Assembly (NCBI GenBank): GCA_018240465.1
Contig: JAFEFS010000059.1
Span: forward strand, 25,514-89,513
DNA length: 64,000 bases
Direction: 5' to 3'
From: Pseudomonadota bacterium
GTDB lineage: Bacteria; Pseudomonadota; Gammaproteobacteria; Xanthomonadales; Rhodanobacteraceae
Shown here piece by piece: positions 1-64,000 of the stretch (position 1 is its first letter; every line of letters begins with the position of its first letter). Both the position numbers and the translations under genes were made by a program. The notes under the pieces are model-generated. The model had not been told where the DNA came from. It did no database searches and was given only the letters and a program-made list of their open reading frames with translations.

Positions 1-768
1 GCGCGCAAGCGGCCTCTGTCCGCGCTCGATGAAGTCGAGCATTGCGCGCACGTCGGGCTCGGACTCGGCGCTGGCGGCCAGCGCGACGCGGGCTTCGTCG
101 AGCGGCGATTTCGACACGTACAGCGTGCGGTAGGCGCGCTTGATCGCGGCGATGCGCTCGGCGGAGAAGCCACGACGCTTGAGTCCTTCCGCGTTGATGC
201 CGCGCGGGCGGCCGTAGTCGGCGGCCATCATCACGAACGGCGGCACGTCGCCGTTGATCATGCAGTTCATGCCGACGAAGGCATGCGCGCCGATGCGGCA
301 GAACTGATGCACGCCGGAAAAGCCCGAAAGGATCGCGAAGTCGCCGACTTCGACGTGACCGGCCAGCGTGGCGTTGTTGGAAAACACCGTGTGGTTGCCG
401 ACGATGCAATCGTGCGCGATGTGCACGTAGGCCATGATCCAGTTGCCGTCGCCGATACGCGTGACTCCGCCGCCGTCGCCGGTGCCGCGGTTGATCGTGA
501 CGAATTCGCGGATCAGGTTGTCGTCGCCGATGACCAGCTCGCCGCGTTCGCCATGGTACTTCTTGTCCTGCGGATCGCCGCCGATCGCGGCGAACGAGGC
601 GATGCGGTTGTTGCGGCCGATCCGCGTCGGGCCCTGGACGACGACGTGCGCGGCGAGCTGCGTGCCGGCACCGATCTCGACGTCCGCGCCGATCACGCTG
701 TAGGCGCCGACATCGACGTCCGCGCCGAGTTTTGCACCCGGGCCGATCTGTGCCGTGGCGTGGATCAT
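1..768 (-). CDS. lpxA: UDP-N-acetylglucosamine O-acyltransferase LpxA (3' end outside window)
   Basis: Catalyses the first step of lipid A synthesis in the cytoplasm, transferring a 3-hydroxyacyl chain from acyl-ACP to UDP-GlcNAc. All 256 codons visible are open and no stop is reached at the window edge, so the protein is nearly complete (family usually 255-265 aa). Left-handed beta-helix hexapeptide repeats run through the first two thirds ([12 protein letters not shown] at the N-terminus). The catalytic histidine lies in YVHIAHDC, and the helical C-terminal acyl-ACP-binding part follows [11 protein letters not shown]. The ATG overlaps the fabZ stop (TGATG), so it is translationally coupled as last visible gene of the bamA-skp-lpxD-fabZ-lpxA cluster. 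Confidence 0.95.
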
Positions 769-1235
769 CAGTCGGTCTTCTCGGCGCACATCATCTCGGC
801 TTCGGCAACGGTTTTGCCGTCGACGCTGGCGCGGCCGTGGAAGATCGCCATGCTGCGGATGATGCGCTTCAGCTGGATGTCGAGCACCAGTCGATCGCCC
901 GGCTTGACGATCTGGCTGAACTTGGCCTTGTCGACCTTGACCAGAAAATAGAGCGGGTGCGCGCCGGGCGCGTAGGTCGAAGTCAGGTGCACGAGTACGC
1001 CGGACGCTTGCGCCAGCGCCTCGATGATGAGCACGCCGGGCATGACCGGATACCCGGGGAAATGGCCCTGGAAGAAGGGCTCGTTCATGGTCACGTTCTT
1101 GATCGCGGTCAGCGTCTTGCCCACTTCGAACGCGAGCACGCGATCGATGAGCAGGAACGGATAGCGGTGCGGCAAGATCCTGGCGATGTCGTGCGCTTCG
1201 ATGGGTGCGGTGGGTGTGGTGGTCATGTTGTTCAT
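768..1235 (-). CDS. fabZ: 3-hydroxyacyl-ACP dehydratase FabZ
   Basis: Dehydrates 3-hydroxyacyl-ACP in type II fatty acid synthesis and competes with LpxA/LpxD for the same acyl-ACP pool, which explains its place between them. At 155 aa it has normal FabZ length. The hot-dog fold signature is seen in [13 protein letters not shown] near residue 21, and the active-site segment [19 protein letters not shown] contains the catalytic His and Glu. The ATG at 1235 overlaps the lpxD stop; an in-frame ATG three codons downstream is an alternative start. It overlaps lpxA at its 3' end. Confidence 0.95.
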
Positions 1236-2263
1236 GGCTTTGCGTCCTTCTCCAGCGCCTGTACGCGCCGGTTCAACTCATCCAGATGTTTGAAGCGCGC
1301 GGCATTGCGGCGCCAGCTGCGATTATCCTGGATCGGCGTACCCGAGGAATACTCCCCGGGCGCAAGGATCGAATGGGTGACGAGCGCCATCGAGGTGATC
1401 GTCACCTTGTCGGCGATTTCGAGATGACCGAGGATGCCGGCCCCGCCGCCGATCAGGCAGCAGCGGCCGATCCTCGCGCTGCCGGCAACGGCCGAGCAGC
1501 CGGCCATCGCCGTGTGCGCGCCGATGCGTACGTTGTGGGCGATCTGGATCTGGTTGTCCAGGCGCACGTCCTCATCGAGTACGGTGTCCTCGAGCGCGCC
1601 GCGGTCGATCGTCGTGTTGGCGCCGATCTCGCAGTCGTCGCCGACGACGACGCCGCCGAGCTGCGGCACCTTGATCCAGTGGTCTGCATCGAAGGCGAGG
1701 CCGAAACCGTCCGCGCCGAGCACGGCGCCAGGATGCACGAGCACGCGCTTGCCCAGGCGCACGCGCGCGACGAGGGTGACCCGCGCGACCAGGCGCGATT
1801 GCGCGCCGACATGGCAGTCCGTGCCGACGTGGCAGTGTGGCCCGAGCACGGCGCCGTCGCCCACGCTGGCGCCGGATTCGACCACGCAGAACGGGCCGAT
1901 GCTGGCGCTCGCAGCGACCTGCGCATCGGGCGCGACGACCGCGCTGGAATGGATGCCCGGCGCGCTTGCGGGCCGGCGCTCGTACAACGCGGCGATCTTC
2001 GCATAGGCGATGTAGGGATCCCTTGCCACCAGCGCCGCGCCGGGGAAGTGCCCGGCATCGTCGGCACGCAGGATCACCGCCGCGGCGCGCGTCGTGGCCA
2101 GTTCGCCGCGATAGCGCGGATTGGCGAGGAAGCCGAGTTGCGAGGCGGTCGCCATCGCCAGCGTGGCCACACCGTCGATGCGCGTCGCGGCGTCGCCCCG
2201 CAGTTCCAGCGCAAAGCGTCCGGCGAGGTCGGCCAGGGTGTGCGTTGCCCGTGGCTCGTTCAC
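1232..2263 (-). CDS. lpxD: UDP-3-O-acylglucosamine N-acyltransferase LpxD
   Basis: Third step of lipid A synthesis: N-acylation of UDP-3-O-acyl-glucosamine using 3-hydroxyacyl-ACP. The 343-aa length is typical. It has an N-terminal uridine-binding domain ([15 protein letters not shown]), a long hexapeptide beta-helix from about residue 110, and the catalytic histidine in [12 protein letters not shown] helical tail ends the protein. The start codon is GTG at 2263, chosen because it overlaps the skp stop as GTGA and gives the family-typical N-terminus. It is coupled to skp upstream and fabZ downstream. Confidence 0.95.
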
Positions 2264-2829
2264 GGTTTCGCGCTGCCTGCGTTGAGTTCTTTCAGGCGCT
2301 GCAGCACGGCGTCGGTGATGTCCATGCGCGCACTCGCGTAAAGCACGGCCTGACTGCCGACGATCATGTCGTAACCCTGTGTGCGCGCGTACTCGATCGC
2401 GGTGTCGTTGATCAGACGCAGATTGCGGTTGACTTCTTCATTGCCGCGGTTGTTGTATTCCGCGCGCGCCTCGTCGCGGCGGCGTTTGTTGTCGCGTTCG
2501 GTCGCCTCGATCTCGCGCTTGAGCGCCTCGGCGCTGTCCTTCGTCATGATCGCGCTGTCGCGTTCGTAGCGCTGCTTGAGCGCGGCGAGTTTGGCGTCGT
2601 CGGCTTTGATCGCGGCGTCCTGTCTGGCGAATTCGCGGTCAAGCCGGGCGCGGGCATCGACAAACTGGGGAGCGCTGTCGATCAGGCGCTTGACGTCGAT
2701 GTAGCCGATACGCGGTGTCGCGGCCGCAGCCGTCGCAGGGGGTTGTGCCCGTATGGGTGCGGACAGCACCAGCGCTGCGATCAACGCGCACCGGGCGTAA
2801 CGTCTGCTCGAACCGCTGGAATGGATCAC
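2260..2829 (-). CDS. skp: Periplasmic chaperone Skp/OmpH
   Basis: Trimeric periplasmic holdase that carries unfolded outer-membrane proteins to the BAM complex. A GTG start at 2829 is preferred because GGAGAG lies 8 nt upstream; a TTG at 2847 would add six residues. The 189-aa product has a signal peptide (core CALIAALVLSAPIRAQ), then the OmpH start RIGYIDVKRLIDSAP. A long charged, coiled-coil-rich middle forms the tentacles, and a C-terminal strand region closes the body. It lies directly downstream of bamA, the usual arrangement. Confidence 0.9.
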   Translation of the reverse strand: MIHSSGSSRRYARCALIAALVLSAPIRAQPPATAAAATPRIGYIDVKRLIDSAPQFVDARARLDREFARQDAAIKADDAKLAALKQRYERDSAIMTKDSAEALKREIEATERDNKRRRDEARAEYNNRGNEEVNRNLRLINDTAIEYARTQGYDMIVGSQAVLYASARMDITDAVLQRLKELNAGSAKP

Positions 2830-2946
2830 GCGTCGGGCTCTCCGCAAATGCTTCGGCGCGCCGCTCCTGACCTCGCGACGCCGCCGCCACGGCTGACGCC
2901 CAATCTTAACCCGAGAAGGTATTTCGCGTCGCCCCGCCGCCGGCGG

Positions 2947-5397
2947 TCAGAACGTGCCGCCGAAGTTGAACTGCAACGTCTCCGAGATATCGCCGGGCTT
3001 CTTGACGATCGGGCGGCCGAGGTTGATCACGATCGGGCCGACCGGCGCCTGCCAGTGCAGCGACAGGCCGGTCGAGGCGCGCAGGCCGTCGTTGCCGGAC
3101 CAGGAGAAGTCGCTGAAGTTCTTGTAGACGTTGCCGGCATCGACGTACCAGGAAAGGCGCGTGGAGGTCTCGTCCTTGATGAACGGCAGCGGGATGATCA
3201 GTTCGAGCGAGCCGGTCGTCTTGAACGCGCCGCCGAGCGGCTGCAGGCAGTAGTCGGCCTGGGTCAGCGAGGTGCAGCCCTGGTACAGGGTGCGGGTCGC
3301 GCTCGAGCCCAGTGTGTTGTCGCGGAAGTTGCGTACGTCGGAGACGCCACCGGCGTAGTAGTTGGCGAAGAACGGCAGGCCGAGCTTCGAGTACTTGCCG
3401 AACGCTTCGCCGTAACCGAGGTTGAGCGTGCCCTCGAGCACGAAGCCGTGCGTGATCGGGAAATACTGCTGATAGCGATAGTTGATGCGCCAGTATTCCG
3501 CGGTCGAGCCGGGCAGCGCGACCTCGATGCCGAGCGACTGCACCGAGCCGTGGGTCGGGTTGAAGTACTTGTTGCGGGTGTCGTGCGTCCAGCCGGCGGA
3601 GAAGCTCAGCTGGTGGAAGGTGTAGTGGCCGATCGCGTTGAGGTAGTCGATGATCTCGACCGGCGAGTAGTAGTTGCGGAAGATCGCGAAGTTGCCGTTG
3701 GCATCGGTCTGGTAGACCGGATTGCCGTTCGCGTCGTAGATCGGCGCGCCGTTCGCGTCCTTGGCGACGAGGTAACTGTCGTAGAAGGTGCGGATCTTGG
3801 TCTTGCTCGCGCCGAGCGAAAGGCTGACCGCATCGTTCTCGCCGATCGGTACTGCGCTGTTGGCCGAGAACGAGGCCGTGTCGTTGGTATAGTTGGCGAT
3901 GTTGGCGTTGCCGTAGTCGCTCTTGGTGTAGCGTGCGCTGTAGCCCAGGCCGATGCCGCTGTCGGTGAGGTAGGGCTGGAAGTAGTTCACGCCGAACGAC
4001 TGCTGGTAGTAGCTCTTCGACGCGCTGACGCCGGCCGAGTCGCCCGAACCGAGGAAGTTGTTTTCGGACACCGAGATCGACAGGATCAGCTTGTCCAGCT
4101 GTGAGTAGCCGACGCCGAAGGTGAAGCTGCCCGAGTTGGTCTCCTCGACCTTGACCTTTATGTCGATCTGGTCGTCGGTTCCCGGCACGCGCGGTGTCGA
4201 GATGTCGACCTTCTTGAAGTAGCCCAGGCGCTGCAGGCGGATCTTCGAGCGGTCGATCGCGGCCTGCGAGTACCACGCACCTTCGAGCTGGCGCATCTCG
4301 CGGCGCATGACTTCGTCTTCGGTGCGGCCGTTGCCGGCGAACTCGATGCGGCGCACATACACGCGCTTGCCCGGGTTGATGAAGAAGTTGATGCCGACGG
4401 TGAGCTTGTCCTTGTCCGGGGTCGGGATCGGGGTGACCTGAGCGAAGGCGTAGCCGATGTTGGCGAGCACCGCGGTCATCTGCTCGGAGGCCTTCTGCAC
4501 CTTCTGCCGCGAGAACACGTCACCCGGCTTGAAGTCGATGAACTTGCGCATCTCGTCTTCGCTGACGACGAGGGTGCCGGAGAGCTGCACGTCGGAGATC
4601 TTGTAGACCTGGCCCTCGGTCATCGACGCGGTCAGGTACATGTCGCGCTTGTCCGGGCTGATCGAGACCTCGGTCGAGTCGAGGCTGTAGTCGAGATAGC
4701 CACGGTCGAGGTAGAACGACTGCAGCTTCTCGAGGTCGCCGGTCAGTTTCTCGCGCGAGTACTGGTCGTCGCGCGAGTACCACGAGGTCCAGTTCGTCGT
4801 GTCGGACTCGAAATCGCCGCGGATATCGCCGCTCGGGAACGTCTTGTTGCCGACCAGGTCGATGCTCTTGATCTTGGCCACCTTGCCTTCGGCAATGTTG
4901 ATCGACAGCTCGACGCGGTTGCGGTCGAGGTTGATCACCGTCGGCTTGATCGTGACGTTGTACTTGCCGCGGTTGTAGTACTGGCGGGTCAGTTCCTGGG
5001 TCACGCGGTCGAGCGAGAGGCGGTCGAACGGCTCGCCTTCGGAGAGGCCGATGTCCTTGAGGCCCTTGAGCAGATCTTCTTCCTTGAGGTCCTTGTTGCC
5101 CTTGAGCTGGATCTTCGAGATCGCCGGGCGCTCCTTGACCGAGATGACGAGGATGTTGCCCTGGCGGCCGAGCTGGACGTCGGTGAAGAAGCCGGTCTTG
5201 TACAGCGCGCGCACGGCCTGCTGGGCTCGTTCGGTGGTGACGGTATCGCCTTTTTCGACCGGCAGGTAAGTGAACACGGTGCCGGCGGAAATGCGTTGCA
5301 GTCCGTCAATGCGGATGTCGGAGGCGACGAAGGGATCGATGGCGTGAGCTTTGGCGGTGAGGCAGGCAAACAAAACTAGGGCGGCGATACGCTTCAT
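2947..5397 (-). CDS. bamA: Outer-membrane assembly factor BamA (Omp85)
   Basis: Central insertase of the BAM complex in the outer membrane. The product is 816 aa and starts with a signal peptide (MKRIAALVLFACLTAKAHA). Five POTRA domains fill roughly residues 20-420, and a 16-stranded barrel follows, ending in the terminal phenylalanine of FNFGGTF. The chosen ATG at 5397 has GGAAG 5 nt upstream; a GTG two codons earlier is possible. It is flanked by rseP upstream and skp downstream, as in most Gammaproteobacteria. Confidence 0.96.
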   Translation of the reverse strand: MKRIAALVLFACLTAKAHAIDPFVASDIRIDGLQRISAGTVFTYLPVEKGDTVTTERAQQAVRALYKTGFFTDVQLGRQGNILVISVKERPAISKIQLKGNKDLKEEDLLKGLKDIGLSEGEPFDRLSLDRVTQELTRQYYNRGKYNVTIKPTVINLDRNRVELSINIAEGKVAKIKSIDLVGNKTFPSGDIRGDFESDTTNWTSWYSRDDQYSREKLTGDLEKLQSFYLDRGYLDYSLDSTEVSISPDKRDMYLTASMTEGQVYKISDVQLSGTLVVSEDEMRKFIDFKPGDVFSRQKVQKASEQMTAVLANIGYAFAQVTPIPTPDKDKLTVGINFFINPGKRVYVRRIEFAGNGRTEDEVMRREMRQLEGAWYSQAAIDRSKIRLQRLGYFKKVDISTPRVPGTDDQIDIKVKVEETNSGSFTFGVGYSQLDKLILSISVSENNFLGSGDSAGVSASKSYYQQSFGVNYFQPYLTDSGIGLGYSARYTKSDYGNANIANYTNDTASFSANSAVPIGENDAVSLSLGASKTKIRTFYDSYLVAKDANGAPIYDANGNPVYQTDANGNFAIFRNYYSPVEIIDYLNAIGHYTFHQLSFSAGWTHDTRNKYFNPTHGSVQSLGIEVALPGSTAEYWRINYRYQQYFPITHGFVLEGTLNLGYGEAFGKYSKLGLPFFANYYAGGVSDVRNFRDNTLGSSATRTLYQGCTSLTQADYCLQPLGGAFKTTGSLELIIPLPFIKDETSTRLSWYVDAGNVYKNFSDFSWSGNDGLRASTGLSLHWQAPVGPIVINLGRPIVKKPGDISETLQFNFGGTF

Positions 5398-5509
5398 CGT
5401 CACTTCCAGACAAAAATGGACCGGCGAGCCGGGGTGAAAATCGGGAAAAACACGGGTTGTTCGTCCCCGGCGGGACTGGGGCGGGCAATTATCCGCCCTC
5501 GCTGCGGTT

Positions 5510-6859
5510 TTATGAAGTCACCAGGCGCACGATGTCGTTGAAGAACGCCAGGCTCATCAAGGATACCAGCAGAGCCAGGCCGACATATTGGCCGGCAATC
5601 AGTGTACGTTCGCTGACCGGACTGCCCTTGATCCACTCGGCCAGGTACATGACGATGTGGCCGCCGTCGAGGATCGGAATCGGCAGCAGGTTGAGGATGC
5701 CCAGACTCAGGCTGATCACGGCCAAAAAGGACAGGAACCAGGCCAGGCCCTCGTTTGCCGAGGCGTTTGCGACCTGGGCAATCGAGATCACGCTGGACAG
5801 GTTCCTGGTCGAGGCTTCGCCGACGACCATGCTCTTGATCATGCCGAGCATCGAGGCGGTCTGCCTCCAGGTTTCGGCGAATGCCGCCGGCACGGCGGCC
5901 AGCGGGCCGAAATGTTCCACGGCATCGCGTGTGCGCTCTTGCCAGGCAACGCCGAGCATCCAACGCGTCTGGCCGTTGCGTGTGCGTTGCTCGGCGGTGG
6001 GGGTCAGTGCCACTTGCTTGCCTTCACGCTCGACGAGCAGCGAAATCCGCGGGTTTTTCGCCGCCTCCTCACTGAGCAGGCGCGAAACCTGCGGGGCGTC
6101 GACGACGGTCTGCCCGTTGAGGCTGAGGATGCGGTCGCCGGACTCTAGTCCGCCACGCGCGGCCGGCGTGTCGGCCTCGACCTGACCGACCACGGGGGCC
6201 AGCGGCGCCCCGCTGATGCCGATTTTTTCGTATACGGCGGCGCTGTCCGGTGCGCCGGGCGGCAGTTTGCTCAAGGCCAACGTCACCGCGCGGGACTGAC
6301 CCCGGGCGTCGGCAACCTCGATCGCGGTATCGCGGTGCAGCGCCGCGGCCTCGTAGATGGCCTGCATCGCGTTGCTCATCGAGTCGACTTTCTCGCCGCC
6401 GACCGCGAGGAGGCGGTCGCCTGCGGCGAGACCCGCTTCGGCAGCCAGGCCCTTCGGCGGGCCGATCACCGGTTGGTAGTCGGGTCGACCGATCACGAAC
6501 ATCGCCCAGAATGCGGCGATCGTGAACAAGATGTTGAATGCGGGGCCGGCTGCGGCGATCGCGATGCGCTGCCACGGCGGTTTCGAGTAGAACTCCCCTG
6601 GCTCGCGCGCCGCGGTGACGGGGTCGTCGGCCTCGCGCTGGTCGAGGAACTTGACGTAGCCGCCGAGCGGAATCGCACCGATCGCCCACTCCGTGCCGTC
6701 GCGCCGGAACGAGGCGATCGGCTGGCCGAAGCCGATCGAGAAGCGCAGCACGCGCACGCCGCAGCGTCGCGCGACCCAGTAGTGGCCGAATTCGTGGAAG
6801 GTCACGAGCACACCGAGGGTGACGGCGAGCCAGAAGATGGAACCGAAAAATTCGCTCAT
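5510..6859 (-). CDS. rseP: Site-2 intramembrane zinc protease RseP
   Basis: Inner-membrane metalloprotease that cleaves anti-sigma RseA in the envelope stress response and removes signal-peptide remnants. It has 449 aa from the ATG at 6859; an upstream TTG would add eight residues. The zinc motif HEFGH lies in the first transmembrane helix, two PDZ domains occupy the middle (GLAAEAGLAAGDRLLAV and TPAARGGLESGDRILSL), and the second catalytic motif LLPIPILDGG sits in a C-terminal membrane helix. Located between dxr and bamA. Confidence 0.95.
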   Translation of the reverse strand: MSEFFGSIFWLAVTLGVLVTFHEFGHYWVARRCGVRVLRFSIGFGQPIASFRRDGTEWAIGAIPLGGYVKFLDQREADDPVTAAREPGEFYSKPPWQRIAIAAAGPAFNILFTIAAFWAMFVIGRPDYQPVIGPPKGLAAEAGLAAGDRLLAVGGEKVDSMSNAMQAIYEAAALHRDTAIEVADARGQSRAVTLALSKLPPGAPDSAAVYEKIGISGAPLAPVVGQVEADTPAARGGLESGDRILSLNGQTVVDAPQVSRLLSEEAAKNPRISLLVEREGKQVALTPTAEQRTRNGQTRWMLGVAWQERTRDAVEHFGPLAAVPAAFAETWRQTASMLGMIKSMVVGEASTRNLSSVISIAQVANASANEGLAWFLSFLAVISLSLGILNLLPIPILDGGHIVMYLAEWIKGSPVSERTLIAGQYVGLALLVSLMSLAFFNDIVRLVTS

Positions 6860-6925
6860 GAGGACATCAAACCGAAGGAACAACGTCGCTCCCCGTCTGT
6901 CGGGGGAGGCGGAACGGAAGGAAAA

Positions 6926-8104
6926 TCAGCAAAAACCGTGGCGCATCTTAATTTGTGCGGTTCTGCGGGCCGTTAAATCCACGTAAAGCAGGTGTTCGAG
7001 ACCCGCCACCGGTTCAGCAGAGATTGCGGCGAGGGTGGCTTCGATCAACTCCGCGATCGCGAGAAATGGCAGGCTGCCTTCGAGGAACGCGGCGACCGCG
7101 ACCTCGTTCGCCGCATTGAGCACGGTCGGCGCCGTGCCGCCGACTTCGAGCGCGCGGTAGGCGAGGTCCAGGCAGCGGAACGTGTCGCGCGCGGGCGCTT
7201 CGAACCGCAGCGCGCCGGCGGCGACAAGATCGAGCGGGGCGACGCCGGCCTCGATGCGCTCGGGCCAGGCCAGTGCGTGCGCGAGCGCGGTGCGCATGTC
7301 CGGATTGCCGAGCTGGGCGAGTACCGAGCCGTCCGCGAATTCGACCAGCGAATGCACGAGGCTCTGCGGGTGCACGACGACCTCGATTTGCGCCGGCGTC
7401 GCACCGAACAGCCAGTGCGCCTCGATCACCTCGAGACCCTTGTTCATCAGCGTCGCCGAATCGACCGAGATTTTGCGGCCCATGCTCCATTTCGGGTGCG
7501 CGCAGGCCTGGTCGGGCGTGATCGCGGCGAGTTCCGCGCGATTCTTGCCGCGGAACGGGCCGCCGGACGCGGTCAGCAGGATGCGACGGGCCCCGGCTTG
7601 CGCAAGATCGAGCCCGCGGCCCGGCAGGCACTGGAAGATCGCATTGTGCTCGGAATCGATCGGAATCAGCTCGCCACCGCCGTCACGAATCGCATCGAGC
7701 AGAAGCGGGCCGGCCATCACGACCGACTCCTTGTTTGCGAGCAGCAGGCGTTTGCCCGCGCGCGCGGCGGCCAGTGTGGATTCCAGGCCCGCAGCGCCGA
7801 CGATCGCGGCAACGACGCTGTCGCACGACTCGCTCGCGGCCGCTTCGCTCAGCGCCGCGGTGCCGGCGGCGGCGCGCGTGGACAGGCCGGCCGCGGCCAG
7901 CTTGTCGCGCAGCGAAGTTTCCAGCGCCGCGTCGGCGATCACCGCGAGATCGGGCCGGAAGCGCACGCACAAGGCGACGAGTTCGTCGACCTTGCGGTGC
8001 GCGGCGAGCACGCTTGCGCGAAACCGTTCGGGATGGCGCGCGATCACATCGAGCGCGCTCGCGCCGATCGAGCCGGTCGCGCCGAGTACCGCGACCCTCC
8101 TCAT
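6926..8104 (-). CDS. dxr: 1-deoxy-D-xylulose 5-phosphate reductoisomerase
   Basis: NADPH-dependent enzyme that converts DXP to MEP, the first committed step of the non-mevalonate isoprenoid pathway; it supplies UppS, encoded two genes upstream. The product is 392 aa. The Rossmann motif [13 protein letters not shown] is at the N-terminus. The metal and substrate-binding segments include [19 protein letters not shown] and LLTASGGPF, and [19 protein letters not shown] lies in the catalytic core. Its ATG overlaps the cdsA stop by 4 nt. Confidence 0.96.
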
Positions 8105-8916
8105 AGTCCCAGCAGGGCCTTGCCCAGCGCGAAGAACGGCAGCGCGGCAAACACGCCGTCGAGGCGGTCGCAGACGCCGCCATGGCCGGGAAAAAGATTG
8201 CCCGAGTCCTTCACTCCCGCGTGCCGCTTGATCAGGCTTTCGAACAGGTCACCGACGACCGAAAACGCGACGCTTATAAGGGCGACGAGGACGAGCAGCA
8301 CGAGTGTCACGCCGCGTACGTCGAGCAGCCAGCCACCGATCGCGGCGAACACGGCCGAGCCGATCAGCGCGCCGTACAGCCCTTCGCGGGTTTTGCCCGG
8401 ACTGATGTTCGGCGCGAGTTTGGTTCTGCCCCAGCGGCTGCCGGCGAAGTAGGCGATCGAATCGGCGGACCAGACCATGAACATCGCATACAGCGCCCAG
8501 GTGTGCGGGATGGCTTGCGTCTGGTGGATGCGCATCAAGCCTGCGAACGCCGGCAGGATCGCGAGCATGCCGGCGGCGAGTTTGAGTGCGGTGTGCTCGC
8601 GTGTCGGCGATGCGGCAAACGAAAAGTTCTTGAGCCAGAAAATCATCGCGATCCAGGCGATGCAACCCAGGATGATGAAGGCCCACCACAACGTGATGCT
8701 CGAGGTGAAATACAGCGCGAGCATTGCGCCGACTCCGATCGCGACCGCGACCGCGCGCCACGGGCGCGAGCGCATGCCCGACATCCGCGTCCATTCCCAC
8801 ATGCCGATGCCGCAAATCAGGCCGATGCTGCCGACAAAGGCCGGCGTCGGCACGAACAGCATCAGGGCAATTCCCAGCGGGGCGAGCAGCAGCGCCGTTA
8901 TGATCCTTTGCTTCAA
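8101..8916 (-). CDS. cdsA: Phosphatidate cytidylyltransferase CdsA
   Basis: Integral membrane enzyme that makes CDP-diacylglycerol from CTP and phosphatidate, the branch point of phospholipid synthesis. The 271-aa protein has multiple hydrophobic segments and the family signature near the C-terminus ([13 protein letters not shown] followed by [11 protein letters not shown]). The only start that keeps the N-terminal membrane helix is a TTG at 8916, which overlaps the uppS stop as TTGA. The next in-frame ATG is 18 codons in and would truncate the helix. Coupled to dxr downstream. Confidence 0.94.
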
Positions 8917-9659
8917 TGTGCCCCCGAATATGCGCTTGAAACCTGGGCACTCGTTTTACCATATCGCCGTTCGCGCGCGGCAAAATCGGCGATCGCCGCG
9001 TCGAGGTGGTCGGCATCGAAGTCCGGCCAGAGCGCGTCGGAGAAGACCAGTTCGGCATAGGCAAGCTGCCAGAGCAGGAAATTGCTCACGCGCTTCTCGC
9101 CGCCGGTACGGATGAACAGGTCGAGCGGTGGCAGGTCGGCGAGGGCGAAGTGGCTGCCAAGCTGCGCCTCGTCGATCCGTGTCGCGTCGATTTCCCCGCG
9201 CACGGCGGCCTGGGCGACCTGCCGCGCCGCCTGCGCGATGTCCCAGCGGCCGCCGTAGTTGACCGCGATGTTGAGCGCGAGCTTGGTGTTGCCCGTGGTC
9301 TTGTCCATCGCCGCGAGCATGCGCTCGCGCAGCGCCGGCGCGAACGCGGCCAGCTCGCCGATGAAGCGGATGCGCACGCCATGGCCATGCAATTCGCCGA
9401 CTTCGCGATCCAGCGCCTTGAGGAACAGCTCCATCAGCGCGCCGACCTCGTCCTTCGGTCGCTGCCAGTTTTCCGAGGAGAACGCGAACAGGGTCAGCGC
9501 TTCGATGCCGCGACGCAGGCAGGCCTCGATGATCGCGCGCACGGCCTTCTGTCCGGCACGATGGCCGAATGTGCGCGGGCGGTGGCGCTGCTTGGCCCAG
9601 CGGCCGTTGCCGTCCATGACGATGGCCACATGACGTGGGACTTTGGTTGGATTTTCCAC
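8913..9659 (-). CDS. uppS: Undecaprenyl (isoprenyl) diphosphate synthase
   Basis: cis-Prenyltransferase that builds the C55 carrier lipid for peptidoglycan and O-antigen synthesis. The product is 248 aa with a GTG start. The hallmark HVAIVMDGNGRWAK, holding the catalytic Asp and the diphosphate-binding loop, is at residues 10-23. ALTLFAFSSENWQRP and the C-terminal LFIRTGGEKRVSNFLLWQ are the other signatures. It heads the uppS-cdsA-dxr run and is separated from frr by a 404-bp repeat-rich gap. Confidence 0.96.
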   Translation of the reverse strand: MENPTKVPRHVAIVMDGNGRWAKQRHRPRTFGHRAGQKAVRAIIEACLRRGIEALTLFAFSSENWQRPKDEVGALMELFLKALDREVGELHGHGVRIRFIGELAAFAPALRERMLAAMDKTTGNTKLALNIAVNYGGRWDIAQAARQVAQAAVRGEIDATRIDEAQLGSHFALADLPPLDLFIRTGGEKRVSNFLLWQLAYAELVFSDALWPDFDADHLDAAIADFAARERRYGKTSAQVSSAYSGAH

Positions 9660-10063
9660 TCGCGCTGTTCTTCGCTCGTCATTCCCGCACAGGCGGGAAT
9701 CCAGTTCTTTTTTTCGCTCATCGTTCCGGCGAAAGCCGGAACCCAGTGTTTTTGCTTTTGATCTTGGGTTTGCGAAGAGCCAGAGCTTCCACTTGCCTTC
9801 CAGGCGAGCGGGTTACTTTCTTTGCTCGTGCAAAGAAAGGTAACCAAGGAAACACGCCACGGATGCCGCGCCCTCCGCGCTGCGGGTACGCCTGGGTTCG
9901 CTCGACGTACATTCCTGTACGTTGGCGAACTCGCACGCATCCTGCGCGCGATCCTTGCGGACGATTCCGTCATGCCGTGGCCGCGGCAAACGGGGCCCGA
10001 AGATCAAAAAATGCCTGCACCGCGTCATTCCCGCTTTCACGGGAAAGACGATCAATTTGGCTC
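9660..10063. repeat. Intergenic cluster of dispersed palindromic repeats
   Basis: This 404-bp gap between frr and uppS has no credible gene but several inverted repeats. 9681-9700 pairs ATTCCCGC with GCGGGAAT. 9724-9741 pairs TTCCGGC with GCCGGAA. 9811-9845 has 14-15-nt arms around CTCGTG (GGTTACTTTCTTTG / CAAAGAAAGGTAACC, one bulge). 9905-9922 pairs ACGTAC with GTACGT. 10028-10045 pairs TTCCCG with CGGGAA. Such ATTCCCGC hairpins and TTACTTTCTTTG palindromes are, as I recall, dispersed multicopy elements in xanthomonads. Any RNA crossing the gap from frr to uppS would be highly structured. Confidence 0.75.
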
Positions 10064-10621
10064 TTACATCGCCATCAATTCGTCTTCCTTGGCCTTGACC
10101 ACGCCGTCGACGTCCTTGACGAACTTGTCGGTGAGCTTTTGCATGTCGTCTTCGGCGCGGCGTTCCTCGTCTTCGGTGATCTTCTTGTCCTTGAGCAGTT
10201 CCTTGACCTGATGCAGCGCGTCGCGGCGCACGTTGCGGATCGCGATCTTCGCGTTCTCGCCTTCGTGGGAGACGTGCTTGGACAGTTCCTTGCGCCGCTC
10301 CTGGGTGAGCGCCGGGATGTTGATGCGGATCACCGTGCCGGCCGTGGTCGGGGTGAAGCCCAGGTTCGCTGCGATGATGGCCTTCTCGACCGCGGGCACC
10401 ATCGGTTTTTCCCATGGCGTGATCGTCAGTGAACGCGCGTCGGCGACGGCGATGTTGGCGACCTGGCTGATCGGCACGTCGGAGCCGTAGTAGTTGACCT
10501 TGAGGTGATCGACCAGGGCGGTGCTGGCGCGGCCGGTGCGCAGGCGCGTGAGTTCATGCTTGAGCGCGTCGACGCTCTTGGTCATGCGCGTTTGCGCGTC
10601 CGATTTGATGTTGTTGAGCAT
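10064..10621 (-). CDS. frr: Ribosome recycling factor
   Basis: Releases ribosomes from mRNA after termination together with EF-G. The product is 185 aa, exactly the usual length, from an ATG with a strong GGAGG 5 nt upstream. The sequence is typical throughout: MLNNIKSDAQTRMTKSV at the start, HLKVNYYGSDVPI in domain II, and a long charged coiled-coil C-terminal part ending ELMAM. A longer in-frame reading reaches back to 11077 but is non-coding pseudogene DNA. In relatives frr directly follows pyrH; here a 12.6-kb island separates them. Confidence 0.96.
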   Translation of the reverse strand: MLNNIKSDAQTRMTKSVDALKHELTRLRTGRASTALVDHLKVNYYGSDVPISQVANIAVADARSLTITPWEKPMVPAVEKAIIAANLGFTPTTAGTVIRINIPALTQERRKELSKHVSHEGENAKIAIRNVRRDALHQVKELLKDKKITEDEERRAEDDMQKLTDKFVKDVDGVVKAKEDELMAM

Positions 10622-10653
10622 GACGACCTCCGCGTCTCTGGTGAAGATTGCGG

Positions 10654-10659
10654 AGTATA
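10654..10659 (-). promoter_or_regulatory. Candidate extended -10 promoter of frr
   Basis: On the minus strand TGC precedes TATACT, an extended -10 box, with transcription predicted to begin about 25 nt before the frr ATG. No convincing -35 hexamer is visible, as expected for extended -10 promoters. It lies just beyond the last recognisable residue of the kinase remnant, so it may have allowed frr to be expressed independently of pyrH. Inferred from sequence only. Confidence 0.45.
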
Positions 10660-10670
10660 GCAGCGGTGTC

Positions 10671-11174
10671 GCAGCCGACGCGGGCGGCCGAGGCCGTCGG
10701 CAAGTGCGCGGGCGCCGGGGTAGCGGCGCGGCGGATCGCGATGCAGGCATTCCAGCGCGATCGCCTCGAGGTCGTGCGGGTGGCGGACGCAAGCGCCCAC
10801 AGCGGTGCGGGAACGGTCCCGCGCACGAGTTGCAGGTTTGCCTGTGACATATCGGCGAGACGCGGCGGACGACTGGCAAGGGGAGCGTAGAGGATCGTGC
10901 CCGGCCAGCCCCAAGACGTCCGCTGCGGGTACGAGGTTTAACGGGTCCACCGGGACCTGCGCTGATGCCGTGCAGCTGGGGATGCAGGAGATCTCCCCGG
11001 CGTTTTCGTCGGCGCCGATCGCGTCGCCGGGGTCGAGCTTTGGGGGCGGCCGAAGGCGGTCGCGTGGTCAACACCATTCTCGCCGATCGACACGTTGCCG
11101 GGCTTGAGTCCCGGATACAGCACGTCGAACCGGCGCACGCGCTCGATCGCCTCGGCGACGGTTCGCGTGTTCAC
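10671..11174 (-). pseudogene. Decayed Ser/Thr protein kinase remnant (second copy)
   Basis: Three reading frames must be joined to read this as a kinase. Frame 1 starts at the ATG at 11174, overlapping the sigma stop, and reads RTVAEAIERVRRFDVLYPGL then KPGNVSIGENGV, matching RTVAEAVDYAHRLGVLHLDL then KPANVLLDEDGV of the intact kinase (16460-20833). Another frame gives ENAGEISCIPSCTA and PAADVLGLAG, like the activation and APE regions. A further shift gives ILYAPLASRPPR, then DLEAIALECLHRDPPRRYPG and ARALADGLGRP, matching the kinase C-lobe. About 177 N-terminal residues (including the ATP-binding loop) and everything after the kinase domain are missing, so it cannot be an active kinase. Confidence 0.85.
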
Positions 11175-11899
11175 GGCGGCTGGCTCTTTCGCGTCAGGAC
11201 CGTGTGCAAGATTGCCTGTTCCGCCCGCAGTTGCTCGTGCGATGTGACCGTGTCGACGAGTTCCTCGCCCGCAAGCTCGCGCAAGCGCTTGAGCGCGACG
11301 AGCAACGCAAGCGGGCGCGAGGACAGCGCCTGCGCCGCGGCGTCGAGTTCGCCGGGTGCCGGTTCGCAGGCGAGGAACGGCTCGAGCGCATCGTACATGG
11401 CGAGATGCCCGCCGCGCTGTACTTCCGCGCGCAACCCGCGCAACGCCCGGGCGACGACTTCCAGGGCGAAACCGCGTTCGTAAGCCTGCGCGGGTGTCGT
11501 CGTTTCGCTATCGGCGAAGTCGCGCAGATAGCGGGCTTCCAGCTCTGCCGGGACGGCGGCGTCGTCGTTGTGGGCGTCGATGGGTTCGCGCCAGTCGCGA
11601 CCGAGAAAGGCCTCCAGGCGTTCGAGCAGATAGAGACGGAACTGGCCACGTTCGAGGGCCGCGCGATGGTCGCGGAAATCACGCGTCAGGCTGCCGATGA
11701 AGCTGTGCGCGATGTCTTCCGCGATCGCCGGGGCATGGCCGCTGCGGCGGGTATAGGCGTAGACCGGATACCAGTAGCGTTGCACGAGCTCGGCCAGCGC
11801 GACCCGCGCCTCACCCGGCGCGGTCGCGGCGGTCCGTGTGAAGACCGACCAGCGTGTGGTCGCGAAACGATCGATGCGATGGCTGGGCGAAGACATCAT
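11171..11899 (-). CDS. ECF-like RNA polymerase sigma factor, 'sigma A' type, second copy
   Basis: A 242-aa sigma-70-like protein of the kinase-associated ECF type common in Acidobacteria and Planctomycetes. The N-terminal signature is RFATTRWSVFTR. Region 2 contains YWYPVYAYTRRSGHAPAIAE and QFRLYLLERLEAFLG; the region 4 helix-turn-helix includes LSSRPLALLVALKRLRELAG. A roughly 30-residue charged C-terminal tail follows. It is paralogous to the protein at 20833-21567. Its stop overlaps the start of the kinase remnant exactly as in the intact module. Because its kinase is broken, it is either orphaned or served by the other kinase. Confidence 0.75.
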   Translation of the reverse strand: MMSSPSHRIDRFATTRWSVFTRTAATAPGEARVALAELVQRYWYPVYAYTRRSGHAPAIAEDIAHSFIGSLTRDFRDHRAALERGQFRLYLLERLEAFLGRDWREPIDAHNDDAAVPAELEARYLRDFADSETTTPAQAYERGFALEVVARALRGLRAEVQRGGHLAMYDALEPFLACEPAPGELDAAAQALSSRPLALLVALKRLRELAGEELVDTVTSHEQLRAEQAILHTVLTRKSQPP

Positions 11900-11990
11900 G
11901 GCCGCTCGATTCGACAGGGCTCAACGCATCTTCACGATTCAGCGTCGTCGATTACATCGCGGCCACCGGCGACGGTTCACGGGCAGTTTT

Positions 11991-12698
11991 TCATTGCATC
12001 GCCACACCGAGGGCTTTGCGCAACTCGAGCATTTCCGATTCGAGATCCTCGCCTCCGTTCGTCGTCTGCATGAGCTCCTCACGCACGAGTTCGCGCAATC
12101 GATGGCGCAGCCGGTGTACCGCCACGGCCAGGGTGTTGCGCCGCACGTTGAGGGTGGCGGCGGCGCGCGCGTAGTCGTCTTCGTCCGGACGCTCGATGAG
12201 GAATTCCTGCAGTCGATCGAACCACTCGAGCCTGCCTCCCTGTTCCGCTTCGTTGCGCAGCCTGGCGAGGGCGGCGTCGAGCACGGCAACTGCCCAACTG
12301 CGTTCGAATGCCGCTTCCGGCGTCGCTTCGGAAGACGCGGCCCGGATATTGTCCCCGCTCTCGGTCAGCAACGGCTCGAAATGAACGCCGCCGCCGCGCT
12401 TGAGCGTCTGATCTCCGACGTCGGCATTGATCAGGAAACGTTTCAGCGCGGTGAGCAGGAACGCGCGGAAACGCCCGCGGGCCGGGTCCGCGTGGACGTG
12501 CCAGGCCAGTTCGAGAAAGCGCGTGAAGAAAGCCTGCGCGAGATCCTCGGCCGTATCGGGTGCATAACCGCGGCTGCGGATGTAGGCGAGCACCGGCGGG
12601 CGATAGGTGCGGCACAAGGATTCCAGGGCCGCGCGCTGCTCAGTGCCGCTGCGGGCACGCAGCACCACGCTCCAGCGAGTCGTGTCGAATTGGGCCAT
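11991..12698 (-). CDS. ECF-like RNA polymerase sigma factor, 'sigma B' type, second copy
   Basis: A 235-aa ECF-type sigma factor. The start MAQFDTTRWSVVL (ATG at 12698) was chosen by alignment with its paralogue at 21721-22440. Region 2 contains TYRPPVLAYIRSRGYAPDTA then EDLAQAFFTRFLE and RGRFRAFLLTALKRFL; region 4 contains DYARAAATLNVRRNTLAVAV then HRLRHRLRELV. No anti-sigma gene is adjacent. In this family control is thought to be by a linked Ser/Thr kinase. A 13-nt motif shared with the other copy lies 36 nt upstream. It is followed after 91 nt by the sigma A gene. Confidence 0.8.
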   Translation of the reverse strand: MAQFDTTRWSVVLRARSGTEQRAALESLCRTYRPPVLAYIRSRGYAPDTAEDLAQAFFTRFLELAWHVHADPARGRFRAFLLTALKRFLINADVGDQTLKRGGGVHFEPLLTESGDNIRAASSEATPEAAFERSWAVAVLDAALARLRNEAEQGGRLEWFDRLQEFLIERPDEDDYARAAATLNVRRNTLAVAVHRLRHRLRELVREELMQTTNGGEDLESEMLELRKALGVAMQ

Positions 12699-12734
12699 CC
12701 GCCGATTTCCGGTACAAATCCCAGTGCATACGCG

Positions 12735-12747
12735 AGTCTGCCACAAA
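12735..12747 (-). promoter_or_regulatory. Conserved 13-nt element upstream of sigma B, second copy
   Basis: Minus-strand TTTGTGGCAGACT is identical to the element at 22471-22483 in front of the paralogous sigma B gene. It begins 36 nt before the start codon, against 30 nt in the other copy. Flanking DNA is not obviously conserved, so this may be a promoter -35/operator element shared by both modules. Sequence identity is seen; the role is inferred. Confidence 0.45.
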
Positions 12748-12853
12748 TTCCCGGGATCTGTCGGCGGCTTTCGTCAGAGAAGGCCGCACCGGCGCAGCGG
12801 TATGCCGCTCGCGGACGCGTGAGATGTGTCGGGCACGGGCTGCTTGGTCCGCG

Positions 12854-12888
12854 CGTCGGCCGCCGTGTCGCCGCGCGGCGGACCGACG
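12854..12888 (-). other. GC-rich hairpin between small secreted gene and sigma B, second copy
   Basis: Arms CGTCGGCCGCCG and CGGCGGACCGACG can pair imperfectly around a short loop, directly after the small secreted protein gene. There is no T-tract, so it is not a textbook terminator. The intact module has a hairpin in the same position (22553-22575), which hints at an attenuator or an mRNA 3' stabiliser separating the small gene from the sigma genes. Confidence 0.4.
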
Positions 12889-12900
12889 CCGCGCCCTGCG

Positions 12901-13254
12901 TCAATGTCCGGCAAACGCGGTCAGGTTGCGCGTATCGTACTCGCGGGTGAAATTGTCGTAGCGCGATCTCACGAACGTATAGGATGTCCGATATTCCGGA
13001 TACGCGGTCGCCGCGCCGAACAGCATGCCGATCTCGCGGCTGCTGAAGTTGCGGCGGATCTCGGCATGAAATGCGGCGCATTGCTGCATGGAGTTCGGCG
13101 GCGTGCAATCGGTAGTGAGCTTCGATGGTGCGGCCGCGGCGCGGGCGGGCGCGGAACTCACGGTAACCGGTTTCAGCGGCGCCTGAGGCTCGGCCGCATT
13201 CGCGGCAATGGCGAACAGCAAACTGGCGATGACGATGTGCTGGTTGGGTTTCAC
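12901..13254 (-). CDS. Small secreted two-cysteine protein, second copy
   Basis: A 117-aa protein with GTG start and GGAGA 6 nt upstream. It has a signal peptide (HIVIASLLFAIAANAAE), a Pro/Ala/Ser-rich linker, then a conserved domain starting DCTPPNSMQQCAAFHAEIRR with two cysteines 11 residues apart, followed by REIGMLFGAATAYPEYRTSY. It is paralogous to the product of 22607-22963, with near identity in that domain and a divergent N-terminal half. I recognise no named family. The periplasmic or extracellular location and first place in each sigma module suggest a signal or output protein, but this is inference. Confidence 0.8.
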   Translation of the reverse strand: MKPNQHIVIASLLFAIAANAAEPQAPLKPVTVSSAPARAAAAPSKLTTDCTPPNSMQQCAAFHAEIRRNFSSREIGMLFGAATAYPEYRTSYTFVRSRYDNFTREYDTRNLTAFAGH

Positions 13255-13586
13255 GACAATCTCCGTATGCGGGGGTGGCGGGAAAGCGGATGCGATCTGT
13301 CAGATGCACCCACGCCCCGAAAGCTGGCGGCCGACTCGGGAATTGCGCGACGGCCGCCGTCACCGATCTACTACGGCAAGGCGTGCCAGACATTACACGC
13401 CCGCGCACGCGAATCGCGCATGCATGCGCGCGATGTCACGGGTTGGTTGCGGCAAAGTATATAAATTCAAATTGTGTCAGGCGGCCATTTCCGGGCGCGC
13501 CGGTCGGTCGCCGCGCACGCCGGGCGTGAGATCGCCGCCGCGGCCCTTGTCGCCGACGTGCGGCAACGCCCGGTGGCCGCGCGTGT
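13255..13586. other. 332-bp intergenic region between the two modules
   Basis: No credible gene. The only notable content is an AT-rich patch at 13455-13480 that stands out in this GC-rich DNA. On the minus strand it contains TATACT (13456-13461) downstream of CTGACA (13475-13480), but the spacing of 13 nt is too short for a standard promoter. It could be the upstream control region of the small secreted gene at 12901-13254, about 200 nt away. No clear terminator for the TonB receptor gene is visible here. Confidence 0.4.
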
Positions 13587-16459
13587 TCAGAACCTTTGCT
13601 GGTAGCTGGCGTAGAAAAACCGGCCAGGTGCGTCGTAGTCGGGAAAGAACGAGTTGAACAGAGCCGAACGCGCAACCGGCGGCGAGCGGCCGAACGCGTT
13701 GCGCGCGCCGAGCGTGAAACGTCCATGCCACGGCGCTTCCCAACTGCCTTCCAGGTCCGTGAAGGTCACGCTCGGCACGTGGTTTTGCGGCGCGGCGGCA
13801 CCGCCGATCACGTGATCGGGAGCGGTGCACAACATGCGCAGCGATGGGTCGTGGAGCCGGGCGGCGAGATCGGTGACGCCACTGCAGTCCTCGTCGATAT
13901 CCGAGAAATAGCGCGTGGTGATCGACGCGCCGAAAGCGCCGTTTTCCCAGACCAGCTGCAGTTGCGAACGTACACGCCAGATCACGCCGAACAGACCGCC
14001 GCTGTCGGCACTCGGGGCGTGCGTTCCGGCGATGTTGCCGGTTGCGATCGAGCCGTCGGCCAGCAACGTACCCGGGCCGGGTTTGCCGATCTCGCCGAAG
14101 TAGTCGACGTAGTTCAGGGTCCAGTACACGCCGATGCGGCCGACCGGCATGGCGCGCCGATAGCGGAGCGCAAAGTCGTAGCCTTCGGTCTCGATGCCGC
14201 CGGCGAGATTCTGCGGCAGGTCGATCACCTGCGCGAGCGTGCCGTCGGCGGCGCGCGTGATCTGCGCGCACGCGACGTCGCGGTTGCGCCGATAGCAGTC
14301 GTCGACAACCGCCTGCAAGCCGGTGTCGCCGATCGCGTTGTACAGACGAAGGTCGTACCAGTCCAGGTTCGCGTCGAGCCCTTCGATCCAGCCCGGAGTG
14401 AACACGAGGCCGACGCCGCGCGAGCGCGAGGTCTCCGGCTGCAACCGCGGGTTTCCACGCGAGATCGGGCGCGTGAGTTCCTGCGTGGAGTCGACGTTCG
14501 CCGGCACACCGAGTGCGGCACAGCGCGCCGACACCGCCGGCGTCGGCGGCGGCTCGTTGCGCGGGTCACAGGGATCATCGGGTCCGGCGTTGCCGATGCC
14601 GGTTGCCGCGCCCTGGAACAACTCGAAGATCGCCGGTGCGCGGAAGCCCTGCGCGTAGTTGGCGCGCACGAGCACATCGTCGACGATTTCCCAGCGCAGG
14701 CCGAACTGCGAATTCGTCGTGCCGCCGAAATTGGAGTAGCGGGAATGGCGCGTGCCGACGGTCAGGTCGAGTTTGCGTGCGAACGGCTTGTCGGCAAGCA
14801 GGCCCGCATCGAGTTCCAGGTAGGCTTCGGTGATCGAATAGGCGCCGCTGGTTGAATCGGCGGTGCCGCCGTTGCCATTTTCATTGCCGCTCGCGCGCAG
14901 CGGGTCCTCGATGGCCGCGCCGCTTTCGCGGCGATGATCGACGCCGGCGGCGAAGGCGAGCGCACCGCCGGGCAGCACCAGCAGTCCGGGCGAGCTCACG
15001 TGCGCGTCGAGCACGTGCGAGCCATCGCGTTGGCGGTTGGTCTCTGGCGCATCGACGTAGGCGAGCATCGCCGGCGTGATCGAGCCGGGTGGGCCGAACA
15101 AGTCCAGCGACACGCAGCCGTCGATCGGAGCGTCGGGTGCGCCGCAGCGTGGCAGGCCGCCGGCATCGCGAAACGACGGCCCGAGGGCCAGCGCAAGCTT
15201 GCGGTTGTCTGCATATGGGCCGGTGTGTTCGCGCTCGGCCACGCGCGTGACGGTCGCGTCGACGGCCCAGGAGAAGTTGCGATGGAACAGGTCGAAAGCG
15301 CCGTCGAGCCCGGCGTGCAAGCGGCGTGTGTCTGCCGTTTGCTCGAAGATGCGTGGACCGCCTTCGACGAGGCGCCGGTTCGCGGCGATGATCGGTTCGC
15401 CGAACGGGTTGTATGCGTTGCCCGCCGCGATCGGGATTGCTGCCGGGTCGCTCGGAAAGCGCGCGTCGAGGCGGATCAACGGCGGCGCCATCTGCTGCGT
15501 CGACCCGCGCCGGGTGAACAGTGCGTCGGCGGCGAAAGCGAGCCGGGGCGAGAATTCGTACCGCGCATGGGCGAACACGGCGCGACGCGTTTGCGGCGTT
15601 TGCAGATAGTTCAGCGGGGCGTAGTTGTACGTGTCGGCGAGCGGGTTGAAGTTGCGGAAATCCGCAGGCGAGGTGCCGCCGCGACCGTCGATCAACCGCA
15701 GATATGGCGGCCGCGGATGCGAGGCGAGCAGAAACCGCGTGAACGGTGTGGTGGGCGAGCCGGTCGCGTCGAGCGGCAGGCCGAAGTTGGGTACTGCGGA
15801 GATCACACGATTGCCGGCAAAAATCGCATCGTCGCGGCTCCACTCCGCGCCGCCCGATGCGCTCCAGTGTTCTCCCTTGCGGCCAAAGCCCAGATCGACT
15901 TTGCGGCGCCTGCCGTCATCGTAGTCGGTCTGCGCATGGTAGAGGTCGAGTTGGCCGCCGGAATGGTTCTGCCGCGTGACGATGTTGATCACGCCGGCAA
16001 TGGCATCGGAGCCGTAGATCGCGGATGCGGAATCGAGCAGTACTTCGACGCGCTCGACCACTCCGACCGGGATTGCGCTCAGATCCACCGCGCCACCGAT
16101 GTCGGAGACGAAGCGGTTGCCGTCGAGCAGCACCAGGGTACGATTGAAGCCGAGGCTGCGCAGGTTGACGAGCTGCTCGCCGCTGCCGCCATTGTTGATG
16201 TTCCGATTCAGCGTCGAACCGTTGGCGGAGAGGCCTTGCACGACGTCGGAGATGCTGGTCAGGCCGCTGCGCTCGATCTGCGCGCGATCAAGGATCAGCA
16301 TCGGATGCTGGGTCTGCAGATCGATGGCGCGGATGTGCGAGCCGACGACTTCGATCGTGCCCAGTACTTGCGCATCCGGCGTTTCCTGCGCCCGTGCGCA
16401 AGTGAACGCCAGCGCCAGGCAAAGCGCGCACGACCGGCGGCAGCGGACCGAGGTGTGCT

Positions 16460-16463
<4 letters not shown>
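13587..16463 (-). CDS. TonB-dependent outer-membrane receptor
   Basis: A 958-aa TonB-dependent transporter. It has a signal peptide ending near residue 25, then GTIEVVGSHIR and the plug domain (SISDVVQGLSANGSTLNRN, RVEVLLDSASAIYGSDAIAG, VINIVTRQN). A 22-strand barrel with long extracellular loops follows, with receptor motifs such as YAQGFRAPAIFELFQG and NPRLQPETS, ending in the aromatic residue of FYASYQQRF. It has no N-terminal signalling extension like FecA, so any link to the sigma factors must run through the kinase. The ATG overlaps the kinase stop (ATGA), so the two are translationally coupled. Ligand unknown. Confidence 0.9.
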
Positions 16464-20832
<4,369 letters not shown>

Positions 20833-20833
<1 letters not shown>

Positions 20834-21567
20834 CAGCCTTGCGCTCCGCCGAGTTCGATGAGCAGGACGTCCTGCTCGGAGGCGAGATCGGCCTCCGATG
20901 CGACCGTATCGGCGAGTTCGTCGGCGACGAGTTCGCGGAAACGCTGACGCAGGCGCTTTAGCGCCAGCGTCAGCACCAGCGGCCGGCTGCCGAGTTTCGC
21001 GGCGATGGCCTCGTATTCGCCACTGACCGGCTCGCGCGCGAGCAGGGGCTCGAGCCGTTCGTACATGTCGAGGTGGCCGGTCTGTCGCGCCTCGCTGCGC
21101 AGCCGCCGCAGGGTGCGGTCGAGAATCTGCAAGGCAAACGCACGCTGGAAACTCTGCTCGGGCGAAGGCGCGTCGACCGGCTCACGCCGATAACGGTCCT
21201 CCAGTCCGTCCGGCGTTTCGCGATCGTTGGCCGGCGACATCGCTGCGGGGCGATCCTTGGCGGCGAGGAAGCTGCGCAGCCGGGCGAGCAAGTAGACTCG
21301 ATACGGACCCTGCGCCGTCGACCCGCCATCCGGCACGGGCGCAGTTTCGCCGGTGAGCTGACTCAGAAATCCTTGGGTCAGCGCGGCGGCGGCGGCGGAC
21401 GTGTGTCCGCAGCGGCGCAGATAGACGTACACCGGATAGCGGAAGCGATTCGACAATTCACCCAGCGCATTGCGTGCCCCGTCCGCCTCCGCTGTGCCGA
21501 CGTGCGTCGCGATCGACCAGCGTGTCGCCGCGAATCGCTCCTGCGTATCGATGGAAATGGAGGTCAT
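20833..21567 (-). CDS. ECF-like RNA polymerase sigma factor, 'sigma A' type, intact module
   Basis: A 244-aa sigma-70-like protein. The start at 21567 (MTSISIDTQERFAATRWS) has GGGGAG just upstream; an ATG 12 codons earlier has no good ribosome site. It has the RFAATRWS signature, a region 2-like FRYPVYVYLRRCGHTSAAA and a region 4-like LGSRPLVLTLALKRLRQRFR, plus a charged tail. It is more divergent from classical ECFs than sigma B: region 2.3/2.4 lacks the strong EDLAQ block, reading AAALTQGF instead. It may be a regulator or a degenerate sigma. Its stop overlaps the kinase start, so the pair is co-translated. Confidence 0.75.
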
Positions 21568-21604
21568 TTCGCTCCCCGGAATGGTTTTCGCGACATTTTG
21601 CATA

Positions 21605-21672
21605 CGGCGATTGCAGGCGGCGATTGCAGGCGGTGATTGCAGGCGGTGATTGCAACCGGCGATTGCATCCGG
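21605..21672. repeat. Five tandem 13-bp repeats upstream of sigma A
   Basis: Consensus CGGYGATTGCAGG occurs five times head to tail at 21605, 21618, 21631, 21644 and 21657, with only the last two positions drifting in copies 4 and 5, followed by CGG. It lies between the sigma B stop and the sigma A start, so it sits in the 5' part of the sigma A ribosome-binding region or in a promoter. Iteron-like spacing of 13 bp would place sites on successive, not identical, helix faces. No equivalent is visible in the second module. Confidence 0.9.
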
Positions 21673-21720
21673 AACGCGTTCGACCGCTCGCGCCGCGCTT
21701 GCGCGATCACGGCGGCGGCG

Positions 21721-22440
21721 CTATCCGGGCGCGAGCAGGTGCGGCAAGGTTTTGTGCATGTGGTCGATTTCTTGGTCGAATGAGGCGGCGTCCGCGGCGG
21801 TCTCCGCCAATTCTTCGCGCACGCACGCCTGCAAACGTGCACGCAGGCGGTGCACCGCGACCGCGAGCGTGCCGCGCTTCATCTGTAGAGTTTCGGCCAG
21901 GCGCGCATAGTCGTCTTCGCTGGGACGTTCGATCAGGAATTCGCTGAGCGCGTCGAACAGGTCTGTTTTTCCGGCCTTGGCGATCTCGGCCTGCAGACGA
22001 TGCAGCGCGGCGCGCAGAACGGTTTCAGCCCAGCTGCGCTCGAAAACCTGTTCCGGCGTGGTCGGCTGCCGGGCGTCGTCGAGCTGGTCGTGCGTGTCGA
22101 TCGCATCGAGCGGCGCATGCTGGACGGCACCGCCACGCTTGAGCGCACGTTCGCGATCGACCTCGTCACCGAGAAAATGCTTGAGCGCGGTCAGCAGGAG
22201 GGAGCGGAAGCGGCCGCGCGCCGGATCGGCTTGCGCATGAACGGCGCGTTCGATGAAGCTGACGAAGAAGCCTTGGGCGAGATCCTCGGCGACATCAGGT
22301 GCGTGACCGCGCGCGCGGATGTAGGCGAGCACGGGAGGGCGATAGGTGCGGCAAAGCGATTCCAGGGCTGCGCGCGCGTCGGCCTGTTCACCGCGGCTGC
22401 GCAGCACCACGCTCCAATGCGTCGTTTCGAACCGGCTCAT
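21721..22440 (-). CDS. ECF-like RNA polymerase sigma factor, 'sigma B' type, intact module
   Basis: A 239-aa ECF-type sigma factor. The start MSRFETTHWSVVL is at 22440, with GGGGAC upstream; a longer frame exists but lacks conservation with the paralogue. Region 2 has TYRPPVLAYIRARGHAPDVA then EDLAQGFFVSFIE and RGRFRSLLLTALKHFLGD; region 4 has RLAETLQMKRGTLAVAVHRL then RARLQACVREEL. It resembles kinase-linked ECF groups. No anti-sigma factor is adjacent, fitting phosphorylation control as shown for EcfP/PknT in Vibrio and EcfK/PknS in Xanthomonas. It is followed by sigma A after 153 bp. Confidence 0.82.
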   Translation of the reverse strand: MSRFETTHWSVVLRSRGEQADARAALESLCRTYRPPVLAYIRARGHAPDVAEDLAQGFFVSFIERAVHAQADPARGRFRSLLLTALKHFLGDEVDRERALKRGGAVQHAPLDAIDTHDQLDDARQPTTPEQVFERSWAETVLRAALHRLQAEIAKAGKTDLFDALSEFLIERPSEDDYARLAETLQMKRGTLAVAVHRLRARLQACVREELAETAADAASFDQEIDHMHKTLPHLLAPG

Positions 22441-22470
22441 CGGCACGTCCCCGGATTTGACGCCGGTCAC

Positions 22471-22483
22471 AGTCTGCCACAAA
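22471..22483 (-). promoter_or_regulatory. Conserved 13-nt element upstream of sigma B, intact module
   Basis: Minus-strand TTTGTGGCAGACT, identical to 12735-12747, begins 30 nt before the sigma B start. Conservation between two otherwise diverged intergenic regions suggests a functional site such as a promoter or operator. A GGCGTCAAAT stretch follows it here but is not kept in the other copy. Confidence 0.45.
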
Positions 22484-22552
22484 CGCATGCCGACGCGGCA
22501 AGCCGCGCGCGCGCGGTGTGCATGCATCCTGGCCCAGCGATCGGAACAAAGC

Positions 22553-22575
22553 CGGCCCCGCTCCAGGCGGGGCCG
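22553..22575 (-). other. Strong GC hairpin between small secreted gene and sigma B, intact module
   Basis: Arms CGGCCCCG and CGGGGCCG flank a 7-nt loop immediately downstream of the small secreted gene. The following minus-strand sequence is only mildly T-rich, so it may act as a partial terminator or attenuator giving more of the small protein than of the sigma factors. A hairpin occupies the same place in the other module. Confidence 0.5.
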
Positions 22576-22606
22576 ATTCCAGGCAGGCGGAATACTGGCT
22601 GCAGGA

Positions 22607-22963
22607 TCACTTGGTCGATGCGAATGCGGTCAGATGCTGCTCGTCGTAGGCGCGTGCGAAAGCATCGTAGCGGCGGACGACGTTGTCGTACGACGAACGG
22701 TACTCGGGGTATGCGGTCGCGGCGCCAAACAACATGCCGATTTCGCGGCCGTTGAAGTTGCGGCGGATTTCGTTGTGAAAGGCGGCGCACTCGGCCATGC
22801 TGTTGGGCGGCGTGCAGTCGAGCGTGTGGCCGCTGCGCGGGGCCTTTGCGGACGAGCGTTCCGAATGCACGACGACCGACGAGAGGGACGATTGCGGGTC
22901 CGCCTGGGCGACGCTGGCTGCGGCGACAAGGGCGATTGCGATGCTGAGTAGACGGGTTTTCAC
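22607..22963 (-). CDS. Small secreted two-cysteine protein, intact module
   Basis: A 118-aa protein starting at GTG 22963, with GAGGAG 8 nt upstream; the ATG just before it is out of frame and hits TGA at once. It has a signal peptide (LLSIAIALVAAASVAQA), a Ser-rich linker, then DCTPPNSMAECAAFHNEIRR and REIGMLFGAATAYPEYRSSY, with two cysteines probably forming a disulfide in the periplasm. The domain is almost the same as in 12901-13254. No known family is recognised. It is the first gene of the sigma/kinase/receptor module. Confidence 0.82.
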   Translation of the reverse strand: MKTRLLSIAIALVAAASVAQADPQSSLSSVVVHSERSSAKAPRSGHTLDCTPPNSMAECAAFHNEIRRNFNGREIGMLFGAATAYPEYRSSYDNVVRRYDAFARAYDEQHLTAFASTK

Positions 22964-23211
22964 GGCATGCTCCTCGAAATGATGGATGGGCGGAATTTTC
23001 CTGAATCGAGGATGCGGCCCGTCCGTTTGACCGCACCCTCTCCCTGACACACGGCCTTTGCATCGTGCAGTGGCTGAAGTTTTTGCCTTCGACCTAGAGT
23101 GCGGAAACCGGTGCGGACGATTACAGCGCCGGGCGGCTGGCGGGAAAAACACGCGCGCAGGCAGACGCGCACGCGTTGCGCGCGCGCGGGGGAAACATCG
23201 GTGATCGGGAG

Positions 23212-23940
23212 CTAGGGCTTGCCGGTGTCGACCAGTGTGCCGACCGCTTCGCCGCGCACGATGCGCATCAGATCACCTTCGCGGCTCATGTCGTAGATGC
23301 GCAGTGGCAGCTTGTTGTCGCGGCAAAGCGCGATCGCGGCGGTGTCCATCACCGCGAGCTTGCGTTCGATCACCTGGTCGTAGCTCAGGCGCTCGTAGCG
23401 TGTCGCGCTCGCGTCCTTCTTCGGATCGGCCGTGTACACGCCGTCGACCTTGGTCGCCTTGAGCACGAGGTCGGCACCGATCTCGATCGCGCGCAGCGCG
23501 GCGGCCGAGTCGGTGGTGAAGAACGGATTGCCGGTGCCGGCGGCGAAGATCGCGATGCGGCCTTTTTCGAGATGGCGGATCGCGCGGCGACGGATGAAAT
23601 CCTCGCAGACTTCGTTGATCTTGATCGCGCTCATCACGCGCGCTTCGCCGCCGGATTTCTCGACCGCATCCTGCATCGCGAGCGCGTTGATGACGGTGGC
23701 GAGCATGCCCATGTGGTCGCCAGTGACGCGATCCATGCCGGCCGCGGCGAGGCCTTCACCGCGGAAGATGTTGCCGCCGCCGATCACCATGCCGACCTGC
23801 ACGCCGGCGCGCTCCACTTCGATCGTTTCGCGCGCGAGGCGGTAGATCACCTTCGGGTCGATGCCGTAGTCGGCCTCGCCCATCAACGCTTCGCCGGAGA
23901 GTTTGAGGAGGATGCGTTTGTACTTCATCTCGGCGGGCAT
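23212..23940 (-). CDS. pyrH: UMP kinase
   Basis: Phosphorylates UMP to UDP using ATP in pyrimidine nucleotide synthesis; the bacterial enzyme is hexameric and unrelated to eukaryotic UMP/CMP kinase. It has 242 aa with [14 protein letters not shown] at the N-terminus, [29 protein letters not shown] and [17 protein letters not shown], all family hallmarks. It is downstream of tsf behind a terminator and has its own -10 box. Normally frr follows directly; here the sigma/kinase island follows. Confidence 0.96.
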
Positions 23941-23965
23941 GGCAGGTCTCGTCTCGGGTTGCGAA

Positions 23966-23971
23966 ATTATA
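23966..23971 (-). promoter_or_regulatory. Candidate -10 box of pyrH
   Basis: A perfect TATAAT on the minus strand about 25 nt before the pyrH ATG, placed after the tsf terminator. The -35 region is poor. The leader would be about 20 nt. Supports pyrH being transcribed separately from rpsB-tsf. Confidence 0.5.
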
Positions 23972-24056
23972 TCGTGGCCAAAGAGAAATCGCCGGAAGCG
24001 AGTTTTGACATCGTGCCGGCAATGACCCGCAAGGTGACCACCACGAAAGGTGGCTG

Positions 24057-24084
24057 AAAAAAACCCGCAGTTGCCTGCGGGTTT
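24057..24084 (-). terminator. Rho-independent terminator of rpsB-tsf
   Basis: Arms AAACCCGCAG (24061-24070) and CTGCGGGTTT (24075-24084) pair perfectly around a 4-nt loop. Read on the minus strand the stem is followed by a run of Ts (complement of the A-run at 24057-24063). It lies just after the tsf stop. Confidence 0.85.
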
Positions 24085-24108
24085 TGCGCTTTCCTCAAAG
24101 CGGGTCGT

Positions 24109-24984
<876 letters not shown>

Positions 24985-25039
24985 GGGGACCTCTCGTTTC
25001 GGAAGTTGAGCGCGATTCTGGAGATCGCGCGTTGCACTC

Positions 25040-25205
25040 AGTTGAATTTTTCCCCTCTGCCGGCGGGAAAACGCAGCCCGTCCGGGCAGATGAGAGAGAC
25101 GCCTCGCACGGATGGGAAAGCACTGCCGATCCACAGCGCACTTTCCTCATCCGGTGCTTTGCTGACGCGGCTTCTCCCGGAGGGGGAAGGGAAGCAGAAG
25201 CAGAA
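25040..25205. repeat. Dispersed palindromic repeat between tsf and rpsB
   Basis: The spacer contains CCTCATCCGGTGCTTTGCTG followed by CTTCTCCCGGAGGGGGAAGGG-type palindromic sequence (25150-25195), plus a second partial unit with GATGAGAGAGACGCCTCGC and CGGATG in the opposite orientation near 25089-25112. This resembles the CCTCATCC...CTTCTCCCGGAGG repeats scattered through many proteobacterial genomes. It may act as an RNA stability element or partial attenuator inside the rpsB-tsf transcript. Confidence 0.6.
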
Positions 25206-25207
25206 GC

Positions 25208-26140
25208 TTAGGCCGCTGCGTCCTTGTCGGCCGCTTCATTCTCGGCCACTTCGGCTTCGGCACGGGTATCACCGCTGACCTTTTTCGCCGCCGGCGCGGG
25301 GCCGCGGCGCTGACCGGCAGGGGCCTTCTTCGGCGCCGGCTTGCCGCGCGGCGGTTTGCGACGGTCGTCGCGGTCGTCGGCACGCTTCTTCGTCACCGGG
25401 TTGCCGTCGGCATCGAGTTCGACGAACTCGTCCTTGGCCGCGGCGACGTAGGCCGGGGCGGCGGCCTTGCCTTCGAGTACCGAGTCGGCGGCGGCGCGCG
25501 CGTAGAGTTGCACGGCGCGGATCGCATCGTCGTTGCCGGGGATGGCGTAGTCGACCAGCGACGGGTCGTAGTTGGTGTCGACCACGGCGACGACCGGAAT
25601 GCCGAGCTTTTTCGCTTCCTTGATCGCGATGTCTTCGTGGCCGATGTCGATCACGAACAGCGCGTCGGGCAGGGCGTTCATGTTCTTGATGCCGCCGAGC
25701 GACTTCTCGAGTTTTTCCTTCTCGCGCACGAGGCCGAGAACTTCATGCTTGACCAGCTTTTCGAAGCGGCCGTCGGTGGCCATCGCCTCGATTTCCTTCA
25801 GGCGCGCGACCGACTGCTTGACCGTGCGGAAGTTGGTCAGCATGCCGCCGAGCCAGCGCTGGCTGATGTAGGGCATGCCGCAGCGCGCGGCTTCTTCCTT
25901 GATCGTGTCGCGTGCCGAGCGCTTGGTGCCGACGAACAGCACGGTGCCGCGCTTCTGCGCGATCGCCGAGAGGAAATTCATCGCGTCGGTGAACAGCGGC
26001 AGGGTTTTTTCGAGGTTGACGATGTGGATCTTGCCGCGCGCGCCGAAGATGTACGGCGCCATGCGGGGATTCCAGTAACGGGTCTGATGACCGAAATGCA
26101 CGCCGGCTTCGAGCATCTGGCGCATGGTGACTTGAGGCAT
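25208..26140 (-). CDS. rpsB: 30S ribosomal protein S2 with C-terminal extension
   Basis: Structural protein of the small ribosomal subunit. 310 aa from the ATG at 26140 ([20 protein letters not shown]). The S2 core runs to about residue 230, with [28 protein letters not shown] and [19 protein letters not shown]. It then continues with an unusual roughly 65-residue tail, first basic and Pro/Lys/Arg-rich ([20 protein letters not shown]), then acidic ([17 protein letters not shown]). E. coli S2 has 241 residues. The tail is low-complexity and likely disordered. Confidence 0.95.
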
Positions 26141-26411
26141 TGTATACTCTCGCTGCAATGGACATCCTCGCGCATTGAAGGTTGGCGCGATGAGTCCGGG
26201 GTTTAACCTCCACGTGTCCAGCGTTGGCGACCTCGAATCCCGAAGGGACCGAAGCACCCCGACAACGGTATCGACACGTGTGCGGATTTGGGCACTGCGC
26301 CCGGCGGACTTGGGAATTCGCTCCCTCGACCGCATTTCGAAAGCCGACTACCGTGGTTGCAGCGGCCCGCGAAACTTTGAAATTATAGCCTGCATGGGCG
26401 CCCGGCGACAA
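26141..26411 (-). promoter_or_regulatory. rpsB promoter and long 5' leader
   Basis: Minus-strand TTGTCG (26406-26411) and TATAAT (26382-26387), 18 bp apart, form a good sigma-70 promoter. Transcription would begin near 26375, giving a leader of about 235 nt before the rpsB ATG. The leader contains several complementary blocks (for example CACGTGTCCAGCG with CGACACGTG). Long leaders bound by S2 for autoregulation are known upstream of rpsB in enterobacteria; a similar role here is inferred. The remaining 75 bp up to map hold nothing recognisable. Confidence 0.6.
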
Positions 26412-26485
26412 GCGCCGAGGTTTTTGCCCGTCATGGCGGCGGTGTAAGCTGTTCCCGATTCCTGATTACCCATTGCCTATTGCCC

Positions 26486-27253
26486 ATGCCTGTCACCATC
26501 AAAACCCCCGAGCAGATCGAAAAAATGCGCGTCGCCGGCAAGCTCGCCGCGGAAGTGCTGGAAATGATCGTGCCGCACGTCAAACCCGGTGCGACGACCG
26601 AAGATCTCGACAGGCTCTGCCACGACTACATCGTCGATGTGCAGAAGGCGGTTCCGGCCAACGTCGGCTACAAGGGGTTTCCGAAGACGATCTGCGCCTC
26701 GGTCAATCACGTTATCTGCCATGGCATCCCGAGTCCGGGCAAAGTGTTGAAAGATGGCGACATCGTCAATATCGACGTCACCGTGATCAAGGACGGCTGG
26801 CACGGCGACACCAGCCGCATGTACTACGTCGGCAAGCCGGACGTGCGTGCGCAACGCCTGTGCACCGTCACCTACGAGGCGATGATGCTCGGCATCGGCC
26901 AGGTCAAACCCGGCGCCACGCTCGGCGACATCGGCAATGCTATCCAGAAGCACGTCGAGGCGGCCGGCTTCTCGGTCGTGCGCGAATACTGCGGCCACGG
27001 CATCGGCCAGATCTACCACGAGGACCCGCAGGTGCTGCACTACGGCCACCGCGGCCAGGGCCTGCGCCTGGAGAAGGGCATGACCTTCACGGTCGAGCCG
27101 ATGGTCAATGCGGGCAAGCCGCAGACGCGTCTGCTGCCCGACGGCTGGACCGTGGTCACGCGCGACCATTCGCTGTCCGCGCAATGGGAGCACACCATCA
27201 CTGTCACCGACGACGGCTACGAGATCCTGACGCCCTGGCCGCAGGCGGCGTAG
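26486..27253 (+). CDS. map: Methionine aminopeptidase, type I
   Basis: Removes the initiator methionine from nascent proteins; a dinuclear metal enzyme. 255 aa starting at ATG 26486. The metal ligands sit in typical contexts: VNIDVTVIKDGWHGDTSRMY, CGHGIGQIYHEDP, TVEPMVNAG, and the final Glu in QWEHTITVTDDG. No N-terminal zinc-finger extension is present, so it is class Ia. Divergent from rpsB and the first of the map-glnD-dapD-yffB-dapE run. Confidence 0.96.
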   Translation: MPVTIKTPEQIEKMRVAGKLAAEVLEMIVPHVKPGATTEDLDRLCHDYIVDVQKAVPANVGYKGFPKTICASVNHVICHGIPSPGKVLKDGDIVNIDVTVIKDGWHGDTSRMYYVGKPDVRAQRLCTVTYEAMMLGIGQVKPGATLGDIGNAIQKHVEAAGFSVVREYCGHGIGQIYHEDPQVLHYGHRGQGLRLEKGMTFTVEPMVNAGKPQTRLLPDGWTVVTRDHSLSAQWEHTITVTDDGYEILTPWPQAA

Positions 27254-27270
27254 CGTCGAAGAAGCAAAGC

Positions 27271-27368
27271 TCCACCACGAAAACACGAGGGACGCGGAGA
27301 ACGGCAAAGCACATATCTCGAGTCGGCTGTTTTTCCTTTCTCCGGGCCCTTCGTGTCTTCATGGTGAA
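27271..27368. repeat. MITE-like imperfect inverted repeat between map and glnD
   Basis: Arms of about 30 nt (27271-27303 and 27336-27368) are imperfectly complementary: CCACCACGAAAACACGAGGG against CCCTTCGTGTCTTCATGGTG, extending inward to GCGGAGAA/CTTTCTCCG. The CACGAAGACACGAAGG core is a motif I recognise as recurring in intergenic palindromes of many bacteria. It would fold into a long hairpin in the mRNA between map and glnD, possibly as a terminator or processing site. Confidence 0.65.
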
Positions 27369-27389
27369 TCTGTTGATCTGTTGACGTCG

Positions 27390-30119
27390 ATGTCCAATAC
27401 CGTCCCCCATTCCCTCGTCCCGTCAATATCGCTGCCGCGTTTGCCGAAAAGCGTGCCGCGTTCAGGCGTGTCGGAGCCGGCGCGGCTCGCGCTGCGCCAA
27501 TTGCTAGGCGACACCGGTCGCCGCCTCGCCGAGGCCTTCGCCGCGATCGACCGCGACCGCTACGACGCGGCCACGGCCGAACTGATCCGTGCCCGCTCGC
27601 GTGCGGTCGAACGTATCGTCAGCCATGTCTGGGTTGCCTGCGTCGGCGAGAGCGACGCGCTCGCGTTGTTCGCCGCGGGCGGATTCGGGCGCGAGGAGAT
27701 GTTCCCGTATTCCGATGTCGACCTGCTCGTGTTGACCGTGCCTGCGCCTGCGCCCGCCGCGCTGCGCGCGGTCGAGTCGTTCTTCACCTGCCTGTGGGAC
27801 ATCGGCTTGAAGCCCGGCCACGCGGTGCGCACGCCGGCCGAATGCCGCGAACTGGCCGGTGCGGACGCGGTGATCTACACCAGTCTGCTGGATGCGCGCC
27901 TGCTGCTCGGCGCGGCCGCGCTTGCCGACGAATTCGCGCAGCTGATGCGCGACGAAACGCTGTGGCCGCCGGCGCAGTATTTTGCCGCCAAGCGCAGCGA
28001 GGAGGAGCAGCGCCGGGCCAAATTCAACGACACCGCCTACAATCTCGAACCGAATCTCAAGGATGGCCCCGGCGGTCTGCGCGCGCTGCAGCTGATCCTG
28101 TGGCTCGGCAAGCGCCTGTTCGATGCGCCGACGCTGCAGGCTCTGGTCGCGCGCGGCATGCTGTCCGCGGACGAAGCCGTTGCGGTCGAGGCCGCGCGCG
28201 CGCGGCTGCAGCACATCCGCTACGCCCTGCATCTCGCCGCCGGACGCCCCGAGGAGCGCCTGCTGTTCGACTATCAGCGCCTGTTGGCCGAGCGTCTGGG
28301 CTACACCGACGAGCATGCGCGCAATCTCGGCGTTGAACAGTTCATGCAGAGTTTCTTCCGTGCGGCGATCGTGGTCGCGCGGCTTAACGAACAGTTCGTG
28401 CAGCGTTGCGAGGAAGTGCTCGATGCGGACACCGCTTCCGCGATTCCGCAACGCCTGAGCATCGACTTCGTCAGTCTCGGCGGCCGCCTCGACTGCGATC
28501 CGCCCGATCTGTTCCTGCGCCGCCCCGCCGCGCTGATCGACCTGTTCCGTGTCTGGATCGAGCACCCCGAGATCAAGGGTCTGCGCGCCGACCTGGTCAG
28601 CCGCATCAACGAGGCGCTGACCAGGATCGGCCGGGATCTCGCCTTCGACGACGAGGTCAACACCGCGTTCGCGCGCCTGTTGCGCAAGGGCGCGCCCGCG
28701 GTCGACGCGCTGATCCGCATGAACCGCCATGGCGTACTCGCGCACTACCTGCCCGCGTTCGGCCGCGTCGTCGGGCGCATGCAGTACGACCTGTTCCACG
28801 TCTACACGGTCGACGAGCACACGATGCGCGTGTTGCGCAACGTCGCGCGCTTCGCCGATGCGGACAGGAGCCGCGAATTCGCGCTCGCGCACGAATTGTT
28901 CGGACGGCTGGCGAAGCCGGAGCTGCTGATCCTCGCCGCGCTGTTCCACGACATCGCCAAGGGCCGCGGCGGCGATCATTCCGAGCTCGGCGAGAAGGAC
29001 GCGCGAGAATTCGGCGCCGCGCTCGGGCTGTCCGCGGCCGATATCGATCTCGTCGCCTGGCTGGTGCGCTGGCATCTGCACATGAGCGTCACCGCGCAGC
29101 GCCAGGACATCAACGATCCCGACGTCGTGCATCGCTTCGCCACCACGGTCGGCGATTCCGAGCGGCTCGACTACCTCTATCTGCTTACCTGCGCCGACAT
29201 CGCCGGCACGAGCTCGAAATTGTGGAACTCGTGGAAGGACAAGCTGCTCGCCGATCTCTACACCAGCGCACGCTACGTGCTGCGCGGTGGCCTCGAGCGG
29301 CCGCCGCACATGCCCGAGCGCGTGCGCGAGGCGCAGGCGCAGGCGTACGATACGCTGGCCGAGCTGGGCTTGTCGGCGCAGTCGATCGGGCGCATCTGGT
29401 CGGATTTCCCCGAGGAAACCTTCCTGCGCTTCAAGCCGGGCCTGATCGCCTGGCAGACGGCGGGCATCGCCAACGCGCGCGACGCGAAAGCCCCGCTCGT
29501 GCTCGTCGACCCGCAGGGGCCGCGCGGCGGCAGCGAAGTGTTCGTCTACGCGCCGGACCGCGACGGCCTGTTCGCTGCGGTGACCGCCGTTTTCGAGCGC
29601 ATGCGCCTGTCGGTGCTCGACGCGCGCGTGGTCACCTCCAAAAGCGGCATGGGCATGGACAACTTCCTCGTCCTCGACGCGAATTCGCGCACGCTCGATG
29701 CGGGCACGGTCGAGCGCCTGCGCGCCGCACTCGAGCAGACGCTGCGGCAGAATCCGTATCCGGTCGCGGTCGGCACGCTGCGGCCGGTGAGCCGGCTCAA
29801 GCATTTCCACACGCCTCTGCGCATCGAATTCCGCGAGGACGCGCAGAGCGCGCGCACCCAGCTCGCGCTGGTCTGCTCGGACCGGCCCGGCCTGCTCGCC
29901 GCGGTCGCGCAGGTGCTGCGCGATGGCAGGATGCGCGTGCACGACGCGCGCATCGCCACGTTCGGCGAGCGCGTCGAGGATTTCTTTCAGCTCACCGATG
30001 AATACAATCGCATGCTCGACGCAGATGCCTGTGCGAGCTTGCGCGACGCGCTCGCCGAGCGCCTGGCGGCACCCGCCGTCACGAACACCAACAGCGTGGA
30101 AACCTATGTCATCTCTTGA
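27390..30119 (+). CDS. glnD: Bifunctional [protein-PII] uridylyltransferase / UMP-removing enzyme
   Basis: Glutamine sensor of nitrogen control: uridylylates and deuridylylates PII. 909 aa from ATG 27390. Nucleotidyltransferase motif [19 protein letters not shown] is near residues 96-114. The HD hydrolase has [15 protein letters not shown] at about 529. Two C-terminal ACT domains ([14 protein letters not shown] and [20 protein letters not shown]) bind glutamine. Its 3' end overlaps dapD by 14 nt, so the two are probably co-translated. Full family length (about 890 aa). Confidence 0.96.
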
Positions 30120-30948
30120 TCCGTCCACGATTGAGTCTGTGATTGATTCGGCCTGGGGACGCCGCTCCGATCTGCCATCCGGCGAAGTCGAATCCGTGCT
30201 GCGTCCGGCGATCAAACGTGCGCTCGACCTGCTCGAAAGCGGCGAGCTGCGCGTGGCCGAATCCGACGGGCACGGCGGCTGGAAAGTGAACCAGTGGTTG
30301 AAGAAGGCCGTACTGCTGTCTTTCCGCATCCATGGCAACAAGGTGATGGACGCCGCGCCGGCGCCGTACTACGACAAGGTGCCGCTGCGCTTCGAGGGCT
30401 ATGATGAGGAAAAATTCCGTGCCCTCGGTGCACGTGCCGTACCCGGCAGTGTCGTGCGCCGCGGCGCGCACATCGCGCGCGACGTCGTGCTGATGCCGAG
30501 CTTCGTCAACATCGGGGCCTACGTCGGCGCTGGCACGATGGTCGACACCTGGGCCACGGTCGGCTCGTGTGCGCAGATCGGCAAGAACGTGCACCTGTCC
30601 GGCGGCGTAGGCATCGGCGGCGTGCTCGAACCGCTGCAGGCCGGGCCGACGATCATCGAGGACGATTGCTTCATCGGCGCGCGCTCCGAGGTTGTCGAGG
30701 GCTGCATCGTCGAGCGCGGCAGCGTGATCGGCATGGGCGTGTTCATCGGCCAGTCCACGCGCATCTACAACCGCGCCACGGGCGAGGTCAGCTACGGCCG
30801 CGTGCCCGCGGGCAGTGTCGTTGTCGCCGGCTCGCTGCCGGCCAAGGACGGCAGCCACAGCCTCTACGCCGCGGTGATCGTCAAGCAGGTGGACGAGAAG
30901 ACGCGCAGCAAGACGTCGATCAACGATCTGTTGCGCAGCGGTGAATGA
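30106..30948 (+). CDS. dapD: 2,3,4,5-tetrahydropyridine-2,6-dicarboxylate N-succinyltransferase
   Basis: Succinyl-CoA-dependent step of the lysine/meso-diaminopimelate pathway. 280 aa from the ATG at 30106, inside the end of glnD. The N-terminal helical domain is followed by a left-handed beta-helix ([40 protein letters not shown]) and the family block [20 protein letters not shown]. DapE for the same pathway lies two genes downstream. Confidence 0.96.
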
Positions 30949-30949
30949 C

Positions 30950-31303
30950 ATGGCCGCAAAAGTATACGGATTGGAAAAATGCAGCACCTGTCAGAAGACG
31001 CGCAAGTGGCTGGACAAGCACAAGGTCGAATACCAGTTCATCGACTACCGTGAGCACCGCGTCGACGCGGCGACGCTGAAGGATTGGGCGCAGCAGGCCG
31101 GCGGCTGGGACAAGCTCGTCAACCGCACCGGCATGACCTGGCGCAACCTGCCGCCGAACCGCAAGTCGCCCGAGTCCGATCCGGAGTGGCTGCTGCTGAT
31201 CAGGGAATATCCCGCGCTCGTGCGCCGTCCCGTCGTCGTGCGCGACGGTGCGGTGAGCCTCGGTTTCTCCGACACGCTGTTCCAGCAGATCTTCGGCGCA
31301 TGA
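30950..31303 (+). CDS. ArsC-like thioredoxin-fold protein, YffB/Spx type
   Basis: 117-aa ArsC/Spx-family protein. The ATG at 30950 is preferred over a GTG three codons upstream because GGTGA lies 5 nt before it. It has a redox-type CSTC at residues 11-14 ([16 protein letters not shown]), the [10 protein letters not shown] loop, and [13 protein letters not shown] near the end. The E. coli homologue YffB is also encoded next to dapE; it binds glutathione and its function is unclear. It lacks the basic features needed to call it an arsenate reductase. Overlaps dapE. Confidence 0.85.
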
Positions 31304-32430
31304 GCGACGTTCTCGACCTCACGATCGACCTGATCCGCCGCCCCTCGGTCACGCCGGACGACCACGGCTGCCAACAGTTGCTTGCCGAACGCCTCGCGCG
31401 CGCGGGCTTCGCGACCGAACATCTGCGCTACGGCGAGGTCGACAATCTCTGGGCGAGGCACGGAACCGATGGGCCCGTGCTCGTGTTCCTCGGCCACACC
31501 GACGTCGTGCCGCCAGGGCCGCTCGACAAGTGGACCAGTCCGCCGTTCGAGCCGACGATCCGCGGCGGCAAGCTGTACGGCCGCGGCGCGGCCGACATGA
31601 AGAGCGGCGTTGCGGCGATGACGCTCGCACTCGAAGCATTCGTCGCCGCGCATCCGCAACACCGCGGCACGATCGCGCTGCTGGTCACCAGTGACGAGGA
31701 GGGGCCGACCAATGTCGACGGCGTGCGTCGCGTGGTCGAGGAATTTCGCCGCCGCGGCCAGCGCATCGACTGGTGCGTAGTCGGCGAGCCGTCGTCGGCG
31801 CAGAAATTCGGCGATGTCATGCGTGTCGGCCGGCGCGGTTCGCTGTCCGCGCATCTGACGGTGCGGGGCGTGCAGGGCCACGTCGCCTATCCGGACAAGG
31901 TGAAGAATCCGATCCATCTCGCCGCGCCGGCGCTGGCCGAACTGGCGGCGACGAAGTGGGACGAGGGCAACGCGGAATTCCCGCCGACATCGATGCAGAT
32001 TTCGAACGTCCACGCCGGTACCGGCGCGCTCAATGTCGTGCCGGGCACGCTCGACGTCGATTTCAATTTCCGCTATTGCACCGAAAGCACGGCCGAATCG
32101 CTACGCGAACGTGTGGATGCGATCCTGCGCCGGCACGGACTCGATTTCGACGTCGCCTGGGACCTGTCGGGCGCGCCGTTCCTCACCCGCGAAGGCGCGC
32201 TGCGCGTGGCGGCGAGCGCGGCGATCCGCGAACTCTGCGGCATCGCACCCGAGGCGAACACGGGCGGCGGTACCTCGGACGGGCGCTTCATCGCGCCGCT
32301 CGGCGCCGAAGTGGTCGAGCTCGGGCCGATCAATGCCTCGATCCACAAGATCGACGAGCACGTTTCGATCGCCGAACTGGAAAAGTTGCCTGCGTTGTTT
32401 CTGCGCATCGCTGAAAAACTGTTCGCCTGA
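31300..32430 (+). CDS. dapE: Succinyl-diaminopimelate desuccinylase
   Basis: Zinc hydrolase that frees LL-diaminopimelate for lysine and peptidoglycan. 376 aa; the ATG overlaps the preceding stop (ATGA). M20 peptidase signatures: [11 protein letters not shown] with the first metal ligand, [27 protein letters not shown] with the catalytic Glu, WCVVGEPSS, and the C-terminal [16 protein letters not shown]. Last gene of the map-glnD-dapD operon. Confidence 0.95.
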
Positions 32431-32487
32431 ATCGCGCAGGAAACGCCGCACAACCGCAGCGAGCGCAGCAGGTGGCGCCGCGTTTTC

Positions 32488-32805
32488 TCAACCGAAATGG
32501 CAGATGTAGTGATAGCCCTCGGCCGTGCGGATCTCGAACGCCGAGTTCGCCGGCACGCTGAACTTCTCGCCCGCGCCGGACTTGATCCACGCCTCGCTGC
32601 CGTTCAAGCGATACTCGCAGGAGCCGGCCACGCCTTCCATGATTTCGGGCGCGCCGGTGTTGAAGGTCAACGTCGACGGCAGGATCACGCCGACCGTCTT
32701 GCGGCTGCCGTCGGCGAAATGCAGCGTGTGCGATACGCACTTGCCATCGCCGAACAGGTTGGCCTTCGTGCTGACGCTGGCGGGGCTCAGGGTTTCGGTC
32801 GTCAT
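32488..32805 (-). CDS. ppnP: Pyrimidine/purine nucleoside phosphorylase (DUF1255)
   Basis: Small cupin-fold enzyme that phosphorolyses several nucleosides in nucleotide salvage (E. coli YaiE/PpnP). 105 aa, close to the usual 94. Typical segments: VSHTLHFADGSRKTVGVILP, APEIMEGVAGSCEYRLNG, SAFEIRTAEGYHYICHFG. It lies 7 nt from the penicillin acylase stop and is transcribed in the same direction, so it may be co-transcribed. Confidence 0.9.
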   Translation of the reverse strand: MTTETLSPASVSTKANLFGDGKCVSHTLHFADGSRKTVGVILPSTLTFNTGAPEIMEGVAGSCEYRLNGSEAWIKSGAGEKFSVPANSAFEIRTAEGYHYICHFG

Positions 32806-32812
32806 CGGTTGC

Positions 32813-35341
32813 TCATCCTTTCGGTGAAAGTATCAATTTGTACTTTGTCGCGCCGGGCAGAAACGGTGTCGGCTTGCCCTGCGCCCAATCCTCGTGGCCC
32901 GCGCCGTAGAACGGCGACAGCGGGTTGCCGCTCTGTCCGCCGGGCATGTGGAAATAGCCGCTTTCCTCGTGCCCCGGCTGCACGCCGAAGCGTTCGCTCG
33001 CGCCGAACGTCGCACCCTGCACGCGCGGCATGTTGGCATCGCCCGGCAATTCTTCCGAAGGCATGTCGATCAGCCTGCCGAGCAGCGGCAGCGCCGCACT
33101 CAAGGGATGGTCGATATGCGTTTTCGTCACCTCGCCCCAGCGGCGCGCGGCAAGCCCGCCCGGCTGCGCGCCGAGCTTCGTGGCGACCCGCTGCGCGCAC
33201 TGGCGCAAAAGGTCGTCCCAGTCGGCGTAGCCTGGCGGCAGCAGGTACGGCGGTTTCTGCGCGAGGATCGCGTCGACCTGGTGTTCGCCCTGGAAATGCG
33301 CGGGAAACTGGAAGTCGGGGTATTTCGCGCGCACCACGGCCGCGAAGCCGCCCAGCACGGTGTCGATCACCTCCAGGCGGAACGCGCGCGCGAGGCGGTA
33401 GCCGACGGAATTCGGATCCGCGCGGCCGTTCCAATCGTCGGCAAGCTTGTTCATGTCGGCGAGATCGGGCGAGCCGGCCCTCGCCAGCACGTCGCGCAGG
33501 CGCTGGTGCCATGGTTGCAGGAACACGGCGCGGTCGTCGAGCTGGATGGCGAGGAAATCGGCCGGCGCGAATTGCTGCTTTGCCTGCAGGTCGTCGCGGA
33601 TCTGGCGCTGGCGCGCGCCGAGATCGAAGCCGCCGTCGCCGACCCGGGCATAGTCGGGTGAATCGAAATCGAGCGTGCGCGAATTCGCCGTCCAGACGCG
33701 CGCCGCGGGCGGATTGGTCACCCGCGGATAGTCGGCCGGATCGAGCCAGCCGTCCCAGCCGCTGCCGGGCTGGCTCCAATCGCAGGGCAGTTGCGGATCG
33801 CAGGTGCCGGTGCGATGCGGAATGCGTCCGGCGATCGTCCAGCCGACGTTGCCGGCAGCGTCGCCGACGGTGAAGTTCTGCGCCGGCATGCCGGCGCGAT
33901 TGGCGACGGCCATGGCCTCGTCCACCGACGCTGCGCAATCCAGATTGAGCAGCTCCATGTTGATGCCGCCGGGTTGCAGCGCAGTCCAGGCAAGTGCGAG
34001 CGGCGTGCCGTCGGCGTCGTCGGCGAGGATCGGGCCCCACTGCGTGTCGCGCACTTCGAGTTTCTCGTCGGGTGCGTTGTGTACTTTGATTATTTCTATA
34101 CTTTTGGTGATCGGCTGAGAGCCGTCTGCGGTGCGGTAGCGATCCTTGTCGGCCGGATCGAGGTTGACGCGCACCCAGTCGAGCCAGTCGCCGTAGCTGT
34201 TGGTGAAGCCCCAGGCGATGTGGCGGTTGCTGCCGGCGACGAGCGCGGGCAGGCCGGGCAGGGTGACGCCGGTCAGATCGATGTCTGCGCCCGCGCGGTG
34301 CGGGTCGGGATATTGCAGGCGCGCGCGGAACCAGATGTTCGGCACGCGCAGGTTGAGATGCATGTCGTTGGCGACCATCGCCGCGCCGTTCCGGGTCAGC
34401 GTTCCGCCGACCGCGAAGTTGTTGCTGCCGAGCACCTGCCATTCCCCCTCTCCCTCAAGCGAAGCTTCGGGGAGAGGGTAGGGAGGGCGGGGCTTTTCCC
34501 TTTTCTCTCGCGATGAGGCCAAGATCAAAAGCGCCTCCTCACTCTGTACCCTCTCTCCCGACGATGGAGCCGTCGCGGGAGAGGGGATGTGGTCGGCGAG
34601 CTTGAGCCGCTTCGCATCGGCCTTGCGCAGGTCGATGTCGCCTTCCGGCGGCAGCGCCGGCAGTGGCATCTGCGCGCCGGCCAGCGGCGCGTCCCACGGG
34701 CCGCTGGCCGTACGCAGGAACGTGAACACGCTCTGCGGCAGCGCGGCCCGCATCTTCGCGTATGCCAATTCGCGCGCGTTGGTCGAGTCGTTCAGGTCGA
34801 AGAACATCGCGTCGAGCACGAGGATGGAGTCGGCTTCGTTCCACGGCCGCGGCGTTGCGCCGAGCAGCCAGTATTCCCACGGCCGTGATGCAAGCGCGGC
34901 GAGGCCGTCGTTGACGCCGTCGCGGTAGGCGGCGATATCGGCATGCTGCTCGGGCGGCAACGATGCGAGCAGGGCCTCGGCGCGTGCGCGCATGCGGAAC
35001 GCACGCCGCTGCCGGTCGAGCTTCAGCGTGGCCGTGCCGACAAGTTCGGACAGCTCGCCCGCGGCCGCGCGGCGCATCAGGTCCATCGCGAAGAATCGCT
35101 CCTGTGCGTGCACATAGCCTAGCGCCCGGGACACGTCGGTGCGGCTTTGGCCGTGAATTGTTGCCGTGCCCTGCGCATCGCGCTCGATCGATACGGGTTG
35201 TTTCAACCCTTGTGTCTGCGCCGTTCCGTCCAGCGGAGGCAGGCTGGCGCGAACAAGCAGGAAGGCCGCCACCGCGGCAGCGACGAGGAGGACGACGAGA
35301 GCCGCAGAAACTCGCGCGATGACGCGCAGGATGCGATGCAT
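32813..35341 (-). CDS. Penicillin acylase family N-terminal-nucleophile hydrolase
   Basis: Secreted or membrane-anchored Ntn-hydrolase, 842 aa. An N-terminal hydrophobic segment (ALVVLLVAAAVAAFLLV) acts as signal or anchor. The alpha-chain region holds LGYVHAQERFFAMDLMRR, and autocleavage would expose Ser306 of GSNNFAVGG as nucleophile. The beta chain has AWGFTNSYGDWLDWV and FHMPGGQSGNPLSPFYGAGH. Related enzymes hydrolyse beta-lactams or acyl-homoserine lactones; the substrate here is unknown. A Pro/Glu/Arg-rich stretch at residues 253-300, right before the nucleophile, is translated repeat DNA (see 34442-34585). Confidence 0.9.
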   Translation of the reverse strand: MHRILRVIARVSAALVVLLVAAAVAAFLLVRASLPPLDGTAQTQGLKQPVSIERDAQGTATIHGQSRTDVSRALGYVHAQERFFAMDLMRRAAAGELSELVGTATLKLDRQRRAFRMRARAEALLASLPPEQHADIAAYRDGVNDGLAALASRPWEYWLLGATPRPWNEADSILVLDAMFFDLNDSTNARELAYAKMRAALPQSVFTFLRTASGPWDAPLAGAQMPLPALPPEGDIDLRKADAKRLKLADHIPSPATAPSSGERVQSEEALLILASSREKREKPRPPYPLPEASLEGEGEWQVLGSNNFAVGGTLTRNGAAMVANDMHLNLRVPNIWFRARLQYPDPHRAGADIDLTGVTLPGLPALVAGSNRHIAWGFTNSYGDWLDWVRVNLDPADKDRYRTADGSQPITKSIEIIKVHNAPDEKLEVRDTQWGPILADDADGTPLALAWTALQPGGINMELLNLDCAASVDEAMAVANRAGMPAQNFTVGDAAGNVGWTIAGRIPHRTGTCDPQLPCDWSQPGSGWDGWLDPADYPRVTNPPAARVWTANSRTLDFDSPDYARVGDGGFDLGARQRQIRDDLQAKQQFAPADFLAIQLDDRAVFLQPWHQRLRDVLARAGSPDLADMNKLADDWNGRADPNSVGYRLARAFRLEVIDTVLGGFAAVVRAKYPDFQFPAHFQGEHQVDAILAQKPPYLLPPGYADWDDLLRQCAQRVATKLGAQPGGLAARRWGEVTKTHIDHPLSAALPLLGRLIDMPSEELPGDANMPRVQGATFGASERFGVQPGHEESGYFHMPGGQSGNPLSPFYGAGHEDWAQGKPTPFLPGATKYKLILSPKG
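34442..34585. repeat. Palindromic repeat element inserted in frame in the acylase gene
   Basis: Two hairpins sit inside the coding sequence. 34445-34454 (CCCCTCTCCC) pairs with 34469-34478 (GGGGAGAGGG), and 34549-34560 (CCCTCTCTCCCG) pairs with 34576-34586 (CGGGAGAGGGG). Units of this kind (CCTCAC..., CTCTCCCG...CGGGAGAGG) are normally intergenic. The 144-nt insertion keeps the frame and encodes about 48 residues that fall in the spacer between the alpha and beta chains, a segment removed during maturation in this family. Confidence 0.75.
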
Positions 35342-35348
35342 GGTGTTC

Positions 35349-36494
35349 CTAGGTTGCCTGGGCGAGCACGGCGCGAACGGCCGCGAGATCCACGTCCGGC
35401 ACGACGTCCGCCTTGCCGACGCCGCGCCAGAGGATCAAGCGCAGGCTGCCGGAAAGATTCTTCTTGTCGAGTTGCATCAGGCCGATGAGCCGGTCCGGGT
35501 CGAGGCCCGCGGGAACCGTCGTCGGCAATCCGAAACGCTCGAGCAGTGCGACGAGACGGTGCGTGTCCGCAGCCGCCGCGCGGCCGAGATTCGCCGACAG
35601 CCGCGCGGCGAGCACCATGCCGACCGCGACGGCTTCGCCGTGCAGCAGGCCGCCGTAGCCCATCGCCGTTTCGATCGCGTGGCCGAAGGTGTGGCCCAGG
35701 TTGAGCAAGGCGCGCTCGCCCTGCTCGGTCTCGTCGCGGGCGACGATGCCGGCCTTCTGCCGACAGCAGTGTGCGATCGTCGCGGTCAGCGCCTCGCCTT
35801 CGCGCGCGAGCAGCGCGTCGGCGTTGCGTTCGAGCCCGGCGAAGAACTCCGCGTCGCCGAGCGCGCCGTACTTGATCACCTCGGCGAAACCGGCGCGCAA
35901 TTCGCGCGCAGGCAGGGTCGCGAGGGTGTCGGTATCGGCGATCACCGCGCGTGGCTGGTGGAATGCGCCGACCAGGTTCTTGCCCTGCGCCAGGTCGACC
36001 GCGGTCTTGCCGCCGACCGAGGAGTCGACCATCGCCAGCAAGGTCGTCGGAACCTGGACGAAGGCGATGCCGCGCATCCAGCACGCCGCGGCGAAGCCAG
36101 CCAGATCGCCGATGACGCCGCCGCCGAGGGCGATGATGGTCGCATCGCGATTGGCTTTCATCGCGGCCAGCGCGTCGAATACCTGCGCCGCGCTGGCGAG
36201 CGTCTTGAATGCCTCGCCGTCCGGAAGCAGCAGCCGGGTGACAGTCATCCCCGGGAGCGAAGCGCGGTGTTCTCCCTGCAGGACGTCATCGCCGCGGTGG
36301 AGCAGCGCATTTTCCAGACGTTCGAGATAGAGCGGAGCGACGACGTCGTTGCTGACGATCAGCGCATGGCGGCCGCAGATCGCGGCGGCGATCCGCGGTG
36401 CATCGCCGAGCAGGCCGGCGCCGATCGCGATCGGGTAGCTGCGCGCGCCGAGTTCGACGCCAAGCTCGATGGGCGCAACCGGCGCAGCGGTCAT
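35349..36494 (-). CDS. aroB: 3-dehydroquinate synthase
   Basis: NAD- and metal-dependent second step of the shikimate pathway. 381 aa from the ATG at 36494, which overlaps the aroK stop. Hallmarks: [70 protein letters not shown], and metal-binding [12 protein letters not shown] and [11 protein letters not shown]. Forms the usual aroK-aroB pair. Confidence 0.96.
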
Positions 36495-37054
36495 GCCGCC
36501 TGCTCCGGCGCGGCCTGCGCGGAGCCGCGTCGCCACTGCGCGTTCAGTTCCTCGACGAGGCGCCGCGCCGTGGCGCCACTGCTGCCGTTGAAGCCGGTCG
36601 GCATGACGAGGTCGGCGGTTTCGCGGTACAGCGGCTCGCGTTCGGCGGCGAGTCGGGCCAGGCGCTCGCGCCGGTCGGGCCCGGCGAGCAGCGGGCGTTT
36701 GCGGTCGTGGGCGAGACGTTTCAATTGCTGTTCGATCGTGGTTTCGAGGTAGACGACGTAGCCGCGCTCGCGCAGATGCCGACGGTTGTCCGCGGCAAGG
36801 ACCGCGCCGCCACCGGTCGACAGCACGATGCCCGGCCGTGCACTGAATTCGGCCAGCAGTTCGGTCTCGCGCTTGCGGAAACCGGCTTCGCCCTCGAGTT
36901 CGAAGATCAGTGGGATCGTCGCGCCGCTGTGCTCTTCGATCTCGTGGTCGAGGTCGTGGAAGTCGAGACCGAGCTGCGCGGCCACGCGCCGTCCGACCGT
37001 GGTCTTGCCGGCGCCCATCGGGCCGATCAGGAAGAGGCTGGGGGCGGGGTTCAT
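36491..37054 (-). CDS. aroK: Shikimate kinase
   Basis: ATP-dependent phosphorylation of shikimate. 187 aa starting [20 protein letters not shown] (P-loop). The shikimate-binding Asp lies in [13 protein letters not shown], and [18 protein letters not shown] and the lid Arg region RKRPLLAG follow. An upstream in-frame ATG at 37126 would add 24 poorly conserved residues. Coupled to aroB by a 4-nt overlap. Confidence 0.95.
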
Positions 37055-37190
37055 GGGCTGGGAGTCGTGGGCGGGAAAAAGGAAACGGGGAGCGGCCAAT
37101 CGCGGGTTTCCGCTGGCCGGGCCCAATTCTACAAAGACCCGGCGTTTTTCGGGATAATATCTCCGCTCGTCGTTTATCGCTCACCGCCCC

Positions 37191-37700
37191 ATGTTCCGTT
37201 TCATCGCCATCTTTCTCGGCATGCTCGTCGCGCTGTTCGCGATCGAGTTGCTGCAGCCGGTGCAGCGGCACGTCATCGTCCCGTTCACGGGTGCCCTCGC
37301 GCACGTGGCGGTGTGGATCATGCAATTGTTCGACGGCAACGTCGTCGCCCAGCTCAACAGCATCCGCCGCGGCATCGATGGCCCGGGCATCGAGATCGTC
37401 GCCGGCTGCAACGGCGTCGAGGCGGTGCTGATCCTGGTCTCGGCCGTGCTCGCGTTTCCGGCACCGTGGAAGCACAAGCTCGCCGGCATCGGCATCGGCT
37501 TCGTCGCGATCCAGGCGCTCAACCTCGTGCGCATCATCAGCCTGTATTACCTGCTGCTGTGGAACCGGGTCTGGTTCGACTGGTTCCATCTCTATCTGTG
37601 GCAGGCGCTGATCATCCTCGATGCGCTCGTGTTCTGGCTGGTCTGGCTGCGCTGGCTGCCTCGCGCAAATCAGGCGCCGCCGCTTGCTGCGACCGCATAA
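37191..37700 (+). CDS. xrtH: Exosortase H-like membrane transpeptidase
   Basis: A 169-aa polytopic membrane protein, mostly hydrophobic. It shows the exosortase/archaeosortase triad: Cys73 in [13 protein letters not shown], Arg114 in [11 protein letters not shown], and His133 in DWFHLYLWQ. The short length with a single core domain and this motif context match exosortase H, which sorts IPTLxxWG-CTERM proteins to the cell surface. No target gene is adjacent. The likely target in this window is the protein at 53880-54815. Divergent from aroK; the subfamily is assigned from memory of the family. Confidence 0.8.
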
Positions 37701-37778
37701 GCCTTTCCTCGCCGCCGGCACTAGACTGGCCCGACGCACGGCGCGTTGCCGCGCGCATCGTTGATGGAGGCTGGTCTC

Positions 37779-37982
37779 ATGACGGTAGCGAAGGTGATCG
37801 AAATTTCATCGTCCTCGTCCAAGGGCATCGAGGATGCGGTGAAGGACGGCTTGAAGCGCGCGGCGAAGACGATCAACAACATCAAGGGCGCCTGGGTCAA
37901 CGACATCAAGGTGATGACCGACGATGCCGGCAAGGTGACCGAATGGCGCGTCAACATGCGCGTCAACTTCGTGCTCGACTAG
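37779..37982 (+). CDS. Dodecin family flavin-binding protein
   Basis: 67-aa small protein from an ATG with GGAGG 9 nt upstream. Sequence [20 protein letters not shown], then [20 protein letters not shown] and [13 protein letters not shown], matches dodecins, which form hollow dodecamers that store or buffer flavins (or CoA). The flavin-stacking Trp is in GAWVND. A longer in-frame start at 37746 lacks conservation. Confidence 0.9.
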
Positions 37983-38050
37983 AAGTTGCGGATCGCGGCA
38001 GCCCGTCGCACCCGCGGCGGGCCGGATGCGCGGCGTGCTAGCATTTCACG

Positions 38051-38665
38051 ATGGGCACGACGCACAATCATTCCGATCCGATCCGGCTCGAGGCGATCGC
38101 GCAGTTTCGCGATTTGCTCGCCGAAGCCGGCGCCGCCGGCGAACCCGAACCGACCGCGATGACCCTGGCCACGGCCGACGCTGCGGGCCGCGTCAGCGCG
38201 CGCATCGTCCTGCTCAAGGCGGTCGACGAACGCGGCTTCGTGTTCTACACCAACTACGAGAGCGCCAAGGCGGGCGAACTCGCCGCGCATCCACAAACCG
38301 CGTTGTGCTTCCTGTGGAAGACGCTGCGCCATGTCGTCCAGGTGCGCGTCGAGGGCGAGGTCGAGAAGGCCGGAGCCGGGGAAGCCGATGCCTATTTCGC
38401 CTCGCGCCCGCGCGAGAGCCGCATCGGCGCGTGGGCGTCGAAGCAATCGCAGACGCTGCCCGATCGTGCCGAACTGGATGCACGCATCGCCGAAACCGAG
38501 CAGCGCTACGCCGGCGCCGAGGTGCCGCGGCCGCCGTTCTGGGGCGGCTACCGTCTCGTGCCCGACATGCTCGAATTCTGGTTCGGCCAGCGCGCGCGCC
38601 TGCACGATCGCGTGCGCTACGCGCGCGGCGAGCGCGGATGGCAGAAGTGCCTGCTGTATCCGTGA
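38051..38665 (+). CDS. pdxH: Pyridoxine/pyridoxamine 5'-phosphate oxidase
   Basis: FMN-dependent oxidase making pyridoxal phosphate. 204 aa, normal length. FMN-binding RIVLLKAVDERGFVFYTNYE with SAKAGEL, substrate-binding RPRESRIGAWASKQSQ, and the C-terminal signature EFWFGQRARLHDRVRY. Follows dodecin by 68 bp in the same direction, a plausible flavin link though it may be chance. Confidence 0.95.
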   Translation: MGTTHNHSDPIRLEAIAQFRDLLAEAGAAGEPEPTAMTLATADAAGRVSARIVLLKAVDERGFVFYTNYESAKAGELAAHPQTALCFLWKTLRHVVQVRVEGEVEKAGAGEADAYFASRPRESRIGAWASKQSQTLPDRAELDARIAETEQRYAGAEVPRPPFWGGYRLVPDMLEFWFGQRARLHDRVRYARGERGWQKCLLYP

Positions 38666-38672
38666 CCTCGCG

Positions 38673-39470
38673 ATGCCGGGGCCGCAGCGCATCGTCTGCC
38701 TGACCGAGGAGCCGACCGAGGTCCTCTACGCGATCGGCGAGGAACACCGCATCGTCGGCATCTCCGGCTTCACCGTGCGGCCGCCGCGCGCGCGCAGGGA
38801 AAAGCCCAGGGTCAGCGCATTCACCAGCGCGAAGATCGGCGAGATCCTCAAGCTCAATCCCGACCTCGTCATTGGTTTCTCCGACATCCAGGCCGATATC
38901 GCGCGCGAGTTGATCCGTGCCGGCGTCGAGGTCTGGATCAGCAATCATCGCTCGCTCGCCGGCATTCTCGACTACATCCGTCGCCTCGGTGCGCTGGTCG
39001 GTGCCGTGGACAAGGCCACGGCGCTCGTGCTCGCCGCGGAAGAAAGAATCGCGCAGGTCGAACGCCTCGCGAAGATGCTGCCGCGGCGCCCGCGCGTCTA
39101 TTTCGAGGAATGGGACGAGCCGATGATCTCGGGCATACGCTGGGTCGCCGAGCTCGTGCGCATTGCCGGTGGCGACGACGCCTTTCCCGAGCTTGCGGAA
39201 AAGCCGCTGGCGCGCGACCGCATCATTGCCGATCCGGCCGAGGTAGTCCGCCGCGCCCCGGAAATCATCATCGGCTCGTGGTGCGGCAAGCGCTTCCGCG
39301 CCGACAAGGTTGCGGCGCGCGCGGGTTGGGATGCGATCGCCGCGGTGCGCGACGGCGAACTGCACGAAGTAAAATCGCCGATCATCCTGCAGCCCGGCCC
39401 GGCCGCGCTGTTCGATGGCCTGGAGGCCCTGCATCGTATCGTCGCGGCGTGGGCGCAGAAGGCGCGATGA
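38673..39470 (+). CDS. BtuF-like periplasmic-binding-protein fold protein without signal peptide
   Basis: 265-aa cobalamin/iron-siderophore binding-protein fold. The protein starts MPGPQRIVCLTEEPTEVLYA, so the fold begins immediately and no secretion signal precedes it. Typical segments: IVGISGFTVRPP, IGEILKLNPDLVIGFSDIQA and VRRAPEIIIGSWCG. No ABC permease or ATPase is adjacent. It may be a cytoplasmic ligand-binding protein or lie downstream of an unrecognised start. It lies 7 bp after pdxH. Confidence 0.8.
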   Translation: MPGPQRIVCLTEEPTEVLYAIGEEHRIVGISGFTVRPPRARREKPRVSAFTSAKIGEILKLNPDLVIGFSDIQADIARELIRAGVEVWISNHRSLAGILDYIRRLGALVGAVDKATALVLAAEERIAQVERLAKMLPRRPRVYFEEWDEPMISGIRWVAELVRIAGGDDAFPELAEKPLARDRIIADPAEVVRRAPEIIIGSWCGKRFRADKVAARAGWDAIAAVRDGELHEVKSPIILQPGPAALFDGLEALHRIVAAWAQKAR

Positions 39471-39493
39471 CCGGCACCAACGAGGGGATGAAG

Positions 39494-40171
39494 ATGAAAA
39501 CGATTGCGAAACCCGTGGCGGGCCTGGCGCTCGCGCTGATCTGTGCCGCCTGCTCGCATATTCCGTTGTTCGGCCGCGGGGGCGGCAAGGACGAAGCGGC
39601 CGCGGCGGCCCCGGCAGAGAAACCTGCGCCTGCTGCAGTGGCGAAAACCGAAGCCGCCACGCCCGCTGCGCCGCCGGCCGACGCGGTGGGCGCCCGCGGC
39701 GCGCCGACTCGAGTCGAGGCGTCCGCACCCGGACACATCGAGCTCAAGTACGCGTTCCAGTCCAGCGCGGCGCCGGATCGCGTTTACACTGCGATCATCG
39801 GTGTCGCGCGCTGGTGGGACTCGAGCCACACCTACTCCGGCAACGCATCGAACCTGTCGCTGGATGCGCGCGCGGGCGGCTGTTGGTGCGAACAGCTCGC
39901 CGACGGCGGCAGCGTGCAGCACATGACCGTGCTGTCGGCGATGCCCGGGCGCATGCTGCGGCTGTCCGGCGGGCTCGGTCCGTTGCAGGCCGCACCGGTG
40001 ACCGCGGTGATGACCTGGACGATCAAGCGCGCCGGTACCGGCAGTGAAGTCGGCATGAGCTATCTTGTCGATGGCTACTACCCGGGCGGGCTCGACAAGG
40101 TGCGCGACGACGTCGACGCCGTGCTGAGCCAGCAGGTCGAGCGGTTGCGCGCCTACGTAGGCACGCACTAG
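39494..40171 (+). CDS. Putative lipoprotein with SRPBCC-like domain
   Basis: 225 aa from ATG 39494, chosen because GAGGGG lies 6 nt upstream; an ATG at 39467 overlapping the previous stop is possible. The N-terminal hydrophobic segment ends ALICAACSH, a lipobox-like site with Cys20. An Ala/Pro/Lys-rich linker follows, then a START/SRPBCC-type domain (LKYAFQSSAAPDRVYTAIIG, RWWDSSHTYSG, DGYYPGGLDKVRDDVD). Activator of Hsp90-like/polyketide-cyclase-like folds look similar. Ligand and role unknown. Confidence 0.7.
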   Translation: MKTIAKPVAGLALALICAACSHIPLFGRGGGKDEAAAAAPAEKPAPAAVAKTEAATPAAPPADAVGARGAPTRVEASAPGHIELKYAFQSSAAPDRVYTAIIGVARWWDSSHTYSGNASNLSLDARAGGCWCEQLADGGSVQHMTVLSAMPGRMLRLSGGLGPLQAAPVTAVMTWTIKRAGTGSEVGMSYLVDGYYPGGLDKVRDDVDAVLSQQVERLRAYVGTH

Positions 40172-40200
40172 AGACCTGCATTTGGGCGCGAGGAACGGGT

Positions 40201-42378
40201 TCAGCAAATCTTCGCGAGCAGGGCCTGCTGCGCCGAATGCGGCTTGTCTCCGCCTGGCGTCGTGCGCTCGTAGTTGCCGTCGGCCTTGAGCACCCACGCC
40301 TGGGTGTTGTCGGCGAGGTAGTTGGCGAGTGCTTCGTCGAACACGCGCCCGGCCAGGTCGGGGTCGAGGATCGGGAAGCCGGTCTCGATGCGGCGCAGCA
40401 GGTTGCGCTCCATCCAGTCCGCGCTGGAACAGTAGATCTCCGGTTCGCCGCCGTTGGCGTACCAGTAGACGCGGCTGTGCTCGAGGAAGCGGCCGACGAT
40501 CGAGCGCACGCGGATGTTCTCCGAAATGCCCGGCAGGCCCGGTCTCAGCGTGCACGCGCCGCGTACGATCAAGTCGATGCGCACGCCGGCCATCGACGCC
40601 TTGTACAGCAGTTCGATCACGCTCGGTTCGTTGAGCGCGTTCATCTTGGCGATGATGCGCGCGGGCCTGCCGGCTTTCGCGTGTTCGATTTCGCGCTCGA
40701 TCTTTTCCATCACGCTCTTGTGCAGCGTAAACGGCGATTGCAACAGACGCTTGAGCTTGATCACCGGGCCGAGACCGGATAGCTGCTGGAACAGCTTGTG
40801 CGCGTCCTCGCCGATGTCGTTGTCCGCAGTCATCAGGCCGAAGTCGGTGTAGATGCGCGAGGTGACCGTGTGGTAGTTGCCGGTCGACAGGTGCACGTAG
40901 CGGCGCAGGCCGGCCTTCTCACGGCGCACGATCAACAGGATTTTCGCGTGAGTCTTGTAACCGACCACGCCATAGACGACCTGCACGCCGGCTTCCTGCA
41001 GGCGGTTGGCGAGTGAAATGTTCGCCTCCTCGTCGAAACGCGCGCGCAGTTCGACGACGACGGTGACGTCCTTGCCCGCGCGCGCCGCATCGATCAACGA
41101 GTTGACCAGCGGCGAATCGTTGCCGGTGCGGTACAGCGTCTGCTTGATCGCGAGCACGTTCGGGTCGGCTGCGGCTTCCTTGACCAGTTCGATTACCGCG
41201 CCGAACGATTCGTACGGATGATGCAGCAGGATGTCGCGCTCGGCGATCGCATCGAACAGGCTGCGTTCAAGGGTGATCGGTGCGATCAGGCGCGGGGTGA
41301 ATTTCGGGAACTTGAGGTCGGGCCGCTCGACCTGGTCGTAGATCGCGGTGATGCGATGCACGTTGACCGGGCCGGGCAGGCGGTACACGTCCGACTCGCC
41401 GAGCTCGAAGTTGTGCATCAGATAATCGGCGACGGGTTTCGGACAGGTGTCGGCGATTTCCAGGCGCGCCGCCTTGGCGAAGCCGCGGCCGCGCAGCTCG
41501 TCGCGCAAGGCGAGCGCCAGGTTCTCGACGTCGTCCTCGTCGACGAACAGTTCGCTGTTGCGGGTGACGCGGAACTGGTATGCGCCGGTGACCTTCATGC
41601 CCGGAAACAACTCGTCGACGAACTGGTGCAGGATGCTCGACAGGAACACGAAATCGTAGGGTTTGTCCGACACGTCTTCGGGCAGGCGCACGATGCGCGG
41701 CAGCGAGCGCGGCGCGCGCAGCAGCGCCATGTGGCCCTCACGCCCGAATGCATCCTTGCCCTCGAGCGAGACGGCGAAGTTCAGCGATTTGTTGAGGATG
41801 CGCGGAAACGGGTGCGCCGGATCCAGGCCGAGCGGCGAGAGCACCGGCAACACTTCATTCTGGAAGTAGCCCTGCAGCCAGCGCGTCTGTTTGGACGTCC
41901 ACTTGTCGCGCGCGATGAAGCGGATGCCCTCGCGGTCGAGTTCGGGCAGCAGCGTGTCGTTCCAGAACGTGTACTGCGCGTGGACCAGGTCGAGCACGCG
42001 CGAGCGGATGCGCGCGAGCAACTCGGCCGGCGAGGTGCCGTCGGGCCCGGCCTTGGCATCGCCGAATGCGAGGTGATGGCGCAGGATCGCGACCTGGACT
42101 TCGAAGAACTCGTCGAGGTTCGAGTTGGAGATGCACAGGAAACGCATGCGCTCGAGCAGCGGCACCGACGCGTCCTGCGCCTGGGCGAGCACGCGGAAAT
42201 TGAATTCGAGCTGGGCGAGTTCGCGGTTGAGATAAAGCGCGGGGTCGTGCAGGTTGCGCGCCGCCGCAGCGGGGTCAGGAGCCGCGGCTGAAATGCCCTG
42301 TGCCGCGGCGGCAGGACCGAGGGCCGAGGATTGCGGGCTGGCGGCCGTCCCGAGTACGTCGGAGCGTTTGGCGTTCAT
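40201..42378 (-). CDS. ppk1: Polyphosphate kinase 1
   Basis: Makes inorganic polyphosphate from ATP through a phospho-histidine. 725 aa, usual length (about 690) plus an Ala-rich N-terminal stretch. The N domain starts ALYLNRELAQLEFNFRVL. The catalytic domains have GNDSPLVNSLIDAARAGKDV, YKTHAKILLIVRRE with the phosphorylated His, HLSTGNYHTVTSRIYTDFG, and C-terminal IRGACTL-like VRGACTLRPGLPG. It directly follows phoB-phoR, so it is likely phosphate-regulated. Confidence 0.95.
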   Translation of the reverse strand: MNAKRSDVLGTAASPQSSALGPAAAAQGISAAAPDPAAAARNLHDPALYLNRELAQLEFNFRVLAQAQDASVPLLERMRFLCISNSNLDEFFEVQVAILRHHLAFGDAKAGPDGTSPAELLARIRSRVLDLVHAQYTFWNDTLLPELDREGIRFIARDKWTSKQTRWLQGYFQNEVLPVLSPLGLDPAHPFPRILNKSLNFAVSLEGKDAFGREGHMALLRAPRSLPRIVRLPEDVSDKPYDFVFLSSILHQFVDELFPGMKVTGAYQFRVTRNSELFVDEDDVENLALALRDELRGRGFAKAARLEIADTCPKPVADYLMHNFELGESDVYRLPGPVNVHRITAIYDQVERPDLKFPKFTPRLIAPITLERSLFDAIAERDILLHHPYESFGAVIELVKEAAADPNVLAIKQTLYRTGNDSPLVNSLIDAARAGKDVTVVVELRARFDEEANISLANRLQEAGVQVVYGVVGYKTHAKILLIVRREKAGLRRYVHLSTGNYHTVTSRIYTDFGLMTADNDIGEDAHKLFQQLSGLGPVIKLKRLLQSPFTLHKSVMEKIEREIEHAKAGRPARIIAKMNALNEPSVIELLYKASMAGVRIDLIVRGACTLRPGLPGISENIRVRSIVGRFLEHSRVYWYANGGEPEIYCSSADWMERNLLRRIETGFPILDPDLAGRVFDEALANYLADNTQAWVLKADGNYERTTPGGDKPHSAQQALLAKIC

Positions 42379-42410
42379 GGCAATTCGTCGTGGATCCGTG
42401 TGAGCATCGT

Positions 42411-43745
42411 CTATTGAGTGCCGGTCTTCAACCCTTCTTTCTCCGGTGCCAGCAGGCGCTCGCGCGCGAATACGCAGGAGAAGGTGCTGCCGACACCGAG
42501 CTCGCTTTCGATTTCGAGGCGTGCCTGATGCAGCTGCAGCACATGCTTGACGATGGACAGGCCAAGTCCGGTGCCGCCCGATTCGCGCGAGCGGCTGGTC
42601 GAGACGCGGTAGAAGCGCTCGGTGATGCGCGGCAGGTGCTCGGCCGGGATGCCGTAGCCGGTGTCGGCGACGGCGAAGCGTGCGCCGTCACCCGCGGTCG
42701 TCCGCCAGGAGATCTCGATGCGTCCACCCTCCGGCGTGTAGCGCACCGCGTTGGAGACGAGGTTGGAGAATGCGCTGTGCAGGTAGTCGGTCGAGCCGCA
42801 CAAGTCGGATTCGCAGCCGGGCACGATGTTTATGTGGTGGCGGCCCTGCGACAGGCCTTCGGCTTCGCGCTTCAGCGTCGACAGCAACGCGCGCATCGAC
42901 ACGCGCTCGCTGTCGTTGATCTGCTGCTGCGCTTCGAGGCGCGACAGCGTGAGCAGATCCTCGACGATCTGGGTCATGCGTCGCGACTGCCCACGCAGGT
43001 CGGCGAGCACCGGGGCGAGTTGCGGCATGACTTCGGGTTCGAGCATCTCGAGGTATCCGTGCAGCACGGTCAACGGTGTACGCAGTTCGTGTGACACGTT
43101 GGCGACGAAGTCGCGACGCACCTGTTCCAGTCGCGCGAGCGGAGTCATGTCGCGCACGACGAGCAGGCTGTGGTCGTAGGAATACGGGATCAGGCGTAAC
43201 GACAGGCGCACCGCGTCGTCGGCGTTCGAGGCGGCGTCGCGCAGCGGTTCGCGCGTCGGATCATCCTCGAGCCAGGCCTGGGCCGGCACCGGCAGGAAGT
43301 CGTTGACATGCGCGCCGCGGTCGCGCGGGGAAGCCATGCCGAGCAGACGCGCGGCCGCTTCGTTGAACCAGACCACGCTGCGCCCGCGGTCAAGCACGAC
43401 GACGCCATCGGGCAGCGCCGCTGCACCCTCGCGGAATGCGCGCAGGAGGTTGACGAGGCGCCGCTTGCGCGAACGTTCAGCGCGCAGCTTCATGTACAGG
43501 TAGGTGGAAATGTCGGACCACACACCGCGATCCTCCGGTGGTGGCGTGCGCTGACGCGAACGCAGCCAGGACTGAAGCCGGTAGAGGCTGAGCAGCGACC
43601 ACAGCGAGTAGCCGAGCAGGACGGCGATCAGCGTGTATCCGACCATGCCCAGCCACCAGCCGAGCACAAGCGCGACCGCCAGCAGGACGAAGAAACGTCC
43701 CAGCGAGACTTGCCACGCGTGGCTTTGCAGGAATTGCAGCTGCAT
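42411..43745 (-). CDS. phoR: Phosphate regulon sensor histidine kinase PhoR
   Basis: 444 aa from ATG 43745. Two N-terminal transmembrane helices with almost no periplasmic loop (FFVLLAVALVLGWWLGMVGY), as in PhoR, which senses through the Pst system. A PAS domain has DGVVVLDRGRSVVWFNEAAA. HisKA has VSHELRTPLTVLHGYLEMLE; HATPase has NLVSNAVRYTPEGG, VADTGYGIP and GGTGLGLSIVKHVL. Between phoB and ppk1. Confidence 0.94.
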   Translation of the reverse strand: MQLQFLQSHAWQVSLGRFFVLLAVALVLGWWLGMVGYTLIAVLLGYSLWSLLSLYRLQSWLRSRQRTPPPEDRGVWSDISTYLYMKLRAERSRKRRLVNLLRAFREGAAALPDGVVVLDRGRSVVWFNEAAARLLGMASPRDRGAHVNDFLPVPAQAWLEDDPTREPLRDAASNADDAVRLSLRLIPYSYDHSLLVVRDMTPLARLEQVRRDFVANVSHELRTPLTVLHGYLEMLEPEVMPQLAPVLADLRGQSRRMTQIVEDLLTLSRLEAQQQINDSERVSMRALLSTLKREAEGLSQGRHHINIVPGCESDLCGSTDYLHSAFSNLVSNAVRYTPEGGRIEISWRTTAGDGARFAVADTGYGIPAEHLPRITERFYRVSTSRSRESGGTGLGLSIVKHVLQLHQARLEIESELGVGSTFSCVFARERLLAPEKEGLKTGTQ

Positions 43746-43888
43746 TGGCTTGGTGAAGCAGACGTGCGATGCGCACAATTATACATTTACTTGTGCGATC
43801 GTCCCTGATCGCGAAAGTCCGGAAGTGGCCATCCTCGGCCGCACGTCTCGATGGAAGAGCAGCATTGTGCAGCCGGCCGTGCATGGGG

Positions 43889-44584
43889 CTATGCGACGGG
43901 CGTGGTCGAGAATCGATAGCCCGCGCCACGCACGGTCTGCACGAGGCCGTCGCAACGGTGCGGTTCGAGAGTCTTGCGCAGACGCCGGATATGCACGTCG
44001 ACGGTGCGCTCCTCGACGTAGACGCTGCCGCCCCAGACGTAGTCGAGCAACTGGCTGCGCGAGTAGACGCGCTCCGGGTGGGTCATGAAAAAGTGCAGCA
44101 GGCGGTATTCGGTCGGACCGATCGGCACGCTGTCCTCGCCCGCGTAGACGCGGTGCGCGGCGCTGTCGATCTTCAGTGCGCCGGCCTCGATCACGCCGTC
44201 GGAATCGATGCCATGGGTGCGGCGCATGACCGCGTTGATGCGAGCGATCAGTTCGCGCGGGGAGAACGGCTTGACCACGTAGTCATCGACGCCGGCTTCG
44301 AGGCCGCCGACGCGGTCGGTCTCCTCGCCGCGCGCCGTCAGCATGATGATCGGCACGTCGCGCGTGAGTTCTTCCTTGCGCAGGCGGCGGGCGAGATCGA
44401 GGCCGCTCATGCCGGGCAGCATCCAGTCGAGCAGGATCAGATCGGGCACGCGCTCGACGATCATGGTCTGTGCGGCGCGCGCGTCGGCGGCGTGGCTCGG
44501 TTCCATGCCGGCCTTGCGCAGGGCGAAGGCGACCATGTCGCGGATCGCGGGTTCGTCTTCGACGATCAGGATGTTTTTTTGCAC
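43889..44584 (-). CDS. phoB: Phosphate regulon response regulator PhoB
   Basis: 231-aa OmpR-family regulator with a GTG start. Receiver domain: [20 protein letters not shown], phospho-acceptor in [10 protein letters not shown], Thr in [10 protein letters not shown], Lys in [17 protein letters not shown]. The winged helix has [33 protein letters not shown] and [20 protein letters not shown]. Precedes phoR by 143 bp. Confidence 0.95.
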
Positions 44585-44616
44585 GCGGTCAATCCATTGG
44601 CGCGGGGCGCGCGCTT

Positions 44617-44646
44617 TATGACAGATTGCGGTATTTCAAACGTCAA
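44617..44646 (-). promoter_or_regulatory. Candidate phoB promoter with Pho-box half site
   Basis: On the minus strand TTGACG (44641-44646) overlaps the stop of the upstream protease gene. CTGTCATA (44617-44624) follows 16 bp later and matches the first 8 nt of the Pho-box half-site consensus. A second half-site in the right phase is not visible. Suggests autoregulation, but weakly. Confidence 0.35.
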
Positions 44647-46613
44647 TTGTTACGATTGAATGACGCCGCGCCGCAATTGCCCCCGGAACCCGAATCCTGC
44701 GCCGGTTCGGCGGACAGTTTCGAGGCGCGCGAATCGGCGAGCGATGCGTCGAAACGCCGGTCGAACGCGCTCGTCGTTCCGTCCGCACGCGCGAAGGCAT
44801 CTTTCTGCGCGGCGGTCGAGTCGCTGTGCACGCTGAAACTCAATCCGGTTTTCGGCTTGAGGCAATCGCTGTCCGCGGTGAGCTTGCCCTGGTCCTCGGG
44901 ACGGATCTTGTGCCGGCGATAGTCGAGCACGAGCGGGGTCATCGCCGCGATCAGCGCTTCGACGCGCGTGCGCTGGTAGTAGTCGAGATCGCTGCGCCTG
45001 GAGATATCCTTCAACTGGTTGAGCGCGTCTTCGGCGCGGCCGTTGAGATAGGCGGCGGTCGCATGTGCTTCGCCGGCACGCACGGGGTCACCGGCGAGTT
45101 CGCAGGCGCGCGCGAAGGTGGTCTGCAGCGCCGGGTCCTCGTCGTCCTTTGCCAGTTGCGGGCGCAGCAATTCCTGCGCCCGCTTGCCGGCGGCCTTGTC
45201 GCCGTATTGGAGCAAGGCGTCGGCGTAGGCGAGCGCGAGTGCGCGATTGTTCGGAAACGACTTCTGCGCATGCGCGTAGCGTTGCAGGGCCGCGTCGCGC
45301 GCGCCGGAGTGCAGTTCGGCGTCACCGAGCGCGATCTGGAAAACGAGGTTCTCCGGCTCCGCCGCGGCGAGTTTCTGCAGCGGCTCGATCGCCTGTTTCG
45401 CCTTGCCGCCCTGGATCAGCGCGAGCGCGTGGCCGTAACGGTTGGCCGGTGTGTCGAATTCCCTGTGGTTGCGCAGATTGTCGGCATAGTAGGTGACCAG
45501 CTCGCCCGGGCGCGGGCTGGCCAGCACGCGCACGCGCTCGCGCATGAGTTCGTAGTAGGCCTGCGCGCGCGTGCGCTGTTCGGCGGTCGGCTGAACCGGA
45601 CGCAGCGTGCCCGGATTTGGCCGCGCCGCGGGGCCGATCGAAGCGAGCAGCGAGCCGGTCGCGATCACGGCGGGCTTGCCTGTGCCGTCCTTCGTCGCGC
45701 CGCCGTTTCCTGCATTGCCTTCGGCGGCCGCCTGAACATTGGCCACTCCGGCCAGTTCCTTCGGCGCCGCCTGCACGTCGCCGACCGTGACCACCGGGCG
45801 GTACTCCTTCTTGATCTGTTCGGCGCGCGCCTTCGCCTCGCTGATGCGCGTGGTCGTGACTGGATGGTCCATGAGCAGCGCCGGTATGTCGTTCTCATCG
45901 AAGCCCGGGCGCAGTGCGCGCTGCATGCGCTCGAAGAACCCGGCCATTGCGTCCGGATCGAAGCCGGCCTTGGCCAGCGTGGTGATGCCGACGCGGTCCG
46001 CTTCGGCCTCGTCGGCGCGAGTGAAGTTGATGCGCATCTGTTCGGCGAGACCTTGCACTGTCGCCAGCGCGCCGATGTCCGAATTGCTCGTGCTGTACGG
46101 ACTCGACTTCGACGCCGCGACGACGGCGAGGAGCATGCCGGCCAGCATCAGCGGCGTCATCTTCTGCTCGGCTTCGACCGCGCGGATCAGATGGTTCTGG
46201 GTGACATGCGAGATTTCATGTGCGAGCACCGCGGCGAGCTCGCCCTCGGTGTCGCTGGTCGTGATCAGGCCGGCATTGACGCCGACGAAACCGCCGGGCA
46301 GGGCGAATGCGTTGATCTCGTTGTCGCGCACGATGAAGAACGTGAACGGCTGGTCCGGCTGCGGGCTGTAGGAAACGAGCTTGTAGCCGAGTGTATTCAG
46401 ATAGTCCGCGAGCAGCGCATCGTCGAGCACCGCGCTCTGGTTGCGCAACTCGTGCAGCACGTAAAACCCGTATTGGCGCTGCTCTTCGGGCGAGGCGATC
46501 TTGCCCGCCGAACTGCCGAGGTTGGGCAGGCGCGTGTCCGCGGCGTAGCCATGGCTGGTGAGCACCGCGAGTGCGGCGACGAAGAGGGCAGGCAGGAAAT
46601 GCTTGGCAAACAT
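44643..46613 (-). CDS. BepA-like M48 metalloprotease with TPR region
   Basis: 656-aa periplasmic protease/chaperone of the BepA (YfgC) type, which degrades or helps assemble outer-membrane proteins such as LptD. Signal peptide ends near residue 24. Zinc motif HEISH at 132-136, third ligand in the RADEAEADRVGI block, and MDHPVTTTRISEA. A 70-residue Gly/Ala-rich linker (residues about 290-360) separates it from TPR-like repeats. The last roughly 75 residues form a Ser/Asp-rich tail absent from E. coli BepA (487 aa). Confidence 0.85.
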   Translation of the reverse strand: MFAKHFLPALFVAALAVLTSHGYAADTRLPNLGSSAGKIASPEEQRQYGFYVLHELRNQSAVLDDALLADYLNTLGYKLVSYSPQPDQPFTFFIVRDNEINAFALPGGFVGVNAGLITTSDTEGELAAVLAHEISHVTQNHLIRAVEAEQKMTPLMLAGMLLAVVAASKSSPYSTSNSDIGALATVQGLAEQMRINFTRADEAEADRVGITTLAKAGFDPDAMAGFFERMQRALRPGFDENDIPALLMDHPVTTTRISEAKARAEQIKKEYRPVVTVGDVQAAPKELAGVANVQAAAEGNAGNGGATKDGTGKPAVIATGSLLASIGPAARPNPGTLRPVQPTAEQRTRAQAYYELMRERVRVLASPRPGELVTYYADNLRNHREFDTPANRYGHALALIQGGKAKQAIEPLQKLAAAEPENLVFQIALGDAELHSGARDAALQRYAHAQKSFPNNRALALAYADALLQYGDKAAGKRAQELLRPQLAKDDEDPALQTTFARACELAGDPVRAGEAHATAAYLNGRAEDALNQLKDISRRSDLDYYQRTRVEALIAAMTPLVLDYRRHKIRPEDQGKLTADSDCLKPKTGLSFSVHSDSTAAQKDAFARADGTTSAFDRRFDASLADSRASKLSAEPAQDSGSGGNCGAASFNRNN

Positions 46614-46797
46614 GGAGGTGACGCGAGGTAGCGGGAAATCCTGGGATCACCTTACTCCTGCAAAGGTTCCGCATCCACTGTTTGCACCCTGCGCGGTGAC
46701 GTTGCGCTCAGACGGCGTTCAAGCGAGCGCGGCTCTGGAAATCCGTCCGCGCAACCCCCACACTGGCAGGGAAGCGCGCAGCGCGCGAAGGAAATCC

Positions 46798-47067
46798 ATG
46801 ATGGGCACCAGAGTCGAAATTTTCACTGGCGCGAACTGCGCCTACTGCGTCGCCGCGAAGAACCTGCTCAAGGCCAAAGGCCTCGACTACGAGGAATTCC
46901 GCATCGATCAGGATCCGGCCCGCCTGCAGGAAATGCTCAGCCGTTCGGCCAATCGGCGCACCGTGCCGCAGATTTTCATCAACGGCGAGCATGTCGGCGG
47001 TTTCGACGATCTCGCCGCCGCCGAGCGCAGCGGCAAGCTCGCGCAACTGATCGGTGCGGCGGCATGA
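46798..47067 (+). CDS. grxC: Glutaredoxin 3-type
   Basis: 89-aa glutaredoxin (MMG start; the second ATG is equally possible, with AAGGAAA upstream). The dithiol active site is CAYC at residues 14-17 instead of the usual CPYC. RRTVPQIFINGEHVGGFDDL is the conserved glutathione-binding part with cis-Pro. Divergent from the BepA-like gene and overlapping the following AhpD-like gene by 4 nt, suggesting joint redox work. Confidence 0.9.
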   Translation: MMGTRVEIFTGANCAYCVAAKNLLKAKGLDYEEFRIDQDPARLQEMLSRSANRRTVPQIFINGEHVGGFDDLAAAERSGKLAQLIGAAA

Positions 47068-47498
47068 GTGCACGCAAGCCGTCGGCAGGGGGCGGGGTTG
47101 CGTCGAAGAAAGCCGCGAAGCGCGCGCCGGCGAAGCCAGCGGCGAAGGTGCCGGACCGGATCACGGAGTTCAGCGAGTTCCGCAAGCGCATGAACGAGCG
47201 CATCCTCGAGCACGACAACCAGGTCGTGCGGCGTTTCTTTGCGCTCGACACGCAGACGTACAGAGGCGGTGCGCTGAATCAGAAAACTAAGGAACTGCTC
47301 GGCCTCGTTGCTTCGCTGGTCCTGCGCTGCGACGACTGCATCAGCTACCATCTCGCGCAGTGCCGCGAGGCCGGCGTGGATCGCGACGAGTTCTTCGAGG
47401 CGTTCAGCGTCGGCCTCGTCGTCGGTGGATCGATCGTGATCCCGCACCTGCGCCGCGCGGTGGATTTTCTCGATCGACTTGAAACCATGCCGGCATAG
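47064..47498 (+). CDS. Carboxymuconolactone decarboxylase/AhpD-like protein
   Basis: 144 aa: a basic Lys/Ala-rich N-terminal tail of about 30 residues, then an AhpD-like helical domain with LGLVASLVLRCDDCISYHLA, the CxxC-xxx-H thiol motif used by alkylhydroperoxidase-type disulfide reductases. The C-terminal VGLVVGGSIVIPHLRRAVDF is typical. Coupled to glutaredoxin by an ATGA overlap, so a thiol peroxidase-related role is likely; the exact substrate is unknown. Confidence 0.85.
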   Translation: MSARKPSAGGGVASKKAAKRAPAKPAAKVPDRITEFSEFRKRMNERILEHDNQVVRRFFALDTQTYRGGALNQKTKELLGLVASLVLRCDDCISYHLAQCREAGVDRDEFFEAFSVGLVVGGSIVIPHLRRAVDFLDRLETMPA

Positions 47499-47595
47499 CC
47501 GGCATACGGTTCATCTTTCTTCTGATGCCCGCTACCACGGCTTCGCAGCAACGGCGATAATAGGCGGCTCCATCCTTGCAGAACGCGAGCACCAG

Positions 47596-48603
47596 ATGAC
47601 TACCACGATTGCGGTGATCCCCGGCGACGGCATCGGCCCGGAGATCATGCAGGCGACCTTGCGCGTGATCGACGCGCTCGGTCTCGACATCAAATACGAT
47701 TTCGTCGAGGCCGGCGTCGCCGCACAGAACAAGTTCGGCGAGCTGCTGCCGCAGGCCACACTGGACGCCATTGCCAGGCACAAGGTTGCACTGAAGAGCC
47801 CGTTGACGACCCCGGTCGGCGAAGGCTTCACCTCGATCAACGTCGCCTTGCGCAAGAAGTTCGACCTGTACGCGAACGTGCGTCCGGCGATCTCGTTCCC
47901 CGGCACCAAGTCGCGCTACGAGAACATCGACATCCTCACCGTACGTGAAAACACCGAGGGCGCCTACATCGGCGAGGGCCAGCAGGTGTCGGCGGACGGC
48001 GAGACCGCGACGCTGACGCAGAAGATCACGCGCAAGGGCTCCGAGCGCATCGTGCGCTACGCGTTCGACCTGGCGCGCAGCGCCGGGCGCAAGAAGGTCA
48101 CGATCGTGCACAAGGCGAACATCCTGAAGTCGACCTCGGGTTTGTTTCTCAAGGTAGCGCGTGAAGTCTCGGCGCAATACCCCGAGATCGAGCACAACGA
48201 GATGATCGTCGACAACACCTGCATGCAGCTGGTGATGAATCCGTGGCAGTTCGACGTGATCGTGACCACGAACCTGTTCGGCGACATCCTCTCCGACCTG
48301 TGCGCCGGCCTCGTCGGCGGCCTCGGCCTCGCGCCGGGTGCGAACATCGGCAGCGATGCGGCGATCTTCGAGGCCGTGCACGGCTCCGCGCCAGACATCG
48401 CCGGCAAGGGCATCGCAAATCCCTGCGCGCTGTTGCTCGGCGCCTGTCAGATGCTCGGCCATCTCGGCCACGAGGTGGAGGCGAACCGGGTGCGCGGCGC
48501 GATGCGCGCGACGATTGTGGCCAGGGATAGGGTCACGCCCGACCTCGGCGGCAACGGCACCACGGACAGTTTCGCCGAGGCGTTGATCGAACGCATGAAA
48601 TGA
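47596..48603 (+). CDS. NAD-dependent isocitrate dehydrogenase family protein
   Basis: 335-aa beta-decarboxylating dehydrogenase from ATG 47596. Substrate motif SPLTTPVGEGFTSINVALRK with the Ser/Asn pattern of NAD-IDH, RPAISFPGTKSRYENIDILT, catalytic Tyr/Lys regions (ENTEGAYIGEG, TIVHKANILKSTSG), and metal-binding DNTCMQLVMNP with FDVIVTTNLFGDILSDLCAG. HGSAPDIAGKGIANP binds the cofactor. Close to the 334-aa NAD-IDH of xanthomonads. LeuB (shorter arm, RPxx loop) and NADP-type Icd (about 415 aa) are less likely. Confidence 0.85.
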   Translation: MTTTIAVIPGDGIGPEIMQATLRVIDALGLDIKYDFVEAGVAAQNKFGELLPQATLDAIARHKVALKSPLTTPVGEGFTSINVALRKKFDLYANVRPAISFPGTKSRYENIDILTVRENTEGAYIGEGQQVSADGETATLTQKITRKGSERIVRYAFDLARSAGRKKVTIVHKANILKSTSGLFLKVAREVSAQYPEIEHNEMIVDNTCMQLVMNPWQFDVIVTTNLFGDILSDLCAGLVGGLGLAPGANIGSDAAIFEAVHGSAPDIAGKGIANPCALLLGACQMLGHLGHEVEANRVRGAMRATIVARDRVTPDLGGNGTTDSFAEALIERMK

Positions 48604-48607
48604 CGAA

Positions 48608-48632
48608 AAAGCCCGGCTTGAAGCCGGGCTTT
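48608..48632. terminator. Bidirectional terminator between icd-like and metalloprotease genes
   Basis: Arms AAAGCCCGGC and GCCGGGCTTT pair perfectly around TTGAA, placed between two convergent genes (stops at 48603 and 48652). The A-run on the left and T-run on the right serve both directions. Confidence 0.85.
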
Positions 48633-48651
48633 CTGCATGGGCGCAGGCGAT

Positions 48652-51108
48652 TCAGGGTTGTTGCGCGACGCCGATGTTGTAGATCCGCACGTTGTTGCGC
48701 ACGAATGCACCGCCGGGCAGGTTGGCGTTGATCGTCGCCGTGTCGTTCGCCGGATTCGAAGCGTCGAGATTCAGCGTGATCGTGCCGATCTGCACCGGAT
48801 TCTGCTTCACCGGCGTACAACTGCGGCAGTAGCCTGCGGCGTTCTGCATCAGCGGGATAGGCTGGCCGTTGACGAACGGCAGTGCGTTGGCCACGGCCCA
48901 CACCGGCTTGCCGCTGGCGTCGCCGAAGTAGAAGTCGAGCGCGACTTGGTTGCCCTGGCTGCCGCGATTCACGTCGAGCACCGAAAAGCCCCAGCCCGAG
49001 TCGCTGGAGCCGCCGTAGTAGAGGCCGCCCAGATCGGGCGAGGCGTTCTGCGCGAGCGTGGTCAGCGGCTGGATGCACCAATCGCCCTGTTCGAGCGTGT
49101 TGGGTGGGCTGCTCTGGTCGACGAACTTCCAGCTGAGCACGCCGAGCAGGAGACCCGCGTTGACTTCGGCGCTGCGATCGATGGCGCGGCAGGCCGGCGA
49201 ATTCGCGGCCTGGTTGAAGTCGACGACGATGCTGCCGCCGGTGACCGCGACCGGCGTCGCTTTCTTCGCCACCGGGTCGTAGTGCATGCGCACCAGCGTG
49301 CTGCCGTCGGGGCCGATGATTGCCGGCACGTAGACGCCGTCGACGACATGACCCTGCGACTGGAATATCTCCACCGCGCCGCTCGCATCGTAGGTGTAGA
49401 AGATCAGGAAGTAGTTGTCGCCGAGATCGTCATGACCGACGAAACGGAAGTCGAGACCGTGACCGCTGTGTGCGCGGTCGTACCAGATGCCGGTGAACGG
49501 CTTGGCGAACGTCGCCGCGGGCGCCGGCGCGTTCGACCAGCCCATCGCTGCGAGCATCGGCTGGGCGAGGCCCATCATGCGCGACTGGCCGGCGTTGTAG
49601 AACGCGTTCATCAGATCGCCCTGCTGCACCGTATGCGACAGGGTAGAGCCGACCGAGGTACTGCAGGCCGTGGTCTTGGTCACGTCGCAGGGTGCGTACA
49701 GGCTGGGGAAATTGTTCGGCGCGGGGCCGGTTGCCTGGTTCGCGGACGAGTTCACCGCGAGCGGGTCGGACCAGCGCAGCAAGGTCGGCGCAAAACGCGT
49801 GCCGGTGCTGGTCGTGGTCACGGTGTTGCCCGACGTCATCGCCGCGGCGCGGGCCGCATTGTTCGGCTGGCTGTTGAGTTCGTAGCCGAAGAACGGCGTA
49901 TAACTCTGCATGTCGGCGCCGACGTCGACGATGCTGTCGCCGAACACGTCGTCCCAGGGGCCGAGGTCATAGTTCTGGTAGGTGACCGTCGTCGCGCTCT
50001 TGGTAATGCCGGCGCGCGCACCAATCGGCCCTGCGCTCGGGTCGGTGTTGGCGAGACCGAGGAAGCCGAGGCCATGGGTGATCTCGTGCATCGCGATGGC
50101 GATGAAATCGGACGAGTTCGTGCTGTTGTCCGGGGTATAGCCGAAATAGAACGGGCTGCCGCCGAGCACGCCGGCCGTGCCGATGTCGGAGTTGAACGTG
50201 ATTTCGACGACATCACCGTCAACGCCGACGCAACTGCCGCCGAGCGCGCCGCACGGGGTCGTACCGCCCATGCGCGCGATCTGCGTGTTCGAGTACCAGG
50301 TATACCTTTTTGCCAGCCAGGGCATGGGGAAGCTGGTATCGGTGAACGCGAGGCTGGTCGAGGAGGCATGCGCGAGGGTCGCGCGCGTGGCGGTACCGCC
50401 GAGGTGCGCCCAGCAGGCATGCACCGTGATCGGGACGGGTGAATTGAGCTGTTGCGCGAGCTGCTGCACGGCATATTGCAGCGCGTTCTTGCGCTGGTCG
50501 CCGAGCGTCGTGCCCGGATTGCCGCCGACCGCAGATGCCGCGGTCGCGTCCGACCAAGGAGCAACATCGCAGCTCTGCGTCGGGTCGGTGGAGTTGGTGC
50601 TCGGATTGCCGAAATCGAGTGCGATGTTTGCGGTCGCCACCGTGGTCGATGGGGTCGCGGTCAGCGTTGCGGTCGCGCTCGACTTCGAACCGTTGATCGC
50701 GGTGATGTACCAGCGTCCGGCGGTCAACGGAATCGTGCTCGCGTTGGTGACCACGATCGATTCGTTCGATGATGAACTCATCGAGTGGTATTGCGCGTAG
50801 CGCTGGATCATGTCGTAGCTCAGGCACGGCGGCGCGGTCGCCGCGGTCGAGCAGTTGGCCGTGTCGGGGAATGGTGAACCGTAGCGCAGGAACAGGTCGA
50901 CGTCGCCGCCGCTCCCCGTCATGTTGACGGTGAGCTGCTTTGCCGAGGCGTCGACGTCGATGTACGCGTTCGTGATCAGGGTGTTGGCGCCAAAATTCAC
51001 GGTGAGTGGAGTTCCCGGCGTCAGTGCGGTTGCGGCGAAGGCAGCGGACGAAACGAGCGCGCCGAAGGTCGCGACAAAAGCGGACAGGCGGATGCGTGGG
51101 CTCATCAT
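48652..51108 (-). CDS. Secreted zinc metalloprotease with PPC-like and C-terminal surface modules
   Basis: 818 aa. Signal peptide MSPRIRLSAFVATFGALVSS (before AAFAA). A pre-peptidase C-terminal (PPC)-like domain is placed N-terminally (KQLTVNMTGSGGDVDLFLRY, TAGRWYITAIN). The protease core has HEITHGLGFLG near residues 316-326: two His and a Glu are there, but the third metzincin ligand position is Gly. Two beta-rich modules follow (GIWYDRAHSGHGLDF and GLYYGGSSDSGWGF). Cys pairs fit an extracellular protein. SD GGAGG precedes ATG ATG. Coupled to the small secreted gene upstream. Confidence 0.8.
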   Translation of the reverse strand: MMSPRIRLSAFVATFGALVSSAAFAATALTPGTPLTVNFGANTLITNAYIDVDASAKQLTVNMTGSGGDVDLFLRYGSPFPDTANCSTAATAPPCLSYDMIQRYAQYHSMSSSSNESIVVTNASTIPLTAGRWYITAINGSKSSATATLTATPSTTVATANIALDFGNPSTNSTDPTQSCDVAPWSDATAASAVGGNPGTTLGDQRKNALQYAVQQLAQQLNSPVPITVHACWAHLGGTATRATLAHASSTSLAFTDTSFPMPWLAKRYTWYSNTQIARMGGTTPCGALGGSCVGVDGDVVEITFNSDIGTAGVLGGSPFYFGYTPDNSTNSSDFIAIAMHEITHGLGFLGLANTDPSAGPIGARAGITKSATTVTYQNYDLGPWDDVFGDSIVDVGADMQSYTPFFGYELNSQPNNAARAAAMTSGNTVTTTSTGTRFAPTLLRWSDPLAVNSSANQATGPAPNNFPSLYAPCDVTKTTACSTSVGSTLSHTVQQGDLMNAFYNAGQSRMMGLAQPMLAAMGWSNAPAPAATFAKPFTGIWYDRAHSGHGLDFRFVGHDDLGDNYFLIFYTYDASGAVEIFQSQGHVVDGVYVPAIIGPDGSTLVRMHYDPVAKKATPVAVTGGSIVVDFNQAANSPACRAIDRSAEVNAGLLLGVLSWKFVDQSSPPNTLEQGDWCIQPLTTLAQNASPDLGGLYYGGSSDSGWGFSVLDVNRGSQGNQVALDFYFGDASGKPVWAVANALPFVNGQPIPLMQNAAGYCRSCTPVKQNPVQIGTITLNLDASNPANDTATINANLPGGAFVRNNVRIYNIGVAQQP

Positions 51109-51386
51109 TGCGCCTCCGGCAGCGGTGTACGGGTCGGTGCCTTGCCCGCACGCGGATTCGGTTTTTCGACGCAGCCCACTTCGAGCGTGCCGTCGTCATT
51201 GCGCGTCGCGATCGCGGCAGTGAGTTTCGGACTGCTGACGGCGTTGCCCGCGAACGCGGGCTTTGCCGCAGTCCCGGCGCCAGGCGCCATGGCGAGCGGC
51301 TGGGCTTGCAACGGGGGCGTGTCGGCGGCGTATGCACTGCTCGCGCAGGTGGCCACTACGGCAGTGAACAGCAGGGTCATCCTCAT
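51105..51386 (-). CDS. Small secreted protein coupled to the metalloprotease
   Basis: 93 aa with a signal peptide (MTLLFTAVVATCASSAYA). The mature part is Ala/Pro-rich and ends with AAIATRNDDGTLEVGCVEKP, holding one Cys. No family recognised. Its stop overlaps the protease start (ATGA), so the two are made together; inhibitor, propeptide-like chaperone or secretion partner are possible. An imperfect palindrome TGTCGATTTCGACA lies 20 bp upstream (51407-51420) and may be an operator. Confidence 0.65.
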   Translation of the reverse strand: MRMTLLFTAVVATCASSAYAADTPPLQAQPLAMAPGAGTAAKPAFAGNAVSSPKLTAAIATRNDDGTLEVGCVEKPNPRAGKAPTRTPLPEAQ

Positions 51387-51486
51387 CGCGGGCTCCTTGG
51401 GTTCGATGTCGATTTCGACACGGGGGCGGAGTCTGGCGCAGTCTGCATTACCCGATCGTTAACTGCGCCGCAGTCGATTGCGAAAG

Positions 51487-52287
51487 TCAGTGTGGCACGT
51501 CATGTTGCAGAATCCGTGCAGATCCGCGACCGCGCCGTTGCGCGGCAAGGAACGCGCCCTGCAGATAGCGCTCGGCGCGTTCAACCGCGGCGCGCGGCGA
51601 CAGCCCAAGCGCCAGGCCGGCAGCCACGGCGGAGGCGAGAGTGCAGCCGGTTCCACGCACCGCATAATCTCGCCGGTCATGGGTGAAATCCAAATTGCTC
51701 CTGTCCGTGCTGAAATAGTCGCGAACCTGTTTGCCGTCGAGATGGCCACCCTTGATCAGCACGCCTTGCGCGCCAAGCCCGCACAGGTCCTCGGCGGCGG
51801 TGCGCATCTCTGCATGGGTGCGGATCGGGCGCTCGAGCAGGGCCTCGGCTTCGGGCACGTTCGGTGTCAATACCCGCGCGAGCGGGACAAGTTCGCGGCG
51901 CAGCACGGCGATCGCGCTGCGTGCAAGCAGGCGGTTGCCGCTGCTGGCGACGAGCACCGGATCGACGACGATGTTCGGCAGTCGATGCTGTCGCAGCCAG
52001 CGTGCCACGAGGCGCGTGTTTGCCGCGTTGCCGAGCATGCCGATCTTGACCGCGGCGATACGAAAATCCGTGCGAACCGCATCGAGCTGGGCGAGCAGGA
52101 TGGCCGGCGGCAACATGCGGACCGAGGTGATTTCCCGGGTGTTTTGCGCGGTGACGGCCGTGATTGCGGTGAGCCCGTGCACGCCGCAGGCGGCGAAGGT
52201 TTTGAGGTCCGCCTGGATCCCGGCCGCCGAGCCGGAGTCTGATCCGGCGATACTCAGGACGCAGGGGGGTAGCTCGGTTCGGCTCAT
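51487..52287 (-). CDS. thiD: Hydroxymethylpyrimidine/phosphomethylpyrimidine kinase
   Basis: Phosphorylates HMP and HMP-P for thiamine synthesis. 266 aa from ATG 52287. Ribokinase-like family motifs: LSIAGSDSGSAAGIQADLKT, VKIGMLGN, VVDPVLVASSG, LTPNVPEAEALLE, VLIKGGHL, and anion-hole GTGCTLASAVAAGLA. A longer upstream reading lacks conservation. It stands alone here among secreted-protein genes. Confidence 0.93.
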   Translation of the reverse strand: MSRTELPPCVLSIAGSDSGSAAGIQADLKTFAACGVHGLTAITAVTAQNTREITSVRMLPPAILLAQLDAVRTDFRIAAVKIGMLGNAANTRLVARWLRQHRLPNIVVDPVLVASSGNRLLARSAIAVLRRELVPLARVLTPNVPEAEALLERPIRTHAEMRTAAEDLCGLGAQGVLIKGGHLDGKQVRDYFSTDRSNLDFTHDRRDYAVRGTGCTLASAVAAGLALGLSPRAAVERAERYLQGAFLAAQRRGRGSARILQHDVPH

Positions 52288-52471
52288 GTGAAAATCGGCG
52301 TGTTGTATTGATGCAACATGTTGGGATGTGCGCCGTAGTCGACTCAGCATGCGAAACCTATGGATGATGCGCTGGCGGCAGAAACTGGCGGGATGAAAGA
52401 TGTTAAGTGAGTCTTGACGAAGTGTGGTTTTTTTGCCAACATTCGAGCCTGATTCGGGGAGAGATCTGGGC

Positions 52472-53731
52472 GTGCGTCTGGACCACATGCAGTCGATGGC
52501 TATCAAGCAACGTCTGTTTTCTGCGCTTGTCGGCGCGGTGTTGGTGTTGCCTGCCTCATTGTCGTTCGCTGCGCAGCCCGCCGGCAAGTTCAAGGGTGTT
52601 GCCAATGTGGTGCGTGCCTCGGCGCTTGAAGAGATGGCCATGTCGGGCGATCTCGTCGAAAGCTGGAGCGACTACGCGCTGAGTACGCTGAAGTCGAACT
52701 TCACCTGGGCGCGGGAGCCCGGTGAAGCAGCCGTGGAGGCGCCCACGATCTTCACCCGCACGCGCTCGAGTTGGGCACGCACGCCGGTTTCGCGTTTCCC
52801 GGATGCGTCGGTCGGGGACACGCAGCCGTTTCATGTGGCGATGCAATCGTCACGGGTTTCGGACTCGCCGATTTATGCGGCCGCGACCGACGCCGGCAAT
52901 CTGTTGCCGGATCTTTCGCCCGGCCTGCGCCGCACGATCGTCGCGCCATCGTTTACCCAACCCGTGGACAACCTGGGCTACTGGCGATTCTCGCTGATTC
53001 TCGCCTACCAGAAGTTCAGCCTGTTCGCGCCGCTGCAGGGGTCGCAGTCGGCGTTCGGCGTCGACGGTTGGGCGTGGGAGGAGAGCCAGGTTGCGCTGCG
53101 CCACAAGGAAAATTCCGTCGGCTTCGGCACGCGCCTCGATATCGGCGGCAGGCTGGCGAAGGATCTGGACTGGCGTGCCGGCTATCAGTCGCGCGTGGCA
53201 ATGGACAATTTCTACACCTACCGCGGAATTTTTGGCCAGGCTGGCAGCTTCGATATTCCCGCGAGCGGAAATATCGGCGTGGATTGGACTCCGGCGCGCA
53301 ATCTGCGCCTGAGTGCCGATCTCGAGCACGTGATGTATGCACAGGTCGCGCCGTTTGCCGGCTACTCGCTGCCGGCGCAGTTTCAGCGTTACGTTTATCT
53401 TTCCAGTCGTGCGCTCGCTTGGGAGAACCTCGACATCTACTCGGTCGCGGCGGCTTGGCGCAACGCGGTGCTGGGAGAGTTGACCGTACGTTTCAGCACG
53501 CGCGAACAACCGCTGCCCAATCTGCCCGTGCTCCAGCACTTGCTGCAGCCGAACCTGGCGTCGCACGACTGGGAATTCGACTACGCGCGCGCGCTCGGCG
53601 ATCGGTCGATGTTCCGTTTCCGCGCCGTCTACGCGCCGCTTCAACTGCTCGGCATTCCGAGTTACACGGCAGACGGCAACTTTGGCGCAAACCGGATGCG
53701 CTACGAGGCGTTGCTGACCACGTCGTTCTGA
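52472..53731 (+). CDS. Putative FadL-like outer-membrane barrel protein
   Basis: 419 aa from GTG 52472, chosen for GGGGAGAG 8 nt upstream; ATG 52487 and 52496 are alternatives. Signal peptide core LFSALVGAVLVLPASLSFAA. The rest is rich in alternating amphipathic strands (DIPASGNIGVDWTPARNLRL, DLEHVMYAQVAPFAG) and ends with phenylalanine (LLTTSF), as outer-membrane barrels do. The pattern recalls FadL/TodX hydrophobic-compound channels, but the FadL signature is not strong. A TTGACG at 52414-52419 could be its -35. Confidence 0.65.
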   Translation: MRLDHMQSMAIKQRLFSALVGAVLVLPASLSFAAQPAGKFKGVANVVRASALEEMAMSGDLVESWSDYALSTLKSNFTWAREPGEAAVEAPTIFTRTRSSWARTPVSRFPDASVGDTQPFHVAMQSSRVSDSPIYAAATDAGNLLPDLSPGLRRTIVAPSFTQPVDNLGYWRFSLILAYQKFSLFAPLQGSQSAFGVDGWAWEESQVALRHKENSVGFGTRLDIGGRLAKDLDWRAGYQSRVAMDNFYTYRGIFGQAGSFDIPASGNIGVDWTPARNLRLSADLEHVMYAQVAPFAGYSLPAQFQRYVYLSSRALAWENLDIYSVAAAWRNAVLGELTVRFSTREQPLPNLPVLQHLLQPNLASHDWEFDYARALGDRSMFRFRAVYAPLQLLGIPSYTADGNFGANRMRYEALLTTSF

Positions 53732-53879
53732 AGCCGCCGCGGGCGCGGACGTGTTCCCCCGCCAAATCCGGCTATCCGTTTGTTTTACCCGGCAATTGTG
53801 CTAGGCTCGCGGAGCCCGGGCAGGTGCGCTGCTGCGGGCAGACGATTACCAAAACTACTAGAAACAAAATCAAGATCAG

Positions 53880-54815
53880 ATGGCTTTGCGTGCCTTCATC
53901 GCCGCAAGTTTGCTTGTTGTCGCCGGTTTTTGCCGTGCGCAGGCCTTCAGCGTGGGCGATCCATCGGCCGTGGACGGTTCTGCGACGATTTACCGGATCA
54001 ACCTGGCCAGCCGGTCGGTTTCGGTCGCAGGCACTGCCGGCAATGGCGGCAACGGTCAACCCATCGTTGCTGTAGGCGCTTTGACCTTTAGCCCAGCCGA
54101 CGGCAATTTGTACGCACTGGCATTGACGGGAGCCGCAACTCCGACGCTGGTCACCCTGAGCCAGAGTACGGGCAAGGCTGCGACGGTAAGCCAGGTTGCA
54201 GGAGTGGCGTCCACTTCGGCAAAAGGCCTTTCGCTTTCGTTCGATTGCAATGGACGGTTGTGGATGGCGTCTGCCGACAGCAACAATTTTTGGGAGATCA
54301 TTCCGGGTACCGGTCAAACCAAGCTTGTCGGCAATCTCGGCGTGAAGATCACGGGTCTCGCTTTTCGCAACGGAGTCTTGTGGGGAGTTGGTGGCAGCGG
54401 CAATGCGAATTTGTACACGATTGCCACCGACAGCGGAAAGGCGACATCGATGGGGGCATACGGCGTTGCGGTGTCCACGCCGGTGGATGTGGGCTTCGAT
54501 GCCGCGGGTACCCTTTGGGCGTTGCTACGAAACTACGACGGCTTCAATCCGCCGACGCAACTCAATCGCCTGGCGCAGATCAATCTCGCCACCGGCGCAA
54601 TGAGCATTGCCGGTACGGTAGCGAACCCTTCGACCGGTTCGGCGCTGCCCGAAACCTTCCAGGGATTGGCGACGGCGCCGCCAGTGTGCGCTGCTGATCC
54701 GCCCCCCTCTTCGACCGTCGGTGCGCCGATACTTTCGCGGGCGGGGGTGGCGGCGTTGATCCTGTCGCTGCTGCTTGCCGTGTGGTCGGTGGTCTACGCA
54801 CGGCAACGGAACTGA
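53880..54815 (+). CDS. Surface protein with IPTL-CTERM-like sorting signal
   Basis: 311 aa. Signal peptide MALRAFIAASLLVVAGFCRA. The middle is a beta-propeller-like repeat region (GALTFSPADGNLYALALTG, KGLSLSFDCNGRLWMAS, VDVGFDAAGTLWALLRNYDG). After a Pro/Ser linker the C-terminus reads APILSRAGVAALILSLLLAV then WSVVYARQRN: a PxLS..G motif, a membrane helix and a basic end, the three-part layout of IPTLxxWG-CTERM signals cut by exosortase H. It is a good candidate substrate of the protein at 37191-37700. Function unknown. Confidence 0.7.
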   Translation: MALRAFIAASLLVVAGFCRAQAFSVGDPSAVDGSATIYRINLASRSVSVAGTAGNGGNGQPIVAVGALTFSPADGNLYALALTGAATPTLVTLSQSTGKAATVSQVAGVASTSAKGLSLSFDCNGRLWMASADSNNFWEIIPGTGQTKLVGNLGVKITGLAFRNGVLWGVGGSGNANLYTIATDSGKATSMGAYGVAVSTPVDVGFDAAGTLWALLRNYDGFNPPTQLNRLAQINLATGAMSIAGTVANPSTGSALPETFQGLATAPPVCAADPPPSSTVGAPILSRAGVAALILSLLLAVWSVVYARQRN

Positions 54816-54955
54816 TTCGCGGCCGACTGTCGGGTCGAAGGGCAGTCAACGAGGAATGCGAACTGAACGGCGCCTGCGATGATGCTGAACGCGCCGCAGC
54901 CCTCGACTGTTTTGACGTATCATTCCGCGCTCGTAATCCGAACACAGGTGCAAGC

Positions 54956-56959
54956 ATGAGCAAGGCGTCCAGCGCGGGTTCGCTGAAGATGTCGCTGGAG
55001 TTGTCTGGCGCAAACAGGTCCCACGGAAAGTTCGGCAACACGAAACGTTCTTTGGCAACTCTGTGCCTGGCCCTGTTCGCGCCGCTCGCGTCCGCCGCTC
55101 CGTTCGCCTACGTCGCCAATTATTCCGGTTGCACCGTGGATACGACGACCTACGCGGGTTGCGTGACCGTGCTGGATGTCGCCCTGCCGACCAGCCAGGT
55201 CGTCGCGACCATCCATGCGACGACGGCAACGTCGACGACGCCGGCCACCGGTACGGGACCGCTTGGCGTCGCGATCAACCCCGCCGGAACCCGCGTCTAC
55301 GTAGTCAACTATGGCGACAGCACGGACTTGAAGACGGCGGGCACGGTGTCGGTCATCGACTCCGACCCGACCTCTGCAACGCTCAACACGGTGATCGCTT
55401 CGATTGCCGTTGGCGTGCGGCCGCAGACAGTCGCGGTCAATCCCAACGGTGCAACAGTCTATGTGACCAACAGCGTCGGCAACACGGTTTCAGTGATCGA
55501 TGCCGCGGCGAACAAGGAAACGGCCAAGATCACGGTCGGCGGTGTGCCGGTCGGTGTCGCCTTCACTCCGGACGGGAAAAAAGCGTACGTCACCCTGGCC
55601 GACAAGAGCCGGGTCGCGGTGATCGATGCAACGACGAACACGGTTTCGAGCGCGACGATTGCGCTGACATCCAACAATCCCGTGGGCATCGTGGTCAATC
55701 CGGCGGGCACGTTCGCCTATGTCGCCAACTATGGTCAGGGCGACTACAAGCAGGTTGGTACCGTGTCGGTGATCGATACAACCAAGGATGCCGAGGTTGC
55801 CGTGATTCCGGTCGACATCGGCCCGCTCGGCATCGCAACTTCGCAGGATGGCGGCAAAGTGTATGTTTCCAACTATGTCAGTGGCACCGTATCCGTCATC
55901 GACGCGGCAACGAACAAGGTAACCGCCGAATTGTTGGTAGGTACCGGCCCGTTGGGCATCTCAGTGGATTCCAATGGGACCTACGCCTACGTCAACAACG
56001 CCAGCGGCGCTTCGGTGGCGGTGATCGATCTGGCAACGAATACCCTGCGCGCATCCTGGGTGAGCGGCGGCACCGGGCCGAATTACAGCGCGATTACCAG
56101 TTCGGCCGGGTTGTCGGTGAATCTCAATCAGCGCGGCCTTACCGGCTCGTGGTACAACGCGAGTGTGAGCGGTCAGGGCCTCGTGCTCGAATCGAGCCCG
56201 GACGTGGGTGGGGCCGGCCACGGCAGGCTGTTTGCGGGCTGGTTCACCTACGATACCACCGCGGCAGGTGGGCAGCGCTGGTATTCGCTGCAGGGCGACG
56301 TCAACAGCACCGACAAGGTTGCGGCGTTGACCATCTACGCGGGAACGGGAGGCAGTTTCAACGCGGGCCCGGCGGTGGTTCCGGTCGTGGTCGGCCAGGC
56401 GACGCTCCAATTCACCGATTGCGCACATGGCATTTTGCGTTACACCTTCAGCGACGGCAGCAATCGCAAAGGCTTCATTGCACTGGATCGACTGACGGGC
56501 GGCGCGACGTGCACAACCAGCGGGGACAGCGGTCCGGCTGGCGGTGGCGATCAGTACTCGGGCAGTTGGTACAACCCCAATACCAGCGGTCAGGGCCTTG
56601 TTCTCAACGTCGATCAGACCAAGACGCCGGGGCCGATTCTTTTCGGCGGCTGGTTCACTTATGCGCCGAACGGGCAGCAGATTGGCGGCGGGGCGAGCCA
56701 GAACTGGTTCACGATCCAGTCGAGCGGCGCACCGACCCAGGTCAATTCGTACGGTGCGGCCATCGTTTCGGGTTCCGGTGGCGCCTTTCTGGATCCCACA
56801 AGCAAGGTGACGACCACGACGGTCGGCTCGGCGAATATCTTGTTCACCAGCTGCACGACGGCGAGTTTGACTTACAGTTTCACCGCGGGAGCCAATCAGG
56901 GTCTCGGTGGAACGCAGAATCTCGTGCGGCTCGGGCCGCCGCCGGCCGGTTGTCAATGA
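54956..56959 (+). CDS. YVTN beta-propeller secreted protein
   Basis: 667 aa from ATG 54956 (ATG 54989 possible). A hydrophobic signal LATLCLALFAPLASAAPF follows a longish n-region. Residues about 40-390 are seven or so YVTN repeats (VYVTNSVGNTVSVIDAAANK, VYVSNYVSGTVSVIDAATNK), a seven-bladed propeller. Two C-terminal modules start GSWYNASVSGQGLVLES and GSWYNPNTSGQGLVLNVDQ, each about 130 residues with paired Cys, of the same kind as in the protease at 48652-51108. TTGACG (54912-54917) and TAATCC (54934-54939) may be its promoter. Confidence 0.8.
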   Translation: MSKASSAGSLKMSLELSGANRSHGKFGNTKRSLATLCLALFAPLASAAPFAYVANYSGCTVDTTTYAGCVTVLDVALPTSQVVATIHATTATSTTPATGTGPLGVAINPAGTRVYVVNYGDSTDLKTAGTVSVIDSDPTSATLNTVIASIAVGVRPQTVAVNPNGATVYVTNSVGNTVSVIDAAANKETAKITVGGVPVGVAFTPDGKKAYVTLADKSRVAVIDATTNTVSSATIALTSNNPVGIVVNPAGTFAYVANYGQGDYKQVGTVSVIDTTKDAEVAVIPVDIGPLGIATSQDGGKVYVSNYVSGTVSVIDAATNKVTAELLVGTGPLGISVDSNGTYAYVNNASGASVAVIDLATNTLRASWVSGGTGPNYSAITSSAGLSVNLNQRGLTGSWYNASVSGQGLVLESSPDVGGAGHGRLFAGWFTYDTTAAGGQRWYSLQGDVNSTDKVAALTIYAGTGGSFNAGPAVVPVVVGQATLQFTDCAHGILRYTFSDGSNRKGFIALDRLTGGATCTTSGDSGPAGGGDQYSGSWYNPNTSGQGLVLNVDQTKTPGPILFGGWFTYAPNGQQIGGGASQNWFTIQSSGAPTQVNSYGAAIVSGSGGAFLDPTSKVTTTTVGSANILFTSCTTASLTYSFTAGANQGLGGTQNLVRLGPPPAGCQ

Positions 56960-56965
56960 TCGCTG

Positions 56966-56993
56966 AAACGGCCGCTGAGAAGCGGCCGTTTTT
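56966..56993. terminator. Terminator between YVTN protein and phoH2
   Basis: Arms AAACGGCCGCT and AGCGGCCGTTT pair perfectly around GAGA, followed by TT and a pyrimidine run. It lies between convergent genes and works well for the plus strand and plausibly for both. Confidence 0.85.
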
Positions 56994-57017
56994 CTTCGGC
57001 ATCGACAGGAAGGGGAG

Positions 57018-58421
57018 TTACAACATTTCCGACGCGTAGTCGGCCAGCCGCGAACGTTCGCCGCGGCGCAGGGTGATGTGCGCGGAATGCTGCCAGTCCT
57101 TGAAGCGGTCGACGGCGTAGGTCAGGCCCGAGGTCGTTTCGGTCAGGTAGGGCGTGTCGATCTGCTCGACGTTGCCGAGGCAGACGATCTTGGTGCCGGG
57201 GCCGGCGCGCGTGATCAGCGTCTTCATCTGCTTCGAGGTCAGGTTTTGCGCCTCGTCGATGATCAGGTAGCGGCTGAGAAAGGTGCGGCCACGCATGAAA
57301 TTCATCGCGCGGATCTTGATGCGCGAGGCGAGCAGGTCGTTGGTCGCCTGCCGGCCCCAGGCGCCGCCCTCCTGCGGCGTGGCGAGCACCTCGAGATTGT
57401 CGGTCAGCGCACCCATCCATGGCGTCATCTTTTCCTCCTCGGTGCCGGGCAGGAAGCCGATGTCCTCGCCGACCGAGACTGTCGCGCGCGTCATGATTAT
57501 TTCGCGGTAGCGCTGCGTATCCATCGTCTGCGCGAGGCCCGCGGCGAGCGCAAGCAGGGTCTTGCCAGTGCCGGCCGTGCCGAGCAGCGTAACGAAATCG
57601 ACTTCCGGGTCCATCAGCGCGTTGAGGGCGAAATTCTGTTCACGGTTGCGCGCGTGCACGCCCCACACCGCGTGCGAACCGCGATAGTCGTCGATGATCT
57701 GCAGCGTGGCCTTGCCTTCGGCGACGCGCAGTACGCGCATTTCGATCTCGTCTTCGCCGGGCAGGTAGACGAATTCCTGCGCGACCCAGGCCTCGTCCTT
57801 TTTCAGCTTGATCTCGTAGAACGTATGCCCGCGCTCGGACCACGAACGCACTTCGGAATGCTTTTCCCAGAAATTCGCCGGAAGTTCGTTGTAGCCCTTG
57901 TACAGCAGGCTGAAGTCATCGAGTGCGCGGTCGTTCTCGTAGTCTTCGGCGGTGATGCCGTAGATCGAGGCCTTGATGCGCAGGTTGATGTCCTTCGACA
58001 CCAGCACGACGGGCACGTCGGGTCGCTGCTCGCGCAGATCGACGATAGCGGCGAGGATGAGATTGTCGGGGATGCCCTTCTTCTTCGCTGCCGCACCGTT
58101 GATGGGGGTGAAGTTCTGCGTCTGGAAGTAGAGACGACCGACCTGCGCGCCTTTCTTTTTCAGTTGCAACGTCTTCGGCAGGCGCAGTTCGAGGCCTTGC
58201 TCGATCGACTTGCTGCCGCCCTGCTCGATCAGCTCGTTGATGAAGCGGCTGACCTGGCGCACGTTGCGCGAAACCTCCGAGGTGCCTTTTTTCGCCGCAT
58301 CGAGTTCTTCGAGTACCGTCATTGGCAGGAATACGTCGTGCTCCTCGAAACGGAACAGGGCGGTCGGATCGTGCATCAGTACATTGGTGTCGAGAACGTA
58401 GATGCGCTTGCCTCGGGTCAT
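57018..58421 (-). CDS. PhoH2-like protein: PIN nuclease fused to PhoH ATPase
   Basis: 467 aa from ATG 58421, with GAGGGTGA 8 nt upstream. N-terminal PIN domain (RIYVLDTNVLMHDPTAL, VLVSKDINLRIKA) carries acidic nuclease residues. The C-terminal PhoH helicase-like ATPase has P-loop LLGTAGTGKTLLALAAG, Walker B YLIIDEAQNL and GNVEQIDTPYL. PhoH2 proteins in mycobacteria act as sequence-specific RNA helicase/RNases; a similar RNA role is inferred. Transcribed with bcp and gcvR. Confidence 0.9.
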   Translation of the reverse strand: MTRGKRIYVLDTNVLMHDPTALFRFEEHDVFLPMTVLEELDAAKKGTSEVSRNVRQVSRFINELIEQGGSKSIEQGLELRLPKTLQLKKKGAQVGRLYFQTQNFTPINGAAAKKKGIPDNLILAAIVDLREQRPDVPVVLVSKDINLRIKASIYGITAEDYENDRALDDFSLLYKGYNELPANFWEKHSEVRSWSERGHTFYEIKLKKDEAWVAQEFVYLPGEDEIEMRVLRVAEGKATLQIIDDYRGSHAVWGVHARNREQNFALNALMDPEVDFVTLLGTAGTGKTLLALAAGLAQTMDTQRYREIIMTRATVSVGEDIGFLPGTEEEKMTPWMGALTDNLEVLATPQEGGAWGRQATNDLLASRIKIRAMNFMRGRTFLSRYLIIDEAQNLTSKQMKTLITRAGPGTKIVCLGNVEQIDTPYLTETTSGLTYAVDRFKDWQHSAHITLRRGERSRLADYASEML

Positions 58422-58512
58422 GCGATGGTCACCCTCGTTGATCGTGCGAAAGGAACGGCGCCGCAGGGTGCGGCGGGAATGTGACAGCAAAAATGTGCCC
58501 GGCGGAATCGGG

Positions 58513-58977
58513 TCACTTGGGCTCGGCATCCAGCACGGCGAGAACGGCATCGGCGTGGCCCTTGATCTTGACGCCGCGCCATTCGTGCTTGAGTTTGCCA
58601 TCGGGGCCGACCAGGAAGGTCGAGCGCACGACACCGAGATGGCGCTTGCCGTACAGCACTTTCTCGTGGATCACGTCGAAAGCATTGCACCAGGTCTCAT
58701 CGGTGTCGGCAACGAGTTCGAAGTTGAGCGCCTGCTTGAGCTTGAACTTGTCGTGCGAAACGAGGGAGTCGCGCGACACGCCAAGCACGACGGCACCGCG
58801 CCTGGCGAAATCTTTCTGCCGGTCGCGAAAATCCTGCGCTTCGAGCGTGCAGCCCGGTGTCGCGTCCTTCGGGTAGAAGTAGACGACGACGTACTTGCCC
58901 GCAAGGTCGCGCAGGCGAATCTGGACATCGTCGCCGACAGCGCCACGCAAATCCGGAACTTTGTTGCCGACTTTCAT
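58513..58977 (-). CDS. bcp: Bcp-type thioredoxin-dependent peroxiredoxin
   Basis: 154 aa. Peroxidatic Cys43 in YPKDATPGCTLEAQDFRD. The resolving Cys found five residues later in E. coli Bcp is Gln here; the only other Cys is Cys97 (DETWCNAF), which could resolve as in some atypical members, or the enzyme is 1-Cys. It reduces organic and hydrogen peroxides. Follows gcvR by 15 bp, an arrangement seen in many proteobacteria. Confidence 0.93.
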   Translation of the reverse strand: MKVGNKVPDLRGAVGDDVQIRLRDLAGKYVVVYFYPKDATPGCTLEAQDFRDRQKDFARRGAVVLGVSRDSLVSHDKFKLKQALNFELVADTDETWCNAFDVIHEKVLYGKRHLGVVRSTFLVGPDGKLKHEWRGVKIKGHADAVLAVLDAEPK

Positions 58978-58992
58978 TTGTGGTCTGACACC

Positions 58993-59622
58993 TCAGAACT
59001 TCATCGGATCCATGATCGCATCGAGATTGAGCCCGTCACAGAATTCGAGGAAATCGTCGCGCAGCCCGGCGATGTGCGTGTCGGACGGGATGCCGATCGT
59101 GATCTGCGCCGAGAACATGTCCGCACCGGTCTGCATCGCGCGGTAGCGCGTCGATTGCAACTGCTCGATGCTGATCTGGTGGCGTTGGAAGAATTCGGCG
59201 AGCTGGAAGAGGATACCGGGCTTGTCGGCCGCGACGACCTCGACCACGTAGGGCAGCAGATTCGTCTGCACCGGTTTGGCGCCGGTACGCGAAAAGGACA
59301 GGCGCAGGCGATCGTCACGTTCGAGCCGGGTCAGCGCCGATTCGAGTTTCGCGATCGCATCCCACGGACCCTGCGCGAGTACGAGCACGGCGACTTCCTG
59401 GCCGAGCATCGCCACGCGCGATTCGGCAAGGTTGCAGCTGCAGTCGGCGATGCGTTTGGCTATGGCGACCAGCGGGGATTTGGCGTGTTCGGCGAACGCG
59501 CTGATCAACAGGTAGTTTTCGTTCGCTGCGGGGCGTTGCGCGGTGTCGGTCAAAGTCGACTCGGCAGGGGATTCGTGGATTCCGCGAGAATACTTGCCAC
59601 GCCACCTACCCGCAAGTAACAT
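58993..59622 (-). CDS. gcvR: GcvR-like ACT-domain regulator
   Basis: 209 aa from ATG 59622; the first 30 residues are weakly conserved, and a TTG near 59555 is an alternative start. Two ACT domains: YLLISAFAEHAKSPLVAIAK through LVLAQGPWDAIAKLESAL, and YVVEVVAADKPGILFQLAEF to the C-terminus. GcvR binds glycine and antagonises GcvA in glycine-cleavage control in E. coli; the same role is inferred. Divergent from dapA, as in related genomes. Confidence 0.8.
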   Translation of the reverse strand: MLLAGRWRGKYSRGIHESPAESTLTDTAQRPAANENYLLISAFAEHAKSPLVAIAKRIADCSCNLAESRVAMLGQEVAVLVLAQGPWDAIAKLESALTRLERDDRLRLSFSRTGAKPVQTNLLPYVVEVVAADKPGILFQLAEFFQRHQISIEQLQSTRYRAMQTGADMFSAQITIGIPSDTHIAGLRDDFLEFCDGLNLDAIMDPMKF

Positions 59623-59643
59623 CGCCGCTCCCCGAGAATTCCC

Positions 59644-60579
59644 TTGTCCGGCAACGAGTTCGCCTTGAAGAGTATCGTCGGCAGCACATGCGCGCTCGCC
59701 ACTCCGTTCCGCGGAGGTGCGGTCGATTTCGATGCGTTCGCGAAGCTGATCGATTTTCAGCTCGAAGGCGGCACCCAGGCGCTCGTCGTTGCCGGTTCGA
59801 CCGGCGAAGCGCACGCGCTCGATCAGGCCGAATACGATGGACTCCTGCGCCAGGCCGTTGCCCGTACCGGCGGTCGCATGACCATCCTCGCCGGAACCGG
59901 TACCGCGAATACGCGCAAGACCATCGAGTCGACGAAGCGCGCGCAGAGTCTCGGTGCCGATGCGGCGCTCGTCGTCGCGCCGTACTACGTGCGGCCAACC
60001 CAGGAAGGCCTGCTGCGTCACTACACTGAAGTCGCCGACCACGGCGGCTTGCCGGTCGTGCTGTACAACGTGCCGGGGCGCACCGGTTGCGACCTCAAGC
60101 CAGATGTCGTGGCGAAGCTGGCGTTGCACGAGCGCATCGTCGGTATCAAGGAGGCGGTCGGCGATGCTGCGCGCGTGGCGGCATTGGCGGCGCTCAAGAG
60201 CCCCAAGTTCGTGTTCCTGAGCGGTGATGATCCGACCGGGATGGCCGCGATGCTGGCCGGCGCCGAAGGCGTGATCTCGGTCGCCGCCAACGCCGCGCCG
60301 CGGCCGTTCCGTGCGCTGTGCGATGCGGCGCGTGCCGGCGACCGCGCGCGGGCGCAGGTTTTGCACGACGCGCTGACGCCGCTGTTCGACCTGCTGGGCG
60401 CGGAACCCAACCCGATTCCGCTGAAATGGGCGCTCGCCCATCTCGGCATCGGCACGAGCGAGTTACGCCTGCCGCTGACTAGCCTTCCGGCTGCGCACCA
60501 CGCGCACGCCCGTGCGGTACTCGACGCGGTGATGCAACTTGCTGTCTCGATTCAGCCGCGGCACAGCAGTGCCGCTTAA
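59644..60579 (+). CDS. dapA: 4-hydroxy-tetrahydrodipicolinate synthase
   Basis: Condenses pyruvate and aspartate semialdehyde, first step to DAP/lysine. 311 aa if started at TTG 59644; a second TTG at 59665 would fit the family N-terminus (SIVGSTCALATPF) equally well, and no ATG is available. Key residues: Schiff-base Lys in IVGIKEAVGD, Tyr in VVLYNVPGRTG, and GSTGEAHALDQAEYDGLL. Followed by bamC as in E. coli. Confidence 0.92.
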   Translation: MSGNEFALKSIVGSTCALATPFRGGAVDFDAFAKLIDFQLEGGTQALVVAGSTGEAHALDQAEYDGLLRQAVARTGGRMTILAGTGTANTRKTIESTKRAQSLGADAALVVAPYYVRPTQEGLLRHYTEVADHGGLPVVLYNVPGRTGCDLKPDVVAKLALHERIVGIKEAVGDAARVAALAALKSPKFVFLSGDDPTGMAAMLAGAEGVISVAANAAPRPFRALCDAARAGDRARAQVLHDALTPLFDLLGAEPNPIPLKWALAHLGIGTSELRLPLTSLPAAHHAHARAVLDAVMQLAVSIQPRHSSAA

Positions 60580-60610
60580 AATCCCACTTTCCCTTCTTCA
60601 GGATGCAACC

Positions 60611-61237
60611 GTGAAGCGCCATTTCCCCATCCGTGGATTCGTTCCGACGCTGATCGTTGCCACCGCCTTGCTCGGCGGCTGCGGCTGGTTTCATCGTGAT
60701 CGCGCCGAGTACTACAAAGGTGCGCAGGAAACCCGGCCACTCGAAGTGCCGCCCGATCTCGATACGCCATCGACGACGCGTGAGCTCGTCGTCCCGGGCG
60801 CGACGGCGACCGCTGTGGCGGGCGCATCGTCTACCGGCGTCGGCAGTGCGCCACCCAGCGTGAGTACAGGCCCGGTCGATCTGCATGTCGCCGATACGGT
60901 CGACAATGCCTACCAGCGTGTCGGCCTCGCGCTTGAGCGCGTCCAGCTCGGCAAGGTCTCGAGCAAGGACGATGCGGCACACAGCTACGCTTACGATTTC
61001 GATGGCGCAGTCACCAGTCGGCCGGCCGTGCCGCAGGAACATCACTGGTACTCGCGCATCCTGCACCCGTTCGGTGGCGACAAGGCGCAGACGCAAAGCG
61101 TGAAGGCGGCTCTGCGCGTGAACGTCACCGAGGACGCCGGCGGTGCGCGCGTCAGCGTCGTCCCGGCGCCGGGCGACAAGTCGGGCGAAGCCGCCGCGCA
61201 GCGCATGATCGCAGCCTTGCGCGAGCGCATGTCCTGA
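60611..61237 (+). CDS. bamC: BamC-like outer-membrane assembly lipoprotein
   Basis: 208 aa from GTG 60611. Lipoprotein signal with lipobox LLGGC and Cys24. The unstructured segment YKGAQETRPLEVPPDLDTP matches the conserved stretch with which BamC binds BamD. One helix-grip-type domain follows (VADTVDNAYQRVGLALERVQ). It is shorter than E. coli BamC (344 aa), which has two such domains. Its place after dapA supports the call. Confidence 0.85.
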   Translation: MKRHFPIRGFVPTLIVATALLGGCGWFHRDRAEYYKGAQETRPLEVPPDLDTPSTTRELVVPGATATAVAGASSTGVGSAPPSVSTGPVDLHVADTVDNAYQRVGLALERVQLGKVSSKDDAAHSYAYDFDGAVTSRPAVPQEHHWYSRILHPFGGDKAQTQSVKAALRVNVTEDAGGARVSVVPAPGDKSGEAAAQRMIAALRERMS

Positions 61238-61262
61238 GCTTCGCACGTCGTCAGACCAAGCG

Positions 61263-61295
61263 AGAAGGGCGCGATTCATCGCGCCCTTCTTTTTA
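61263..61295 (+). terminator. Rho-independent terminator of dapA-bamC
   Basis: Arms AGAAGGGCGCGA and TCGCGCCCTTCT pair perfectly around TTCA and are followed by TTTT. Lies 25 bp after the bamC stop and before the convergent ferredoxin gene. Confidence 0.9.
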
Positions 61296-61319
61296 CGGAA
61301 GCGCAACTGGGGGCGGGTT

Positions 61320-61643
61320 TCAGCGTTCCAGCAGCGGCAACTTGTTCGGCTTGCCGTCCCATTCCTTCGCGTCGGCCGGCGCGTCCTTGCGTACGGTCAG
61401 CACCGGCCATGACTTCGCCAGCTCCGCGTTGAGCTGGACGAAATGCTCCTGGCCAGCCGGCACGTCGTCTTCAGGATAGATCGCGTTCGCCGGGCACTCC
61501 GGCTCGCACAGGGTGCAGTCGATGCACTCCTCCGGATCGATCACGAGAAAGTTCGGTCCCTCGTGGAAACAATCCACCGGACACACTTCCACGCAGTCCG
61601 TGTATTTGCACTTGATGCAGTTTTCAGTGACGACGAAGGGCAT
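61320..61643 (-). CDS. fdxA: Seven-iron (3Fe-4S/4Fe-4S) ferredoxin FdxA type
   Basis: 107 aa. Cys ligands at 9, 12 or 17, 21 and 25 ([19 protein letters not shown]) and at 40, 43, 46 and 50 ([14 protein letters not shown]) fit the 7Fe ferredoxins of Azotobacter FdI type. A C-terminal extension of about 50 residues ([17 protein letters not shown]) is normal for the family. Soluble electron carrier; partner unknown. Confidence 0.93.
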
Positions 61644-61729
61644 GGCGAGTCAGAAAGCTTTTGCAGGAGCCAGTTGGAAAGATGTCCCGGCTGGAAGCGT
61701 GCGAGCGTAGCCGCTTGTCGCCGAAATAC

Positions 61730-61805
61730 TGGCGCTCCCAAGGGGATTCGAACCCCTGTTTAGGCCTTGAGAGGGCCCCGTCCTAGGCCTCTAGACGATG
61801 GGAGC
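61730..61805 (-). tRNA. tRNA-Glu (anticodon CTC), CCA encoded
   Basis: 76 nt on the minus strand. Acceptor GCTCCCA pairs with TGGGAGC, discriminator G, then encoded CCA. The D-loop region GTCTAGAGGCCTAGGAC and the T-arm AGGGG-TTCGAAT-CCCCT match E. coli tRNA-Glu closely. The anticodon loop CTCTCAA gives CTC, reading GAG; E. coli uses only UUC. No integrase or duplicated tRNA end is nearby. Confidence 0.95.
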
Positions 61806-61832
61806 GGATTGGGTCTGCACCGCAAGCGCGGT

Positions 61833-61838
61833 AGTATA
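61833..61838 (-). promoter_or_regulatory. Candidate -10 box of the tRNA-Glu gene
   Basis: Minus-strand TATACT lies 27 nt before the tRNA 5' end, followed by a GC-rich discriminator typical of stringently controlled stable-RNA promoters. The -35 (TTTCGC) is weak. Confidence 0.45.
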
Positions 61839-61910
61839 TCGGTTTCATCGGCCGCGAAACAGATGTTCCGCGCGTCCGCGGTCGTTTGCAGGAAAGCGAA
61901 AACAACAAGA

Positions 61911-63296
61911 ATGACTGAAACCGTCCCGTCCAGCCCCGGCACCAGCGTGCCGGTGAATCTGCGCATCATCCCGCGCGAGCAGCATGCGATCTCGCGCAAG
62001 AATATCTCCGCAGGAGCGCTGCGCGTGCTCTACCGTCTCAACGAAGCGGGTTTTTCCGCATTCCTCGTCGGTGGTGCAGTACGCGACTTGCTGCTCGGCG
62101 GCCGGCCGAAGGATTTCGATGTGGCGACCAATGCCACGCCCGAGGACGTCAAGCGCCTGTTCCGCAACTGCCGTCTGATCGGCCGGCGATTCCGCCTCGC
62201 CCATGTCGTGTTCGGCAACGAGATCGTCGAAGTCGCCACGTTTCGTGGATCGAGCGACGATGGCAGCGGTGATCGTCACGTCGTCGACGGCCGCATCGTG
62301 CGCGACAACGTCTACGGCACGATCGAAGAAGATGCGGTGCGTCGCGATTTCACCGTCAACGCGCTCTACTACGACATAGCGGATTTCTCGGTGCGCGACT
62401 ACGTCGGCGGCTACGAGGACCTCATGCGGCGCGAGCTGCGCCTGATCGGCGATCCGGTGCAGCGCTACCGCGAAGACCCGGTGCGCATGCTGCGCGCGGT
62501 GCGACTTGCGGCCAAGTTGGAGTTTTCGATTGCGGCCGACGCGCGGGCACCGTTCGACGATCTCGGCGAACTGCTGCTGCAGGCGCCGCCGGCGCGCCTG
62601 TTCGACGAGTCGCTGAAGATGTTCATGGCCGGCAGTGGCCTGAAGAGTTTCCGCGCGCTCGACACCTCCGGCCTGCTCGCCGACGTGTACCCGCTGACCG
62701 CGCGCGCGCTGGCGATCAAGAGCGGTGTTACGTTCCGCGCAATGATCGAGCAGGGCATGGCCAACACCGACGCGCGCGTCGCCGAGGGCAAGCCGGTGAC
62801 GCCGGCGTTCCTGTTCGCGATCCTGCTCTGGGGGCCGGTACGTGCGCAGGTCGAGAAAGAGCTGGCGCGCGGGACCGACATGAATCTGGCGTGGATGCGC
62901 ATCGGCAACCTCGTGATGAACGAGCAGTCCAGGCACGTCGCCATACCGCGCCGGTTCGCGATCGCGATCGAGGAGATCTGGTCGTTGCAGCCGCGCTTCG
63001 AGCAGCGACAGAAGAAGCGCGTGTTCCGCCTGCTTGCGCATCCGCGTTTTCGTGCGGCCTATGATTTTCTTTTGCTGCGTGGCGGCGAGGGTACCGAGAT
63101 CGCCGCGCTCGGTGCGTGGTGGACCCAGGCGCAGGCCCTGTCCCACGATGCTCTCGCGGTTCAGTTGAATGCGTTGCCGACGCCGTCGTCCACTGCGATG
63201 GACGATGCCGGCGACGTTGCCGCCGCGCCGCTGCCGAAGCGCCCGCGCCGCCGCCGCAAGCGGCTGCCCGCGGCGGTGCACTCGCCTTCGGAGTAG
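61911..63296 (+). CDS. pcnB: Poly(A) polymerase I
   Basis: Adds 3' poly(A) tails that speed RNA decay. 461 aa from ATG 61911. Nucleotidyltransferase motif FLVGGAVRDLLLGGRPKDFD, RRFRLAHVVFG, second domain RRDFTVNALYYD and RYREDPVRMLRAVRLAAKL. A highly basic C-terminal tail (LPKRPRRRRKRLPAA) is typical of PcnB and separates it from CCA-adding enzymes. Followed by folK as in E. coli. Confidence 0.95.
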   Translation: MTETVPSSPGTSVPVNLRIIPREQHAISRKNISAGALRVLYRLNEAGFSAFLVGGAVRDLLLGGRPKDFDVATNATPEDVKRLFRNCRLIGRRFRLAHVVFGNEIVEVATFRGSSDDGSGDRHVVDGRIVRDNVYGTIEEDAVRRDFTVNALYYDIADFSVRDYVGGYEDLMRRELRLIGDPVQRYREDPVRMLRAVRLAAKLEFSIAADARAPFDDLGELLLQAPPARLFDESLKMFMAGSGLKSFRALDTSGLLADVYPLTARALAIKSGVTFRAMIEQGMANTDARVAEGKPVTPAFLFAILLWGPVRAQVEKELARGTDMNLAWMRIGNLVMNEQSRHVAIPRRFAIAIEEIWSLQPRFEQRQKKRVFRLLAHPRFRAAYDFLLLRGGEGTEIAALGAWWTQAQALSHDALAVQLNALPTPSSTAMDDAGDVAAAPLPKRPRRRRKRLPAAVHSPSE

Positions 63297-63306
63297 CCGG
63301 GGCGCC

Positions 63307-63801
63307 GTGGTCGCCGTCTATATCGGGATCGGCAGCAATCTCGACGCTCCGGGCGAGCAGGTCGAGCATGCATTGCGCGAACTGGATGCCTTGCCGCGTA
63401 CGCGGGTGGTCGCCCGTTCGCGCCTCTATCGAACAGCGCCTTGGGGAGGCGTCGAACAGCCAGATTTCATCAACGCGGTGGCACGGCTGGAAACCGGGAT
63501 CGAGGCCGGCCATCTGATGCACTCCCTGCTCGACATCGAACACCGCGCCGGTCGCCGGCGTATTGGCCAGCGCAACGGCCCGCGCATCCTCGATCTCGAT
63601 TTGCTGCTCTACGGCGACGCGTGTATCGACAATGTCGACTTGCGGGTGCCGCATCCGCGCCTGCACGAGCGCGCGTTCGTCCTGGTTCCGTTGGCGGAGA
63701 TCGCGCCCGATCTCGTCGTACCCGGACTGGGGCCGGTAGGCGCTTTGCTGGCCGGGGTGGATGCGGATCACGGGATTAATTTGGCGCACGGTCCGATTTG
63801 A
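63307..63801 (+). CDS. folK: 6-hydroxymethyl-7,8-dihydropterin pyrophosphokinase
   Basis: Folate synthesis enzyme, 164 aa from GTG 63307 (VAVYIGIGSNLDAPGEQV). Pterin/ATP motifs: RLYRTAPWGGVEQPDFINAV, RRRIGQRNGPRILDLDLLLY (with the Asp pair binding Mg) and VPHPRLHERAFVLVPLAEI. 10 bp after pcnB; panB follows. Confidence 0.94.
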   Translation: MVAVYIGIGSNLDAPGEQVEHALRELDALPRTRVVARSRLYRTAPWGGVEQPDFINAVARLETGIEAGHLMHSLLDIEHRAGRRRIGQRNGPRILDLDLLLYGDACIDNVDLRVPHPRLHERAFVLVPLAEIAPDLVVPGLGPVGALLAGVDADHGINLAHGPI

Positions 63802-63869
63802 ATTGCGGCGCTGCACCACGCGACCGGGCGATTCGATACACTAACCAGCCCGCGTCCGACGAGCGCCCC

Positions 63870-64000
63870 ATGTCCGCCCACCCCAAGTCCGCTGCCGCCA
63901 GGTCGCCGGTCACCGTGCCGCGGCTGTTCGAGATGAAAGCCGCCGGCGAGAAGATCGTCATGCTGACTGCCTACGACGCCGGTTTCGCCGCGCAATGCGA
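63870..64000 (+). CDS. panB: 3-methyl-2-oxobutanoate hydroxymethyltransferase PanB (5' part only)
   Basis: The first 43 codons are in the window. After a short Ala/Ser-rich start, VPRLFEMKAAGEKIVMLTAY with DAGFAAQC matches the PanB N-terminus (the K..M(L/V)TAYD motif). PanB makes ketopantoate for pantothenate and CoA. The folK-panB order supports the call. Confidence 0.88.
   Translation, partial: MSAHPKSAAARSPVTVPRLFEMKAAGEKIVMLTAYDAGFAAQC

What the first reader, a model, noticed from the sequence alone, without database searches (positions are those of the whole stretch)
10622..23211. Accessory sigma/kinase/TonB-receptor island splitting the conserved pyrH-frr pair
pyrH and frr are adjacent in most proteobacteria, and the genes on both sides keep the usual order. 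Here about 12.6 kb of signalling genes, all on the minus strand and mostly linked by 4-nt overlaps, sit exactly between them: two ECF-type sigma factors, a transmembrane Ser/Thr kinase with a propeller sensor, and a TonB-dependent receptor translated right after the kinase. ECF sigma factors controlled by Ser/Thr kinases are known (Vibrio EcfP/PknT, Xanthomonas EcfK/PknS, Planctomycetes), but a translationally coupled outer-membrane receptor plus two sigma factors plus a small secreted protein looks unusual. Hypothesis: the receptor or its ligand is sensed by the kinase's periplasmic propeller, which phosphorylates the sigma factors, which switch on their own operon.
Basis: partly seen in the sequence, partly recalled or inferred. 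Interest (0 to 1): 0.85.

Follow-up and report, generated by a model that had tools for sequence, protein, structure and literature searches.

The report
Kinase-linked sigma and pseudo-sigma cassette
In a bacterium of the Rudaea group, a sigma factor, a sigma look-alike that has lost polymerase-gripping residues its sigma relatives keep, and a membrane kinase are encoded side by side with an outer-membrane receptor; the same trio recurs in many relatives and likely switches on outer-membrane and secreted proteins, with the look-alike predicted to carry the kinase's signal to the sigma factor.

Summary
The island is real (12.6 kb between pyrH and frr), but it does not hold two sigma factors. 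It holds one complete cassette (small exported protein, sigma S1, sigma-like S2, membrane kinase, TonB receptor) and one broken copy (exported protein, S1, S2, decayed kinase). S2 is the discovery: the acidic-acidic-Gln set of region 2.2 is kept in 57 of 59 S1 but 0 of 46 S2, and a helix residue Asn/Gly in 59 of 59 against 0 of 46; yet S2 evolves under constraint and sits between S1 and a long-tailed kinase in many Xanthomonadales. A bipartite promoter (TGTAATC, 16 bases, GAAT) precedes S2, the exported protein and alternative outer-membrane outputs; its four best window matches are all in the island. Best reading: S1 reads this promoter, kinase and S2 control S1, receptor and exported proteins are outputs. 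Arrangement and motif are shown from sequence; phosphorylation and S2's role are inferred. The pyrH-frr slot is occupied in 12 of 15 congeners and in two genomes whose pyrH groups with another family, so it is a recurrent slot, not a one-off insertion.

The parts
23212..23940 (-). pyrH (UMP kinase), upstream flank
   Evidence: TIGR02075 326.5 bits
23099..23125 (-). promoter motif before the first small exported protein
   Evidence: PWM 18.7, second best of the whole window
22607..22963 (-). SPA, small exported protein (118 aa, GTG start)
   Evidence: no Pfam, NCBIfam or PHROGs match
21721..22440 (-). S1-A, sigma factor with intact region 2.2 (AEDLAQGFF)
   Evidence: start chosen by conservation
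21602..21628 (-). promoter motif before S2-A (TGCAATC variant), end of a run of TGCAATC units
   Evidence: PWM 18.6; sequence
20833..21567 (-). S2-A, sigma-like protein lacking the sigma contact residues (longer start at 21603 possible)
   Evidence: AlphaFold2 pLDDT 87.5
16460..20833 (-). membrane Ser/Thr kinase, 1457 aa; kinase domain residues 73-322, one hydrophobic segment after it, predicted propeller tail 385-1457
   Evidence: PF00069 169.7 bits
13587..16463 (-). TonB-dependent receptor, 958 aa, plug plus barrel, no N-terminal signalling domain found; 4-nt overlap with kinase
   Evidence: PF07715 and PF00593 only
13371..13397 (-). promoter motif before the second small exported protein
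   Evidence: PWM 13.0
12901..13254 (-). SPB, second small exported protein (117 aa)
   Evidence: no Pfam, NCBIfam or PHROGs match
11991..12698 (-). S1-B, sigma factor (56% identical to S1-A)
   Evidence: PF04542 26.1 bits
11930..11956 (-). promoter motif before S2-B
   Evidence: PWM 29.2, best of the window, but one of the 29 sites the matrix was built from
11171..11899 (-). S2-B, sigma-like protein; 4-residue gap in the last helix relative to S2-A
10684..11192 (-). decayed kinase-domain remnant (HLDLKPAN reads YPGLKPGN, DFG reads AFG)
10654..10659 (-). TATACT element before frr, also present at the three empty sites
10064..10621 (-). frr (ribosome recycling factor), downstream flank
   Evidence: TIGR00496 224.2 bits

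Best explanation
The island is a complete copy and a broken copy of a conserved cassette in which a sigma factor (S1), a sigma look-alike that lacks contact residues its sigma relatives keep (S2) and a membrane kinase are encoded together, and S2 is predicted to be the switch by which the kinase controls S1. Steps: the kinase's tail (predicted beta-propellers and a terminal beta-sandwich, inferred to lie outside the inner membrane) would detect an envelope signal; the kinase would then phosphorylate S2 and/or S1; S1 would be freed to guide RNA polymerase to promoters of the form TGTAATC-N16-GAAT. Such motifs stand before S2 (and so the kinase and the coupled receptor), before the small exported proteins, before the alternative outer-membrane outputs of other cassettes, and before further exported proteins elsewhere in the genus. 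I commit to S2 as a kinase-controlled holder (anti-sigma by mimicry) of S1, mainly because S2 and kinase are inside S1's likely regulon, as anti-sigma genes usually are (recalled). Shown from sequence: gene trio, lost residues, constraint, motif, decay of the second kinase. Inferred: that the motif is a promoter and S1 reads it, the direction of the kinase effect, S1-S2 contact, the ligand.
Confidence: 0.55

Rival explanations
1. S2 is a co-activator or phospho-carrier: the kinase phosphorylates S2 and phospho-S2 helps S1 bind RNA polymerase or promoter, rather than releasing it.
For: S2 is predicted to keep the sigma fold and overlaps the kinase gene by 1 nt in the window; half of S2 (23 of 46) have Ser/Thr at one position inside region 2.2.
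Against: No acceptor position conserved in all S2 within region 2.2; 21 S1-kinase loci do without S2.
Confidence: 0.25
2. S2 is a genuine but divergent sigma factor that recognises another promoter and is activated by phosphorylation like EcfP.
For: Loss of the acidic motif is the hallmark of phosphorylation-activated ECF43 (PMC8999054, PMC13147305, passages read).
Against: The EcfP/EcfK acceptor position is Ser/Thr in 1 of 46 S2; the Gln is kept in 3 of 46 and is Arg in 26; the helix position is Leu/Met/Ile/Val in 45 of 46; no sigma Pfam match in 42.
Confidence: 0.12
3. The receptor is the input: ligand-loaded receptor is sensed by the kinase's periplasmic tail.
For: Kinase and receptor genes overlap by 4 nt; receptor present in 14 of 28 readable cassettes; tail and receptor similarity correlate (Spearman 0.49 over 78 pairs).
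Against: No STN signalling domain found; the receptor is exchanged for an unrelated exported protein plus barrel in 13 of 28; tails diverge more (median 31.6% identity) than receptors (43.9%).
Confidence: 0.2
4. The island is a decaying remnant with little function in this genome.
For: Second kinase is dead, S2-B carries a 4-residue gap and pN/pS 0.36 against 0.10 for S1-B; three congeners have an empty slot.
Against: The first copy is intact, with the VALK, HLD and DFG motifs in the kinase, and S1-A has pN/pS 0.23-0.24 against two congeners. S2-A itself was not tested for constraint, having no close partner.
Confidence: 0.08

Closest known systems
EcfP/PknT (Vibrio parahaemolyticus) and EcfK/PknS (Xanthomonas citri), group ECF43
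   Same: ECF-type sigma factor next to a Ser/Thr kinase, no anti-sigma gene (passages in PMC8999054 and PMC13147305)
   Different: S1 keeps the acidic motif; a second, sigma-like protein sits between sigma and kinase; outer-membrane output genes behind the kinase
STK-associated ECF groups ECF59/61/62/217
   Same: ECF beside a kinase, with an acidic motif in groups other than ECF43 (PMC8999054 passage); S1-kinase loci found here also in records named Verrucomicrobia, Kiritimatiellales and Rhodopirellula
   Different: S1-type scores win at eight of nine such loci and one protein of L176 is a tie (169/170 bits), so no clear S2 there; group membership of S1 not testable here
FecI-FecR-FecA cell-surface signalling (recalled)
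   Same: sigma factor gene and TonB-dependent receptor in one locus
   Different: no FecR-type match, receptor without STN match, kinase instead
EcfG-NepR-PhyR partner switch of Alphaproteobacteria
   Same: a sigma look-alike under phosphorylation control; all parts in the regulon (PMC8103513 passages)
   Different: S2 has no receiver-domain match, no NepR match seen, Ser/Thr kinase instead of histidine kinase

Membership tests
ECF43 (EcfP/EcfK type) | Ser/Thr kinase gene adjacent to the ECF gene | tested here: met
   kinase directly after S2 in 40 of 46
ECF43 (EcfP/EcfK type) | acidic region 2.2 motif replaced, with Thr at the acceptor position | tested here: not met
   S1 keeps acidic-acidic-Gln in 57 of 59; acceptor position Ser/Thr in 1 of 46 S2 (position mapped by me from the motifs given in PMC8999054 and PMC13147305)
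ECF59/61/62/217 | sequence membership of the published group models | not testable with these tools
   group models not held; only passages of PMC8999054 and PMC8103513 read
sigma-70 family, S1 | sigma-70 region 2 / ECF model match | tested here: met
   S1-B PF04542 26.1 bits over cut-off 24. S1-A is under both cut-offs (PF04542 19.9 of 24; TIGR02937 36.6 of 42.9, E 3.3e-9) but 56% identical to S1-B
sigma-70 family, S2 as working sigma factor | region 2.2 contact residues and conserved residue of the last (-35) helix | tested here: not met
   0 of 46 for both (positions assigned by me from S1 and recalled ECF anatomy); 0 of 42 sigma Pfam matches; S2-A only NF009166 at E 0.00058, far under its cut-off
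FecA-type transducer | N-terminal STN signalling domain on the receptor | tested here: not met
   only plug and barrel found at E 0.01
FecI-FecR | FecR-type anti-sigma gene in the locus | tested here: not met
   no such match in Pfam or NCBIfam among the island genes (two of the ten ORFs were spurious frames)
PhyR-NepR-EcfG partner switch | sigma-like domain fused to a receiver domain | tested here: not met
   no receiver match in any of 42 S2
Kinase-regulated ECF system | phosphorylation of the sigma factor by the neighbouring kinase | not testable with these tools
   needs biochemistry

The most novel reading that the evidence does not exclude
S2 is a new kind of regulator: a duplicated sigma factor that gave up polymerase and promoter contacts to become a sigma-mimicking switch under a Hanks-type kinase, placed inside an autoregulated circuit that drives exchangeable outer-membrane and secreted outputs from a recurrent chromosomal slot between pyrH and frr.
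Probability: 0.45. Interest if true: 0.85.

Novelty: new variant of a known kind. Interest (0 to 1): 0.72.

Why it matters
PMC8999054 (passage read) leaves open how Ser/Thr kinases control ECF sigma factors that keep the acidic motif. A dedicated sigma look-alike between sigma and kinase, with a readable promoter motif and a predicted regulon of envelope and secreted proteins, makes that question testable in E. coli and in cultured carriers. It would also show that a sigma factor can be turned into its own regulator by duplication and loss of contacts.
Full report
What is there. The window belongs to a 3.67-Mb genome in 100 contigs. Names returned for relatives of its proteins include Rudaea sp. 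and Rudaea cellulosilytica, the latter on a contig of the same length as contig 1 of same-genus genome G007, so I place it in or near Rudaea; the genome itself was not named. Between pyrH and frr lie, in transcription order: SPA, S1-A, S2-A, kinase, TonB receptor, SPB, S1-B, S2-B, kinase remnant.

Two kinds of sigma-like protein. S1 proteins match ECF models, S1-A below the curated cut-offs. S2 proteins do not: 0 of 42 match a sigma Pfam model at E 0.01. In an alignment of 59 S1 (of 73 found; the rest are from other phyla, very distant or broken) and 46 S2, region 2.2 carries acidic-acidic-Gln in 57 of 59 S1 and 0 of 46 S2; a conserved Asn/Gly in the last helix is there in 59 of 59 S1 and 0 of 46 S2, where 45 of 46 have Leu, Met, Ile or Val. 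I assigned these positions to region 2.2 and the -35 helix from the papers' motif and recalled ECF anatomy. S2 has invariants of its own (Glu 100% and Arg 97% in an LExRY stretch; Lys 93% where S1 has His 97%). Five S2 pairs give pN/pS 0.20 to 0.43, so S2 is kept by selection. Its predicted structure is confident (pLDDT 87.5) and its best solved matches are ECF sigma factors at middling Z (AlgU 6.7, rmsd 10.8, 161 aligned).

A conserved trio. Across the loci collected from the genus, the order and named genome contigs, S1 directly precedes S2 in 42 of 46, one of them only a fragment, and a kinase directly follows in 40 of 46. The kinase tail is 1074-1157 aa in 28 of 29 complete cassette kinases; the window's tail is predicted as beta-propellers, a few helices and a terminal beta-sandwich (pLDDT 85.4), matching WD40-type propellers (Foldseek E down to 2e-25, but low whole-model TM scores). 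After the kinase comes a receptor in 14 or the CGE/OMP pair in 13 of 28 readable cassettes, and nothing of the kind in one (L131). None of 21 S1-kinase loci without S2 has a receptor, CGE or OMP in the stretch read; one, L049, has another exported protein next to the kinase. At nine loci from other phyla or unclassified records S1-type scores win at eight, and one of two sigma-like proteins of L176 is a tie.

Promoter motif. Regions before SP genes of distant genomes share one block. Starting only from TGT(A/C)A(T/C) before S2 and CGE genes, 29 sites yield an unseeded second element: GAAT-like, 16 bases after TGTAATC, with A in 27 of 29 at one position, and a G+C-rich patterned spacer. Scored against shuffles, sites above the best shuffle stand before S2 (31 of 45, L176 included), SP (14 of 15), CGE (11 of 15) and OMP (3 of 18), hardly before S1 (3 of 72) and not before kinases (0 of 73) or receptors (0 of 16). 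In the 64-kb window the four best matches on both strands are the four island sites, 29.2, 18.7, 18.6 and 13.0, the fifth scoring 9.1; only the S2-B site had been used for the matrix. In the genus the strict pattern occurs 28 times in ten genomes with S2 and once in six without, reversed control 0; outside the genus 32 times in 44 genomes. By my count from that list 17 of the 28 lie outside cassettes. I read 14 of these 17: 10 precede an exported protein starting within about 130 bases by a simple signal-peptide rule, 4 do not, against 29 of 148 background genes. One target, an exported 362-aa protein, has the site in both this genome and G010. Two genomes with S1 but no S2 still carry the SP site, so S1 is the likelier reader.

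The slot. Of 15 congeners, three have pyrH and frr adjacent (G003, G013, G014) and twelve carry at least one cassette gene beside pyrH or frr, from an S1 with or without SP (broken in G001) to 24 kb with two trios (G011); in four the slot is split over contigs (G004, G005, G008, G009) and in two frr was not found (G010, G015). In the other 44 genomes of family and order pyrH and frr lie within 300 bases in 36, about 1.2 kb apart in one (G028), and are unresolved, on different contigs or far apart in seven (counted by me). Two further genomes, G266 and a MAG labelled SZAS CTRL-102, hold pyrH-S1-S2-kinase-receptor-frr; their pyrH groups with the f2 family (100/99) while their S2 groups with two Rudaea-genus S2 and an f2 cassette that lies elsewhere (100/99). 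The slot was therefore probably filled more than once, or refilled by exchange. The TATACT element before frr is present in the window, in G007 and at the three empty sites, so frr would keep a promoter.

History of this copy. S2-A groups with a G011 cassette that lies elsewhere, S2-B with the slot residents of G010 and, less firmly, G012. G010 still has an open kinase start after its S2-B, cut by the contig end; here that kinase is a remnant with catalytic motifs lost. Tail sequences fall into at least two types: L061, L125 and L134 share 44-63% with the window, the other nine complete receptor-type cassettes and L167 27-34%, which suggests sensor exchange.

Mechanism. The order S1 | motif-S2-kinase-output, with S1 usually outside the motif's reach and S2 plus kinase inside, resembles autoregulated sigma/anti-sigma units (recalled; the EcfG system is so described in PMC8103513). 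I therefore favour S2 as a kinase-controlled holder of S1 (0.55 for the whole model). Whether the kinase marks S2, S1 or both, and the signal, are open. PMC8999054 (passages read) states that STK-linked ECF groups other than ECF43 keep the acidic motif and may work differently; S2 would be one answer for this lineage.

Known and new. STK-controlled ECF factors are known (EcfP, EcfK; passages of PMC8999054, PMC13147305 and PMC8103513 read). I found no description of the trio or of the slot in the listings of searches of an open-access library. Hence: new variant of a known kind, with a pseudo-sigma that could prove categorically new.

Noticed in passing
window 21602-21672 (-); L172 upstream of its S2: Between S1-A and S2-A about five tandem TGCAATC(A/G)CCGCC-like units; L172 has repeated TGTAATC units at the same place. 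Repeated -35-like elements, purpose unknown.
   Followed up: partly
L059 4471-13094; L156 12681: Some cassettes carry a second kinase with a different tail in tandem.
   Followed up: no
L128 and L175: Same slot filled in genomes whose pyrH belongs to another family although their S2 groups with Rudaea-genus S2.
   Followed up: partly
G000:C64:24955 and G000:C96:1225 (L221, L222): Motif before two exported proteins elsewhere in the window's genome; the second also in G010.
   Followed up: partly
L223 (G000:C98:10456): Motif-like site before a small protein with repeated GGTHVMDSGGHD units, about 3 kb from another kinase gene.
   Followed up: no
G000, other contigs: Ten further kinase genes over the Pfam cut-off in this genome; no S1 or S2 match in the stretches read around them.
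   Followed up: partly
L082 (G001): S1 between pyrH and frr broken by stops: decay of the slot.
   Followed up: no
L131 (G298): S2 and kinase with only a fragment of S1 and no envelope gene behind the kinase, a metK-like gene nearby.
   Followed up: no
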